From Cryomorphaceae bacterium (lineage in GTDB: Bacteria > Bacteroidota > Bacteroidia > Flavobacteriales_D > SKUL01), in NCBI GenBank assembly GCA_007695365.1, contig REDV01000050.1:1-42820 (forward strand): DNA of 42,820 nt, written 5' to 3'. Position 1 is the stretch's first letter, and each line of letters opens with the position of its first letter. Positions 1-42,820 of this stretch are shown piece by piece. A program made the position numbers and the translations under genes. The notes below the pieces were generated by a model. That model had not been told where the DNA came from. It saw only the letters and a list, made by a program, of their open reading frames with translations, and searched no databases.

Positions 1-44
1 ACATGAAGTTGCTGGGCTGTGAGTATGTTCGTTGTAATCATCAT
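1..44 (-). CDS. Possible 5' end of a gene leaving the window on the left
   Basis: Reading leftward from the ATG at 44, the frame is open to the window edge and gives MMITTNILTAQQLHV. The same frame is open upstream to about position 83 and adds LAGLLASLL before the two methionines, so the whole stretch looks like the hydrophobic core of a signal peptide with a cleavage site near TA/QQ. No ATG is found in that frame upstream, so the true start is unclear; a start upstream of the neighbouring CA repeat would be out of frame by one dinucleotide unit. Only about 15 to 27 codons are visible and no function can be given. It could equally be non-coding sequence. Confidence 0.3.
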   Translation of the reverse strand, partial: MMITTNILTAQQLH

Positions 45-83
45 CAGGAGTGATGCAAGAAGTCCGGCGAGGGTGTAATTACA

Positions 84-102
84 TGTGTGTGTGTGTGTGT
101 GT
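84..102. repeat. (TG)9 dinucleotide microsatellite
   Basis: Nine uninterrupted TG units plus one T lie between the possible leftward gene and the OmpA-like gene at 244. Perfect dinucleotide tracts of this length are uncommon in bacterial chromosomes and are prone to slippage. See the finding on possible phase variation. Confidence 0.9.
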
Positions 103-243
103 TGCGTGGGTCATGGCGGTTGGTTTATTGGTTCTGAGCACAATATCTGTAAAAAAGTTGGGATGGGCAAGATTTTTTTTAGGATAGATGAGGCACCATC
201 TCCCTATACTTCGTGCTTCACCTGCAACCCCTATCTTCGCACC

Positions 244-1452
244 ATGCGTGTTTTGCTGCAAAAGCTAATGTTGTTGTGTGCTGTACTGGCGGGTGGCGCA
301 GTGCAGTCTCAAAACCTGTTACTCAACGGGGATTTTGAGCGACCCTTTCTTGATCACGAGTATCAATGGCGGCAGCCCCACGGGGCGTATTACCACTACT
401 ACATGGATGGCCGTCAAGACGGCTCGGCCTACGAGGGCAACTTCTACAATGGGCTCTGCATGTACAACCACCAGGAAAATGAGTTTATGCAGACCAAATT
501 GGCCCAACCGCTCGTGGCCGGACAAAGCTATTGCCTCAAGGTCATGGCTCGCCTTATGTCGATAAAAGCATTCAACCATGAACTGCACGACAAAATCGGC
601 ATCTTGTTTACTTCATACCCTTTTGATGTGGAAGAGCCTTTTTACCCCGGTGGCAAGCCCGATACCTACTGGTTGATTCCCGATACTGTAGATCGCTTTT
701 CGTGGCTGCCCCTCGAAACAGAGTACCTGGCCCGTGGTGATGAGCAGTATTTTACCATAGGTTATTGGCGAAGCCTGGCCTTTTCCGAACAAGCAAAAGA
801 CGATGTTTTTGAGGCATTTATGGGGCCTGAACCCGCCAATTCCAAGACGGATATCCCTCCTCCTGATTTCAGCGCCAAGGCTAAAAAGAAACGGAAACGT
901 GGAAAGCAGCACGACGCGTGGTCAGACTTTCGGAAGCAGGTGATGGAGCAGGCACGAAGTCAGGGTGAGGTGATTCCGACCACGTCTCCGGGCGAAGGGC
1001 TTTTTACCCTCCGCTACTACCTCGACAATCTCTGTGTGGCTCCGGTCCTGGCCGACGGAAGTTGTGATTGCGCCATCCCCAAACCTCCGCTCACGCTCAA
1101 TGTGGGTGATGTGGTGCGCATGGACAACCTGCTTTTCAACACCGGTGAATCCACACTGCAGCCAGGCTCCGATTACGCGCTGGAACTACTTGCGCTCATT
1201 CTTGAGGAACAACCCCACATGCGCATTGCCATAGAAGGTCATACCGATAACGTGGGCAACGACGCTGCCAACCTAAAGCTGTCGGAAGACAGGGCCTACA
1301 CCGTTCGCAAGCACCTGATTGAGATGGGTGTTGACGAAGAGCGAATGAGTGCACGGGGTTTCGGCAGTACCCGGCCCGTGGCCGACAATCGCACTGAAGA
1401 GGGCAGAAGCCTCAATCGCAGGGTGGCCTTTGTGATTGAGGCAAACCAGTGA
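244..1452 (+). CDS. OmpA family protein with N-terminal jelly-roll-like domain
   Basis: 402 residues from the ATG at 244, chosen because it opens directly with a Sec signal peptide (MRVLLQKLMLLCAVLAGGAVQS) followed by mature QNLLLNGDFE; the open frame extends upstream to 85 but through low-complexity repeat. The first ~290 residues resemble the galactose-binding-like domains often found at the start of Bacteroidota envelope proteins (NGDFE start, conserved Trp and Tyr residues). A lysine/arginine-rich patch (KAKKKRKRGK) lies near residue 215. The last ~110 residues are a good OmpA C-terminal domain: GHTDNVGND, LSEDRAYTVRKHL, RGFGSTRPVADN, RSLNRRVAF, with the Asp and Arg that bind diaminopimelate of peptidoglycan. 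It probably sits in the outer membrane or periplasm anchored to the wall. The genes at 8078 and 9222 have the same architecture. A weak -7-like box (TATCTTCG, 232-239) lies just upstream. Confidence 0.9.
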   Translation: MRVLLQKLMLLCAVLAGGAVQSQNLLLNGDFERPFLDHEYQWRQPHGAYYHYYMDGRQDGSAYEGNFYNGLCMYNHQENEFMQTKLAQPLVAGQSYCLKVMARLMSIKAFNHELHDKIGILFTSYPFDVEEPFYPGGKPDTYWLIPDTVDRFSWLPLETEYLARGDEQYFTIGYWRSLAFSEQAKDDVFEAFMGPEPANSKTDIPPPDFSAKAKKKRKRGKQHDAWSDFRKQVMEQARSQGEVIPTTSPGEGLFTLRYYLDNLCVAPVLADGSCDCAIPKPPLTLNVGDVVRMDNLLFNTGESTLQPGSDYALELLALILEEQPHMRIAIEGHTDNVGNDAANLKLSEDRAYTVRKHLIEMGVDEERMSARGFGSTRPVADNRTEEGRSLNRRVAFVIEANQ

Positions 1453-1455
1453 AAT

Positions 1456-2874
1456 TTATTTGCTGCCCACGCCAATGCGCCGGCTTTCTTTGGCGCGCTG
1501 CAATATAGGGTAGAGGTCTTCGGCGATACCGGCGGAAGGAGATTTGGCAGGTGATCTGTAAAAATTCCCTTCGGGGTCTATAAGAAAGTAGGCGGGAAGA
1601 GCACGCAAACCAAAGCGGTCGCGACTTTCAAAGCCGGTGTCGTCAAACAAAACTGGCCATTTGAGCTGCGGGTACTTGGAGAGATGCCGTTGAAATGCCT
1701 CACGGGGCGAATCCACCACCACGCTCACCACCTCAACCACTTCGCTGTACTCTGCAATCAATGCCGGCAGTAAACTCTGATCCTTGGGGCAGTCCGAACA
1801 CCACGTGGCAAAAAATTCAAGATAGACGTATTTTCCCCTGAAATCTTCGAGCGACACTTGCTCGTTGTGCTGATCGTAAAACTTCAGCTCTGGTGCCGGA
1901 AAACCTTTTGAGGCCCGGGTAAGTGCTGTAATTACATTGTGGGAGGCTTTTTGAAGATATTCGGTAGAGGCATTTTCGCCAAGGTGCTCAAGAACGCGCA
2001 ATACATTTCGGCCGTCAGCCTGCAGGTAGTAGGCTTCAATCAACGCTTGAACAGCCACCATTTCCCGAAGTACATCGCGCTCCAGAAATTCATCTTTTTG
2101 AATGAGTTCCAGCAATGCCGGCCCGGGGTCCCGGGAAGCCAGCGCTTTGGGAATCAAGTCCGGGCCATGATTCGCCCCGAAGCGCGCAAAATACTTTTGG
2201 AAAAAACTGCCCAAAAAAGCGAAAAACATGGGGTGCGGCTCAAACGAAGAAGATTTCAGGTATTTGTCGAACAAATCGCGACGTGTGTACACCTGCGTTT
2301 GAAAGGCTGTGGAAGCCAGGATGTAATGTAATTCGGTAGCAGTGTAAGCATCCACATGATTAAATCGCTGCTGCATCGATGTTTCAAATGACTCGAATTT
2401 CGGCTTAAACGCACGTGAGCCCACAAGGGCAACATTGGCCACCAGAAATGAATCTACCGCTACGTGCAACTGGCTGATTAATGCGTTGGGGTCATTGTCC
2501 GGCAGATTGAGAAACACAAGATCCACATGGGTATTGCCGCCAAAAGAGCGCACTTGTTCTTTGTGCAGAGGCGGAAAAAACACTTCGTAGCGGCGATTGG
2601 GTTGCACAATCATGGTGCCCCGTATGTGCCGGATATAGATATCGATTTCTCCGGTTTCATCCCACGGAAAAGTTGCTTCAAAACGGCCTTGTGCATCAGA
2701 CTCTGCCACGTGAATTACGCGTTGTAACTGACTCAATCCGTCTTCAGTTGCATAGAACAGCACCTGTGTGTTGACGTAATCGGGTGCCTCGCCGCGTATG
2801 TGCACCTGACTGGCAAAAAGGGGTAAAGCGCTGAAAAACAGCAGCAGGATAAGCCCTCGCCTAAAAATCTCCAT
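1456..2874 (-). CDS. TlpA-like thioredoxin-fold protein, exported
   Basis: 472 residues from the ATG at 2874. This start gives a clean signal peptide (MEIFRRGLILLLFFSALPLFA); the longer frame from 2913 would put 13 extra residues in front and overlap coaD by 53 bases instead of 14. The N-terminal part (HIRGEAPDYVNTQV, then a beta-rich region) resembles the DUF4369/carboxypeptidase-like start of Bacteroidota TlpA proteins. A long helical middle follows. The last ~150 residues are a thioredoxin fold of the AhpC/TSA-Redoxin type: PAPELKFYDQ, LEFFATWCSDCPKD (a C-x-x-C redox motif), VSVVVDSPRE, LRALPAYFLIDPEG with the cis-Pro. It likely acts as a periplasmic disulfide reductase. It is the last gene of the block that starts at 5443, but is not functionally tied to coaD. 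Confidence 0.88.
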   Translation of the reverse strand: MEIFRRGLILLLFFSALPLFASQVHIRGEAPDYVNTQVLFYATEDGLSQLQRVIHVAESDAQGRFEATFPWDETGEIDIYIRHIRGTMIVQPNRRYEVFFPPLHKEQVRSFGGNTHVDLVFLNLPDNDPNALISQLHVAVDSFLVANVALVGSRAFKPKFESFETSMQQRFNHVDAYTATELHYILASTAFQTQVYTRRDLFDKYLKSSSFEPHPMFFAFLGSFFQKYFARFGANHGPDLIPKALASRDPGPALLELIQKDEFLERDVLREMVAVQALIEAYYLQADGRNVLRVLEHLGENASTEYLQKASHNVITALTRASKGFPAPELKFYDQHNEQVSLEDFRGKYVYLEFFATWCSDCPKDQSLLPALIAEYSEVVEVVSVVVDSPREAFQRHLSKYPQLKWPVLFDDTGFESRDRFGLRALPAYFLIDPEGNFYRSPAKSPSAGIAEDLYPILQRAKESRRIGVGSK

Positions 2875-3331
2875 TGATTTCAATCGCATTCGGAATAAAC
2901 TTGCTGACATCACCCCCGTTTCGGATTATGTCACGCACAATGGTGCTGTTTATTGCGGAAAGTTCGGGTGTTGACATCAAAAAAATCGTTTCAATGCCGC
3001 TCACCATCTCGCGGTTCATTTGAGCGATGCCCTTTTCAAACTGAAAGTCACCGGCATTGCGGAGCCCGCGTATAATGTAGCGCGCATCTTTCTCCAGGCA
3101 GAATCGCACGGTAAGGCCTTCGTAGGTTTCTACCGTTACTTTCTGCTCAAAATTAAAGGTGTTCTTGATCCATGTAAGTCGCTGATCAAGCGGAAAAAGA
3201 TATTTTTTCTGGGAATTCACTCCCACGGCAATGATGATTTTGTCGAAAAGAGGCAGCGCCCGCTTCACAATGTTTTCGTGCCCTTTGGTGATGGGGTCGA
3301 AGGACCCCGGAAATACTGCTATGTTAGCCAT
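2861..3331 (-). CDS. coaD: Phosphopantetheine adenylyltransferase
   Basis: 156 residues. The enzyme transfers AMP from ATP to 4'-phosphopantetheine, the fourth step of CoA synthesis, in the cytoplasm. The start at 3331 is set by the invariant N-terminus MANIAVFPGSFDPITKGH, which carries the T/HxGH nucleotidyltransferase motif; the frame is open further upstream, but that part has no family similarity. Other family features visible are RGLRNAGDFQFEK, with the Arg residues that bind substrate, and the INSTIVRDI motif near the end. Length is normal for the family. It overlaps rsmD by 8 bases upstream and the thioredoxin gene by 14 bases downstream, so these genes are probably cotranscribed and translationally coupled. 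The rsmD-coaD pair is common across many bacteria. Confidence 0.97.
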   Translation of the reverse strand: MANIAVFPGSFDPITKGHENIVKRALPLFDKIIIAVGVNSQKKYLFPLDQRLTWIKNTFNFEQKVTVETYEGLTVRFCLEKDARYIIRGLRNAGDFQFEKGIAQMNREMVSGIETIFLMSTPELSAINSTIVRDIIRNGGDVSKFIPNAIEINGDF

Positions 3332-3872
3332 GCTGTAAAGTTGGATGTTGAAAAAAACTAAAGTGAACCGCTCCGCATGCGCGATGAGATTCAAACCAGG
3401 GGTGCTTACTGAAATCCATAGCTGCCGGATGTTCTACCACCAGCCAGCCGCCGGGTTTCAAAAGGTCACCACTTACCACGAAGTTAGGAATATCTTCGTG
3501 ATGCTTTACCTGGTAGGGTGGGTCTGCAAAAATCAGGTCAAACTTTTCCTGTGGTTTTTTGAGCCATCTGAAAACGTCGGCTCTTACAGTTCGAATGGGT
3601 AATTGAAGCTGAACGGATTGCTCGCGCAAAAACCCCAGCACGCGCGGGTTCATATCAACGGAGACCACCGAGGGAGCTCCTCGGGATGCAAGTTCAAAGC
3701 TGATGGCGCCCGTACCCGAAAACAAATCGAGGCAGTGGCATGTGCTGATATCCACCCTGTTTTCGATGAGGTTAAACAGGCTTTCGCGAGCAAAGTCAGT
3801 GGTGGGGCGCACACCCGAAACGCGCGGTGGGTTGAGCCGGCGCCCCTTGAGTCTGCCGCCTATGATGCGCAA
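3324..3872 (-). CDS. rsmD: 16S rRNA (guanine966-N2)-methyltransferase
   Basis: 182 residues, full length for RsmD. It methylates G966 (E. coli numbering) of 16S rRNA in the assembled small subunit using S-adenosylmethionine. Visible motifs are the N-terminal MRIIGGRLKGRRL, RPTTDFARESLFN, the SAM-binding DLFSGTGAIS (residues 49-58), VDMNPRVLGF and the catalytic DPPY (117-120), typical of N2-guanine or N6-adenine methylation. It starts 13 bases inside the DUF3822 gene and ends 8 bases inside coaD, a compact operon. Confidence 0.96.
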   Translation of the reverse strand: MRIIGGRLKGRRLNPPRVSGVRPTTDFARESLFNLIENRVDISTCHCLDLFSGTGAISFELASRGAPSVVSVDMNPRVLGFLREQSVQLQLPIRTVRADVFRWLKKPQEKFDLIFADPPYQVKHHEDIPNFVVSGDLLKPGGWLVVEHPAAMDFSKHPWFESHRACGAVHFSFFQHPTLQHG

Positions 3873-4633
3873 AGCACCTGGTGTAAAAGGGTGAAACCGG
3901 AAAGCGCCTGCTGCTCATTCTTCCCTTTCCATGTCGTATCAGCGAGGGTGCTGTTGCTGAGCAGCGAAACCGCGCCAATGTACTCCCGTAGCAGGGTTAG
4001 AATGGCGCCTGCAGGGTCAATGTTGCCGGTGGCGAAGGTGCGAAACTGTTTCGGGTCAATGTGCATTTGGTCAAACACGTAGAGCACGTAGTAGGCCACA
4101 TCCATTTCGGATGCAAAACGGAAGGTATTGGCCAGTTGCAATTGTCCGTCCTGAATAAGTATCAATCTGAAAAACCCGTTGCCAAAAAACAGCCATGCAC
4201 CGTTTTGATTGGCTTGCCGTGCAAGCCGCAAGGCCAACTCAAGCTCTACCGTCGATTCGTGCAGGATGTGGCAAGTGGGAAATACCCTGGTTACAAGCTC
4301 ACATCCGTCCGGAAGCGCATACACATTGTACGCTGGCAGCATGATTAGCTTGTCAGACGCAATATTTGCATTCCGGGGAGCGTCCAGGTGAAAGTGGTGG
4401 TAGTGCGCGAGGTTCTCTTCGTGGTATATGGCTTCCGGCACCAAGGTGTTTCCGGGTTCGGTAATGCTGCACGAAACAGAGTAAGCACTGCCCCATTCGC
4501 GAATGGTGTGCAGTTGTTGGTTCAGTTCCTCGGTACTTTGCGCAGAAAGGTCGAGGTCCACCTTTCGGTGATGGAAGTTGAGCCGGTCTTGCAGTGCCAC
4601 AGACAAACGCCCGTTGCCCAGTTGCAAAGACAA
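3860..4633 (-). CDS. DUF3822 family protein
   Basis: About 257 residues. The protein belongs to the Bacteroidota-specific DUF3822 group, recognised from its overall pattern and its constant place directly upstream of rsmD. It looks like an actin/hexokinase-fold protein (a C-terminal block FATGNIDPAGAILTLLREYIG resembles the FtsA/type IV pilus PilM-like ATPase ends), but no function is established. The start is uncertain: the only standard candidate is TTG at 4633, yet the frame is open back to 4684 and reads VIAGISHNDCHLSLQLG, which looks like genuine protein. No ATG or GTG exists in that stretch. Either TTG 4633, a rare start such as ATT, or coupling to the gene ending at 4685 could be used. 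Confidence 0.88.
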   Translation of the reverse strand: MSLQLGNGRLSVALQDRLNFHHRKVDLDLSAQSTEELNQQLHTIREWGSAYSVSCSITEPGNTLVPEAIYHEENLAHYHHFHLDAPRNANIASDKLIMLPAYNVYALPDGCELVTRVFPTCHILHESTVELELALRLARQANQNGAWLFFGNGFFRLILIQDGQLQLANTFRFASEMDVAYYVLYVFDQMHIDPKQFRTFATGNIDPAGAILTLLREYIGAVSLLSNSTLADTTWKGKNEQQALSGFTLLHQVLCAS

Positions 4634-4684
4634 ATGGCAATCGTTATGTGAAATCCCGGCGATAACCGTGGTTTGGAGATGGTG

Positions 4685-5443
4685 CTATTCAGTCCAGTTA
4701 CCCGAAAGGGTAGCCTTTTCCATATCGCCAAAGCGAAGAGCCGGTTCTGCAAATGGTTTTGGATCTTCAACAAGCAGCACAGTTTGGCGTCTGCCGGATG
4801 CATCCAGAATGGTACCCGCGTTCATGTAAAACTCAACGCCATCGCTGAATGGAACATAACGCAATGAGTCAACCTTAAACGGATAGTTGCGGCGCTTGCG
4901 GGCAGATTCTGACAGAAACTCGCGCTCCAGCACCGATTCGTACACCGTATCGCGGACAATCAGACCCAATTCCAAAGCTTCCCCTTCGGTGAGGGTGTCA
5001 GGAACTTCACCAAAAGCTTTTAGCATGGGGATTTTTCCGGTGAGGATGAAATTCTCCAATGTGTCCCAATGTGAGGTATATCGCTGGTTTGCATCGTGAA
5101 AAGCGACCTGGGCTGTTCGGATATCCTTCAATCGCTGAATCACATGAGAAGCAATTTTGTCTTTCTTGTTGAGGTAGCGCAGTTCAGAATCAATAGAGTA
5201 ATAATTCATGTAGGCCATTCCTGCCGAGCCACCGATGGTAATGATTGTAACGACTACCGCTACCATTTTGTTGATGATGCCGGCGATATGCAGAATCGAG
5301 ATAATTCCAACCAGAGCAATCACGGCCCCGCCGGTTTTAAACATTGCATTCTGCTGAGCACCGGTAATGAGAATCAGCAAACCGATGATGGTCAACGCTC
5401 CCGGAAAAAAGAATCGGGCAAATTTATCTTTCAGATCTTCCAT
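4685..5443 (-). CDS. Uncharacterised membrane protein
   Basis: 252 residues; I do not recognise a named family. The first ~85 residues hold three hydrophobic segments (roughly 14-31, 36-57 and 60-80), so it is an inner-membrane protein. The rest is soluble: a helical piece (LRYLNKKDKIASHVIQRLKDIRTAQVAF-like, ~85-115) followed by a mixed domain. The phrase RTAQVAFHDANQRYTSHWDTL resembles pseudopilin-like or type II secretion-type globular heads in which residues, transport and exported parts are joined, but the similarity is weak. It is the first gene of the leftward block and has a perfect -7 box 33 bases upstream. Confidence 0.85.
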   Translation of the reverse strand: MEDLKDKFARFFFPGALTIIGLLILITGAQQNAMFKTGGAVIALVGIISILHIAGIINKMVAVVVTIITIGGSAGMAYMNYYSIDSELRYLNKKDKIASHVIQRLKDIRTAQVAFHDANQRYTSHWDTLENFILTGKIPMLKAFGEVPDTLTEGEALELGLIVRDTVYESVLEREFLSESARKRRNYPFKVDSLRYVPFSDGVEFYMNAGTILDASGRRQTVLLVEDPKPFAEPALRFGDMEKATLSGNWTE

Positions 5444-5476
5444 AACTTGCTACAATACATTGGCAATTGTGTCGGG

Positions 5477-5484
5477 CAAATCTA
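5477..5484 (-). promoter_or_regulatory. Bacteroidota -7 box for the membrane-protein gene
   Basis: On the minus strand this reads TAGATTTG, an exact match to TAnnTTTG, 33 bases before the ATG at 5443. No clear -33 TTG is seen at the right spacing. The divergent promoter for the helicase gene lies 60 bases to the right. Confidence 0.5.
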
Positions 5485-5543
5485 CCATTTTTTTCATTCA
5501 GAGCCGCACCGTTCCACGATTGGTAACACTTTTGAAACCTGCG

Positions 5544-5551
5544 TACTTTTG
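5544..5551 (+). promoter_or_regulatory. -7 box placed 7 bases before the helicase start
   Basis: TACTTTTG matches TAnnTTTG exactly; a TTG at 5520-5522 lies 21 bases upstream as a possible -33 element. Only seven bases separate the box from the ATG at 5559, so the transcript should have almost no leader. Confidence 0.5.
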
Positions 5552-5558
5552 AGCGCGC

Positions 5559-6998
5559 ATGAAAGACAAATGGCAACATTGGCAGCAGGTTCTGCAAAAC
5601 GGACTCGGACATACCCCCACTCAGGGCCAGCGCGAGTTAAGCCGAAAACTAATTCGCTTTCTGCTCAGCGAAAAGCCCCGTTGCGCGTTTCTCATGAAGG
5701 GCTATGCCGGTACTGGAAAAACCACCATGGTAAGGGCATTGCTCAGTTTACTTCCTGAAATCAAGCAAAAAGCGGTGCTGATGGCTCCAACCGGGAGGGC
5801 GGCCAAGGTGCTGGGGCATTACGCAGGACAACCCGCCTACACCATTCACAAAACCATTTATAGGCGCAGCATGGGAGCCGACGGCTCGGTGCGTTTTGGC
5901 TTGGCTCCCAACAACCGAAAAGACGTGGTGTTCGTGGTAGATGAGGCATCCATGATTGCGGGCAGGCAAATAACCGACGACGGGTTGGGCACTTCGCACC
6001 TGCTCGAAGACCTGCTCACTTTTGTTTTTCGGGGTGAGAACTGCCGCGTGCTGTTGATTGGCGACGAAGCCCAGTTGCCCCCTGTGGGCTTGGAGAAAAG
6101 CCCGGCGCTAAACCTGGAGCTCATGCGTGATCACTACAATCTGATTATTGCCGAACACACCCTCACGGAGGTAATCCGTCAGGAGGCCGATTCAGGGATA
6201 CTGGCCAATGCCACACAGGTGAGGCATCTCATCAACGGAAATGCAGGTGAGCTCAAACTCAACATTCAATTTCCCGACGTGGAATATGTCACCGGGCGGG
6301 ATTTGCCCGAAAAACTGGAGTGGGCCTATCAGCATTTTGGGGTTGAGGACACCTTGGTGATTACCCGCTCCAACTGGATGGCCAACGAGTACAACCAGTT
6401 AATCAGAAGGCGGGTGCGGTGGCTCGACAACGAGCTGGAAGCCGGTGAGCTGATGATGGTGGTAAAAAACAACTATTTCTGGGTGAAGGAATTGCCGGCC
6501 GCGGCCTTTATTGCCAACGGCGACATTCTTGAAATTCAAAAGGTGAAGCAATACGCCGAGCGCTACGATTTTCGCTTTGCGGATGCAGAAGTGCGCATGC
6601 TCGATTACGATGTGCCGCCCTTTTTAGTGAAAATGCTGCTCGATACCATCACCGAAAAAGGACCCTCACTGAGCCGCGATAAAGCCAAACTTCTATTTCA
6701 CTCGGTGGCCGAAGACTATCAGGAAGAGTCGAGCGCCAAAAAACGAAACGAAATGGTGTTTAAGGAAGACCCTTTTTTCAATGCCTTGCAGGTGAAGTTT
6801 GCCTACGCGGTTACCTGCCATAAGTCGCAGGGAGGTCAATGGCCGGTAGTGTTCATTGATATTGGCCGAATGAAGGAGCCGGCCGATTTGGAGTTCTATC
6901 GCTGGCTATACACAGCACTAACCCGCGCCACACAATATGTTTTTTTGGTTCAATTTCCACCCGAAATGGTGCAGGGAGAAATTCCGGATGCCGGCTAG
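5559..6998 (+). CDS. RecD-like ATP-dependent DNA helicase (SF1B)
   Basis: 479 residues. It is a superfamily 1B helicase related to RecD/Dda, expected to unwind DNA 5' to 3' using ATP. The Walker A motif GYAGTGKTT is at 48-56, motif Ia LMAPTGRAAK follows, Walker B/DEAS (FVVDEASMI) is near 128, motif III GDEAQLPPV near 170, and the C-terminal UvrD-type 2A domain has VTCHKSQGGQWPVVF and the final YTALTRATQYVFLV motif. It lacks the RecBC-type N-terminal extension, and no recB or recC is adjacent, so it is probably a free-standing repair or recombination helicase of the kind found in most Bacteroidota. ATG start is supported by the promoter box just before it. Confidence 0.93.
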   Translation: MKDKWQHWQQVLQNGLGHTPTQGQRELSRKLIRFLLSEKPRCAFLMKGYAGTGKTTMVRALLSLLPEIKQKAVLMAPTGRAAKVLGHYAGQPAYTIHKTIYRRSMGADGSVRFGLAPNNRKDVVFVVDEASMIAGRQITDDGLGTSHLLEDLLTFVFRGENCRVLLIGDEAQLPPVGLEKSPALNLELMRDHYNLIIAEHTLTEVIRQEADSGILANATQVRHLINGNAGELKLNIQFPDVEYVTGRDLPEKLEWAYQHFGVEDTLVITRSNWMANEYNQLIRRRVRWLDNELEAGELMMVVKNNYFWVKELPAAAFIANGDILEIQKVKQYAERYDFRFADAEVRMLDYDVPPFLVKMLLDTITEKGPSLSRDKAKLLFHSVAEDYQEESSAKKRNEMVFKEDPFFNALQVKFAYAVTCHKSQGGQWPVVFIDIGRMKEPADLEFYRWLYTALTRATQYVFLVQFPPEMVQGEIPDAG

Positions 6999-7012
6999 CG
7001 CATTCGGCTGAC

Positions 7013-7041
7013 TTGTTGCGTTGCGGCAAACCGTATTTTTG
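7013..7041 (+). promoter_or_regulatory. hemE promoter (TTG-N18-TATTTTTG)
   Basis: A TTG at 7013-7015 and an exact -7 box TATTTTTG at 7034-7041 are 18 bases apart. The box ends only five bases before the hemE ATG at 7047, so transcription should start at or within a base or two of the start codon. Confidence 0.6.
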
Positions 7042-7046
7042 CGCCT

Positions 7047-8081
7047 ATGCATTTACAAAACGACTTATTGTTGCGCGCTGCCCGTGGCGAGCAGTGCGAG
7101 CGACCACCCGTTTGGGTGATGAGGCAGGCCGGACGTATTTTACCCGAGTACCGCGAAGTAAGGGCGTCGGTTGCCGGATTTAAAGAGCTTGTTACCAATC
7201 CTGAACTTTGTTGCGAGGTAACCCTGCAGCCTGTTGATCTATTGGGGGTGGATGCGGCTATTATTTTCTCCGACATCCTCGTTATTCCGGAAGCCATGGG
7301 TTTGCCCTACGAGATGATTGAGAAACGCGGACCGCTGTTTCCTTCCACCGTTCAAAACGCCGCCGACCTCAAGCGTTTAACCATGGATGTTGAAGAACCT
7401 CTCGAATACGTGCGCAGGGCTTTGGAAATTACAAGCCGCGAACTCGCCGGACGTGTACCCCTGATTGGTTTTGCCGGGGCTCCCTGGACCATTTTTGCAT
7501 ACATGACAGAAGGCAGTGGATCAAAGACTTTCAGCAAAGCGCGCAAGTTGCTTTATACCGATCCATCATTTTCGGAACAGTTGTTGAATATGATCACCAC
7601 AGCAACCATTCGTTACTTGAAAATGCAGATTAAAGCGGGTGCACAATTGGTGCAGATTTTTGATTCCTGGGCGGGAATTTTACCCCCCGATCAGTATCGC
7701 GCACACAGCCTAAAGTATATTTCGCGCATTTGCGACGAAATCAACGAGGTTCCCGTAACGGTGTTTGCCAAAGGTGCCTGGTTTGCACTTTCCGAAATGA
7801 AGGATTTGAATTGCGAAACCGTTGGTCTCGACTGGCATACCGACCCCCGATGGGCGCGCGCCCAGGTGGGTGATGCCAAAACCCTACAGGGAAATATGGA
7901 TCCCTGCGCGCTCTATGCCGAAGATGAAACCATTGTCAGTAAAACGCACGAAATGTTGCAAAGCTTTGGTAGCCGCAGGCATATTGTTAACTTAGGCCAC
8001 GGAGTGTATCCCGATACTGAAGCCCGCAAAGTGAAATTATTCATCGAAACTGTAAAAAATTACCAATACCCCAAATCATGA
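7047..8081 (+). CDS. hemE: Uroporphyrinogen decarboxylase
   Basis: 344 residues, normal for HemE. It removes four carboxyl groups from uroporphyrinogen III to give coproporphyrinogen III in heme synthesis, in the cytoplasm. The N-terminal signature [18 protein letters not shown] (the substrate-binding Arg residues) is complete, followed by [14 protein letters not shown] with the catalytic Asp, [24 protein letters not shown] and [10 protein letters not shown]. The ATG at 7047 fits the family N-terminus. The stop overlaps the start of the next gene (ATGA, 8078-8081), which suggests translational coupling to an OmpA protein with no evident link to heme. No other heme gene is in the window. Confidence 0.98.
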
Positions 8082-9244
8082 AAAAAGTATTACTCGCCTT
8101 ACTGTCAGTGTTGATGGTGCCCGTTCTTGTGGCTCAAGACGCCCCTGAGGAGGATCCCAACAACATGGTTCCCAACTGGAATTTTGCCAACTATACCGGC
8201 AAGCCCAAGAAGCCGGGGCAGTTTGATCTTGTTACCGACTGGAGTGCCGGCACCGAAGTCATCCCCGATTTTTTTCTGCGGGATGTAAAGGGTGATCAGA
8301 TTGCTGTGCCCCGCAATATTCACGGCGAACAGGAGCCGGCGAGCGGTGACTCCTACGCGGGAATTGTGGCATACAGCTACCGCGGCAAAGAGCCCAGAAC
8401 GTATATCACGACCCGCATGAAAACGGATATGGCGAAAGATCAGATGTATTGTATTAAGTTTAGGGTGAGTCTTTCGGAACTGTCAAAATATGCTGTCAAC
8501 AATATGGGGATTCACTTCACCAAGCACGCCATGAATGTGAAAACGGACGGTAGCCTGCTTTTTGATGATTTTATTACCGCTGACGCCAATCAAGTTATTG
8601 ATCAGCAGGACGGCTGGCATCTCTTCTGCAAAATAGTTCGCGCCAAGGGCTTTGAGCGATACCTCACCATCGGAAACTTTGCTCCCGACGATAAAACCAC
8701 AGCCCAAAAGGTAAAACGACCTTCAGGCTACACCGAAATGCAGAAAAACCATGCCTACTACTATATCGATGATGTGTCAGTAAAGCACATCAACTACCCG
8801 GGAGAGTGTGATTGTAGTGAGGGCAAAATTCCTGAGTCTAAAATTATCTACAGCAAATCGGCTGCATCTGTCGAAGGTCAAACACTTAGCGAAAAAGTAG
8901 AAAGCAGCACTATTTACTTTTATCAGTTTAAGCCGGAGGTGACATCAACCTTTGAGCGGGACCTCGATAACCTTGTGAAAGTTCTGAACGAGAATAAGTT
9001 GGTGAAGTTGAAGATTCACGCCCATATCGATAACGAAGAGGCGGCCATGGCAGAAGAAAACCCACGGATCAAATCACTCTGCAACGACAGGGCACTCGAA
9101 GTGGTACGATACTTTCAAAAAGCCGGTATAGAGCGCAATCGCCTCATTACCGAATTACACGAAAACAACGACCCTGTTTCGGAAATGAACACACCGCTCT
9201 CGCTCGCCAAAAACCGGAGGGTTGAATTTACCATCACCAAATAA
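8078..9244 (+). CDS. OmpA family protein, degenerate peptidoglycan-binding domain
   Basis: 388 residues with a signal peptide ([20 protein letters not shown]). It shares the build of the proteins at 244 and 9222: an N-terminal jelly-roll-like domain beginning [13 protein letters not shown], with repeated features such as [28 protein letters not shown] and YYYIDDVSV, then an OmpA-like C-terminus from about residue 290. The OmpA part is poor: the usual GHTD motif is AHIDNEE, the LSxxRA block is [10 protein letters not shown], but the closing NRRVEFTI is kept. Peptidoglycan binding may be weakened. It starts within the hemE stop codon. Confidence 0.9.
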
Positions 9245-10445
9245 AACCATTACCGCAATAAAGCGTAGAAAGGGGCATTCTGAAAGGGTGCCCTTTTTTG
9301 CGACAATAGCTGCCTTTACCGGGCTTTTCCTCATTGCAGTGGTTTTTCCGTTGCACGGACAGAACTTTGTACCCAACCCACAGTTCGACGAATTCGTGTA
9401 TTGCCCCGTGGGCATCAATCAAAGCGAACTTGAAATTCTTCATCACTGGAAACAAACCACCCGGGGCACCCCTGACTATTACCATACATGCGGAAATGAA
9501 ATGGGTGTGCCGAACAACGTCTTTGGTTATCGGGAGCCCGCTGCCGGAGAGGGGTATATAGGAGTGGTGGCCTTTTCACCCTCGCGCCGAAACTACCGCG
9601 AGTACCTGCACGCACAACTTACCTCTCCGCTTCGCAAGGGGGAGTGGTATTGCGTGAGCATGAAAGTGGCGCTGGCACAGAATGCTACTTATGTCAGCGA
9701 CGGAATTGGTGCCGCCCTCACGCCATTGCCCTTTTCGCGTACGCGCAATATGGACATTCAGTACCCGGCCGAGTTAAATAATCCACCCGGCAACTTGCTG
9801 TACTACCAGAAAGAGTGGGTTACCATCAGCGCCCCTTATCTGGCCACAGGAGGTGAGCAATACATTACAATTGGTAATTTTCGTCCGGATGATGACCTCC
9901 TGGTTAAAAGCCGATTGGTGGATGTGAAAAAGGGAAAACTGGTTCATCATGCTTACTATTTCATTGATGATGTGCAGGTTGTGCCAGTATCGGGCCCGAC
10001 GGAATGCCACGACACAGTATATGAAATGGCAGCAGCCGTAGAAGCTGAAGCCGCTGCCGACCCACCTGAAGACAGGAACTACCGAACTGTTCGCCTTCAA
10101 AGCGTGTTGTTCGATTTTGACGAAGATATCATCACGGCCGAATCGCGCGAACAACTCAACGAAGTAGTTCGCGTGCTGAAACGCAATCCCTACTACGAGA
10201 TTGAAGTAGTTGGACACGCCGATATCATCGGAACCGAAGAGTACAACATCGGTCTTTCACGTCGTCGCTCAGAGCAGGTTATCGCATTTCTGCACGACAG
10301 AGGCATTGCAAAAAACCGTTTGAGGATTCGCTACTTTGGAAGTGCACAGCCGGTTACAACGAACGAAACAGAAGAGGGCCGTCAGCAAAACCGCCGTGTG
10401 GAATTTCTGATTCTCGAAAAACAGTACGAGGAATATAGCCGGTGA
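9222..10445 (+). CDS. OmpA family protein with N-terminal jelly-roll-like domain
   Basis: 407 residues from ATG 9222, which overlaps the previous gene by 23 bases. A GTG at 9288 would give a shorter leader (VPFFATIAAFTGLFLIAVVF) and is a real alternative, because the longer form has a 22-residue basic N-region. The mature part starts QNFVPNPQFDEF and matches the two sister proteins (GEGYIGVVAF, WYCVSMKVALA, YITIGNFRPDDD, YYFIDDVQV). The C-terminal OmpA domain is complete: VLFDFDEDIITAES, VVGHADIIGTEEYNIGLSRRRSEQV, YFGSAQPVTTNETEEGRQQNRRVEF, with GHAD in place of GHTD. It is expected to be wall-bound in the periplasm or outer membrane. Confidence 0.9.
   Translation: MNLPSPNKTITAIKRRKGHSERVPFFATIAAFTGLFLIAVVFPLHGQNFVPNPQFDEFVYCPVGINQSELEILHHWKQTTRGTPDYYHTCGNEMGVPNNVFGYREPAAGEGYIGVVAFSPSRRNYREYLHAQLTSPLRKGEWYCVSMKVALAQNATYVSDGIGAALTPLPFSRTRNMDIQYPAELNNPPGNLLYYQKEWVTISAPYLATGGEQYITIGNFRPDDDLLVKSRLVDVKKGKLVHHAYYFIDDVQVVPVSGPTECHDTVYEMAAAVEAEAAADPPEDRNYRTVRLQSVLFDFDEDIITAESREQLNEVVRVLKRNPYYEIEVVGHADIIGTEEYNIGLSRRRSEQVIAFLHDRGIAKNRLRIRYFGSAQPVTTNETEEGRQQNRRVEFLILEKQYEEYSR
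9267..9297 (+). terminator. Possible terminator or attenuator hairpin between two OmpA genes
   Basis: AAAGGGGCA and TGCCCTTTT can form a nine-pair stem (one G-T pair) with an 11-base loop, followed by two further T residues. It sits 25 bases after the stop at 9244 but inside the 5' part of the next gene if that gene starts at 9222, so it may be an intrinsic terminator or a hairpin controlling the downstream gene. Confidence 0.35.
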
Positions 10446-10513
10446 CTATTTTCTTCACACCGTCTTAACATTAGATGCGTATCACTTTCGCAATGATTTA
10501 ATAACATTGTATC

Positions 10514-11149
10514 GTGACGCAGCCTACTCTTTACCCGGACTTACAGCATTCCATTCAGCGCATTCAGGCCACAACCCTCGCAATTGAACGTGAAGAGAAA
10601 ACAACAGGTTTGGCTAAATTGATACACCACGCGCGCTCCTCAGGTGATGTGAGCTTGCTGTTTGTTTGCACCCATAACAGTAGACGAAGTCAGATGGCAC
10701 AAGCCTGGGCCCAGGCTTTGTCGTGGTACTTCGGGCTGAATATACCTTGTTATTCAGGCGGAATGGAAGTCACAACTTTTCACACGGCTGCGCGGGCCGC
10801 TCTGGTATATGCCGGTTTTCGGATTACAAAAGACCAAGGTAATTTCAACCTATGGCAACTTCGGTATTCCGGCAATGCGGAGCCTGTTCAGTTGTATTCA
10901 AAACTGGTAGATGATCCGCATAATCCGAAACAGCATTTTATTGCCGTGATGACCTGCTCCGACGCCGATGAAAACTGCCCTGTGGTACCGGGGTCGCTTC
11001 ACCGTTTCGCGCTCAATTACAATGATCCGCGTGTTGCTGACAATACTCCTCAGCAGGAAGAGGCCTACCGCAGATGTTCGGAGCAAATAGCGGGAGAAAT
11101 GTTTACTTTGTTCGGCAAAGTAAGTTCATATGGAGAGTCTGAAACCTGA
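10514..11149 (+). CDS. Low-molecular-weight phosphatase-type arsenate reductase-like protein
   Basis: 211 residues from a GTG start at 10514. The active-site P-loop VCTHNSRRSQMAQ gives C52-x5-R58, the signature of LMW tyrosine phosphatases and thioredoxin-type ArsC enzymes. Further features are YSGGMEVTTFHTAARAAL and MTCSDADENCPVVPG, with an Asp (SDAD) and Cys that fit the ArsC reaction, in which arsenate is reduced to arsenite. The N-terminal ~40 residues are an extra helical segment usual for the Bacteroidota form, which databases often name protein-tyrosine phosphatase. The ACR3 pump gene follows directly, which favours an arsenate reductase role. No ArsR repressor gene is present. Confidence 0.85.
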   Translation: MTQPTLYPDLQHSIQRIQATTLAIEREEKTTGLAKLIHHARSSGDVSLLFVCTHNSRRSQMAQAWAQALSWYFGLNIPCYSGGMEVTTFHTAARAALVYAGFRITKDQGNFNLWQLRYSGNAEPVQLYSKLVDDPHNPKQHFIAVMTCSDADENCPVVPGSLHRFALNYNDPRVADNTPQQEEAYRRCSEQIAGEMFTLFGKVSSYGESET

Positions 11150-12191
11150 AAAAAGAAAAATGGATTTTTTTGAGCGCTACCTCACGCTTTGGGTGGCGCT
11201 GTGCATTGTGGGGGGTACCTTGCTCGGCTACGTGTCGGGCGATGCCATGCATGTGCTGAGCGGAATGGAGCTATATCAGGTAAATATACCCATTGCCATC
11301 CTGATATGGTTGATGATTTACCCCATGATGCTCCAGGTGGACTTCAGTACATTGCGGGATGTTGGCCGACGACCCAAAGGTATTGTGCTTACCGTAATTG
11401 TGAACTGGCTTATCAAACCCTTCACAATGGCCTTTTTTGCCTGGCTTTTCTTCTCCAACCTATACAGCGCGTGGATTCATCCGGAAGAAGCGGGTCAGTA
11501 CATAGCCGGTGCGATTATCCTGGGGGCCGCACCCTGTACGGCAATGGTGTTTGTTTGGTCTTATCTCACCAATGGAAACCCCAACTATACCCTGATGCAG
11601 GTTTCGGTAAACGATCTGATTATTCTTGTGGCTTTTGTTCCCATTGTGGGGCTTTTGCTGGGTATTACAGACGTAACAGTTCCTTACGAAACATTGGTAA
11701 TCAGCGTAGTTGTGTATGTGGTGGTGCCGCTTGTAGCGGGTTATTTTACGAGCAGATTTCTCATTGGAAGGCATGGTGAAACATGGTTTAGAACGGTGTT
11801 TCTACCCCGTTTCAAGCCTGTGAGTATCGTAGCCCTGCTGCTCACCTTGCTCTTTATTTTCGCTTTTCAGGGGGTAAATATCCTCAGCAAGCCGCTTATT
11901 ATTTTGCTTATTGCGGTACCGCTCATCATTCAAACCTACTTCATCTTTTTTGTGGCGTGGTACGCGGGCCGGTTTATCAAGTTACCTCACCCGATATGCG
12001 CTCCGGCATCATTAATAGGTGCGAGTAATTTTTTTGAACTTGCGGTTGCCGTTGCCATTGCACTGTTTGGTCTGGATAGTCCTGCGGCTCTGGTTTGTGT
12101 GGTGGGCGTACTGGTTGAGGTTCCGGTGATGTTGTCACTGGTGGCTTTTGCCAATCGTTACCGCCCTTCCGAGCAAGAGCTCAATGTATGA
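11130..12191 (+). CDS. acr3: ACR3 family arsenite efflux pump
   Basis: 353 residues, ten predicted membrane helices of the bile-acid/Na+ symporter fold. It exports arsenite across the inner membrane. The ACR3 core motif GAAPCTAMVFVWSYL is present with the essential Cys (C136), as are the conserved PMMLQVDF and IGASNFFELAVAVAIALFG blocks with the second helix-breaking region. The ATG at 11130 overlaps the reductase gene by 20 bases; an in-frame ATG at 11160 (MDFFERYLTLW) lies just after the reductase stop and fits the family N-terminus better. The two genes make a minimal arsenic-resistance unit. The gene converges on the M1 peptidase with one base between the stops. Confidence 0.95.
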   Translation: MESLKPEKRKMDFFERYLTLWVALCIVGGTLLGYVSGDAMHVLSGMELYQVNIPIAILIWLMIYPMMLQVDFSTLRDVGRRPKGIVLTVIVNWLIKPFTMAFFAWLFFSNLYSAWIHPEEAGQYIAGAIILGAAPCTAMVFVWSYLTNGNPNYTLMQVSVNDLIILVAFVPIVGLLLGITDVTVPYETLVISVVVYVVVPLVAGYFTSRFLIGRHGETWFRTVFLPRFKPVSIVALLLTLLFIFAFQGVNILSKPLIILLIAVPLIIQTYFIFFVAWYAGRFIKLPHPICAPASLIGASNFFELAVAVAIALFGLDSPAALVCVVGVLVEVPVMLSLVAFANRYRPSEQELNV

Positions 12192-12192
12192 A

Positions 12193-14643
12193 TCAGCGTA
12201 GCACTACCTGTGATGAGTGCAGTACGTGATCCCCGTCGGTAACTTCCAATACGTAGGTGCCCCGTGCAATGTGCTGAGGAATCCACAGTGTAGTTTCTCC
12301 TCCCGTGATGTTGTTTTGAAATACCCGACGGCCGTTCATATCGGTGAGAACAGCGCTCAGGTTTCCGCTGTCATTCCATTCACCCATGTCAATCACCAGC
12401 CGGTCGTTGGTTGGGTTGGGAAACACCTTGATGGTGTTGCGCTCTTTGAAACCTGCGCTTACATTGGGGTTCGGTAAGCCAAAAGCGTATTCTCCGGTTG
12501 CAATGCTGTTGATGGTGATGCGGGCGTGCCCATTGGTTGCCGAGCCCAGCGTGTTCAGGGTCATGTCATCCCAGAGCGTCCATGGGTCGGTAGGTTGTGA
12601 GCGATAGAGCATCACAATATCATTCTCGTCGAAATCACTTCCGGGAAGTGCAAAGAGTTCCACATCAAGAAGACTGTTGGCTCCGTTGCGACCGTCAAAA
12701 TCCATGCGCATGTTCGTGACGAAGCCGGGGTCTGGGATTCCTCCCACGCGCCAGTATCGGTCAGGCGAAACGATGTAAGCGTTGTTCTCAACCGATCCGC
12801 CCGGACCTGCCCAGTTGTGCTCTACCCGCAGCGTACTGTTACCCGGAGCTTCCTGTACCAACAGATTTGCAAAGGCATCGTTCATCACAATCATACCAGT
12901 AGCGGAAATATCACCTTCCCAAGCAGTAACACCGTAATTCAGTTTCAGGTCGCGGTTCAGGGTGGCGTAAATTGGCGCAAATGGACAACCAACGCTGAGG
13001 GTAGTGGTTTCTCCGCTTACAACCACCATTTGTTCGTGAATATTCCAATTCTCGTCCATCAGGCTGAGTGTAATGGGTACCTCCTGGTAGAAATTGTTGG
13101 CGGCTCGCAGTCGTTGTTGTATGGTAACTTCTACCGTGTACAGTCCTCCACCTCCTGATACCTCCATCTCATCCACCGAGAACTGCGCCCACCCGGGTTG
13201 AAAAATCCAGTCGTCGAAGAAATTGGTGACGTTGATACCCGGAAGGCTGTTCAGGAAATCACGAAGGTCTTCGCTGCTTGCATTCTTAAACGCAAATTCG
13301 TCGAGGTAGCCGCGCATGGCATCGAAAAAGAGCGAGTCGCCCAAATATCCGCGCAGCGAATGAGCCATGGCTGCACCTTTGTAGTAAGCGTGTTCGCCAT
13401 AGGTATGCTCCGGTGGAATTTGGTTCATCGTAAGAAAACCGCCGTCATGAAAATGAGCGCTTTGAAGAATTCTTCGCAGATTTCCTCGAATTCGACTGAT
13501 GTACGATTCCTCACCTTCAATTATTTCGTATGCCAAAATGGAGAGGAACTCCGCCCAGCCTTCGTTGAGCCACATATCTGCCGGTGTTTTGCAGGTAACA
13601 AGGTTTCCGAACCACTCGTGAGCCAGCTCATGGGCCATTACTGATTGAGCAAGGTCGCCCCCTGTAAGTGATTGTGGAAAGGAGATATTGGTTGAATGCT
13701 CCATGGCTCCTACGGGAGTGTAGTTGTAACCAATGCGCGGCCAGCGGTAATGGCCAAAGCGCTCCTCAAAACCGTCGAACACGGTTTGCAGATTCTCAAA
13801 TGCATTCACCATGCTGTTTACATTGTTGGAACCGCCCACAAGGTGCACCGGAATGGTATCGCCGGTGATGGAAGGAAATGCAAAAGTTGCCTGCTCGTAT
13901 TCGGCCACGGCCACCGAGGCGAGGTAACTCGGAATGGGGTAGTCCATCACCCAGTGAAAGAGTAGGTTTCCGTCGTCGGTTGTTTCGGTTTGTTGAAGGT
14001 AGCCGTTGCAATACGCCGCCCGATTAGAGGGAGTGAGAATTTGAAATTCAAAAATGGATTTCTCCACAAAGTTGTCGAAGCACGGAAACCAAACCCGGCC
14101 GTAACTCGCCGGCCAATCGGTAAAAGCCACGCCGATGTTGTAGGCAATGTTGCTGTTAAAGTAAAATCCACCGAACCCGGAAGGATCCACCACGTTTCCA
14201 CCGCGATAGTAAACGATTACCATATCGGAACTACCGCTGTTTATGGGTTCCGGTAACTGGATGTTGAGCAATTCATCCACGTGCGTAAAATTGAGCTGCC
14301 CGCTGCTGTGCACCACCGAATCTACCTGCTGACCTTTGAGGTCCAACGGAAGGTTAGCAATACCATCTACCAGGGCCTCAAACTCAATGCTGCACTCCGA
14401 GCGAGACTGAAAACTTGAAAAATCAGTGAGGTCAATAAACAGGGTGTGCTTTAGCAGGTTGATGCTATCGCTGATACCCGCATTGGCGGCTGACCGCGCA
14501 TCGGGCTGGCCCATGCGCCACAGTGGAGCATACTGCTTGTGGTCTTTGCACGTGTGTGAATCCTGGGCCTTGACGAACATAGGTGTCAGTAGGGCAATGC
14601 TGATAATCAGGAAGTGAGTGGTGGTTGCTTTGTTGTTCTTCAT
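12193..14643 (-). CDS. Secreted M1 family aminopeptidase with T9SS sorting domain
   Basis: 816 residues. A Sec signal peptide (MKNNKATTTHFLIISIALLTPMFVKA) is followed by the M1 N-terminal beta domain, the substrate motif GAMEH (312-316, the His form common in Bacteroidota rather than GAMEN) and the zinc site HELAH (338-342) with the third ligand Glu 18 residues later (WLNEGWAEF). The C-terminal ~80 residues are a type A T9SS sorting domain (VFPNPTNDRLVID, MNGRRVFQ, ARGTYVLEV), so the enzyme should cross the outer membrane through the gliding/PorSS machinery and be surface-bound or released. It probably trims peptides from outside proteins for nutrition. Active-site residues are intact. The ATG at 14643 is well supported by the signal peptide. 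Confidence 0.95.
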   Translation of the reverse strand: MKNNKATTTHFLIISIALLTPMFVKAQDSHTCKDHKQYAPLWRMGQPDARSAANAGISDSINLLKHTLFIDLTDFSSFQSRSECSIEFEALVDGIANLPLDLKGQQVDSVVHSSGQLNFTHVDELLNIQLPEPINSGSSDMVIVYYRGGNVVDPSGFGGFYFNSNIAYNIGVAFTDWPASYGRVWFPCFDNFVEKSIFEFQILTPSNRAAYCNGYLQQTETTDDGNLLFHWVMDYPIPSYLASVAVAEYEQATFAFPSITGDTIPVHLVGGSNNVNSMVNAFENLQTVFDGFEERFGHYRWPRIGYNYTPVGAMEHSTNISFPQSLTGGDLAQSVMAHELAHEWFGNLVTCKTPADMWLNEGWAEFLSILAYEIIEGEESYISRIRGNLRRILQSAHFHDGGFLTMNQIPPEHTYGEHAYYKGAAMAHSLRGYLGDSLFFDAMRGYLDEFAFKNASSEDLRDFLNSLPGINVTNFFDDWIFQPGWAQFSVDEMEVSGGGGLYTVEVTIQQRLRAANNFYQEVPITLSLMDENWNIHEQMVVVSGETTTLSVGCPFAPIYATLNRDLKLNYGVTAWEGDISATGMIVMNDAFANLLVQEAPGNSTLRVEHNWAGPGGSVENNAYIVSPDRYWRVGGIPDPGFVTNMRMDFDGRNGANSLLDVELFALPGSDFDENDIVMLYRSQPTDPWTLWDDMTLNTLGSATNGHARITINSIATGEYAFGLPNPNVSAGFKERNTIKVFPNPTNDRLVIDMGEWNDSGNLSAVLTDMNGRRVFQNNITGGETTLWIPQHIARGTYVLEVTDGDHVLHSSQVVLR

Positions 14644-14837
14644 TGCTTATATGCGAGGCGATCAAGATACCAATAAAATTGGTTGGCAAAAAAATCGCTT
14701 GACATTCCAAGAGTTCATGCAACATTTTTCAATTTGGTCGTCTTATTATTGGAAACCCAACAAAAGATCATCCTTGTAAAGGCAAAAGCATCAACCCGGA
14801 TAACGGGTTCAAACCAAATCTTTGAAAACCTAAACGC

Positions 14838-16385
14838 ATGAAACCATCCCGAGAGCTCTTTGAGTTGGTTAAGTCACTAACCAAGTCAGAAAAGCGATTT
14901 TTCAAGCTGACTTCTTCCCTTCAAAGTGGCGACAAGAACTACCTCAAGATTTTTGACGCTATCGATAAGCAAACTGAATACGACGAAGAAAGTATCAAGG
15001 AGCAATACCACGGCGAAACCTTTGTAAAGCACTTCCCTTCGGAAAAGAACCACCTGTACAAGCTGATTCTTAAGAGTCTGCGTGCTTATCACTCTGATAA
15101 TACGGTGAGCTCAGTGCTCAAGCAGGAGATCAAGAACATTGAAATCCTTTACAAGAAAGCCCTTTTTAAGGAATGTAATAAATTTTTATCCCGGGCCAAA
15201 AAGACCGCCATTGCTCATGAGAAGTTTTATTATTGGTTTGAACTGCTCAACTGGGAAAAGCTCTTGTTGGAGGAGGCCTATGAGGCCGGAGAGTTTACCC
15301 GCGATATTGATGAGCTGATTCAGGAAGAGCAGGAAGTGATTGAAAAGCTGAGAAACCTGGCGGCTTACCACGTGCTTTACAGCAAGATTAATTTCGTGTT
15401 TCGAAGTGGAGGTTTTGTGCGAAGTGATGAGGACAGGGCAGTGGTGGAAGAGATTTCCAATCATCCGTTAATCAAAGGAAAAAACACGGCTCTCAGCCAC
15501 AGGGCGGCAACCATTTGCTACTACATACAGGGGTTTTGCGCCATGGCCAACCGCGATACCCAGCTCAGCTATGAAAAGTTCAGCCGTGTGCGCGAAATTC
15601 TTGATCAGAACCCATTGGTGAAGAAAGACGTAGCCCGGAGATATGTGCGCACCCTTAACCAGATCCTTCTCAATCTCATTGACTTGCGGAAAATGGACGA
15701 AGCGCGCAAGTTGATTCAAACCATGCGGTCGCTTCCGGCCAACGCGGCCTTTGCCAGTACCGATATTCAGGTGCTGATTTTCAGAGCAACTTATCAGGCC
15801 GAGTTGAAGTGGTACCATCAAAAAGGCGATTTTGAAGGAGCCTTGCCGCTCATTGACGAAATCCTGAAAGGTTTTGCTGATTTTGATGATAAGATCAGCA
15901 AGGAGCAGCAAATTGTATTTAACTACAGCATTGCGTACACCTATTTTGGCGCTGGAGAGTACTCCAAGGCATTGTACTGGAATAATAAGGTGCTCAATGA
16001 CAACGAGCCCAACCTGAGGCAGGATATCTACAGCTATGCCCGTCTGTTTAATCTGGCCATCCACTACGAGCTGGGCAATCAGGATTTGATGGAATACATC
16101 ATTAAATCAACTGCGCGATACCTCAACCGCCGCCAGCGCGATTACCAGATTGAAGTGCTCATTTTGGGATACATGAAAAAAATAGCGAGAAGCCATTTCG
16201 AAAAGGACATCAAGCCGCTTTTTGAGAAGTTTTATCTAAACCTGAAAGAAAACATCAACCTGAAAACCGACCGTGTGCTTTTGGAGTACTTCGATTACTT
16301 TGCGTGGGCAAAAAGCAAAATAGAGGGCTCGTCATTCGCCGAGTCTGTAAAAGAACGACATGAAAAGGGGCAATTGGTCGGGTGA
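14838..16385 (+). CDS. Uncharacterised helical-repeat protein
   Basis: 515 residues, soluble, almost wholly alpha-helical and rich in Lys, Glu and Leu. I recognise no catalytic motif. Patterns such as ALPLIDEILKGFADFDDKISKEQQIVFNYSIAYTYFGAGEYSKALYWNNKVL have the spacing of TPR-like helix pairs, so it may be a protein-interaction scaffold. The N-terminal SRELFELVKSLTKSEKRFFKL is typical of a protein seen widely in Bacteroidota but never assigned a role as far as I know. It has no signal peptide and should be cytoplasmic. The next small gene follows 51 bases later in the same direction. Confidence 0.85.
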   Translation: MKPSRELFELVKSLTKSEKRFFKLTSSLQSGDKNYLKIFDAIDKQTEYDEESIKEQYHGETFVKHFPSEKNHLYKLILKSLRAYHSDNTVSSVLKQEIKNIEILYKKALFKECNKFLSRAKKTAIAHEKFYYWFELLNWEKLLLEEAYEAGEFTRDIDELIQEEQEVIEKLRNLAAYHVLYSKINFVFRSGGFVRSDEDRAVVEEISNHPLIKGKNTALSHRAATICYYIQGFCAMANRDTQLSYEKFSRVREILDQNPLVKKDVARRYVRTLNQILLNLIDLRKMDEARKLIQTMRSLPANAAFASTDIQVLIFRATYQAELKWYHQKGDFEGALPLIDEILKGFADFDDKISKEQQIVFNYSIAYTYFGAGEYSKALYWNNKVLNDNEPNLRQDIYSYARLFNLAIHYELGNQDLMEYIIKSTARYLNRRQRDYQIEVLILGYMKKIARSHFEKDIKPLFEKFYLNLKENINLKTDRVLLEYFDYFAWAKSKIEGSSFAESVKERHEKGQLVG

Positions 16386-16436
16386 GATATGAAGTACTGT
16401 TAAAGCTGCTGGCTCGACTTTAAATATGGATGGGAA

Positions 16437-16763
16437 ATGGATTTGACAAAAATCAATGCCGGAGAAAATTTGTTCAAGGATGCTGATTTCGGCCTGGCCA
16501 TGCAGTGGCTGCAAACCCTTGTAGAGGATTTGACGGAAGAGGAAGGCTGGCACTTGCTGATGAAGATTTACAACGAGGGCTTTACAGAAGACCAAAAGGA
16601 CTCACTCAGAGAACGGAAAAGCAAAAACCCCCTGCTCGTTCCTGCAAACTTCATTACCATCATTAGTATGACCTTTACCGAAATCATTGCCCACAACCAA
16701 GGCACGCTCATGTCGTTTGGATATGAGCGAATAAAGGTAAGGTACTACATCGGAGCAGACTAG
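16437..16763 (+). CDS. Small uncharacterised protein
   Basis: 108 residues, no signal peptide or membrane segment. It has balanced protein-like composition (MDLTKINAGENLFKDADFGLAMQW, a helical DLTEEEGWHLLMKIYNEGF, and a C-terminal [13 protein letters not shown]). It fills the only gap between the helical-repeat gene and hppA, and its stop overlaps that of hppA by four bases in a convergent arrangement. I do not recognise a family. It may be cotranscribed with the gene at 14838. Confidence 0.6.
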   Translation: MDLTKINAGENLFKDADFGLAMQWLQTLVEDLTEEEGWHLLMKIYNEGFTEDQKDSLRERKSKNPLLVPANFITIISMTFTEIIAHNQGTLMSFGYERIKVRYYIGAD

Positions 16764-19552
16764 ATAATCTCCTGAGCGAACTGCAGCTCCATTTTGAGGG
16801 TTACCTCATCGTGAATGAGGTTGTTTCCCAGATCATCAAAAAAGCGGCCTGAGCCGTAACGAACGTTGAACAGGCTTCGGTCAAACTGCAGCTTTACACT
16901 GAATCGCAAGGATTCCTGGCCGTCATGGTGCGAGTGCACCTCTGCTGTTACAGGATGCGAAATGCCCCTGATATTCAAAGTGCCATCCAGTGAAAAGGAG
17001 TCGTCAAAAATGTTGCCTGACGTGCCGGTAGGACGAAAAACCGCCACAGGAAATTCTGTAACGTTAAAGAAATCGTCGGATACCAGGTGAGAGCGGAGTT
17101 TTTCATTGCGTCCGGCATCATCAATATCATCAACGGCAATACTATTCATGTCGATACGTACCACCCCGTCGGTAATCACTCCGTCTGTAACAGCTAAACG
17201 CCCATCCAGAACTTTCACGGTGCCATTGTGGTTACCGCCAACTTTGCTTGCATACCAGGCCACTTCTCCGCGGGTATAGTTGTAAGCTGAGGCCTCCCCC
17301 ACCACTTTCACATCGGCGGGAACCATGTTTGAGGTTTTCTTGTCCATTTTGAAAGAGGTTCCTGTACTGCCGGTTCTGTCGCTTGCAGGACTGTGATCAC
17401 CATGACCGTAAAACTGGCCGAGTAAGGGAGCAATCACCAGACCTACCAGGCAGGTAAGCTTGATGAGGATGTTCATTGAAGGGCCTGAAGTGTCTTTGAA
17501 GGGGTCTCCAACCGTATCACCGGTTACAGCGGCTTTATGTGCATCCGAGCCTTTGTAGGTCATTTCACCGTCAATCATCACACCGGCTTCAAACGATTTT
17601 TTGGCGTTATCCCAGGCGCCTCCGGCGTTGTTCTGGAAGATGGCCCAGAGCACACCCGATACGGTTACACCTGCCATGTAAGCACCCAGTGCTTCAGGGC
17701 CCATGATGAATCCTACCAATACGGGGGTAATAATGGTAATGGCACCCGGAAGCATCATTTCCTTGATGGCTGCATTGGTTGAGATCTCCACACATTTGGC
17801 GTACTCGGGTTTGCCGGTACCTTCCATAATGCCAGGTATTTCTTTGAACTGTCGACGTACTTCTTTCACCATTTCCATGGCAGCTTTACCCACCGAATTC
17901 ATGGCGAGAGCCGAGAATACCACGGGAATCATACCGCCGATAAACAGCGCCGCAAGCACATGTGCTTTAAAAATGTTGATACCGTCAATGCCTGTAAACA
18001 CGACATAAGCAGCGAAAAGCGCCAAGGCGGTAAGTGCTGCTGATGCGATGGCAAATCCTTTTCCGATGGCTGCGGTGGTGTTTCCTACCGAGTCCAGAAT
18101 GTCAGTTTTTTCACGAACCTCTTTGGGAAGGCCGCTCATCTCGGCAATACCTCCGGCGTTGTCGGCAATGGGTCCAAATGCATCAATGGCGAGTTGCATA
18201 GCGGTAGTGGCCATCATGGCCGAAGCGGCGATAGCTACACCGTAAAACCCTGCCAGTGCGTAGGCACCCCAGATTGCACCGGCAAAGAGCAGGATGGGAG
18301 CAAAGGTTGAGAGCATGCCTGTAGCAAGTCCTGCGATTACGTTTGTCGCGTGGCCGGTACTTGATTTTTGAACAATATCCATCACAGGCTTTTTACCCAT
18401 TCCGGTGTAGTATTCCGTAAAATAGGAAATGGCACCACCCACGGTGAGCCCTACGAGTACGGCACCAAACACGCGAATGGTATCAATGTCCTTCACGCCT
18501 TCACCGAAGTAGTAGATGCTGATGCTATCGGGCAGAATCAGGTCAATGGCAAAGTAAGCAGCTACAGCGGTGAGAATAATTGATCCCCAGTTTCCGCGGT
18601 TCAACGCACTTTGAACTTCTGCTTCTTTGGCGTTGTCGTCCTTGATTTTGATAACCAGGGTTCCGATAATACTGAAAATGATTCCTAACCCAGCAATGAT
18701 AAGTGGCAAAAGAATGGGGCTGATACCTCCAAAACCGTCGTCGGTAATTGAGCCACCCATGTCGCTAATCACATAGTTGCCGAGCACCATGGCCGCGAGT
18801 ACGGTAGCTACATAAGAACCGAAAAGGTCGGCACCCATACCGGCCACGTCTCCCACGTTGTCTCCCACGTTGTCTGCAATGGTAGCTGGGTTTCTGGGGT
18901 CATCCTCCGGAATACCGGCCTCTACCTTACCTACAAGGTCAGCGCCTACGTCGGCAGCTTTGGTGTAAATACCACCACCTACACGGGCAAACAGGGCAAT
19001 AGATTCAGCACCGAGTGAGAATCCGGCGAGCGCCTCCAGAACGATGGTCATGTCGTTGGTGTTGGTCCATTCGCCCCCCATAAGCCACGCAAAAAGCACG
19101 ATAAAAAGCACGCTCAGTCCAAATACAGCCAAACCTGCCACACCAAGTCCCATTACGGTACCTCCGTTGAAAGAAACAGCCAGTGCCTTCTTGAGGCTGG
19201 TTCTGGCTGCCTGCGTGGTACGCACATTGGCCGCAGTTGCGATTCGCATACCTATATTACCTGCAATGGCGCTAAAGGATGCGCCAATCACAAAAGCAAC
19301 TACAATAAACCAGTGCGAGTGGGGTACGAGAAAAGAAATCACCCCGAGCAAAATACCTGCAATCACCACAAAAATCGAGAGCACGCGGTACTCCGCAGCA
19401 AGAAACGCCATGGCTCCCTCGCGTATGTGCTTGGCCAGCCCCTTCATGTTATCGTCACCGGCATCCTGGGCGTTTACCCATTTTGCTTTTACAGCCATTA
19501 CAATAAGTCCGATGATGGCCATAAGCGGCACCAGGTACAAAAAGCTTGTCAT
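16760..19552 (-). CDS. hppA: Membrane-bound pyrophosphatase fused to a C-terminal YceI domain
   Basis: 930 residues. The first ~720 are a K+-dependent type membrane pyrophosphatase, which hydrolyses PPi to pump H+ or Na+. The pyrophosphate-binding motif [22 protein letters not shown], the second acidic motif [21 protein letters not shown] and the third ([10 protein letters not shown]-like [14 protein letters not shown]) are present, with about 16 membrane helices. The [10 protein letters not shown] sequence has Ala and Gly where K+-independent enzymes have Lys and Thr, which points to the K+-dependent class. The last ~195 residues (coded 16760-17347) are a YceI domain: [58 protein letters not shown]. 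YceI proteins are periplasmic isoprenoid/lipid binders, and the pyrophosphatase C-terminus faces the periplasm, so the fusion is topologically sound. No frameshift is visible at the join. Ion specificity cannot be read with certainty. Confidence 0.95.
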
Positions 19553-19588
19553 ATCAATTGGATTTAGGTTCGTTCAATTTTCGGTCGG

Positions 19589-19596
19589 CAAAAATA
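19589..19596 (-). promoter_or_regulatory. -7 box for hppA
   Basis: Minus strand TATTTTTG, an exact TAnnTTTG match, 36 bases before the hppA ATG at 19552. No good -33 TTG is seen. The left target duplication of the miniature element begins 31 bases further upstream. Confidence 0.5.
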
Positions 19597-19698
19597 GACT
19601 TTTTCACCTATGTAAAGGATAACAGGCAAAGAACGCCAGGGCAAACGCATTTAGAATATCAATCCAGAAGCTGTCAATAAAGATACTTGCCGACGGCT

Positions 19699-19717
19699 TT
19701 ACCTCTTGAGAGGTATC
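19699..19717. repeat. Short palindrome inside the miniature element
   Basis: TACCTCT and AGAGGTA form a seven-base stem with a two-base centre (19700-19715). It may be a remnant of a transposon end or a simple hairpin. Confidence 0.5.
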
Positions 19718-19789
19718 AGGTTGGTGTCAACTTTTTTTTGGAACTTCACTTTAGTGTTGATATTCAATTTCTTTGCGCTCGTTGCGCCA

Positions 19790-19865
19790 GCCTGCCGCTG
19801 GCAGGCCTCCTATTGCGTTCCTTGCGGTTAAGAATTTTTACCGCCTGCCATGCCGCAGGCAGGCG
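19790..19865. repeat. Two GCCTGCC hairpins inside the miniature element
   Basis: The first hairpin is GCCTGCC-GCT-GGCAGGC (19790-19806). The second has arms CGCCTGCC (19842-19849) and GGCAGGCG (19858-19865) with an eight-base loop. Between and around them run degenerate TTGCG-type repeats (CTTTGCGCTCGTTGCGCC, ATTGCGTTCCTTGCGG). Strong GC hairpins like these may act as transcription or mRNA-end signals for the convergent side of hppA and pdhB. Confidence 0.7.
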
Positions 19866-20006
19866 CGAAGTACGCAAGGGAGACTTCTCATTCAAAATCA
19901 CTTTTTGTTGTTATTAAATCTAAACAGTTTTAAGTGCGTTTGCCCTGCAAAGAACGCGCTCAGGCGCTTTGAAACTTAACTGTGGGGTAACAGGGAAAAT
20001 TCCCGC

Positions 20007-20984
20007 TTACCGGTAGCTCACGTCTTTTGCTGCGCGTACCACGTCGCCCACATTGGGCATGGCTTCATCTATAAGCGAAGTAGAGAATGCAAAGGGCGTA
20101 TCCGCCATGGTTACTCTGCGGATGGGAGCGTCCAGATAATCGAATGCGTGACGTTGCACCCGGTAAGAAATTTCAGACGACACGGAAGATACCGGCCAGC
20201 TTTCTTCCAGAATTACAAGACGATTGGTCTTTTGTACTGATTTCACAATGGTCTTAATGTCCAGCGGGCGGATGGTGCGCAGGTCAATCAATTCGGCAGA
20301 GATACCCTCTTTCTGGAGTTCATCCACCGCCTGATGCGCGGTTTTCATGATTTTTCCGAACGAAACAATGGTCACATCACTCCCCTCGCGAACCACATCA
20401 GCCACGCCAATCGGAATCAGGTATTCGCCTTCCGGAATTTCACCTTTGTCGCCGTACATTTTTTCGGATTCCATCACCAAAACCGGGTCGTTGTCGCGAA
20501 TGGCAGACTTTAGCAGCCCCTTGGCGTCGCGTGGGTTGGAAGGAGTTACCACTTTAAGCCCCGGAAAGTGCGAGTACATAGCCTCAAAGCTCTGCGAGTG
20601 GGTGGCTGCGAGCTGGCCGGCCTGTCCGTTGGGGCCTCTAAACACTATGGGTACCCCAATCTGTCCGCCCGACATTTGCAGCATCTTGGCTGCACAGTTG
20701 ATAATCTGGTCAGCGGCAAGCACGGCAAAGTTCCACGTCATGTACTCCACAATGGGGCGCAGGCCATTCATTGCAGCTCCCACGGCAATTCCGGTAAAGC
20801 CCAGCTCAGCGATGGGAGTGTCAATAACGCGCCTGGGGCCGAATTCATCGAGCATTCCCTTACTGGCTTTGTAGGCACCGTTGTATTCGGCTACCTCTTC
20901 GCCCAAAAGAAAAACATTGGGATCTCTTCTCATTTCCTCGCTCATGGCCTCAGCCACAGCTTCTCTGAACTGTACCGTTCTCAT
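20007..20984 (-). CDS. pdhB: Pyruvate dehydrogenase E1 component, beta subunit
   Basis: 325 residues from the ATG at 20984, which begins the family N-terminus MRTVQFREAVAEAMSEEM; the open frame extends 45 codons further but across the promoter box at 21004. It is the E1-beta partner of the thiamine-diphosphate enzyme that decarboxylates pyruvate. Visible features are LLGEEVAEYNGAYKASKGM with the ThDP-contacting Glu, GLRPIVEYMTWNFA, FRGPNGQAGQLAATHSQSFEAMYSHFPGLKVV, and the C-terminal DLRTIRPLDIKTIVKSV and EESWPVSSVSSEI. The alpha subunit and E2 are not in the window; separate location of pdhA and pdhB is usual in some Bacteroidota. A branched-chain E1-beta is less likely given the sequence. 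Confidence 0.94.
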   Translation of the reverse strand: MRTVQFREAVAEAMSEEMRRDPNVFLLGEEVAEYNGAYKASKGMLDEFGPRRVIDTPIAELGFTGIAVGAAMNGLRPIVEYMTWNFAVLAADQIINCAAKMLQMSGGQIGVPIVFRGPNGQAGQLAATHSQSFEAMYSHFPGLKVVTPSNPRDAKGLLKSAIRDNDPVLVMESEKMYGDKGEIPEGEYLIPIGVADVVREGSDVTIVSFGKIMKTAHQAVDELQKEGISAELIDLRTIRPLDIKTIVKSVQKTNRLVILEESWPVSSVSSEISYRVQRHAFDYLDAPIRRVTMADTPFAFSTSLIDEAMPNVGDVVRAAKDVSYR

Positions 20985-21003
20985 GGTTTCTTGAATTGAA
21001 CCG

Positions 21004-21011
21004 CAAAAGTA
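21004..21011 (-). promoter_or_regulatory. -7 box for pdhB
   Basis: Minus strand TACTTTTG, exact match to TAnnTTTG, 19 bases before the ATG at 20984. It supports that start over the longer reading. Confidence 0.5.
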
Positions 21012-21156
21012 GAAAATATGCCTTGTAATAAGGTTGCAATGGTGATATTTCAATTGCCAAACAAAGCAAAGTTTCGGATGTTTTAAAGTGAAAACAACGA
21101 AGTGCGTCGCCCGACACATAAGACCAAAACCGAGGTTTCAGTTGCTGAAATTTGGT

Positions 21157-21164
21157 TACTTTTG
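21157..21164 (+). promoter_or_regulatory. -7 box for etfB
   Basis: TACTTTTG, exact match, 29 bases before the etfB ATG at 21194. The -33 region is not clear. Confidence 0.5.
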
Positions 21165-21193
21165 ACGCGATTTTTTAGAACCCTGAAAACGTT

Positions 21194-21934
21194 ATGAAAA
21201 TACTCGTATGCATCAGTAAAGCACCGGATACCACATCCAAAATTGCTTTCACCGATAACAACACCCGCTTTGATGAAAACGGTGTTCAGTTTATTGTTAA
21301 TCCCTACGATGAGTGGTATGCTCTTGTGCGCGGATTGGAACTGAAGGAAGCCAATGGCGGCTCCGTGACCATTGTCACCGTTGGAAAAGCCGACGCTGAG
21401 CCCATCATGCGCAAGGCGCTGGCCATTGGAGCCGATGAAGCGGTGCGCATTGACTCCGACCCGACCGATGCACTTTTTGTAGCCAAGCAAATCGCAGCAC
21501 ATGCCAAAGAAGTAGGCTACGATATGATTCTCACGGGAAAAGAAACTATTGACTACAATGGTTCACAGGTGGGTGGCATGATTGCAGAGCTGCTCGACTG
21601 GCCTTATCTGTCGCTGGCCATTAAACTGGAGATGAACGGCAGCACGGCATCCATTACCCGCGAGGTGCAAGGAGGCACCGAAGACGTGGAGGTAAACGGC
21701 TCGTTTGTGCTCAGCGCCGCAAAAGGAATGGCAGAGCAGCGAATCCCGAACATGCGCGGTATCATGGCTGCCCGCACCAAGCCGCTCCAGGTAAAGCCGG
21801 CAGCGGATACAACTATTCATACCCAGATTGCGTCTTACACCCTTCCACCGGCCAAAGGCGATTGTAAATACGTGGACGCTGAAAATGCAGCACAGCTCAT
21901 CGAAATGCTCCACAAAGAAGCCAAGGTTATTTAA
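21194..21934 (+). CDS. etfB: Electron transfer flavoprotein, beta subunit
   Basis: 246 residues, full length. EtfB binds AMP and, with EtfA, carries electrons from acyl-CoA dehydrogenases to the quinone pool. The N-terminus MKILVCISKAPDTTSKIAF, the adenine-binding region NPYDEWYALVRGLEL, VGKADAEPIMRKALAIGADEAVRI, and the signature GKETIDYNGSQVGGMIAELLDWP are all present, with the C-terminal IPNMRGIMAARTKPLQV. etfA begins 22 bases later, an obvious operon. Confidence 0.97.
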   Translation: MKILVCISKAPDTTSKIAFTDNNTRFDENGVQFIVNPYDEWYALVRGLELKEANGGSVTIVTVGKADAEPIMRKALAIGADEAVRIDSDPTDALFVAKQIAAHAKEVGYDMILTGKETIDYNGSQVGGMIAELLDWPYLSLAIKLEMNGSTASITREVQGGTEDVEVNGSFVLSAAKGMAEQRIPNMRGIMAARTKPLQVKPAADTTIHTQIASYTLPPAKGDCKYVDAENAAQLIEMLHKEAKVI

Positions 21935-21956
21935 TCCATTCAAAAGACTTGTTAAG

Positions 21957-22898
21957 ATGAAAGCGATTGTTTTTGCAGATCATAAATCAGGAAAAATTAC
22001 CAAGGCCGGTTTGGAGGCCATCAGCTACGCCAAAGGCATGGGTGCCGAGCCGATAGTGGTGTCTTACGGAAGCCTCGAAGGTGATGGCGGTGCCGGTAGT
22101 GCGGGTGCAGCCGAAGTTGTGGTTGCCACGGCTATTCAGCAATTCGACGGCCAGAAACTTACCCGTTTGGTGGTCAAGATGGCCGAAGAAAAAGGCGCTA
22201 ACGTGATGATTACCTCTCACGACCACGCCGGAAAAATGGTAGCTCCCCGCGTAGCTGCGCGTTTGGACGTGGCCATGATTTCAGGAGCAACAGCACTGCC
22301 GTCCAATAGCAACGTGCGCAAGAATGTTTTCAGTGGAAAGGCCATGGCCGACGTGAACCTGAAAACCGACAAGCAGGTCATTACGGTGATGCCCAACTCA
22401 GTGGGAATCACACAGACCGATGCAACAGCCAATGTTTCTACTACCGATTTCGACGGCGGAAACAGCGCTGTTACCGTAAAAGCATTTCACCCGCTGAGCA
22501 CCGATGGCTCGGTTCCTTTGCCTGAGGCAGAACTGGTAGTGTCAGCAGGCCGCGGGTTGAAAGGTCCCGAAAACTGGGACATGATTGAAGAACTTGCCAA
22601 AGAACTGGGTGCAACTACTGCCTGCTCGCGCCCTGTTGCAGATTCAGGCTGGCGACCGCACCACGAGCACGTTGGGCAAACCGGTGTAGCCATTCGCCCG
22701 AACCTCTACATCGCCGTTGGAATATCAGGAGCAATTCAGCACCTGGCTGGTGTAAACGCATCGAAAACCATAGTGGTGGTGAACACCGACCCCGAAGCTC
22801 CTTTCTTTAAATCAGCTGATTATGGCATTGTAGGCGATGCTTTTGACGTGGTGCCCAAACTTATTGAGGCAGTAAAAGAGTTCAACGCGAACAAATAA
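21957..22898 (+). CDS. etfA: Electron transfer flavoprotein, alpha subunit
   Basis: 313 residues from the ATG at 21957, which begins the family N-terminus MKAIVFADHKSGKITKAG; a longer frame opening at 21828 overlaps etfB and is not used. The C-terminal FAD domain is complete: VVSAGRGLKGPENWDMIEELA, CSRPVADSGWRPHHEHVGQTG, LYIAVGISGAIQHLAG and VNTDPEAPFFKSADYGIVGD. It forms the heterodimer with EtfB in the cytoplasm. Confidence 0.97.
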   Translation: MKAIVFADHKSGKITKAGLEAISYAKGMGAEPIVVSYGSLEGDGGAGSAGAAEVVVATAIQQFDGQKLTRLVVKMAEEKGANVMITSHDHAGKMVAPRVAARLDVAMISGATALPSNSNVRKNVFSGKAMADVNLKTDKQVITVMPNSVGITQTDATANVSTTDFDGGNSAVTVKAFHPLSTDGSVPLPEAELVVSAGRGLKGPENWDMIEELAKELGATTACSRPVADSGWRPHHEHVGQTGVAIRPNLYIAVGISGAIQHLAGVNASKTIVVVNTDPEAPFFKSADYGIVGDAFDVVPKLIEAVKEFNANK

Positions 22899-22950
22899 GT
22901 TCTTATCTTAGAGCCTTCGCCCCGAAATGCACTTGGGGGAGACCTGCCTT

Positions 22951-23550
22951 ATGGAGAAAATTGCGCTTGACATTATCGGACTGAGCTACAGCCAAACACA
23001 AAATGGCGCTTACGCCTTGTTGTTGGCCGAGCGAAACGGTGCCCGCAGATTGCCCGTTATTATCGGTGGATTTGAGGCGCAGGCCATCGCTGTGGAAATC
23101 GAAAAAATGACTCCAAGCCGCCCGCTTACCCACGACTTGTTTAAGCGCCTGGCCGAAACTTTCAGAATTGAAGTGCTGGAAGTGATTATCTACAACCTGG
23201 TGGAAGGAATCTTTTTTGCCAAAGTGGTTTGCCGCGAAGAAGGCTCAGACGAAATCCAGGAAATTGATGCCCGTACCTCCGACGCTGTGGCCATTGCCGT
23301 GCGCTTCAAGGCTCCTATTTTTACTTACGAGTTTATTCTTGATTCAGCAGGAGTGATTCCCGATGAATCAGAGGAAGAAGCGGAAGAGAAAGCAATGCAA
23401 CAGGATGAGGTGCTTGCATCCTCCACTTCCTCGTCAGATATGTCTGTTGAAGAACTCGAAGAGCAGCTTGCGGCAGCCATTGAACGCGAGGATTACGAAG
23501 CGGCTTCGCGCCTGAGGGATGAGATTTCCCGAAAAAAGGGCGAAAACTGA
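22951..23550 (+). CDS. Bifunctional nuclease family protein (DUF151) with UVR motif
   Basis: 199 residues from the ATG at 22951. The frame also has an ATG at 22927, but MEKIALDIIGLSYSQTQNGAYALLL is the usual start. Residues 1-125 form the DUF151/bifunctional nuclease domain (LPVIIGGFEAQAIAVEIE, RPLTHDLFKRL, DARTSDAVAIAVRFKAPIF). A Glu/Ser-rich linker follows, then a C-terminal UVR motif (LEEQLAAAIEREDYEAASRLRDEI, 165-190), the interaction motif also found in UvrB and UvrC. Homologs in plants and bacteria are described as having nuclease activity in DNA or RNA turnover; the cellular role here is not known. It follows etfA by about 50 bases and may share its transcript. Confidence 0.92.
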   Translation: MEKIALDIIGLSYSQTQNGAYALLLAERNGARRLPVIIGGFEAQAIAVEIEKMTPSRPLTHDLFKRLAETFRIEVLEVIIYNLVEGIFFAKVVCREEGSDEIQEIDARTSDAVAIAVRFKAPIFTYEFILDSAGVIPDESEEEAEEKAMQQDEVLASSTSSSDMSVEELEEQLAAAIEREDYEAASRLRDEISRKKGEN

Positions 23551-23684
23551 GCACAAACCTGCGGCTTGTTTGCCGACTTCGTCCTGAACAGAGTCTGTCC
23601 ACACTGGTGATTGCAACGCCTAGAATGGACTTTTAGGACAAACACTAATTACTATCTTGCCCCCAATTTGATGCACCTATCCCA

Positions 23685-24968
23685 ATGGAGATATTGAGGG
23701 GAGTTACTGGGCTGCTTTTTCTGGTAGCCTTGGCGTGGGTTTTTTCTGCGAAGCGAAAAGCCGTGTCGTGGCCGCTGGTGGCCAAGGGTATGATTTTTCA
23801 AATTGTACTGGCCCTGTTGATTATTAAGGTGGATGCTGTTCAGGTGGGCTTTGAATACGTGGCGCGCGCCTTCGTAAAGGTAATTTCCTTTACCGATTTC
23901 GGTTCTGACTTTCTCTTCACCAGTTTTGTGGATGGTAAAGTGGCCGCAGGCCTGATGAATTTTGCCTTTCGCGTGCTGCCCACTATTGTGTTTTTCTCGG
24001 CGCTATCATCCTTGCTTTACTACCTGGGAGTGCTGCAATGGGTGGTGTATGCCTTTGCCTGGCTGATGAAGCGAACACTGAAACTTTCCGGTGCGGAAAG
24101 CCTGGCCGCCGCCGGAAACATTTTTCTCGGCCAAACTGAATCACCCCTGCTTGTAAAGCCCTATCTCAACAACATGTCGCGCTCCGAAATTATGTGTCTC
24201 ATGACCGGGGGAATGGCCACCATTGCCGGCGGAGTGCTCGCTTCTTACATCAACTTTTTGGGTGGCGATGATCCGGTGCAGAAAACTCTTTTTGCCAAAC
24301 ACCTGCTTACGGCGTCCATTATGTCGGCACCGGCGGCTGTGGTCATGGCCAAAATCCTCATCCCCGAAAGAGATATTGTGGATGACTCTATGGCCATCTC
24401 TCGCGAAAAAATGGGCACCAACGTACTGGAGGCTGTTGCAAACGGAACCACTGATGGACTAAAACTGGCTGTGAATGTAGCTGCCATGCTGCTCGTGTTT
24501 ACCGCGTTCATCTACCTCGGAAACTACATTCTCGGAGACATCATCGGACATTTTACCGGCCTCAACGACATCATCGCTGCCAACAGCCGCTACGACCAGC
24601 TTTCGTTTCAGTTTATACTGGGTTACATTGGCGCACCGGTGGCATGGCTTATTGGTGTGCCTCCGGCCGATATGGTGCTGGTAGGGCAGTTGCTGGGTGA
24701 AAAGACCATCCTCAATGAGTTCTACGCCTACGTAACACTTGGGCAGATGAAAGATGGCATGGTGTTCAGCAACGACCGCTCCATCATTATGGCAACCTAC
24801 GTGCTGTGTGGCTTTGCGAATTTCGCCTCCATCGGAATCCAGATTGGTGGTATCGGTACCTTAATCCCCAACCGAAAAGACCTCCTTGCACAACTGGGTG
24901 TACGTGCCCTTATTGGTGGTACCCTGGCCTGCCTCTCTACCGCTGCCATTGTAGGGATGATGATCTGA
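23685..24968 (+). CDS. Concentrative nucleoside transporter (CNT/NupC family)
   Basis: 427 residues, with about eight to ten membrane helices. It imports nucleosides coupled to Na+ or H+. Visible family motifs are the NupC N-domain (RAVSWPLVAKGMIFQIVLALLIIKVD-like), FVDGKVAAGLMNFAFRVLPTIVFF, the core GQTESPLLVKPYLNNMSRSEIMCLMTGGMATIAGGVLASYI, and FVLCGFANFASIGIQIGGIGTLIPNRK, where the Gln/Thr/Glu and Asn/Ser residues contact ribose and base. The ATG at 23685 fits. A strong terminator follows at 24984-25028. Substrate range cannot be told from sequence. Confidence 0.95.
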   Translation: MEILRGVTGLLFLVALAWVFSAKRKAVSWPLVAKGMIFQIVLALLIIKVDAVQVGFEYVARAFVKVISFTDFGSDFLFTSFVDGKVAAGLMNFAFRVLPTIVFFSALSSLLYYLGVLQWVVYAFAWLMKRTLKLSGAESLAAAGNIFLGQTESPLLVKPYLNNMSRSEIMCLMTGGMATIAGGVLASYINFLGGDDPVQKTLFAKHLLTASIMSAPAAVVMAKILIPERDIVDDSMAISREKMGTNVLEAVANGTTDGLKLAVNVAAMLLVFTAFIYLGNYILGDIIGHFTGLNDIIAANSRYDQLSFQFILGYIGAPVAWLIGVPPADMVLVGQLLGEKTILNEFYAYVTLGQMKDGMVFSNDRSIIMATYVLCGFANFASIGIQIGGIGTLIPNRKDLLAQLGVRALIGGTLACLSTAAIVGMMI

Positions 24969-24983
24969 CCTGCGCTTTGAGGC

Positions 24984-25028
24984 AAAAAAAAACCGCCTCC
25001 CCCGATATGCCGGGAGAGACGGTTTTTT
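24984..25028. terminator. Bidirectional terminator between nucleoside transporter and ssb
   Basis: AAAACCG and CGGTTTT flank a long imperfect stem (CTC/GAG and CCCG/CGGG pairs, two mismatches) with a six-base loop. A run of A precedes it and a run of T follows it, so it can end transcripts from both the rightward transporter gene and the leftward ssb gene. Confidence 0.85.
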
Positions 25029-25041
25029 CAAATGGCCTTTA

Positions 25042-25377
25042 TCAGGCGTCTTTCTTGCCGAGCATCAGCAACTCGTCGCATACCACCTGGGTGCTGTAGC
25101 GGGTGTTGCCTTCCTTGTCGGTGTACTGGCGGGTTTCCAGCTTTCCGGTGATGGCCACTTCCTGACCTTTGCGCAGGTACTTGCCCGCAATCTCTGCGGT
25201 CTTTCCCCAGGCAATTACGTTGTGCCACTGAGTGTCTTCCACCTGCTCGCCCTTGTTGTTGCGGTAGCGCTCGCTGGTTGCGATTGACATACGCGCCATC
25301 TGGCCGTTGTCAAAGGTTTTTACTTCGGGCTCTGCGCCCAATCGTCCGATCAATTGTACTTTGTTACGCATGTTCAT
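25042..25377 (-). CDS. ssb: Single-stranded DNA-binding protein, short form
   Basis: 111 residues from the ATG at 25377 (MNMRNKVQLIG; a second ATG lies two codons later). The OB fold covers nearly the whole protein: RNKVQLIGRLGAEPEVKTF, MARMSIATSERYRNNKGE, DTQWHNVIAWGKTAEIAGKYLRKGQEVAITGKLETRQYTDKEGNTRY. It binds single-stranded DNA, presumably as a tetramer. The protein ends LLMLGKKDA and lacks both the flexible linker and the acidic tip that recruits partner proteins in main SSBs, so it is more likely a secondary SSB. It ends against the shared terminator at 24984-25028. Confidence 0.93.
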   Translation of the reverse strand: MNMRNKVQLIGRLGAEPEVKTFDNGQMARMSIATSERYRNNKGEQVEDTQWHNVIAWGKTAEIAGKYLRKGQEVAITGKLETRQYTDKEGNTRYSTQVVCDELLMLGKKDA

Positions 25378-25563
25378 AACATCAGGTATTAAGGGTTTAA
25401 CATTTTTGATTTGCTGTCCGGTTTTGTTGTTTGGACGATGCAAAGAGCGGCAATCGGGCTAACCCAAGTCGTATATCAAGTGTATGTAGTCGTATGTAAG
25501 CGTTTCAATACGGCTTTTGCCCCGTAGAATAATGGTTTTTGCAAAAACGGAAAATGTGTGAAA

Positions 25564-25591
25564 AAAGAGCTTGTTCCTTATTTGGCTCTTT
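25564..25591. terminator. Possible small hairpin between ssb and katG
   Basis: AAAGAGC and GCTCTTT (seven pairs, 14-base loop) have A residues on the left and T residues on the right. It could end a short transcript in either direction. The rest of 25378-25608, about 230 bases, holds no gene that I can see. Confidence 0.3.
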
Positions 25592-25608
25592 ATTTCTGCC
25601 CTCGAAAC

Positions 25609-25639
25609 AAAAAAAAGCGCCCTCATGCGGAGGGCGCTT
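25609..25639 (-). terminator. katG terminator
   Basis: A perfect ten-base stem (AAGCGCCCTC with GAGGGCGCTT, 25615-25639) with a five-base loop is followed, on the minus strand, by eight T residues. It lies 30 bases after the katG stop. Confidence 0.9.
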
Positions 25640-25669
25640 CCTGATATTATTGAAAATTAAACCGGGGGC

Positions 25670-28180
<2,511 letters not shown>

Positions 28181-28182
28181 TC

Positions 28183-28995
28183 ATGAAATACATCTGTTTG
28201 TCTGTTGTTTTGGCCTTTTTAGTCAGCGCTTGCGAGTCCCTGCAACAGGAAGTTTCAAAACAACAGGATCCGCAAATACCGTCGCAGGAATACCTTGTTG
28301 CAGCAACATTATGGGTGCAGCACTCAGCGGAGTACCGCGCTCTATGCTACCAGGCTTACGAATGGGCCGGGTGGCGACTGCAGAATATTTTACAGGATGA
28401 GCCTTCTCAACCCGCGGTGATTCTCGACCTGGATGAAACGGTGCTCGACAACAGTGCTTTTACCGGATGGCAGATTGAGAACGACGAGCCTTTCAGCTAT
28501 GAAAGCTGGGCGCAATGGACGGCCCTTGCCGAAGCACTTGAGGTTCCGGGTGCGGGTGATTTTCTTAGGATGGCCGATTCTCTTGGCGTAACATTGTTCT
28601 ACGTTTCAAACCGCGATACGTCTGCGTTGCAGGAAACCATCCGAAACATGGAGCAATTCAATATGCCCCAACTTAAACCTGAGCATTTCCTGCTCAAAAC
28701 CCACACCTCGGGCAAGGAAGACCGCAGGGCCGAAATTGAAAGCCGGGGCTACGATGTGGTACTTTTAATCGGCGATAACCTGGGTGATTTTCACGAGCAG
28801 TGGGATAAAGCAGATACAGCCACCCGCCAGAGACATACCGATGAATCGCGAAGCAGGTTTGGCTATGACTACATTGTGTTGCCCAACCCCATTTACGGTA
28901 CATGGGAGGGAGCGCTGTACAACTACGATCGCAGTTTGAATGACGCCCAGCGCGATGCTATCCGCAAAAAAGTACTGCGCGTGGCGCCGTTATGA
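28183..28995 (+). CDS. Lipoprotein e(P4)-type 5'-nucleotidase/acid phosphatase
   Basis: 270 residues from the ATG at 28183. It opens with a lipoprotein signal (MKYICLSVVLAFLVSACESL, lipobox VSAC), so it should be anchored to a membrane by its Cys18-type residue. The HAD class B/C acid-phosphatase core is clear: VILDLDETVLDN with the two catalytic Asp residues, FYVSNRDTSALQET with the Ser/Asn, KEDRRAEIESRGYDVVLLIGDNLGDF with the Lys and Asp pair. It hydrolyses nucleotide or other phosphomonoesters in the periplasm, and may recover nucleosides and NAD parts. The nucleoside transporter at 23685 would be a useful partner, although not adjacent. A longer frame from 28132 lacks the signal and is rejected. 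Confidence 0.94.
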   Translation: MKYICLSVVLAFLVSACESLQQEVSKQQDPQIPSQEYLVAATLWVQHSAEYRALCYQAYEWAGWRLQNILQDEPSQPAVILDLDETVLDNSAFTGWQIENDEPFSYESWAQWTALAEALEVPGAGDFLRMADSLGVTLFYVSNRDTSALQETIRNMEQFNMPQLKPEHFLLKTHTSGKEDRRAEIESRGYDVVLLIGDNLGDFHEQWDKADTATRQRHTDESRSRFGYDYIVLPNPIYGTWEGALYNYDRSLNDAQRDAIRKKVLRVAPL

Positions 28996-29004
28996 GGGGA
29001 ATAT

Positions 29005-30483
29005 CTAACGATTCGTGGTTGAATCTGCAGCCGTGAAATCAATCAGAAACTCGATTTCCACTTTGCGGTCGAGTGGATTGGGCTCCTGAGATTTATTGTC
29101 GCCGAGGTAATTCAATACCATGCGCGAGTTGTCAATGCCCGAGAGGGCGATGTAATCGCGTACGCGCTGCGCCCGCATTCGGCTCAGAAGAATGTTGTGC
29201 TCGGGGTTACCAGTGCGATCGGCAAAACCGGTAATCATGACCTTGTAGTTGCGGTTGCGCATGAGTCCGGCAACGATTTCATTCATAATAACCTGATGCT
29301 GAAGGGTGAGCTCGGCGCTGTTTCGTTCAAAAATCAGGGCAACAGGCTGCAGTTTGCGCGCAGAGGAGCTTCCGGATTCTGCGCCGGTTTTCAACTCGCT
29401 GATCATCTGGTGAATTTCGTCAATCTGCTGTTGGAGCCGCGCTTCTGATTCGCGCTGTGCTGCAGGTTGGGTGCGCAGTTCGTTAATCTGGCTTTGCATA
29501 TCCTCAAATCGGTCATTATACTTCTCCATCAACCGGTTGTTTTGCTCAAGAAGGGTGAGGATACGTTCGTTGAAGTCGCGCTGTGCGGGCTCAACGGCAG
29601 CGGTGGCGGCGGGTTGTTTGAGGTCGAGTTTCAGGGGAGGAGGCTCCGGCACATATTCGGGCTCAACACCAAACTCCATAGGAGGAATTTGCTGGTTTTT
29701 TCGGAATACGGGTTCTGGCGGAGAATCGAGTTTGGCAATACGCTGGTTGATGGCGGCAATCAAGTGGTGGGGAGCTTCGGGCAGCTCAAAAAGGGAGTCA
29801 ATGAGCATCATCACCTCTTGCTTGTTGGAGCGTTCCACGCGTGCCATCAGCTGTTCGCTGCGGTCTTTTGGCTCGGGCTCCGCAGTAGTGAGCAGCCTTC
29901 CGTGCATGTCGATGGGAGCGGGGTGGTCCTCGAGCACTTCCTCAAGCTCCCGATAGGCCAGACCTTTAAAGTCAATCAGCTGCCTTTGCAAGGTGTAGTG
30001 ACCAACCCGAGTGCCTGTGGCCGGTGAGGTGGGTTGCTGGTAGTCTATGTCTCGGCCGCTCAGCGAGTGAAGGGCGTGCAATTGCTTTTCGAGCCGGCCC
30101 GAAAACCCCCAGAAGGCCTCCGATGCCGGGTGCTGGTAAAACCCCAGAACGTGTTGCACCAACTCATTAATCCTCGCAAAATCCTCATCGCGGCTTCGCT
30201 TGAATTGCACCTTTCCGGTACTCCAGTCCAGCATTTCGTCGAGGTAAAACGAAAGGGAGTAATCCACGAGATCCATCACGCGCTCTTCGGGCTTTACGGC
30301 CCGCACAGTGTAATGGTTTACAATGTATCGGTGCTCTGTACTTCCCGCAAGTATAAAATCTTGTGCGCCCACACCGGCAGTATCGCCGTGGTAGTGATTT
30401 ACCACGGTAACCTGCTGCGATTGCCCTGGCTGTGCCATGTACAGCATTAGCAAAGCGGTTGATATGTAGGGCGCTATCCTCAT
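29005..30483 (-). CDS. OmpA family protein with coiled-coil middle
   Basis: 492 residues with a signal peptide (MRIAPYISTALLMLYMAQPGQS). Unlike the three OmpA proteins on the left it has no jelly-roll start; residues ~25-280 are mixed helical sequence with Pro-rich linkers (EPEYVPEPPPLKL), residues ~305-365 form a likely coiled coil (NERILTLLEQNNRLMEKYND, RLQQQIDEIHQMISELKTG), and the last ~115 are an OmpA domain (PVALIFERNSAEL, ITGFADRTGNPEHNILLSRMRAQRV, NYLGDNKSQEPNPLDRKVEIEF). Peptidoglycan-binding Asp and Arg are present. It is probably an envelope spacer or anchor. Its gene converges on the phosphatase gene with nine bases between them. Confidence 0.9.
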   Translation of the reverse strand: MRIAPYISTALLMLYMAQPGQSQQVTVVNHYHGDTAGVGAQDFILAGSTEHRYIVNHYTVRAVKPEERVMDLVDYSLSFYLDEMLDWSTGKVQFKRSRDEDFARINELVQHVLGFYQHPASEAFWGFSGRLEKQLHALHSLSGRDIDYQQPTSPATGTRVGHYTLQRQLIDFKGLAYRELEEVLEDHPAPIDMHGRLLTTAEPEPKDRSEQLMARVERSNKQEVMMLIDSLFELPEAPHHLIAAINQRIAKLDSPPEPVFRKNQQIPPMEFGVEPEYVPEPPPLKLDLKQPAATAAVEPAQRDFNERILTLLEQNNRLMEKYNDRFEDMQSQINELRTQPAAQRESEARLQQQIDEIHQMISELKTGAESGSSSARKLQPVALIFERNSAELTLQHQVIMNEIVAGLMRNRNYKVMITGFADRTGNPEHNILLSRMRAQRVRDYIALSGIDNSRMVLNYLGDNKSQEPNPLDRKVEIEFLIDFTAADSTTNR

Positions 30484-30799
30484 GGGAGGGCGGTCATTGT
30501 CAAGTCTGCAAAGTACAAATGTGCTCGGTGCCTACGACAGTAACAACCTACAAATTTTCAAACAGTTGATGTTGATTTGTTCACAATCCAAAAACCTCCC
30601 CTGTTCAGATTTTCGGAATCGGGTGCATACCGCATGTGTTCGGCGCATTGAGCCAAGGAACGGTTTGTTTACAGCTGTTTGCAGTTGGCGGGGTGCAAGA
30701 TGCAAGGCAACCATTTTAGGTGCCTCCCGTCTATACCAAAGAAGCCGACACATAAACAACGGTTGAGGCGGCTTGTAAACAAACAGAAAAATTAAAGCT
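30484..30799. other. Intergenic region before the DUF5684 gene
   Basis: No gene is supported in these 316 bases. A perfect ten-base inverted repeat, GTTTGTTTAC at 30663-30672 and GTAAACAAAC at 30775-30784, spans 122 bases and might be a transposon trace or a regulatory pair. No exact TAnnTTTG box is seen upstream of either gene. Confidence 0.5.
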
Positions 30800-31258
30800 A
30801 TGGAAACGATGAACGGATTAGTTGAATTCTTTGCCGGACTTTACCAGTCGCTCTACGCATTTATGGGTGACGGACTGTTTATCACGCTGGCTGTTTTTGC
30901 CTTTATTGCGATTGTTGCTCAATGGAGACTCTATGAAAAAGCCGACCTCCCAGGATATGCTTGTCTGGTTCCTGTCTGGAACGTGGCCATCTTCCTGAAG
31001 TTGTTGGGCCGTCCCTGGCAGCACATGTTTTACCTGCTTATTCCGGTGTACAACATGTACTTTATGGTGAAACTGTACATTGAACTCTGCCACTGCTTCG
31101 GCAAGCGCAACATTGTGGATTACGTATTGGTAATCCTGTTCAATGGCTTTTATATCCTGAACCTGGGTCTATCGTACGAAGAGAAGTACTACGGCCCCGT
31201 TTACGGCAAGTCAGCCGCCGAAGGCAACAAAGAGGTTGCTTCGGCGCAATTGGCCTAG
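30800..31258 (+). CDS. DUF5684 domain membrane protein
   Basis: 152 residues with four hydrophobic segments (roughly 25-42, 53-68, 75-92 and 105-122). The core WRLYEKADLPGYACLVPVWNVAIFLKLLGRPWQHMFYLLIPVYNMYFM matches the DUF5684 pattern of Bacteroidota, in which similar stretches also precede signal peptidase domains; here no peptidase follows. Role unknown, inner membrane. Its stop overlaps the alaS stop by four bases in a convergent arrangement. Confidence 0.88.
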   Translation: METMNGLVEFFAGLYQSLYAFMGDGLFITLAVFAFIAIVAQWRLYEKADLPGYACLVPVWNVAIFLKLLGRPWQHMFYLLIPVYNMYFMVKLYIELCHCFGKRNIVDYVLVILFNGFYILNLGLSYEEKYYGPVYGKSAAEGNKEVASAQLA

Positions 31259-33867
31259 GCGCTCTCAACGATTTGTCGAGCGGCACGAAGCGCAGCTTCG
31301 ATGCCGCTCGTGTTTTTTCCACCCGCTGTGGCAAAGAAGGCTTGCCCGCCGCCTCCGCCCTGAATGTGCGTGGCGATTTCGCGAATGATTTTGCCAGCGT
31401 TGAACCCCGCGTTTACCGCTTCATCGCCCAGTACCAGGGTCAGCACTGCTTTGTCATCACTCTCAGAGGCGAGCACCAGAAAAAGTTGAGGCAGCTCATT
31501 GCGAAGCTGAAAACACAAATCCTTGGCGGCACCTGCATCCAAATCGGCTTTTTGCGCAGCGAATAGCACGCTGCCTACACTTTCAAGCTTTTGCTTTAAC
31601 TCGTCTTTGAGGTTGGCCGCACCGGCTTTGCGCGCTTTATCCACTTCCTTTTGAAGTTTCGCATTTTGCTCTTGCAGACCGGCAATGCCTTTGAGTGGGT
31701 CGTTGTGATTTTTCAGCGTTTCGCGCACTTTGTTCAGCAGCTCCATTTCCTGCTTTAAGTAGTTGCGCGCAGCCGCTCCGGTCAGCGCTTCTATCCTGCG
31801 TATTCCGGCGGCAATACCCGACTCACCCACAATCTTAAACAGGCCGATGTTTCCCGTTCCGGGCACGTGACAGCCTCCGCACAACTCGCGCGACTCGCCA
31901 AATTCAATCATTCTTACGGTATCGCCGTACTTTTCGCCAAAAAGTGCCATTGCCCCCCGCCTCAGCGCTTCTTCCTGCGGAATGTCGCGGTACTCCTGAA
32001 GCGGCAGGTTGCTTTCAACAGCGTTGTTCACCATGTCTTCAATACGCTCCAGCTCCTCAGTGCTCACTTTGCTGAAATGTGAAAAGTCGAACCGCAGATA
32101 GTCGGGATGAACCAACGAACCTTTTTGCTGCACGTGCGTGCCCAATACCTCGCGCAATGCGTGGTGCAACAAGTGTGTGGCACTGTGATTGGCTGCAGTA
32201 GTACCGCGTTTTTGCGCGTCAACATAAGCGGTAAATACTGCCGATGGGTCCTTGGGTAGTTTATCGGCAAAGTGAACAATGAGGTTGTTTTCACGACGGG
32301 TGTCGAGAATTTCAACACGCTCGTTGGCGTTTTCAATACGGCCCGTGTCGCCTACCTGCCCGCCGCCTTCAGGGTAAAACGGAGTGCGGTTCAGCACAAG
32401 CTGGTACTGCTTCTTTTTCTTCACCGTCACCTCGCGGTAGCGCGTGATATGTACTTCGGAGGAAAGGTGGTCGTAGCCCACAAACTCCACGTCGGGGTTG
32501 TTGGAAACTAACACCCAGTCTGCGGTTTCAATAGCCGTTGCGGCTCTTGAGCGCTCTTTCTGGCGGTTCAGTGCAGCCTCAAATCCCTGCATGTTCACCG
32601 TCCAACCTGCTTCCGACAGAATCAGGGCAGTGAGGTCAATGGGGAAGCCATAGGTATCGTAAAGCTCAAAAGCGGTCTCACCATCCAGTTCTTTGGTGTT
32701 TCCTTTTTGTAGCAGTTCCTCAATGCGTGAGATTCCTTTTTCGAGGGTGCGCAAAAAGGTTTCTTCCTCCTCACGAATCACGTTTTCAATGAGATTTCTC
32801 TGTGCTTTGAGCTCGGGAAAAGCATCGCCCATTTGGCCTTCAAGCACTGCTACAAGCTTATGCAAAAAGGGCTCGCGCAGGTTGAGGAATGAGAAGGCAT
32901 AGCGCACCGCCCTGCGCAGAATCCTTCGGATAACGTAGCCTGCCCCCGTGTTGGATGGAAGTTGACCGTCGGCGATGGCAAAGGCAATGGCCCGGATGTG
33001 GTCGCTTACCACTCTGAATGCCACGTCCTGCTTGCTGTTTGAGGCCCCGTAGCCCATTTCGCATTGTTTTTCGATGGCCTCAATCAGGGGTTGAAAAACG
33101 TCGGTATCGTAGTTGCTTGTTTTACCTTGCAGAGCCATGGCGAGGCGCTCAAGCCCCATACCCGTATCAATGTGCCTTTTGGGCAACGGATGCAACGAAC
33201 CATCAGCTTTTCGGTTCATCTCCATAAACACCAGGTTCCAGACTTCCACCACCTGTGGGTGATCACGGTTTACCAGTTCGGCCCCGGGGGTGTTTTTTCG
33301 CTCCTCTTCGAGGCGCAGGTCAATGTGGATTTCTGAGCACGGTCCGCAGGGTCCTGTTTCGCCCATTTCCCAGAAATTGTCTTTTTTGTTTCCCGGAAGA
33401 ATACGCGAAGGCTCTACAAAGCGCTCCCATAATTGGCGCGCTTCATCGTCGGCGGGTAGTTTTTCGGCTTCATCACCTTCAAATACTGTAACATAGAGTA
33501 GATTCGGGTCAATGCCGTACACGTCAGTGAGCAGTTCCCAGGCCCAGGCAATGGCTTCGTCTTTGTAATAGTCTCCAAATGACCAGTTTCCGAGCATCTC
33601 AAACATGGTGTGGTGGTAGGTGTCCACACCCACCTCTTCCAGGTCGTTGTGTTTTCCCGATACGCGCAGGCATTTTTGGGTATCCGCGATGCGCGGGTAC
33701 CTGGCCGGCTCATTGCCTAAAAAGATGTCTTTAAAGGGGTTCATGCCTGCATTGGTGAACATCAACGTCGGGTCATTTTGAATGACCATCGGAGCGGAAG
33801 GCACAATGGTGTGGCCTTTTGAAGCGAAAAAATCGAGGAATTTCTGGCGGATAGCGCGAACTTTCAT
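31255..33867 (-). CDS. alaS: Alanine--tRNA ligase
   Basis: 870 residues, full length. It charges tRNA-Ala with alanine. The catalytic core has the class II signatures TNAGMNPFKDIFLG and YPRIADTQKCLRVSGKHNDLEEVG, then the tRNA-recognition middle domain, and the editing domain with the zinc-binding HSATHLLHHAL and CGGCHVPGTG motifs; the C-terminal GGGGGQAFFATAGGK C-Ala domain glycine-rich block is also present. The ATG at 33867 fits the family N-terminus MKVRAIRQKFLDFF. It is divergent from the M23 peptidase gene. Confidence 0.98.
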   Translation of the reverse strand: MKVRAIRQKFLDFFASKGHTIVPSAPMVIQNDPTLMFTNAGMNPFKDIFLGNEPARYPRIADTQKCLRVSGKHNDLEEVGVDTYHHTMFEMLGNWSFGDYYKDEAIAWAWELLTDVYGIDPNLLYVTVFEGDEAEKLPADDEARQLWERFVEPSRILPGNKKDNFWEMGETGPCGPCSEIHIDLRLEEERKNTPGAELVNRDHPQVVEVWNLVFMEMNRKADGSLHPLPKRHIDTGMGLERLAMALQGKTSNYDTDVFQPLIEAIEKQCEMGYGASNSKQDVAFRVVSDHIRAIAFAIADGQLPSNTGAGYVIRRILRRAVRYAFSFLNLREPFLHKLVAVLEGQMGDAFPELKAQRNLIENVIREEEETFLRTLEKGISRIEELLQKGNTKELDGETAFELYDTYGFPIDLTALILSEAGWTVNMQGFEAALNRQKERSRAATAIETADWVLVSNNPDVEFVGYDHLSSEVHITRYREVTVKKKKQYQLVLNRTPFYPEGGGQVGDTGRIENANERVEILDTRRENNLIVHFADKLPKDPSAVFTAYVDAQKRGTTAANHSATHLLHHALREVLGTHVQQKGSLVHPDYLRFDFSHFSKVSTEELERIEDMVNNAVESNLPLQEYRDIPQEEALRRGAMALFGEKYGDTVRMIEFGESRELCGGCHVPGTGNIGLFKIVGESGIAAGIRRIEALTGAAARNYLKQEMELLNKVRETLKNHNDPLKGIAGLQEQNAKLQKEVDKARKAGAANLKDELKQKLESVGSVLFAAQKADLDAGAAKDLCFQLRNELPQLFLVLASESDDKAVLTLVLGDEAVNAGFNAGKIIREIATHIQGGGGGQAFFATAGGKNTSGIEAALRAARQIVESA

Positions 33868-33925
33868 CTGTTGCAGAGCGGGTTATTTCTAAAGAATCGT
33901 TAAGGCCGTCTAAAAGGAGGGGGAG

Positions 33926-33933
33926 CAAAATTA
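33926..33933 (-). promoter_or_regulatory. -7 box for alaS
   Basis: Minus strand TAATTTTG, exact match to TAnnTTTG, 58 bases before the ATG at 33867. A TTG (minus strand 33959-33957) is 23 bases upstream. It overlaps the oppositely directed box at 33943. Confidence 0.5.
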
Positions 33934-33942
33934 GATTATTTT

Positions 33943-33950
33943 TACTTTTG
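33943..33950 (+). promoter_or_regulatory. -7 box for the M23 peptidase gene
   Basis: TACTTTTG, exact match, 42 bases before the ATG at 33993. It lies nine bases from the alaS box on the other strand. Confidence 0.5.
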
Positions 33951-33992
33951 CGGCCACAAGCCGCATAGCGTTAGTGCCACTAATCTCCCTGA

Positions 33993-34967
33993 ATGTCCAA
34001 AGTTCGTTACAAGTATAACCCCAGCACCTTAAACTACGAAAAGGTTGAGGTAACCACGCGAGACCGACTTCGCACCCTTGCTTCCTACATGGTTCTGGGT
34101 CTCTTTTTTGCTGCCTTAATCCTGCTTGTGTCGTACACCTTTTTTGATTCACCCAAGGAAAAGATGCTGCGCAGGGAAAATGCTTTTCTGCGCAGCCAGT
34201 ACGAATTGCTGAACAAAGATCTGAGCAGGGTAGAGCGCGTGCTTGCCGATATTGAGAATCGCGACGACAACATCTACCGAACCATATTTGAAGCTGAGCC
34301 CATCTCTCAAAACGTGAGAAACATGGGTGTGGGAGGTATCAATCGCTACCAGCACCTTGAGGGCTACAGCATGAGTGATTTGGTGATTGACACCCGCTAC
34401 CAGTTAGATCGTCTCGAAAAGCGTTTGTACATCCAGTCAAAGTCGTTTGATGAGGTGATTGACCTCGCCAAAAACAAGGAATTGCTGCTTGCATCCATTC
34501 CCGCGATTCAGCCTGTGAACAACAAGGAGCTGAAGCGAATGGCCTCCGGCTTTGGGAACCGTATTCACCCGTTGTATAAAGTGTGGAAAATGCACTGGGG
34601 AATGGATTTTTCCGCTCCGATTGGTACCGAAATATACGCAACCGGCGATGGCGTTGTGAAAGAGGCGAATATTCGAAACTCCCGCGGTTACGGACGTTAT
34701 GTGGTGATTGATCACGGTTTTGGTTACGAAACGCTGTACGCGCACATGAGCAAGTTGAATGTTCGCAAAGGTCAAAAGGTGAAAAGGGGAGAGGTTATCG
34801 GGCTGGTTGGAAACACCGGAACCTCAAGTGCCCCTCACCTGCATTACGAAGTAATCAAGGATGGTAAGAAAATCAACCCGATTAACTTCTTCTTTAACGA
34901 CCTGTCACCGGAAGAGTACGACCGGATGATTGAGATGTCTGCCCATGCCAACCAGTCATTCGACTAA
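33993..34967 (+). CDS. M23 family peptidoglycan endopeptidase, membrane-anchored
   Basis: 324 residues. One membrane helix near 31-50 anchors it in the inner membrane with the rest in the periplasm; a coiled-coil stretch follows (~58-90). The M23/LytM domain at ~185-295 has a complete zinc and catalytic set: H192 (GNRIHP), D205 (HWGMDF), H251 (LYAH) and the HLH pair H282/H284, so it should cut peptidoglycan cross-links. A MerR regulator gene follows after three bases and is very probably cotranscribed, a pairing widespread in Bacteroidota. Confidence 0.95.
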   Translation: MSKVRYKYNPSTLNYEKVEVTTRDRLRTLASYMVLGLFFAALILLVSYTFFDSPKEKMLRRENAFLRSQYELLNKDLSRVERVLADIENRDDNIYRTIFEAEPISQNVRNMGVGGINRYQHLEGYSMSDLVIDTRYQLDRLEKRLYIQSKSFDEVIDLAKNKELLLASIPAIQPVNNKELKRMASGFGNRIHPLYKVWKMHWGMDFSAPIGTEIYATGDGVVKEANIRNSRGYGRYVVIDHGFGYETLYAHMSKLNVRKGQKVKRGEVIGLVGNTGTSSAPHLHYEVIKDGKKINPINFFFNDLSPEEYDRMIEMSAHANQSFD

Positions 34968-34970
34968 TTC

Positions 34971-35321
34971 ATGTCTATCCCGGAGTTTTCTGATACCAAG
35001 CTCTATTACTCTATTGGCGAAGTGGCCGAGAAGATGGGTGTAAATGCATCGCTTATCAGGTTCTGGGAGAAGGAGTTTGGGCTACAGCCCTCCAAAAGTA
35101 AAAAAGGCAACCGGCTTTTTACTTCCAAAGACATTGCCGAGCTGGAGTTGATTTACCATCTCGTGAAAGAGCGTGGTTTTACACTCGACGGCGCCCGACA
35201 GAAAATGCGATCTGACCGGGAAGGCACCGAACGTGAAAAGGAAGTGGTTGAACGGCTTACAAAGGTGCGCTCTTTTCTGCTTGAGCTGAAAGCCGGGCTG
35301 GATAGAACGGGCGGTAGCTAA
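34971..35321 (+). CDS. MerR family transcriptional regulator, short
   Basis: 116 residues, about one DNA-binding domain plus a dimer helix. The winged helix is clear: YYSIGEVAEKMGVNASLIRFWEKEFGLQP, then the RLFTSKDIAELELIYHLVKERGFTLDGARQKM helices. There is no C-terminal effector or metal-binding domain, so its inducer cannot be guessed. It begins three bases after the M23 gene, so it may be part of the cell-wall operon rather than a controller of the carotenoid gene nearby. Confidence 0.92.
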   Translation: MSIPEFSDTKLYYSIGEVAEKMGVNASLIRFWEKEFGLQPSKSKKGNRLFTSKDIAELELIYHLVKERGFTLDGARQKMRSDREGTEREKEVVERLTKVRSFLLELKAGLDRTGGS

Positions 35322-35337
35322 ATCCGGGTTTTACGGG

Positions 35338-35358
35338 TACTTGCGTGATGCAAGTTTG
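35338..35358 (+). terminator. Possible terminator after the MerR gene
   Basis: ACTTGC and GCAAGT form a six-base stem with a five-base loop, followed by TTTG. It is short and lacks a real T run, so it is a weak candidate. Confidence 0.3.
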
Positions 35359-35402
35359 ATTGTAAACAAATCGGGTGGTCAATCACAACCTCAATCACAC
35401 CC

Positions 35403-35509
35403 TTTTGTCATTTCGACCGGAGTGCTGAGGAACGAAGCACGCAGTAGCCTGCCCCGAAGAATTTCGAGGCGCAACTCCTGGTGTCGTTACTTCGGTCGAA
35501 ATGACAAAA
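35403..35509. repeat. Palindromic interspersed repeat (107 bases)
   Basis: The two ends, 35403-35422 and 35490-35509, are inverted copies matching at 19 of 20 positions (core GTCATTTCGACCGGAG and CTTCGGTCGAAATGAC). Ends of the form TGTCATTTCGACC are a familiar intergenic repeat in many Flavobacteriales. No open frame or target duplication is seen; the whole can fold as one long hairpin. It lies between the MerR gene and the CrtD-like gene. Confidence 0.75.
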
Positions 35510-35581
35510 ACTAGTAATGAAGTGCAAAACTCGGACACACATCAATCAGACTCTCTGTTGGGAGCCTCTGAAGGAAAAGCT

Positions 35582-37066
35582 TCAAGCGCTGTGCGCCATC
35601 GCAAAATCTTTGCCTATGCGCTCTGCGGCAATCTTTGCCGACAGCAAACAAAGCGGCGTTCCTCCTCCCGGATGTACACTTCCACCGGCAAAATACAAAC
35701 CTTTGATTTTGTTGCTGAAATTGGCGTGCCGCAGAAATGCCGCAAACATATTGTTGCTGCTTGCTCCGTAAATAGAGCCCATGTACGATGAAGTCTGGGC
35801 TTCAACCACACGTGGCTCCAGTATGCGCTCACAGGCGATGAGCGGCTTGATATCCCGACCCAGTATATTGCTCAGTTTGCGCTGAACATTTTCGCGGGTG
35901 CGCTCAATGAGTGCGTCCCAATCCTGGCCGTAATTGGCCGGTACGTTAACCATCACAAACCAGTTTTCGCAACCGGGAGGTGCATCAGAAGGCTGGTCTT
36001 TTACCGTGTTGTTGATGTATATGGTGGGGTCGTCAGTGATGGTTTTGGTGTTGAACAGGCAGTCAAACTCGTGCTTGTAATCGGCAGAGAAAAAGGCGTT
36101 GTGTAAATCCAGTTCCGGAAAGACATCCTTCACGCCCCAATAAAACACCATCATGCTGGTTGAGCGCTCCTGGCGCAAGATTTTCTCGGGGGCTTTTTCT
36201 TCGGCCAGGAGTTTTCGATAGGTGGGTACAACGTCCATGTTGCTCAATACAATATCGGCGTCATAATTTCCATTGGTCGTTTCAATTCCGGTGGTTTCTT
36301 TACGCTCAACCCTGATGCGTTCAACCTTTTCGTTGAAGTGAAACGTAACCCCGCACTCTGTGGCCAGTTCGTAAAGGGCTTTGGTCATGCCGTAAAACCC
36401 CCCTTCAATAAAGTATGTACCCAGGTTGTACTCAAGGTGTGCAATGGTGTTGAGGATGCCCGGTGCTACATATGGCGACGAACCATTGAAGGTTGCGTAG
36501 CGATTAAAAAGCTGCACCAACTTGGGATGCTTTAGTCGCTTGCTGTTTACCTTGTTCAGCGTGTTGGTGATGTCGAGCTGCGGAAATCGCGCAATGGCCT
36601 TCAGCGCGTCGCGGGTCATAAAAGTGCCCGCTTTGTGAATGGATTCCTGCAGGAAAATTCTACCGGCTAGTTCATGGTTTTTTTTACTGTGATCCAGGTA
36701 TTTTCGAATCACATCGCCCGATACGCCAGTCTTTTCTTCAACTTCGCTGCAAAACTTGTCGCGATTGGCATAGCCGGAAATATGGGTGCCGTCGGGGTAG
36801 AAGTACCGGCAGATTAGTTCTTTGCGTTTGTAGTTGAAATGGTCGCGCGGATTTTTCCCCGCCAGTTCATAAAGCTCATCCACCAGCCATGTCATGGTGC
36901 TTACCGATGGGCCGGCGTCAAAGCGGTAGCCGTCCATCCAGAACTCGTGGAGTTTGCCGCCGGGATACGAACTTGCTTCAAATACGTGTACTTCCAACCC
37001 CATCAGCGCAAGGCGGATACTGCTCGCCATGCCGGCCACACCGGAACCAATAACTACTGCTTTCAT
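35582..37066 (-). CDS. Carotenoid desaturase, CrtD/CrtI family (probably 1-hydroxycarotenoid 3,4-desaturase)
   Basis: 494 residues from the ATG at 37066, which begins the FAD-binding N-terminus MKAVVIGSGVAGMASSIRLA. The second dinucleotide motif and family block VFEASSYPGGKLHEF, GYRFDAGPSVSTM and VDELYELAGK resemble the CrtD branch (3,4-desaturase of Cytophaga and Flavobacteria) more than CrtI phytoene desaturase. The C-terminal FAD block GLYFAGGSVHPGGGTPLCLLSAKIAAE is complete. It would introduce a terminal double bond into a hydroxylated carotenoid on the way to myxol- or flexixanthin-type pigments. No other crt gene is in the window. A substrate assignment from sequence alone is uncertain. 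Confidence 0.9.
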   Translation of the reverse strand: MKAVVIGSGVAGMASSIRLALMGLEVHVFEASSYPGGKLHEFWMDGYRFDAGPSVSTMTWLVDELYELAGKNPRDHFNYKRKELICRYFYPDGTHISGYANRDKFCSEVEEKTGVSGDVIRKYLDHSKKNHELAGRIFLQESIHKAGTFMTRDALKAIARFPQLDITNTLNKVNSKRLKHPKLVQLFNRYATFNGSSPYVAPGILNTIAHLEYNLGTYFIEGGFYGMTKALYELATECGVTFHFNEKVERIRVERKETTGIETTNGNYDADIVLSNMDVVPTYRKLLAEEKAPEKILRQERSTSMMVFYWGVKDVFPELDLHNAFFSADYKHEFDCLFNTKTITDDPTIYINNTVKDQPSDAPPGCENWFVMVNVPANYGQDWDALIERTRENVQRKLSNILGRDIKPLIACERILEPRVVEAQTSSYMGSIYGASSNNMFAAFLRHANFSNKIKGLYFAGGSVHPGGGTPLCLLSAKIAAERIGKDFAMAHSA

Positions 37067-37093
37067 GGGAGCGAAGGTACCCAACTTTACACA

Positions 37094-37114
37094 TGTCAAA
37101 TGTGATATTTGTCA
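37094..37114. promoter_or_regulatory. Dyad operator candidate between crtD-like and a hypothetical gene
   Basis: CAAAT (37097-37101) and ATTTG (37107-37111) are inverted with a five-base centre, and the outer TG/CA bases (94-95 and 113-114) also pair. It lies 28 bases before the desaturase start, where an activator or repressor dimer could sit. The regulator is unknown. Confidence 0.4.
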
Positions 37115-37140
37115 GTCTTCGGGTTTTTCATGCATTTTGG

Positions 37141-37148
37141 TATATTTG
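37141..37148 (+). promoter_or_regulatory. -7 box for the small exported protein gene
   Basis: TATATTTG, exact match to TAnnTTTG, 28 bases before the ATG at 37177. Confidence 0.45.
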
Positions 37149-37176
37149 TTCCAGTCTTGTGTAAAACCAAATTGCG

Positions 37177-37698
37177 ATGAAAAACCAAAAGATAAAGTGG
37201 CTGGCGGCGAGTGGGCTCGCTTTTTTGTTTTTGTGCGGAGTTTCCGGGCCGTTGTTCGCCCAGGGCGGAGAACGGTTAAACCACCCCGATCGCATTGAAA
37301 TGGAGCAAACATTTTTCGGAATGCGATTTTTGCACCAGGGATACTCAAAAAACGGACGTGAAATCCGAGCAGTATTGCAGGAAAACCCGGAGGCCTTTGC
37401 CCTGTACAGGGCCGGACGTACTGAAATGACCCTGGGCGAGATAACCGGTTACATCGGCGGTTTTGGCCTGGGTTGGCTACTGGTGGATTTGCTCTACCAG
37501 CAACCCAGTCCATGGTTTATTTACGGAATGTCTGCGGTGATAATTCCGTCCATCGTGTTATCGGCCACAGGAACCAACAAGGTAAAGCGTTCAATTGCCT
37601 TGTATAACGACGGTCTTACCAACTTTGGGGCGCGGAAAGGCACAACATGGACATTGGGAGGCCAGCAGTACGGGATTGGTCTGGGAATTCGCTGGTAA
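37177..37698 (+). CDS. Uncharacterised exported protein with hydrophobic segment
   Basis: 173 residues with a signal peptide (MKNQKIKWLAASGLAFLFLCGVSG, cleavage near FAQ). A soluble stretch (MEQTFFGMRFLHQGYSKNGRE) is followed by two hydrophobic parts around 90-105 and 112-128, then a beta-like C-terminus with a closing GIGLGIRW, typical of outer-membrane-linked proteins. I recognise no family. It is divergent from the desaturase gene and converges on the cold-shock gene with five bases between. Confidence 0.8.
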   Translation: MKNQKIKWLAASGLAFLFLCGVSGPLFAQGGERLNHPDRIEMEQTFFGMRFLHQGYSKNGREIRAVLQENPEAFALYRAGRTEMTLGEITGYIGGFGLGWLLVDLLYQQPSPWFIYGMSAVIIPSIVLSATGTNKVKRSIALYNDGLTNFGARKGTTWTLGGQQYGIGLGIRW

Positions 37699-37703
37699 CA
37701 GGC

Positions 37704-38150
37704 TTACTTGAGCACCTTTACATTGATGGCAACGGGGCCTTTTTCACCCGGAGCTACTTCAAAACTTACACGGTTTCCTTCGCGAATTTCATCGAGGTGC
37801 GATTTTACGTGCGTGAACAAACTCTCATTCGACCCCTTTACAGCAATGAACCCATAGCCTTTTGATTCGTCAAAAAACTTAACCGTTCCTTCCTTCACCG
37901 GGTCTTCTTCCTCTTTGGGCGGAACACCGATAACAATGTCCTCGGCGTTAATTTCTTCGCGATCCTGTTCTTCGGGCGGAGTATCAACAATATTTCCGTA
38001 CTCATCAACGTACGCAATCATATCGTCAAAACTGGGCTTGTCCGGATTATCTTCTTTCCGGGCTTCTTTGCGCTTCAGCTTGTCTTCCTTCTTTTTTTGT
38101 TTCTTTTTTTCTTTTTCCCGTTTGTTCCAGGATTCGTGTGATCTGCCCAT
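37704..38150 (-). CDS. Cold-shock domain protein with basic N-terminal extension
   Basis: 148 residues. The C-terminal ~65 residues are a cold-shock domain (EGTVKFFDESKGYGFIAVKGSNESLFTHVKSH with the RNP1 KGYGFI and RNP2-like LFTHV motifs, then VSFEVAPGEKGPVAINVKVL). The first ~35 residues are a run of Lys, Glu and Arg (KREKEKKKQKKKEDKLKRKEARK), followed by an acidic linker. It is expected to bind single-stranded RNA or DNA; the extended form is a common Bacteroidota type. Cold induction itself is not shown. Confidence 0.92.
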   Translation of the reverse strand: MGRSHESWNKREKEKKKQKKKEDKLKRKEARKEDNPDKPSFDDMIAYVDEYGNIVDTPPEEQDREEINAEDIVIGVPPKEEEDPVKEGTVKFFDESKGYGFIAVKGSNESLFTHVKSHLDEIREGNRVSFEVAPGEKGPVAINVKVLK

Positions 38151-38291
38151 AAATGGATTTTGGTGCTTAAATGATGCGGGTAGCGACGTTCACCACCCGA
38201 GCCAACAAGATACAACAATTTTCCCGAACTGCCATGCGTCCTTTCAGAGTCATGTAATTGTTCGAGGTTGTTCCGGTTGTGTATTTCACTC

Positions 38292-38675
38292 TCAGTAAAA
38301 CTCTTCGTAATAGCCCAGAAGATGGAGCTGTACCTTGCTCATGGACTCCATTGAGGCAGGGTTTCCCATTTCTTTCAACATCCCGTCGAGGGGTGCGATA
38401 AACCGATGTAAACCAGCGTTTCGTTCTTCAGAATCCGGACAGTTTTTTTTCAGTTCTTTCAGTTCCATGGCAAGCAACTCCTGCAATCCTTCAGCTTCAG
38501 GTATTTTCTTCCATTTGTCAATCAGGGCAATCATCGTTTCAAGCCCCCGCTCAGCTTCAGGGCATGGTGGCTGAAGTATTCCGTTGTTGTGGTTTTTGGC
38601 ACTGGCGTAGCCTTCTCCAGGTCCTGCAGCACAGCCCAGGGTTAATAAAATTGCAAGAAAAAATGGTTTAACCAT
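38292..38675 (-). CDS. Small uncharacterised lipoprotein
   Basis: 127 residues. The N-terminus MVKPFFLAILLTLGCAAG carries a lipobox (LTLGC) so the protein is likely membrane-anchored. The mature part is helical and acidic (ERGLETMIALIDKWKKIPEAEGLQELL). No family recognised. It is divergent from the response regulator gene and has a -7 box at 38719-38726 upstream. Confidence 0.78.
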   Translation of the reverse strand: MVKPFFLAILLTLGCAAGPGEGYASAKNHNNGILQPPCPEAERGLETMIALIDKWKKIPEAEGLQELLAMELKELKKNCPDSEERNAGLHRFIAPLDGMLKEMGNPASMESMSKVQLHLLGYYEEFY

Positions 38676-38718
38676 GGTTCACAGATGTCGGTTAATGCTC
38701 CTTCAAAGTGAAGCTTTG

Positions 38719-38726
38719 CAAAGATA
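38719..38726 (-). promoter_or_regulatory. -7 box for the lipoprotein gene
   Basis: Minus strand TATCTTTG, an exact match, 43 bases before the ATG at 38675. Confidence 0.45.
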
Positions 38727-38815
38727 ATCAACTAAACGGATGTAGATGTCTTGTGTGCAAAAGTGCCTCCCAAAAGGCAAAGTTCTGATTGATTTCCCAC
38801 CAGAACGGAACTGAA

Positions 38816-38842
38816 GTTAAAATATCGTTAACTTCGCATTAA
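38816..38842 (+). promoter_or_regulatory. Three 11-bp-spaced TTAA repeats, likely response-regulator box
   Basis: GTTAA at 38816-38820, GTTAA at 38827-38831 and ATTAA at 38838-38842 have an exact 11-base period, the hallmark of OmpR/PhoB family tandem binding sites. The array ends 23 bases before the -7 box of the regulator gene, where an activator would sit. Overlapping inverted repeats (GAAGTTAA/TTAACTTC and CGTTAA/TTAACG) are part of the same bases. Confidence 0.55.
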
Positions 38843-38865
38843 CGTAAGCCGCTGAAGCATGGAGG

Positions 38866-38873
38866 TACCTTTG
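38866..38873 (+). promoter_or_regulatory. -7 box of the two-component operon
   Basis: TACCTTTG, an exact match, 24 bases before the ATG at 38898. It lies downstream of the alternative ATG at 38859, which therefore cannot be used from this promoter. Confidence 0.55.
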
Positions 38874-38897
38874 CATGAGAATTCGATATCGAACGAT

Positions 38898-39584
38898 ATG
38901 CAAAACCAGACAAAAGGAAAAATTCTGATCGTTGACGACGATACAGATATTCAGGATATGCTCAGTTATAACCTGCGAAAAGAAGGCTACCAGGTGCGAA
39001 CAGCAGGCGACGGCAAAAAAGCCGTAGCTGTTGCCGCAGATTTTAGCCCTGACCTGATTATTCTCGATGTGATGATGCCCGAAATGGACGGTATTGAAAC
39101 CTGTCGTGAACTCCGTATGAACAGTGACCTTGATCACACCCTCATTGCATTCCTAACAGCCCGCGGCGAAGATTATTCGCAAATTGCCGGATTTGAGGCA
39201 GGTGCCGATGACTACATCTCCAAGCCGGTAAAGCCAAGGGTTTTGGTGAGCAGGGTGCAGGCCCTTATGCGTCGTAAGGGCGGACAGGAAGAATCGCCCG
39301 CTTCCAACCAGCACGGCGATGTGGTGATTGACCACGAAAAATACCGTGTTACCCGCTCGGGCGAGGAAATTCCCATGCCAAAAAAGGAATTTGAATTGCT
39401 TTCACTCCTGATGTCGAAGCCCGGAAGGGTCTTTACCCGCGAAATTATCCTGAGCCAGATTTGGGGCAACGACGTGGTGGTAGGCGACCGAACCATAGAC
39501 GTTCACATTCGCAAACTTCGCGAAAAAATTGGAGATCAGTTCATTAAAACCGTAAAGGGCGTGGGCTACAAGATTGACGCCTAG
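38898..39584 (+). CDS. PhoB/OmpR-type response regulator
   Basis: 228 residues from the ATG at 38898. The receiver domain has the acidic pair (VDDD at 12-15), the phospho-acceptor D57 (LIILDVMMPEMDG), the Thr (FLTARGE) and Lys (YISKPVKP). The C-terminal winged-helix domain (KKEFELLSLLMSKPGRVFTREIILSQIWG, RTIDVHIRKLREKIG, VKGVGYKID) is of the PhoB/OmpR class. It is next to a PhoR-like kinase with a three-base gap. Phosphate control is an attractive guess but no phosphate gene is in the window. See the repeats at 38816 for likely self-regulation. Confidence 0.95.
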   Translation: MQNQTKGKILIVDDDTDIQDMLSYNLRKEGYQVRTAGDGKKAVAVAADFSPDLIILDVMMPEMDGIETCRELRMNSDLDHTLIAFLTARGEDYSQIAGFEAGADDYISKPVKPRVLVSRVQALMRRKGGQEESPASNQHGDVVIDHEKYRVTRSGEEIPMPKKEFELLSLLMSKPGRVFTREIILSQIWGNDVVVGDRTIDVHIRKLREKIGDQFIKTVKGVGYKIDA

Positions 39585-39587
39585 CCC

Positions 39588-40631
39588 GTGAAATCCATTA
39601 CCCCTATACAAGTAGCAGGGGGTGCGGCAGCCGCACTGGCAGCCGTGGTTTTCGCGATTCTGCTCTCAGTGCACATTTTCGTCTCGCCCATTCAGTGGTG
39701 GGCCATTTGGGCCGGCAGCGCTGCGGCCGGGTTGGCGGCTTTCGGAGTGTTTTATTTCGCTATAGAGTCGTTTATTAACCATAGGATTAAGGTAATTTAC
39801 AAAACCATTCACGCGCTTAAAAGCCCCAAATCAACCCAGGTGCCAAGGGTTGAAATGACTGGAGACATGCTCGGGAAAATCAACCGCGAGGTGCAGGATT
39901 GGGCAGCAGGAAAAATCAGTGAGGTGCGCGAATTACGCCAGCGCGACGATTTCCGAAAGGAGTTTATTGGCAACCTGGCCCACGAACTTAAAACGCCCAT
40001 CTTCAACATTCAGGGCTACATTCTTACACTGCTCGAAGGTGCCCTGGACGACCCCGAAATAAACCAGAAATTTCTTGAACGCGCCTCCAAAAGTGTTGAC
40101 AGGATGATCTTAATCATCAATGATCTGGATACCATCAGCCGATTTGAAGCCGGGAGAATGGAACTAAAACTCGCCAAAACAGACCTTGTAGAACTCTGCA
40201 AGGAGCTTATAGATGGCATGGAAATGAGCGCCAGAAAGCGTAAAATGAAACTTGCCGTTGATCACCCCGAAGGCCTGCCTGTGTGGGTCAAAATTGACCG
40301 TTTCAGAATGAGTCAGGTGCTCACCAACCTGTTTTCAAATGCCCTTAACTACGGCAACCCGGGAGGCAGTTGTACCGTGTCGTTCGACGATATGGACCAG
40401 CACGTATTGGTAGAAGTGAGCGACGATGGCCCCGGTATTGAACCCGAACATTTACCCCGATTGTTTGAACGCTTTTACCGGGTGGACAAAAGCCGTGCGC
40501 GCAATTCGGGCGGTACCGGCCTCGGATTGGCCATAACCAAACACATTCTTGAGGCCCACGGGCAGTCCATCAACGTGCGCAGTAAGGTGGGCGAGGGGAC
40601 CACGCTCTCATTTACTCTGCCAAAAGCCTAA
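39588..40631 (+). CDS. PhoR-like sensor histidine kinase
   Basis: 347 residues from a GTG start, three bases after the regulator gene. Two membrane helices near 9-32 and 36-58 leave only a few residues outside, so this kinase has almost no periplasmic sensor loop. A short linker leads to the DHp helix with the phospho-accepting H132 (LAHELKTPIFNIQGYI) and the catalytic domain with N-box (NLFSNALNYG), G1 (VSDDGPGIEPEHL), F (LFERFYRVD) and G2 (GGTGLGLAI). It phosphorylates the adjacent regulator. Lack of a large outer sensor suggests it senses a membrane protein or complex, as PhoR does with the phosphate transporter. The stop overlaps the convergent glycosyltransferase by four bases. Confidence 0.93.
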   Translation: MKSITPIQVAGGAAAALAAVVFAILLSVHIFVSPIQWWAIWAGSAAAGLAAFGVFYFAIESFINHRIKVIYKTIHALKSPKSTQVPRVEMTGDMLGKINREVQDWAAGKISEVRELRQRDDFRKEFIGNLAHELKTPIFNIQGYILTLLEGALDDPEINQKFLERASKSVDRMILIINDLDTISRFEAGRMELKLAKTDLVELCKELIDGMEMSARKRKMKLAVDHPEGLPVWVKIDRFRMSQVLTNLFSNALNYGNPGGSCTVSFDDMDQHVLVEVSDDGPGIEPEHLPRLFERFYRVDKSRARNSGGTGLGLAITKHILEAHGQSINVRSKVGEGTTLSFTLPKA

Positions 40632-41698
40632 AGTCCGAATGCTTTAAATGCTGATTTCAATAACGCATCTGTGTGCTCAGAAGCCTCCGCTGGCCAAGTG
40701 GAGTCGGCGTTTTCTGCCCGGCACAGGGCGTTGGCGAGTGAGTAATATTCCTGCTTACAGGTAAGAAAACCAAACTGTTGCGCAAACCAAGTTGCCAGAT
40801 ACTCCTGTTCACCTTGACCGGGTGTGGGTATGAGTACGGCTTTGCGTTGCAAGGCCAGCAAATCGCACAGGCTGGAGTATCCCGACCGGCAGAGAATGGT
40901 TCGGCTTTGCGCAACGAGCTTTTCAATTTCACGCGGTTGCGCAAGATGCATGATGCTCATATCTTCAGGGGTTTGCGTGCTCAAAGGCTTTGTTGTTCCG
41001 CGAATCAAAGCCAGCTTTTTGCCGCTTTCCAATCCGTATTGAATCACCAGCTGCTCCAGTTTGCTACGTTCAGGTTCGGGGCCTGATAAAATCGCGAGTA
41101 AGTCATAAACGGTCTCATTCATTGGAGCATCGTGCAGTCTTGACAGAGCGCCGATATAGCGCACGTTTAAGCCTTTTGGAGGTGGGTGTCCCAATGCGCC
41201 CGATAGCTGGGGTGTTTGTTGGAAATCGGGCACCCATACTTCCGCAAAGCGCTTGAGCAGAGAGCGGTGCAAGGCATTCCCCGGCCCGCTCAGCCCACCG
41301 GTTTTCAGGTTGAGTTGATGGCAAAGTATCACCGACGGCACCTTGCTGCTCCAAAAACCGTAGCGATTGTCCGAAATAATGAGGTCCGGCTGGAATTCTG
41401 CAACCACCCCCCTGATGGTCTTGCGTTCATTGCTGAGAATGCGCAGAAAGGCAGGAATTTGAAGCAACATGGAGACACCGAATGAAAAGCGGTAATGAAT
41501 CACCGGATGCCTAAGTATCCTGTATGCAACCCGGTCTTCGAAAAGGGGTTGCAAGAGGGTGTGTTGCGAAGGGGTGATGACAAGCAGCACACGGTATCGG
41601 CACTCCAGCAAACAGCGAATCACAGGCACACAGCGCGTTGCATGACCGAGCCCCCATTCAAGGGGCGACACCACAACCAGCGGATTCTTTTTTTCCAC
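40628..41698 (-). CDS. Glycosyltransferase, MurG-like (GT28 type)
   Basis: 356 residues with the GT-B fold. The N-terminal half starts VVVSPLEWGLGHATRCVPVIRCL, the glycine-rich acceptor loop of GT28-like enzymes, and includes DLIISDNRYGFW. The C-terminal half has RTILCRSGYSSLCDLLALQRKAVLIPTPGQGEQEYLATWFA, the nucleotide-sugar donor site found in MurG and related undecaprenyl or lipid glycosyltransferases. It lacks the full MurG length and motifs and is not the peptidoglycan enzyme. Donor and acceptor cannot be told. It may share a transcript with the DHODH-like gene 28 bases upstream. Confidence 0.85.
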   Translation of the reverse strand: MEKKNPLVVVSPLEWGLGHATRCVPVIRCLLECRYRVLLVITPSQHTLLQPLFEDRVAYRILRHPVIHYRFSFGVSMLLQIPAFLRILSNERKTIRGVVAEFQPDLIISDNRYGFWSSKVPSVILCHQLNLKTGGLSGPGNALHRSLLKRFAEVWVPDFQQTPQLSGALGHPPPKGLNVRYIGALSRLHDAPMNETVYDLLAILSGPEPERSKLEQLVIQYGLESGKKLALIRGTTKPLSTQTPEDMSIMHLAQPREIEKLVAQSRTILCRSGYSSLCDLLALQRKAVLIPTPGQGEQEYLATWFAQQFGFLTCKQEYYSLANALCRAENADSTWPAEASEHTDALLKSAFKAFGL

Positions 41699-41725
41699 GG
41701 AGCTAAAGGTAGCAAAGCGATGGGG

Positions 41726-42781
41726 TTATTTTTTGCGCTTTGCAAGGGCGCGGCAAATATCGCGCATCAGGTGAGGGCCTTCAAAGATCATCCCTGTAAT
41801 GAGTTGCACGGCATCGGCTCCGGCATCCAGTTTGTCCAGCGCGTCACGGGTGCTCAATACTCCGCCACAGCCAAAAATGGTAAAGCGCTTGCCCCATTTT
41901 TCGCGGGTTTTTCGGATCAGTTCATTGGAGCGAAGCTGGCAGGTTTTTCCGCTCAATCCGCCGCGATAACTTTCCGGAGCTTCTTCGGGATGGTCTGCCT
42001 CGTTGTAGTTTTTGTTGAGGTTGCCAATGACCACACCGTGCGCTCCACAGGTGTCCAGCACTTCCAGCATCTGGTTGAATTCTTCCCAGGTGCTGTTGAT
42101 GGGCATTTTGGCGTACACGGGCTTGTTGTGTTTAATTTGCATCAGGCGCTCCATCAGCGGACGCAAATGGGCGGCATCGGCAAAACTCTCGCCGCCGTGC
42201 ACGTTGGGACATGAAATGTTGATGGTGTAGAAGTCGCCGATGTTTTCTTCAACCAACCTGCGCAGAGAGTAAGCATAGTCTTCGATGGCTGCTTCGTTTC
42301 CCGCAGATTGGGCGTCATTGGTTTTGGCAATGCTGATGCCCCACACAAAGCCGGGCGGTTTGCGGGTTTTTTTCAGGCGCTCAATCACGGCATCCACGCC
42401 TTCATTTTTCAGTCCTTTATACACCACGAGCGATTGTGACCGAATCATCCGCTTTAACCTCGGTGGCTCATTTCCCTTGCATGGGCGCGCCGTTACCGAC
42501 CCTATTTCATCGCCGCCAAAAGAGAGGCAATCCAGCACTCCCGCCAATCTGCCGTTGTAATCAAAACCGGCAGCCAGCACAATGGGCGCCGGGTAGGTAA
42601 TGCCATCCAGGGTGGTGCTCACATCCGGTCCGCGGTATTGGTACATCCACGCGAGCAATACCCGGGTAATGCGGTATTTACCCATGCGCTCGCCCATGGA
42701 AACAAACACGTGGTGAATCCAGTCCGGGTCGGTCAGGAAAAGCAGAGGTTTTAATATGCGCTTGTAGAGAAAACGAATCAT
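41726..42781 (-). CDS. pyrD: Dihydroorotate dehydrogenase family protein, class-2-like with class 1 active-site Cys
   Basis: 351 residues, a TIM barrel with FMN. The membrane-seeking N-terminal helices (MIRFLYKRILKPLLFLTDPDWIHHVF) and the class 2 blocks GSVTARPCKGNEPPRL, EGVDAVIERLKK, GGLSG and FGCGGVLSTRDALDKLDAGADAVQLITGMIFEGP are recognisable. Yet the active-site loop is NISC191PNVHGG, with the Cys of class 1 enzymes where class 2 has Ser; GFDY75NG has Tyr where class 2 has Lys; and the usual NRMGFN is VYKGLKN. These changes touch flavin and orotate contacts, so it may be a DHODH with altered mechanism or a related dehydrogenase. The ATG at 42781 fits. Confidence 0.85.
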   Translation of the reverse strand: MIRFLYKRILKPLLFLTDPDWIHHVFVSMGERMGKYRITRVLLAWMYQYRGPDVSTTLDGITYPAPIVLAAGFDYNGRLAGVLDCLSFGGDEIGSVTARPCKGNEPPRLKRMIRSQSLVVYKGLKNEGVDAVIERLKKTRKPPGFVWGISIAKTNDAQSAGNEAAIEDYAYSLRRLVEENIGDFYTINISCPNVHGGESFADAAHLRPLMERLMQIKHNKPVYAKMPINSTWEEFNQMLEVLDTCGAHGVVIGNLNKNYNEADHPEEAPESYRGGLSGKTCQLRSNELIRKTREKWGKRFTIFGCGGVLSTRDALDKLDAGADAVQLITGMIFEGPHLMRDICRALAKRKK

Positions 42782-42820
42782 TGGGTGAAGGTAATTACGG
42801 ATAACGACAGAGGCGGGAAG

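Follow-up and report, generated by a model that had tools for sequence, protein, structure and literature searches.

Results

Structure of the element located between pdhB and hppA

The window, i.e., the whole 42,820-nucleotide stretch of DNA that was analyzed, includes the genes pdhB and hppA, both encoded by the minus strand. A 311-bp element (19637-19947) is located between these two genes and has a perfect 10-bp duplication outside both of its ends. The hppA product comprises an H_PPase domain (residues 13-707) and a YceI-like domain (residues 771-925). The features of the region are the following:

16760-19552, minus strand: hppA, encoding a membrane pyrophosphatase with a YceI-like domain fused at the C-terminus (context)
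19589-19596, minus strand: hppA -7-like box TATTTTTG (Bacteroidota type), outside the element and conserved in the relative with the empty site
19627-19636, no strand assigned: left target-duplication copy CAAAGAACGC, identical to the right copy at 10/10 positions
19637-19947, no strand assigned: 311-bp MITE with ISAs1-type ends, defined from the window sequence and the family copies
19637-19653, plus strand: left terminal inverted repeat CAGGGCAAACGCATTTA; the element in G113:C565 has the same sequence at both ends and that in G233:C87 at one end
19770-19885, no strand assigned: G+C-rich core with imperfect dyad symmetry (CTTTGCGCTCGTTGCGCC ... CCTTGCGGTTAAG ... GGCAGGCGCGAAGTACGCAAGGG), defined from the alignment of copies
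19931-19947, minus strand: right terminal inverted repeat CAGGGCAAACGCACTTA, equal to the left repeat at 16/17 positions
19948-19957, no strand assigned: right target-duplication copy CAAAGAACGC
20007-21119, minus strand: pdhB, pyruvate dehydrogenase E1 beta subunit (context)

The first-pass annotation of this DNA had described a 10-bp direct repeat flanking a 311-base segment with 17-base inverted ends, 16 of 17 positions alike, and no transposase. These observations were reproduced: CAAAGAACGC occupies 19627-19636 and 19948-19957, the tips CAGGGCAAACGCATTTA and CAGGGCAAACGCACTTA agree at 16 of 17 positions when read inward, and no open reading frame of 100 amino acids is found inside the 311 bp. 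The window was scanned for perfect 10-bp direct repeats separated by 100-1500 bp and associated with inverted tips matching at 14 or more of 17 positions. The only site recovered was 19627-19957, and no comparable structure was present in 100 windows simulated with a first-order Markov model. The folding of the element is well above that of shuffled sequences (z of -5.0 as DNA and -6.8 as RNA from the minus strand), and it matched no Rfam family.

The left end had also been placed about 40 bases upstream of the hppA -7 box, and the left tip is indeed 40 bp upstream of TATTTTTG, which we take to be a Bacteroidota -7-like box of hppA. The left duplication lies 30 bp upstream of this box, the left tip is 85 bp away from the hppA start codon, and 49 bp separate the end of the right duplication from the pdhB stop codon.

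Copies of the element in the genus

The genome that includes the window (G000, referred to as the own genome) is a draft assembly of 3.52 Mb in 154 contigs, and the comparison set within the genus consisted of one other genome, G001. Recurrence of the ends elsewhere in the genome was one of the checks proposed on first pass, and the tip was found at many places of the own genome, where a DNA search with the element identified 26 matching stretches. Besides fragments, there are 15 full copies, eight in the own genome, with both ends within 256-382 bp, and seven in G001, which are 304-422 bp long. Thirteen of these 15 copies are flanked by 10-bp duplications that differ at 0-2 positions; by chance, about 4 in 10,000 copies would show two or fewer mismatches over 10 random bases. 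The duplications of seven of the eight copies in the own genome have 0, 1, 1, 1, 1, 1 and 2 mismatches, and those in G001 are perfect in five of seven cases and have one mismatch in another. The two full copies without a duplication, one in each genome, are C100:5179-5448 and that in G001:C48. No copy in the own genome other than that of the window has a perfect duplication, which suggests that the window copy belongs to the younger copies there. The perfect duplications found in G001 likewise suggest that the MITE moved in that lineage not long ago.

The copies are mostly located outside open frames or at frame edges. One-ended or partial matches were present in C111, C131 and C116 (at 19 kb). 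The end-like 12-mers in C52, C78 and other single sites had no partner end and were regarded as fortuitous or unrelated. Two near-identical 422-bp copies in G001:C84 and G001:C61 (L067 and L068) are located at different sites, have perfect 10-bp duplications, and are extended by an additional segment of about 100 bp; they are probably among the youngest copies of the genus.

Alignment of the 15 copies showed that the tips are conserved and that the left and right arms are common across the genus. The G+C-rich core with dyad symmetry varies by insertions and deletions among the aligned copies, being present in most of them and much altered or lost in those of 256-257 bp and 295 bp. Core-like sequences (CTTTGCG...TTGCGCC...CTTGCGGTTAA) without MITE ends were found in C24, C36, C98 and C142 of the own genome and, therefore, the core may represent a repeat in its own right. 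In these same four contigs, an intergenic module, AACCGCAAGG..GCGCAA.., stands alone at L249, L251, L256 and L263; it is sometimes repeated, with two or three copies within a few hundred bases, and includes CCTGCC/GGCAGG palindromes at some sites. This module is the core of most MITE copies.

The empty site

Inspection of relatives for an empty site, another check that had been proposed, gave a positive result in the congener. Contig G001:C300 matches the flanks of the window element at 89% and 84%, and the two matches meet with an 11-base overlap. Flanks rejoined with only one copy of the target aligned end to end with G001:C300, gapless at the junction, and the target CAAAGAACGC of the own genome corresponds to just one copy, CAAATAACGC, precisely at this position in G001:C300. 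The pdhB-hppA spacer is 454 bp long in the own genome and 132 bp long in G001; subtraction of 321 bp (the element plus one duplication) from 454 leaves 133 bp. Nineteen other relatives retain the gene pair, with spacers of 55-218 bp. Judging from the empty site in G001 and the short spacers in the relatives, the insertion is derived in this lineage and took place after the split from the congener. The -7-like box and the 74 bp between the hppA start codon and the duplication are unchanged or nearly so with respect to G001.

Complete ISAs1-family elements with the same ends

The 17-bp tip, with one mismatch or none, was found in 29 of 399 genomes of the order (Flavobacteriales, to judge by how the nearest relatives are named). 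The exact 17-mer had a sole carrier, the own genome, among 395 genomes sampled across the phylum, which indicates that the tip is a clade-specific mark rather than a common motif. The first-pass annotation had recommended looking for a complete element that combines these ends with a transposase, and such elements were present in two genomes of the order. The element in G113:C565 is 1257 bp long, matches the MITE tip at 17/17 positions at both ends, and encodes an intact transposase, a 367-amino acid protein with the domains PF13808 and PF01609, which scored 404 bits (cut-off, 70) against NCBIfam NF033564, the equivalog model of the ISAs1 family transposase. The element in G233:C87 is 1253 bp long, has ends that match at 17/17 and 15/17 positions, encodes an intact ISAs1 transposase, and is flanked on both sides by a perfect 10-bp duplication, GAATGCGGTG. 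The target duplication is 10 bp long in both the MITE and G233:C87, the latter being the one informative copy for the length produced by the partner. ISAs1 elements in general generate duplications of about 8-10 bp. A match to the ISAs1 model was found in 22 of the 399 genomes of the order, and eight of them are also tip carriers, compared to 1.6 expected (Fisher p = 5e-5, n = 399, with kinship ignored).

The similarity between the MITE and the 1253- and 1257-bp insertion sequences is confined to the tips (about 17-20 bp). No sign was found that the MITE descended from these insertion sequences by internal deletion, since only the tips matched in the alignment.

The genome G005, which belongs to another family of the order, has 56 places with the MITE tip at one mismatch or none, distributed over several contigs. 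One of its elements, 134 bp long (L130, 609-742), is flanked by the 10-bp duplication GAAGAGTTTG without mismatch, and an ISAs1 gene with a frameshift is located near such a tip. A larger MITE expansion with shorter elements likely occurred in G005.

The models NF033564, PF13808 and PF01609 had no match in the own genome, which is 99.98% complete by estimate, and no ISAs1 gene was found in G001 (81% complete by estimate). The MITE thus appears to be orphaned in both genomes. The autonomous partner was probably either lost from the own genome or is part of an unassembled repeat, the latter being possible since this genome is a draft of 154 contigs. As no co-resident partner was found in either genome, we infer cross-mobilization from the identity of the ends and the length of the duplication.

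Discussion

The structure located between pdhB and hppA is a genuine, well-formed MITE of the ISAs1 type that was inserted in this lineage. The earlier proposal of an intact non-autonomous transposable element is supported by the multicopy family, the consistent 10-bp duplications, the empty site, and the existence of a full partner element. Since its ends match those of a full ISAs1-family transposon of related bacteria, it is a real but ordinary mobile element.

A non-autonomous ISAs1-type miniature transposon, mobilized in trans and inserted after the split from the congener, is very probably the correct explanation. An ISAs1-family DDE transposase supplied in trans would recognize the 17-bp ends of the MITE and make a 10-bp staggered cut in the 133-bp pdhB-hppA spacer, which would result in the duplication of CAAAGAACGC. 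Insertion would have occurred once the lineage had separated from the congener, where the site is empty. The mobilizing ISAs1 element was probably lost from the own genome or is missing from the assembly and, in consequence, the window copy has probably become immobile. The element most likely affects the hppA core promoter little or not at all, and it may reduce read-through from pdhB. The element itself, its family, the duplications, the empty site, and an insertion sequence with matching ends and duplication length were demonstrated; the action of an ISAs1 transposase in trans, the loss of the partner, and the absence of a large effect on hppA are the components of this explanation that we infer.

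Compatible with this origin, the insertion could also be a regulatory acquisition retained by selection, in which the element controls hppA as an insulator, a terminator or an outward promoter. A change in hppA expression had been suggested on first pass as a possible result of the insertion. The element interrupts a pair of genes that stand in this order, with a short spacer, in about 20 relatives, an arrangement in which read-through would be possible. Transcription from pdhB would produce a strong RNA hairpin, and the strongly folded 311-nucleotide insert could lower the read-through. However, a scan of the region, whose scope leaves out Bacteroidota promoters, gave no sigma-70-type promoter or intrinsic terminator that exceeded chance, the -7-like box of hppA and its flanks are nearly unchanged in the empty-site relative, and there is no orthologous occupied site showing retention over time. 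As the box and the proximal sequence are intact, a large effect on hppA is not expected, and we consider retention by selection improbable. The effect on hppA would be of interest only if a change in expression proved true. Still less probable is that the MITE was kept as a carrier of its palindromic core, i.e., that the pair of ISAs1-type ends spread a regulatory hairpin across the intergenic regions of the genus and hppA was one recruited target.

The family of the mobilizing enzyme had been guessed on first pass to be IS4-type or related. The IS4 assignment did not stand, because the same 17-bp ends surround an ISAs1-family transposase in the complete elements. The guess was understandable since IS4 subgroups generate duplications of 8-13 bp, and ISH8 (10 bp) and IS4Sa (8-10 bp) combine duplications of matching length with ends starting with CA (PMC2266710). 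The ISAs1 and IS4-family transposases also share the DDE_Tnp_1 fold (PF01609). Nonetheless, the same-ended elements have PF13808 in addition to PF01609 and the 404-bit match is to the ISAs1 model (NF033564), with no IS4-family model listed, the own genome has zero PF01609 matches, and the searches revealed no element of IS4 type bounded by these ends. An IS4-family transposase, for example one of the subgroups IS4Sa or ISH8, was considered as the mobilizer on account of the 10-bp duplication and was rejected on the basis of the full ISAs1 elements with the same ends; we regard it as very unlikely.

The least credible explanation is that the element belongs to a REP-like family of extragenic palindromes spread by a Y1 transposase or by recombination, the flanking repeat being a coincidence: the strong G+C-rich palindrome of the core, also found elsewhere in the genome without MITE ends, and the strong folding of the element (z of -6.8 as RNA) would fit, but the consistent 10-bp duplications of 13 of the 15 copies, which REP-type elements are not known to generate, and the clean empty site refute this origin for the element as a whole, though not for the core module, and the ends are exactly shared with an ISAs1 element.

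The results document in the Flavobacteriales a MITE family that has ISAs1-type ends and consistent 10-bp duplications, together with its likely autonomous partner and a clean empty site. The family is a small test case for mobilization in trans by ISAs1 transposases and for the fate of MITEs once the partner is gone. No published MITE with ISAs1 ends was found in the literature searched, which does not prove that there is none. With respect to the ISAs1-family insertion sequences (NF033564; PF13808 and PF01609), the window MITE has the 17-bp ends of the 1253- and 1257-bp elements of the order and the 10-bp target duplication of the G233 copy; it differs in that it has no transposase and has only the tips (about 17-20 bp) in common with them. 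The MITEs and BrickBuilt of Porphyromonas gingivalis have IS5-family ends (PMC4596501) and are bacterial type I MITEs, the type moved by an insertion sequence whose terminal repeats they share. Like them, the window MITE is small, multicopy, devoid of open reading frames, mostly intergenic, and bounded by terminal inverted repeats shared with an insertion sequence. In contrast to the P. gingivalis elements, its partner insertion sequence was not found in the same genome, its ends are of the ISAs1 type, and its target duplication has a constant length of 10 bp.
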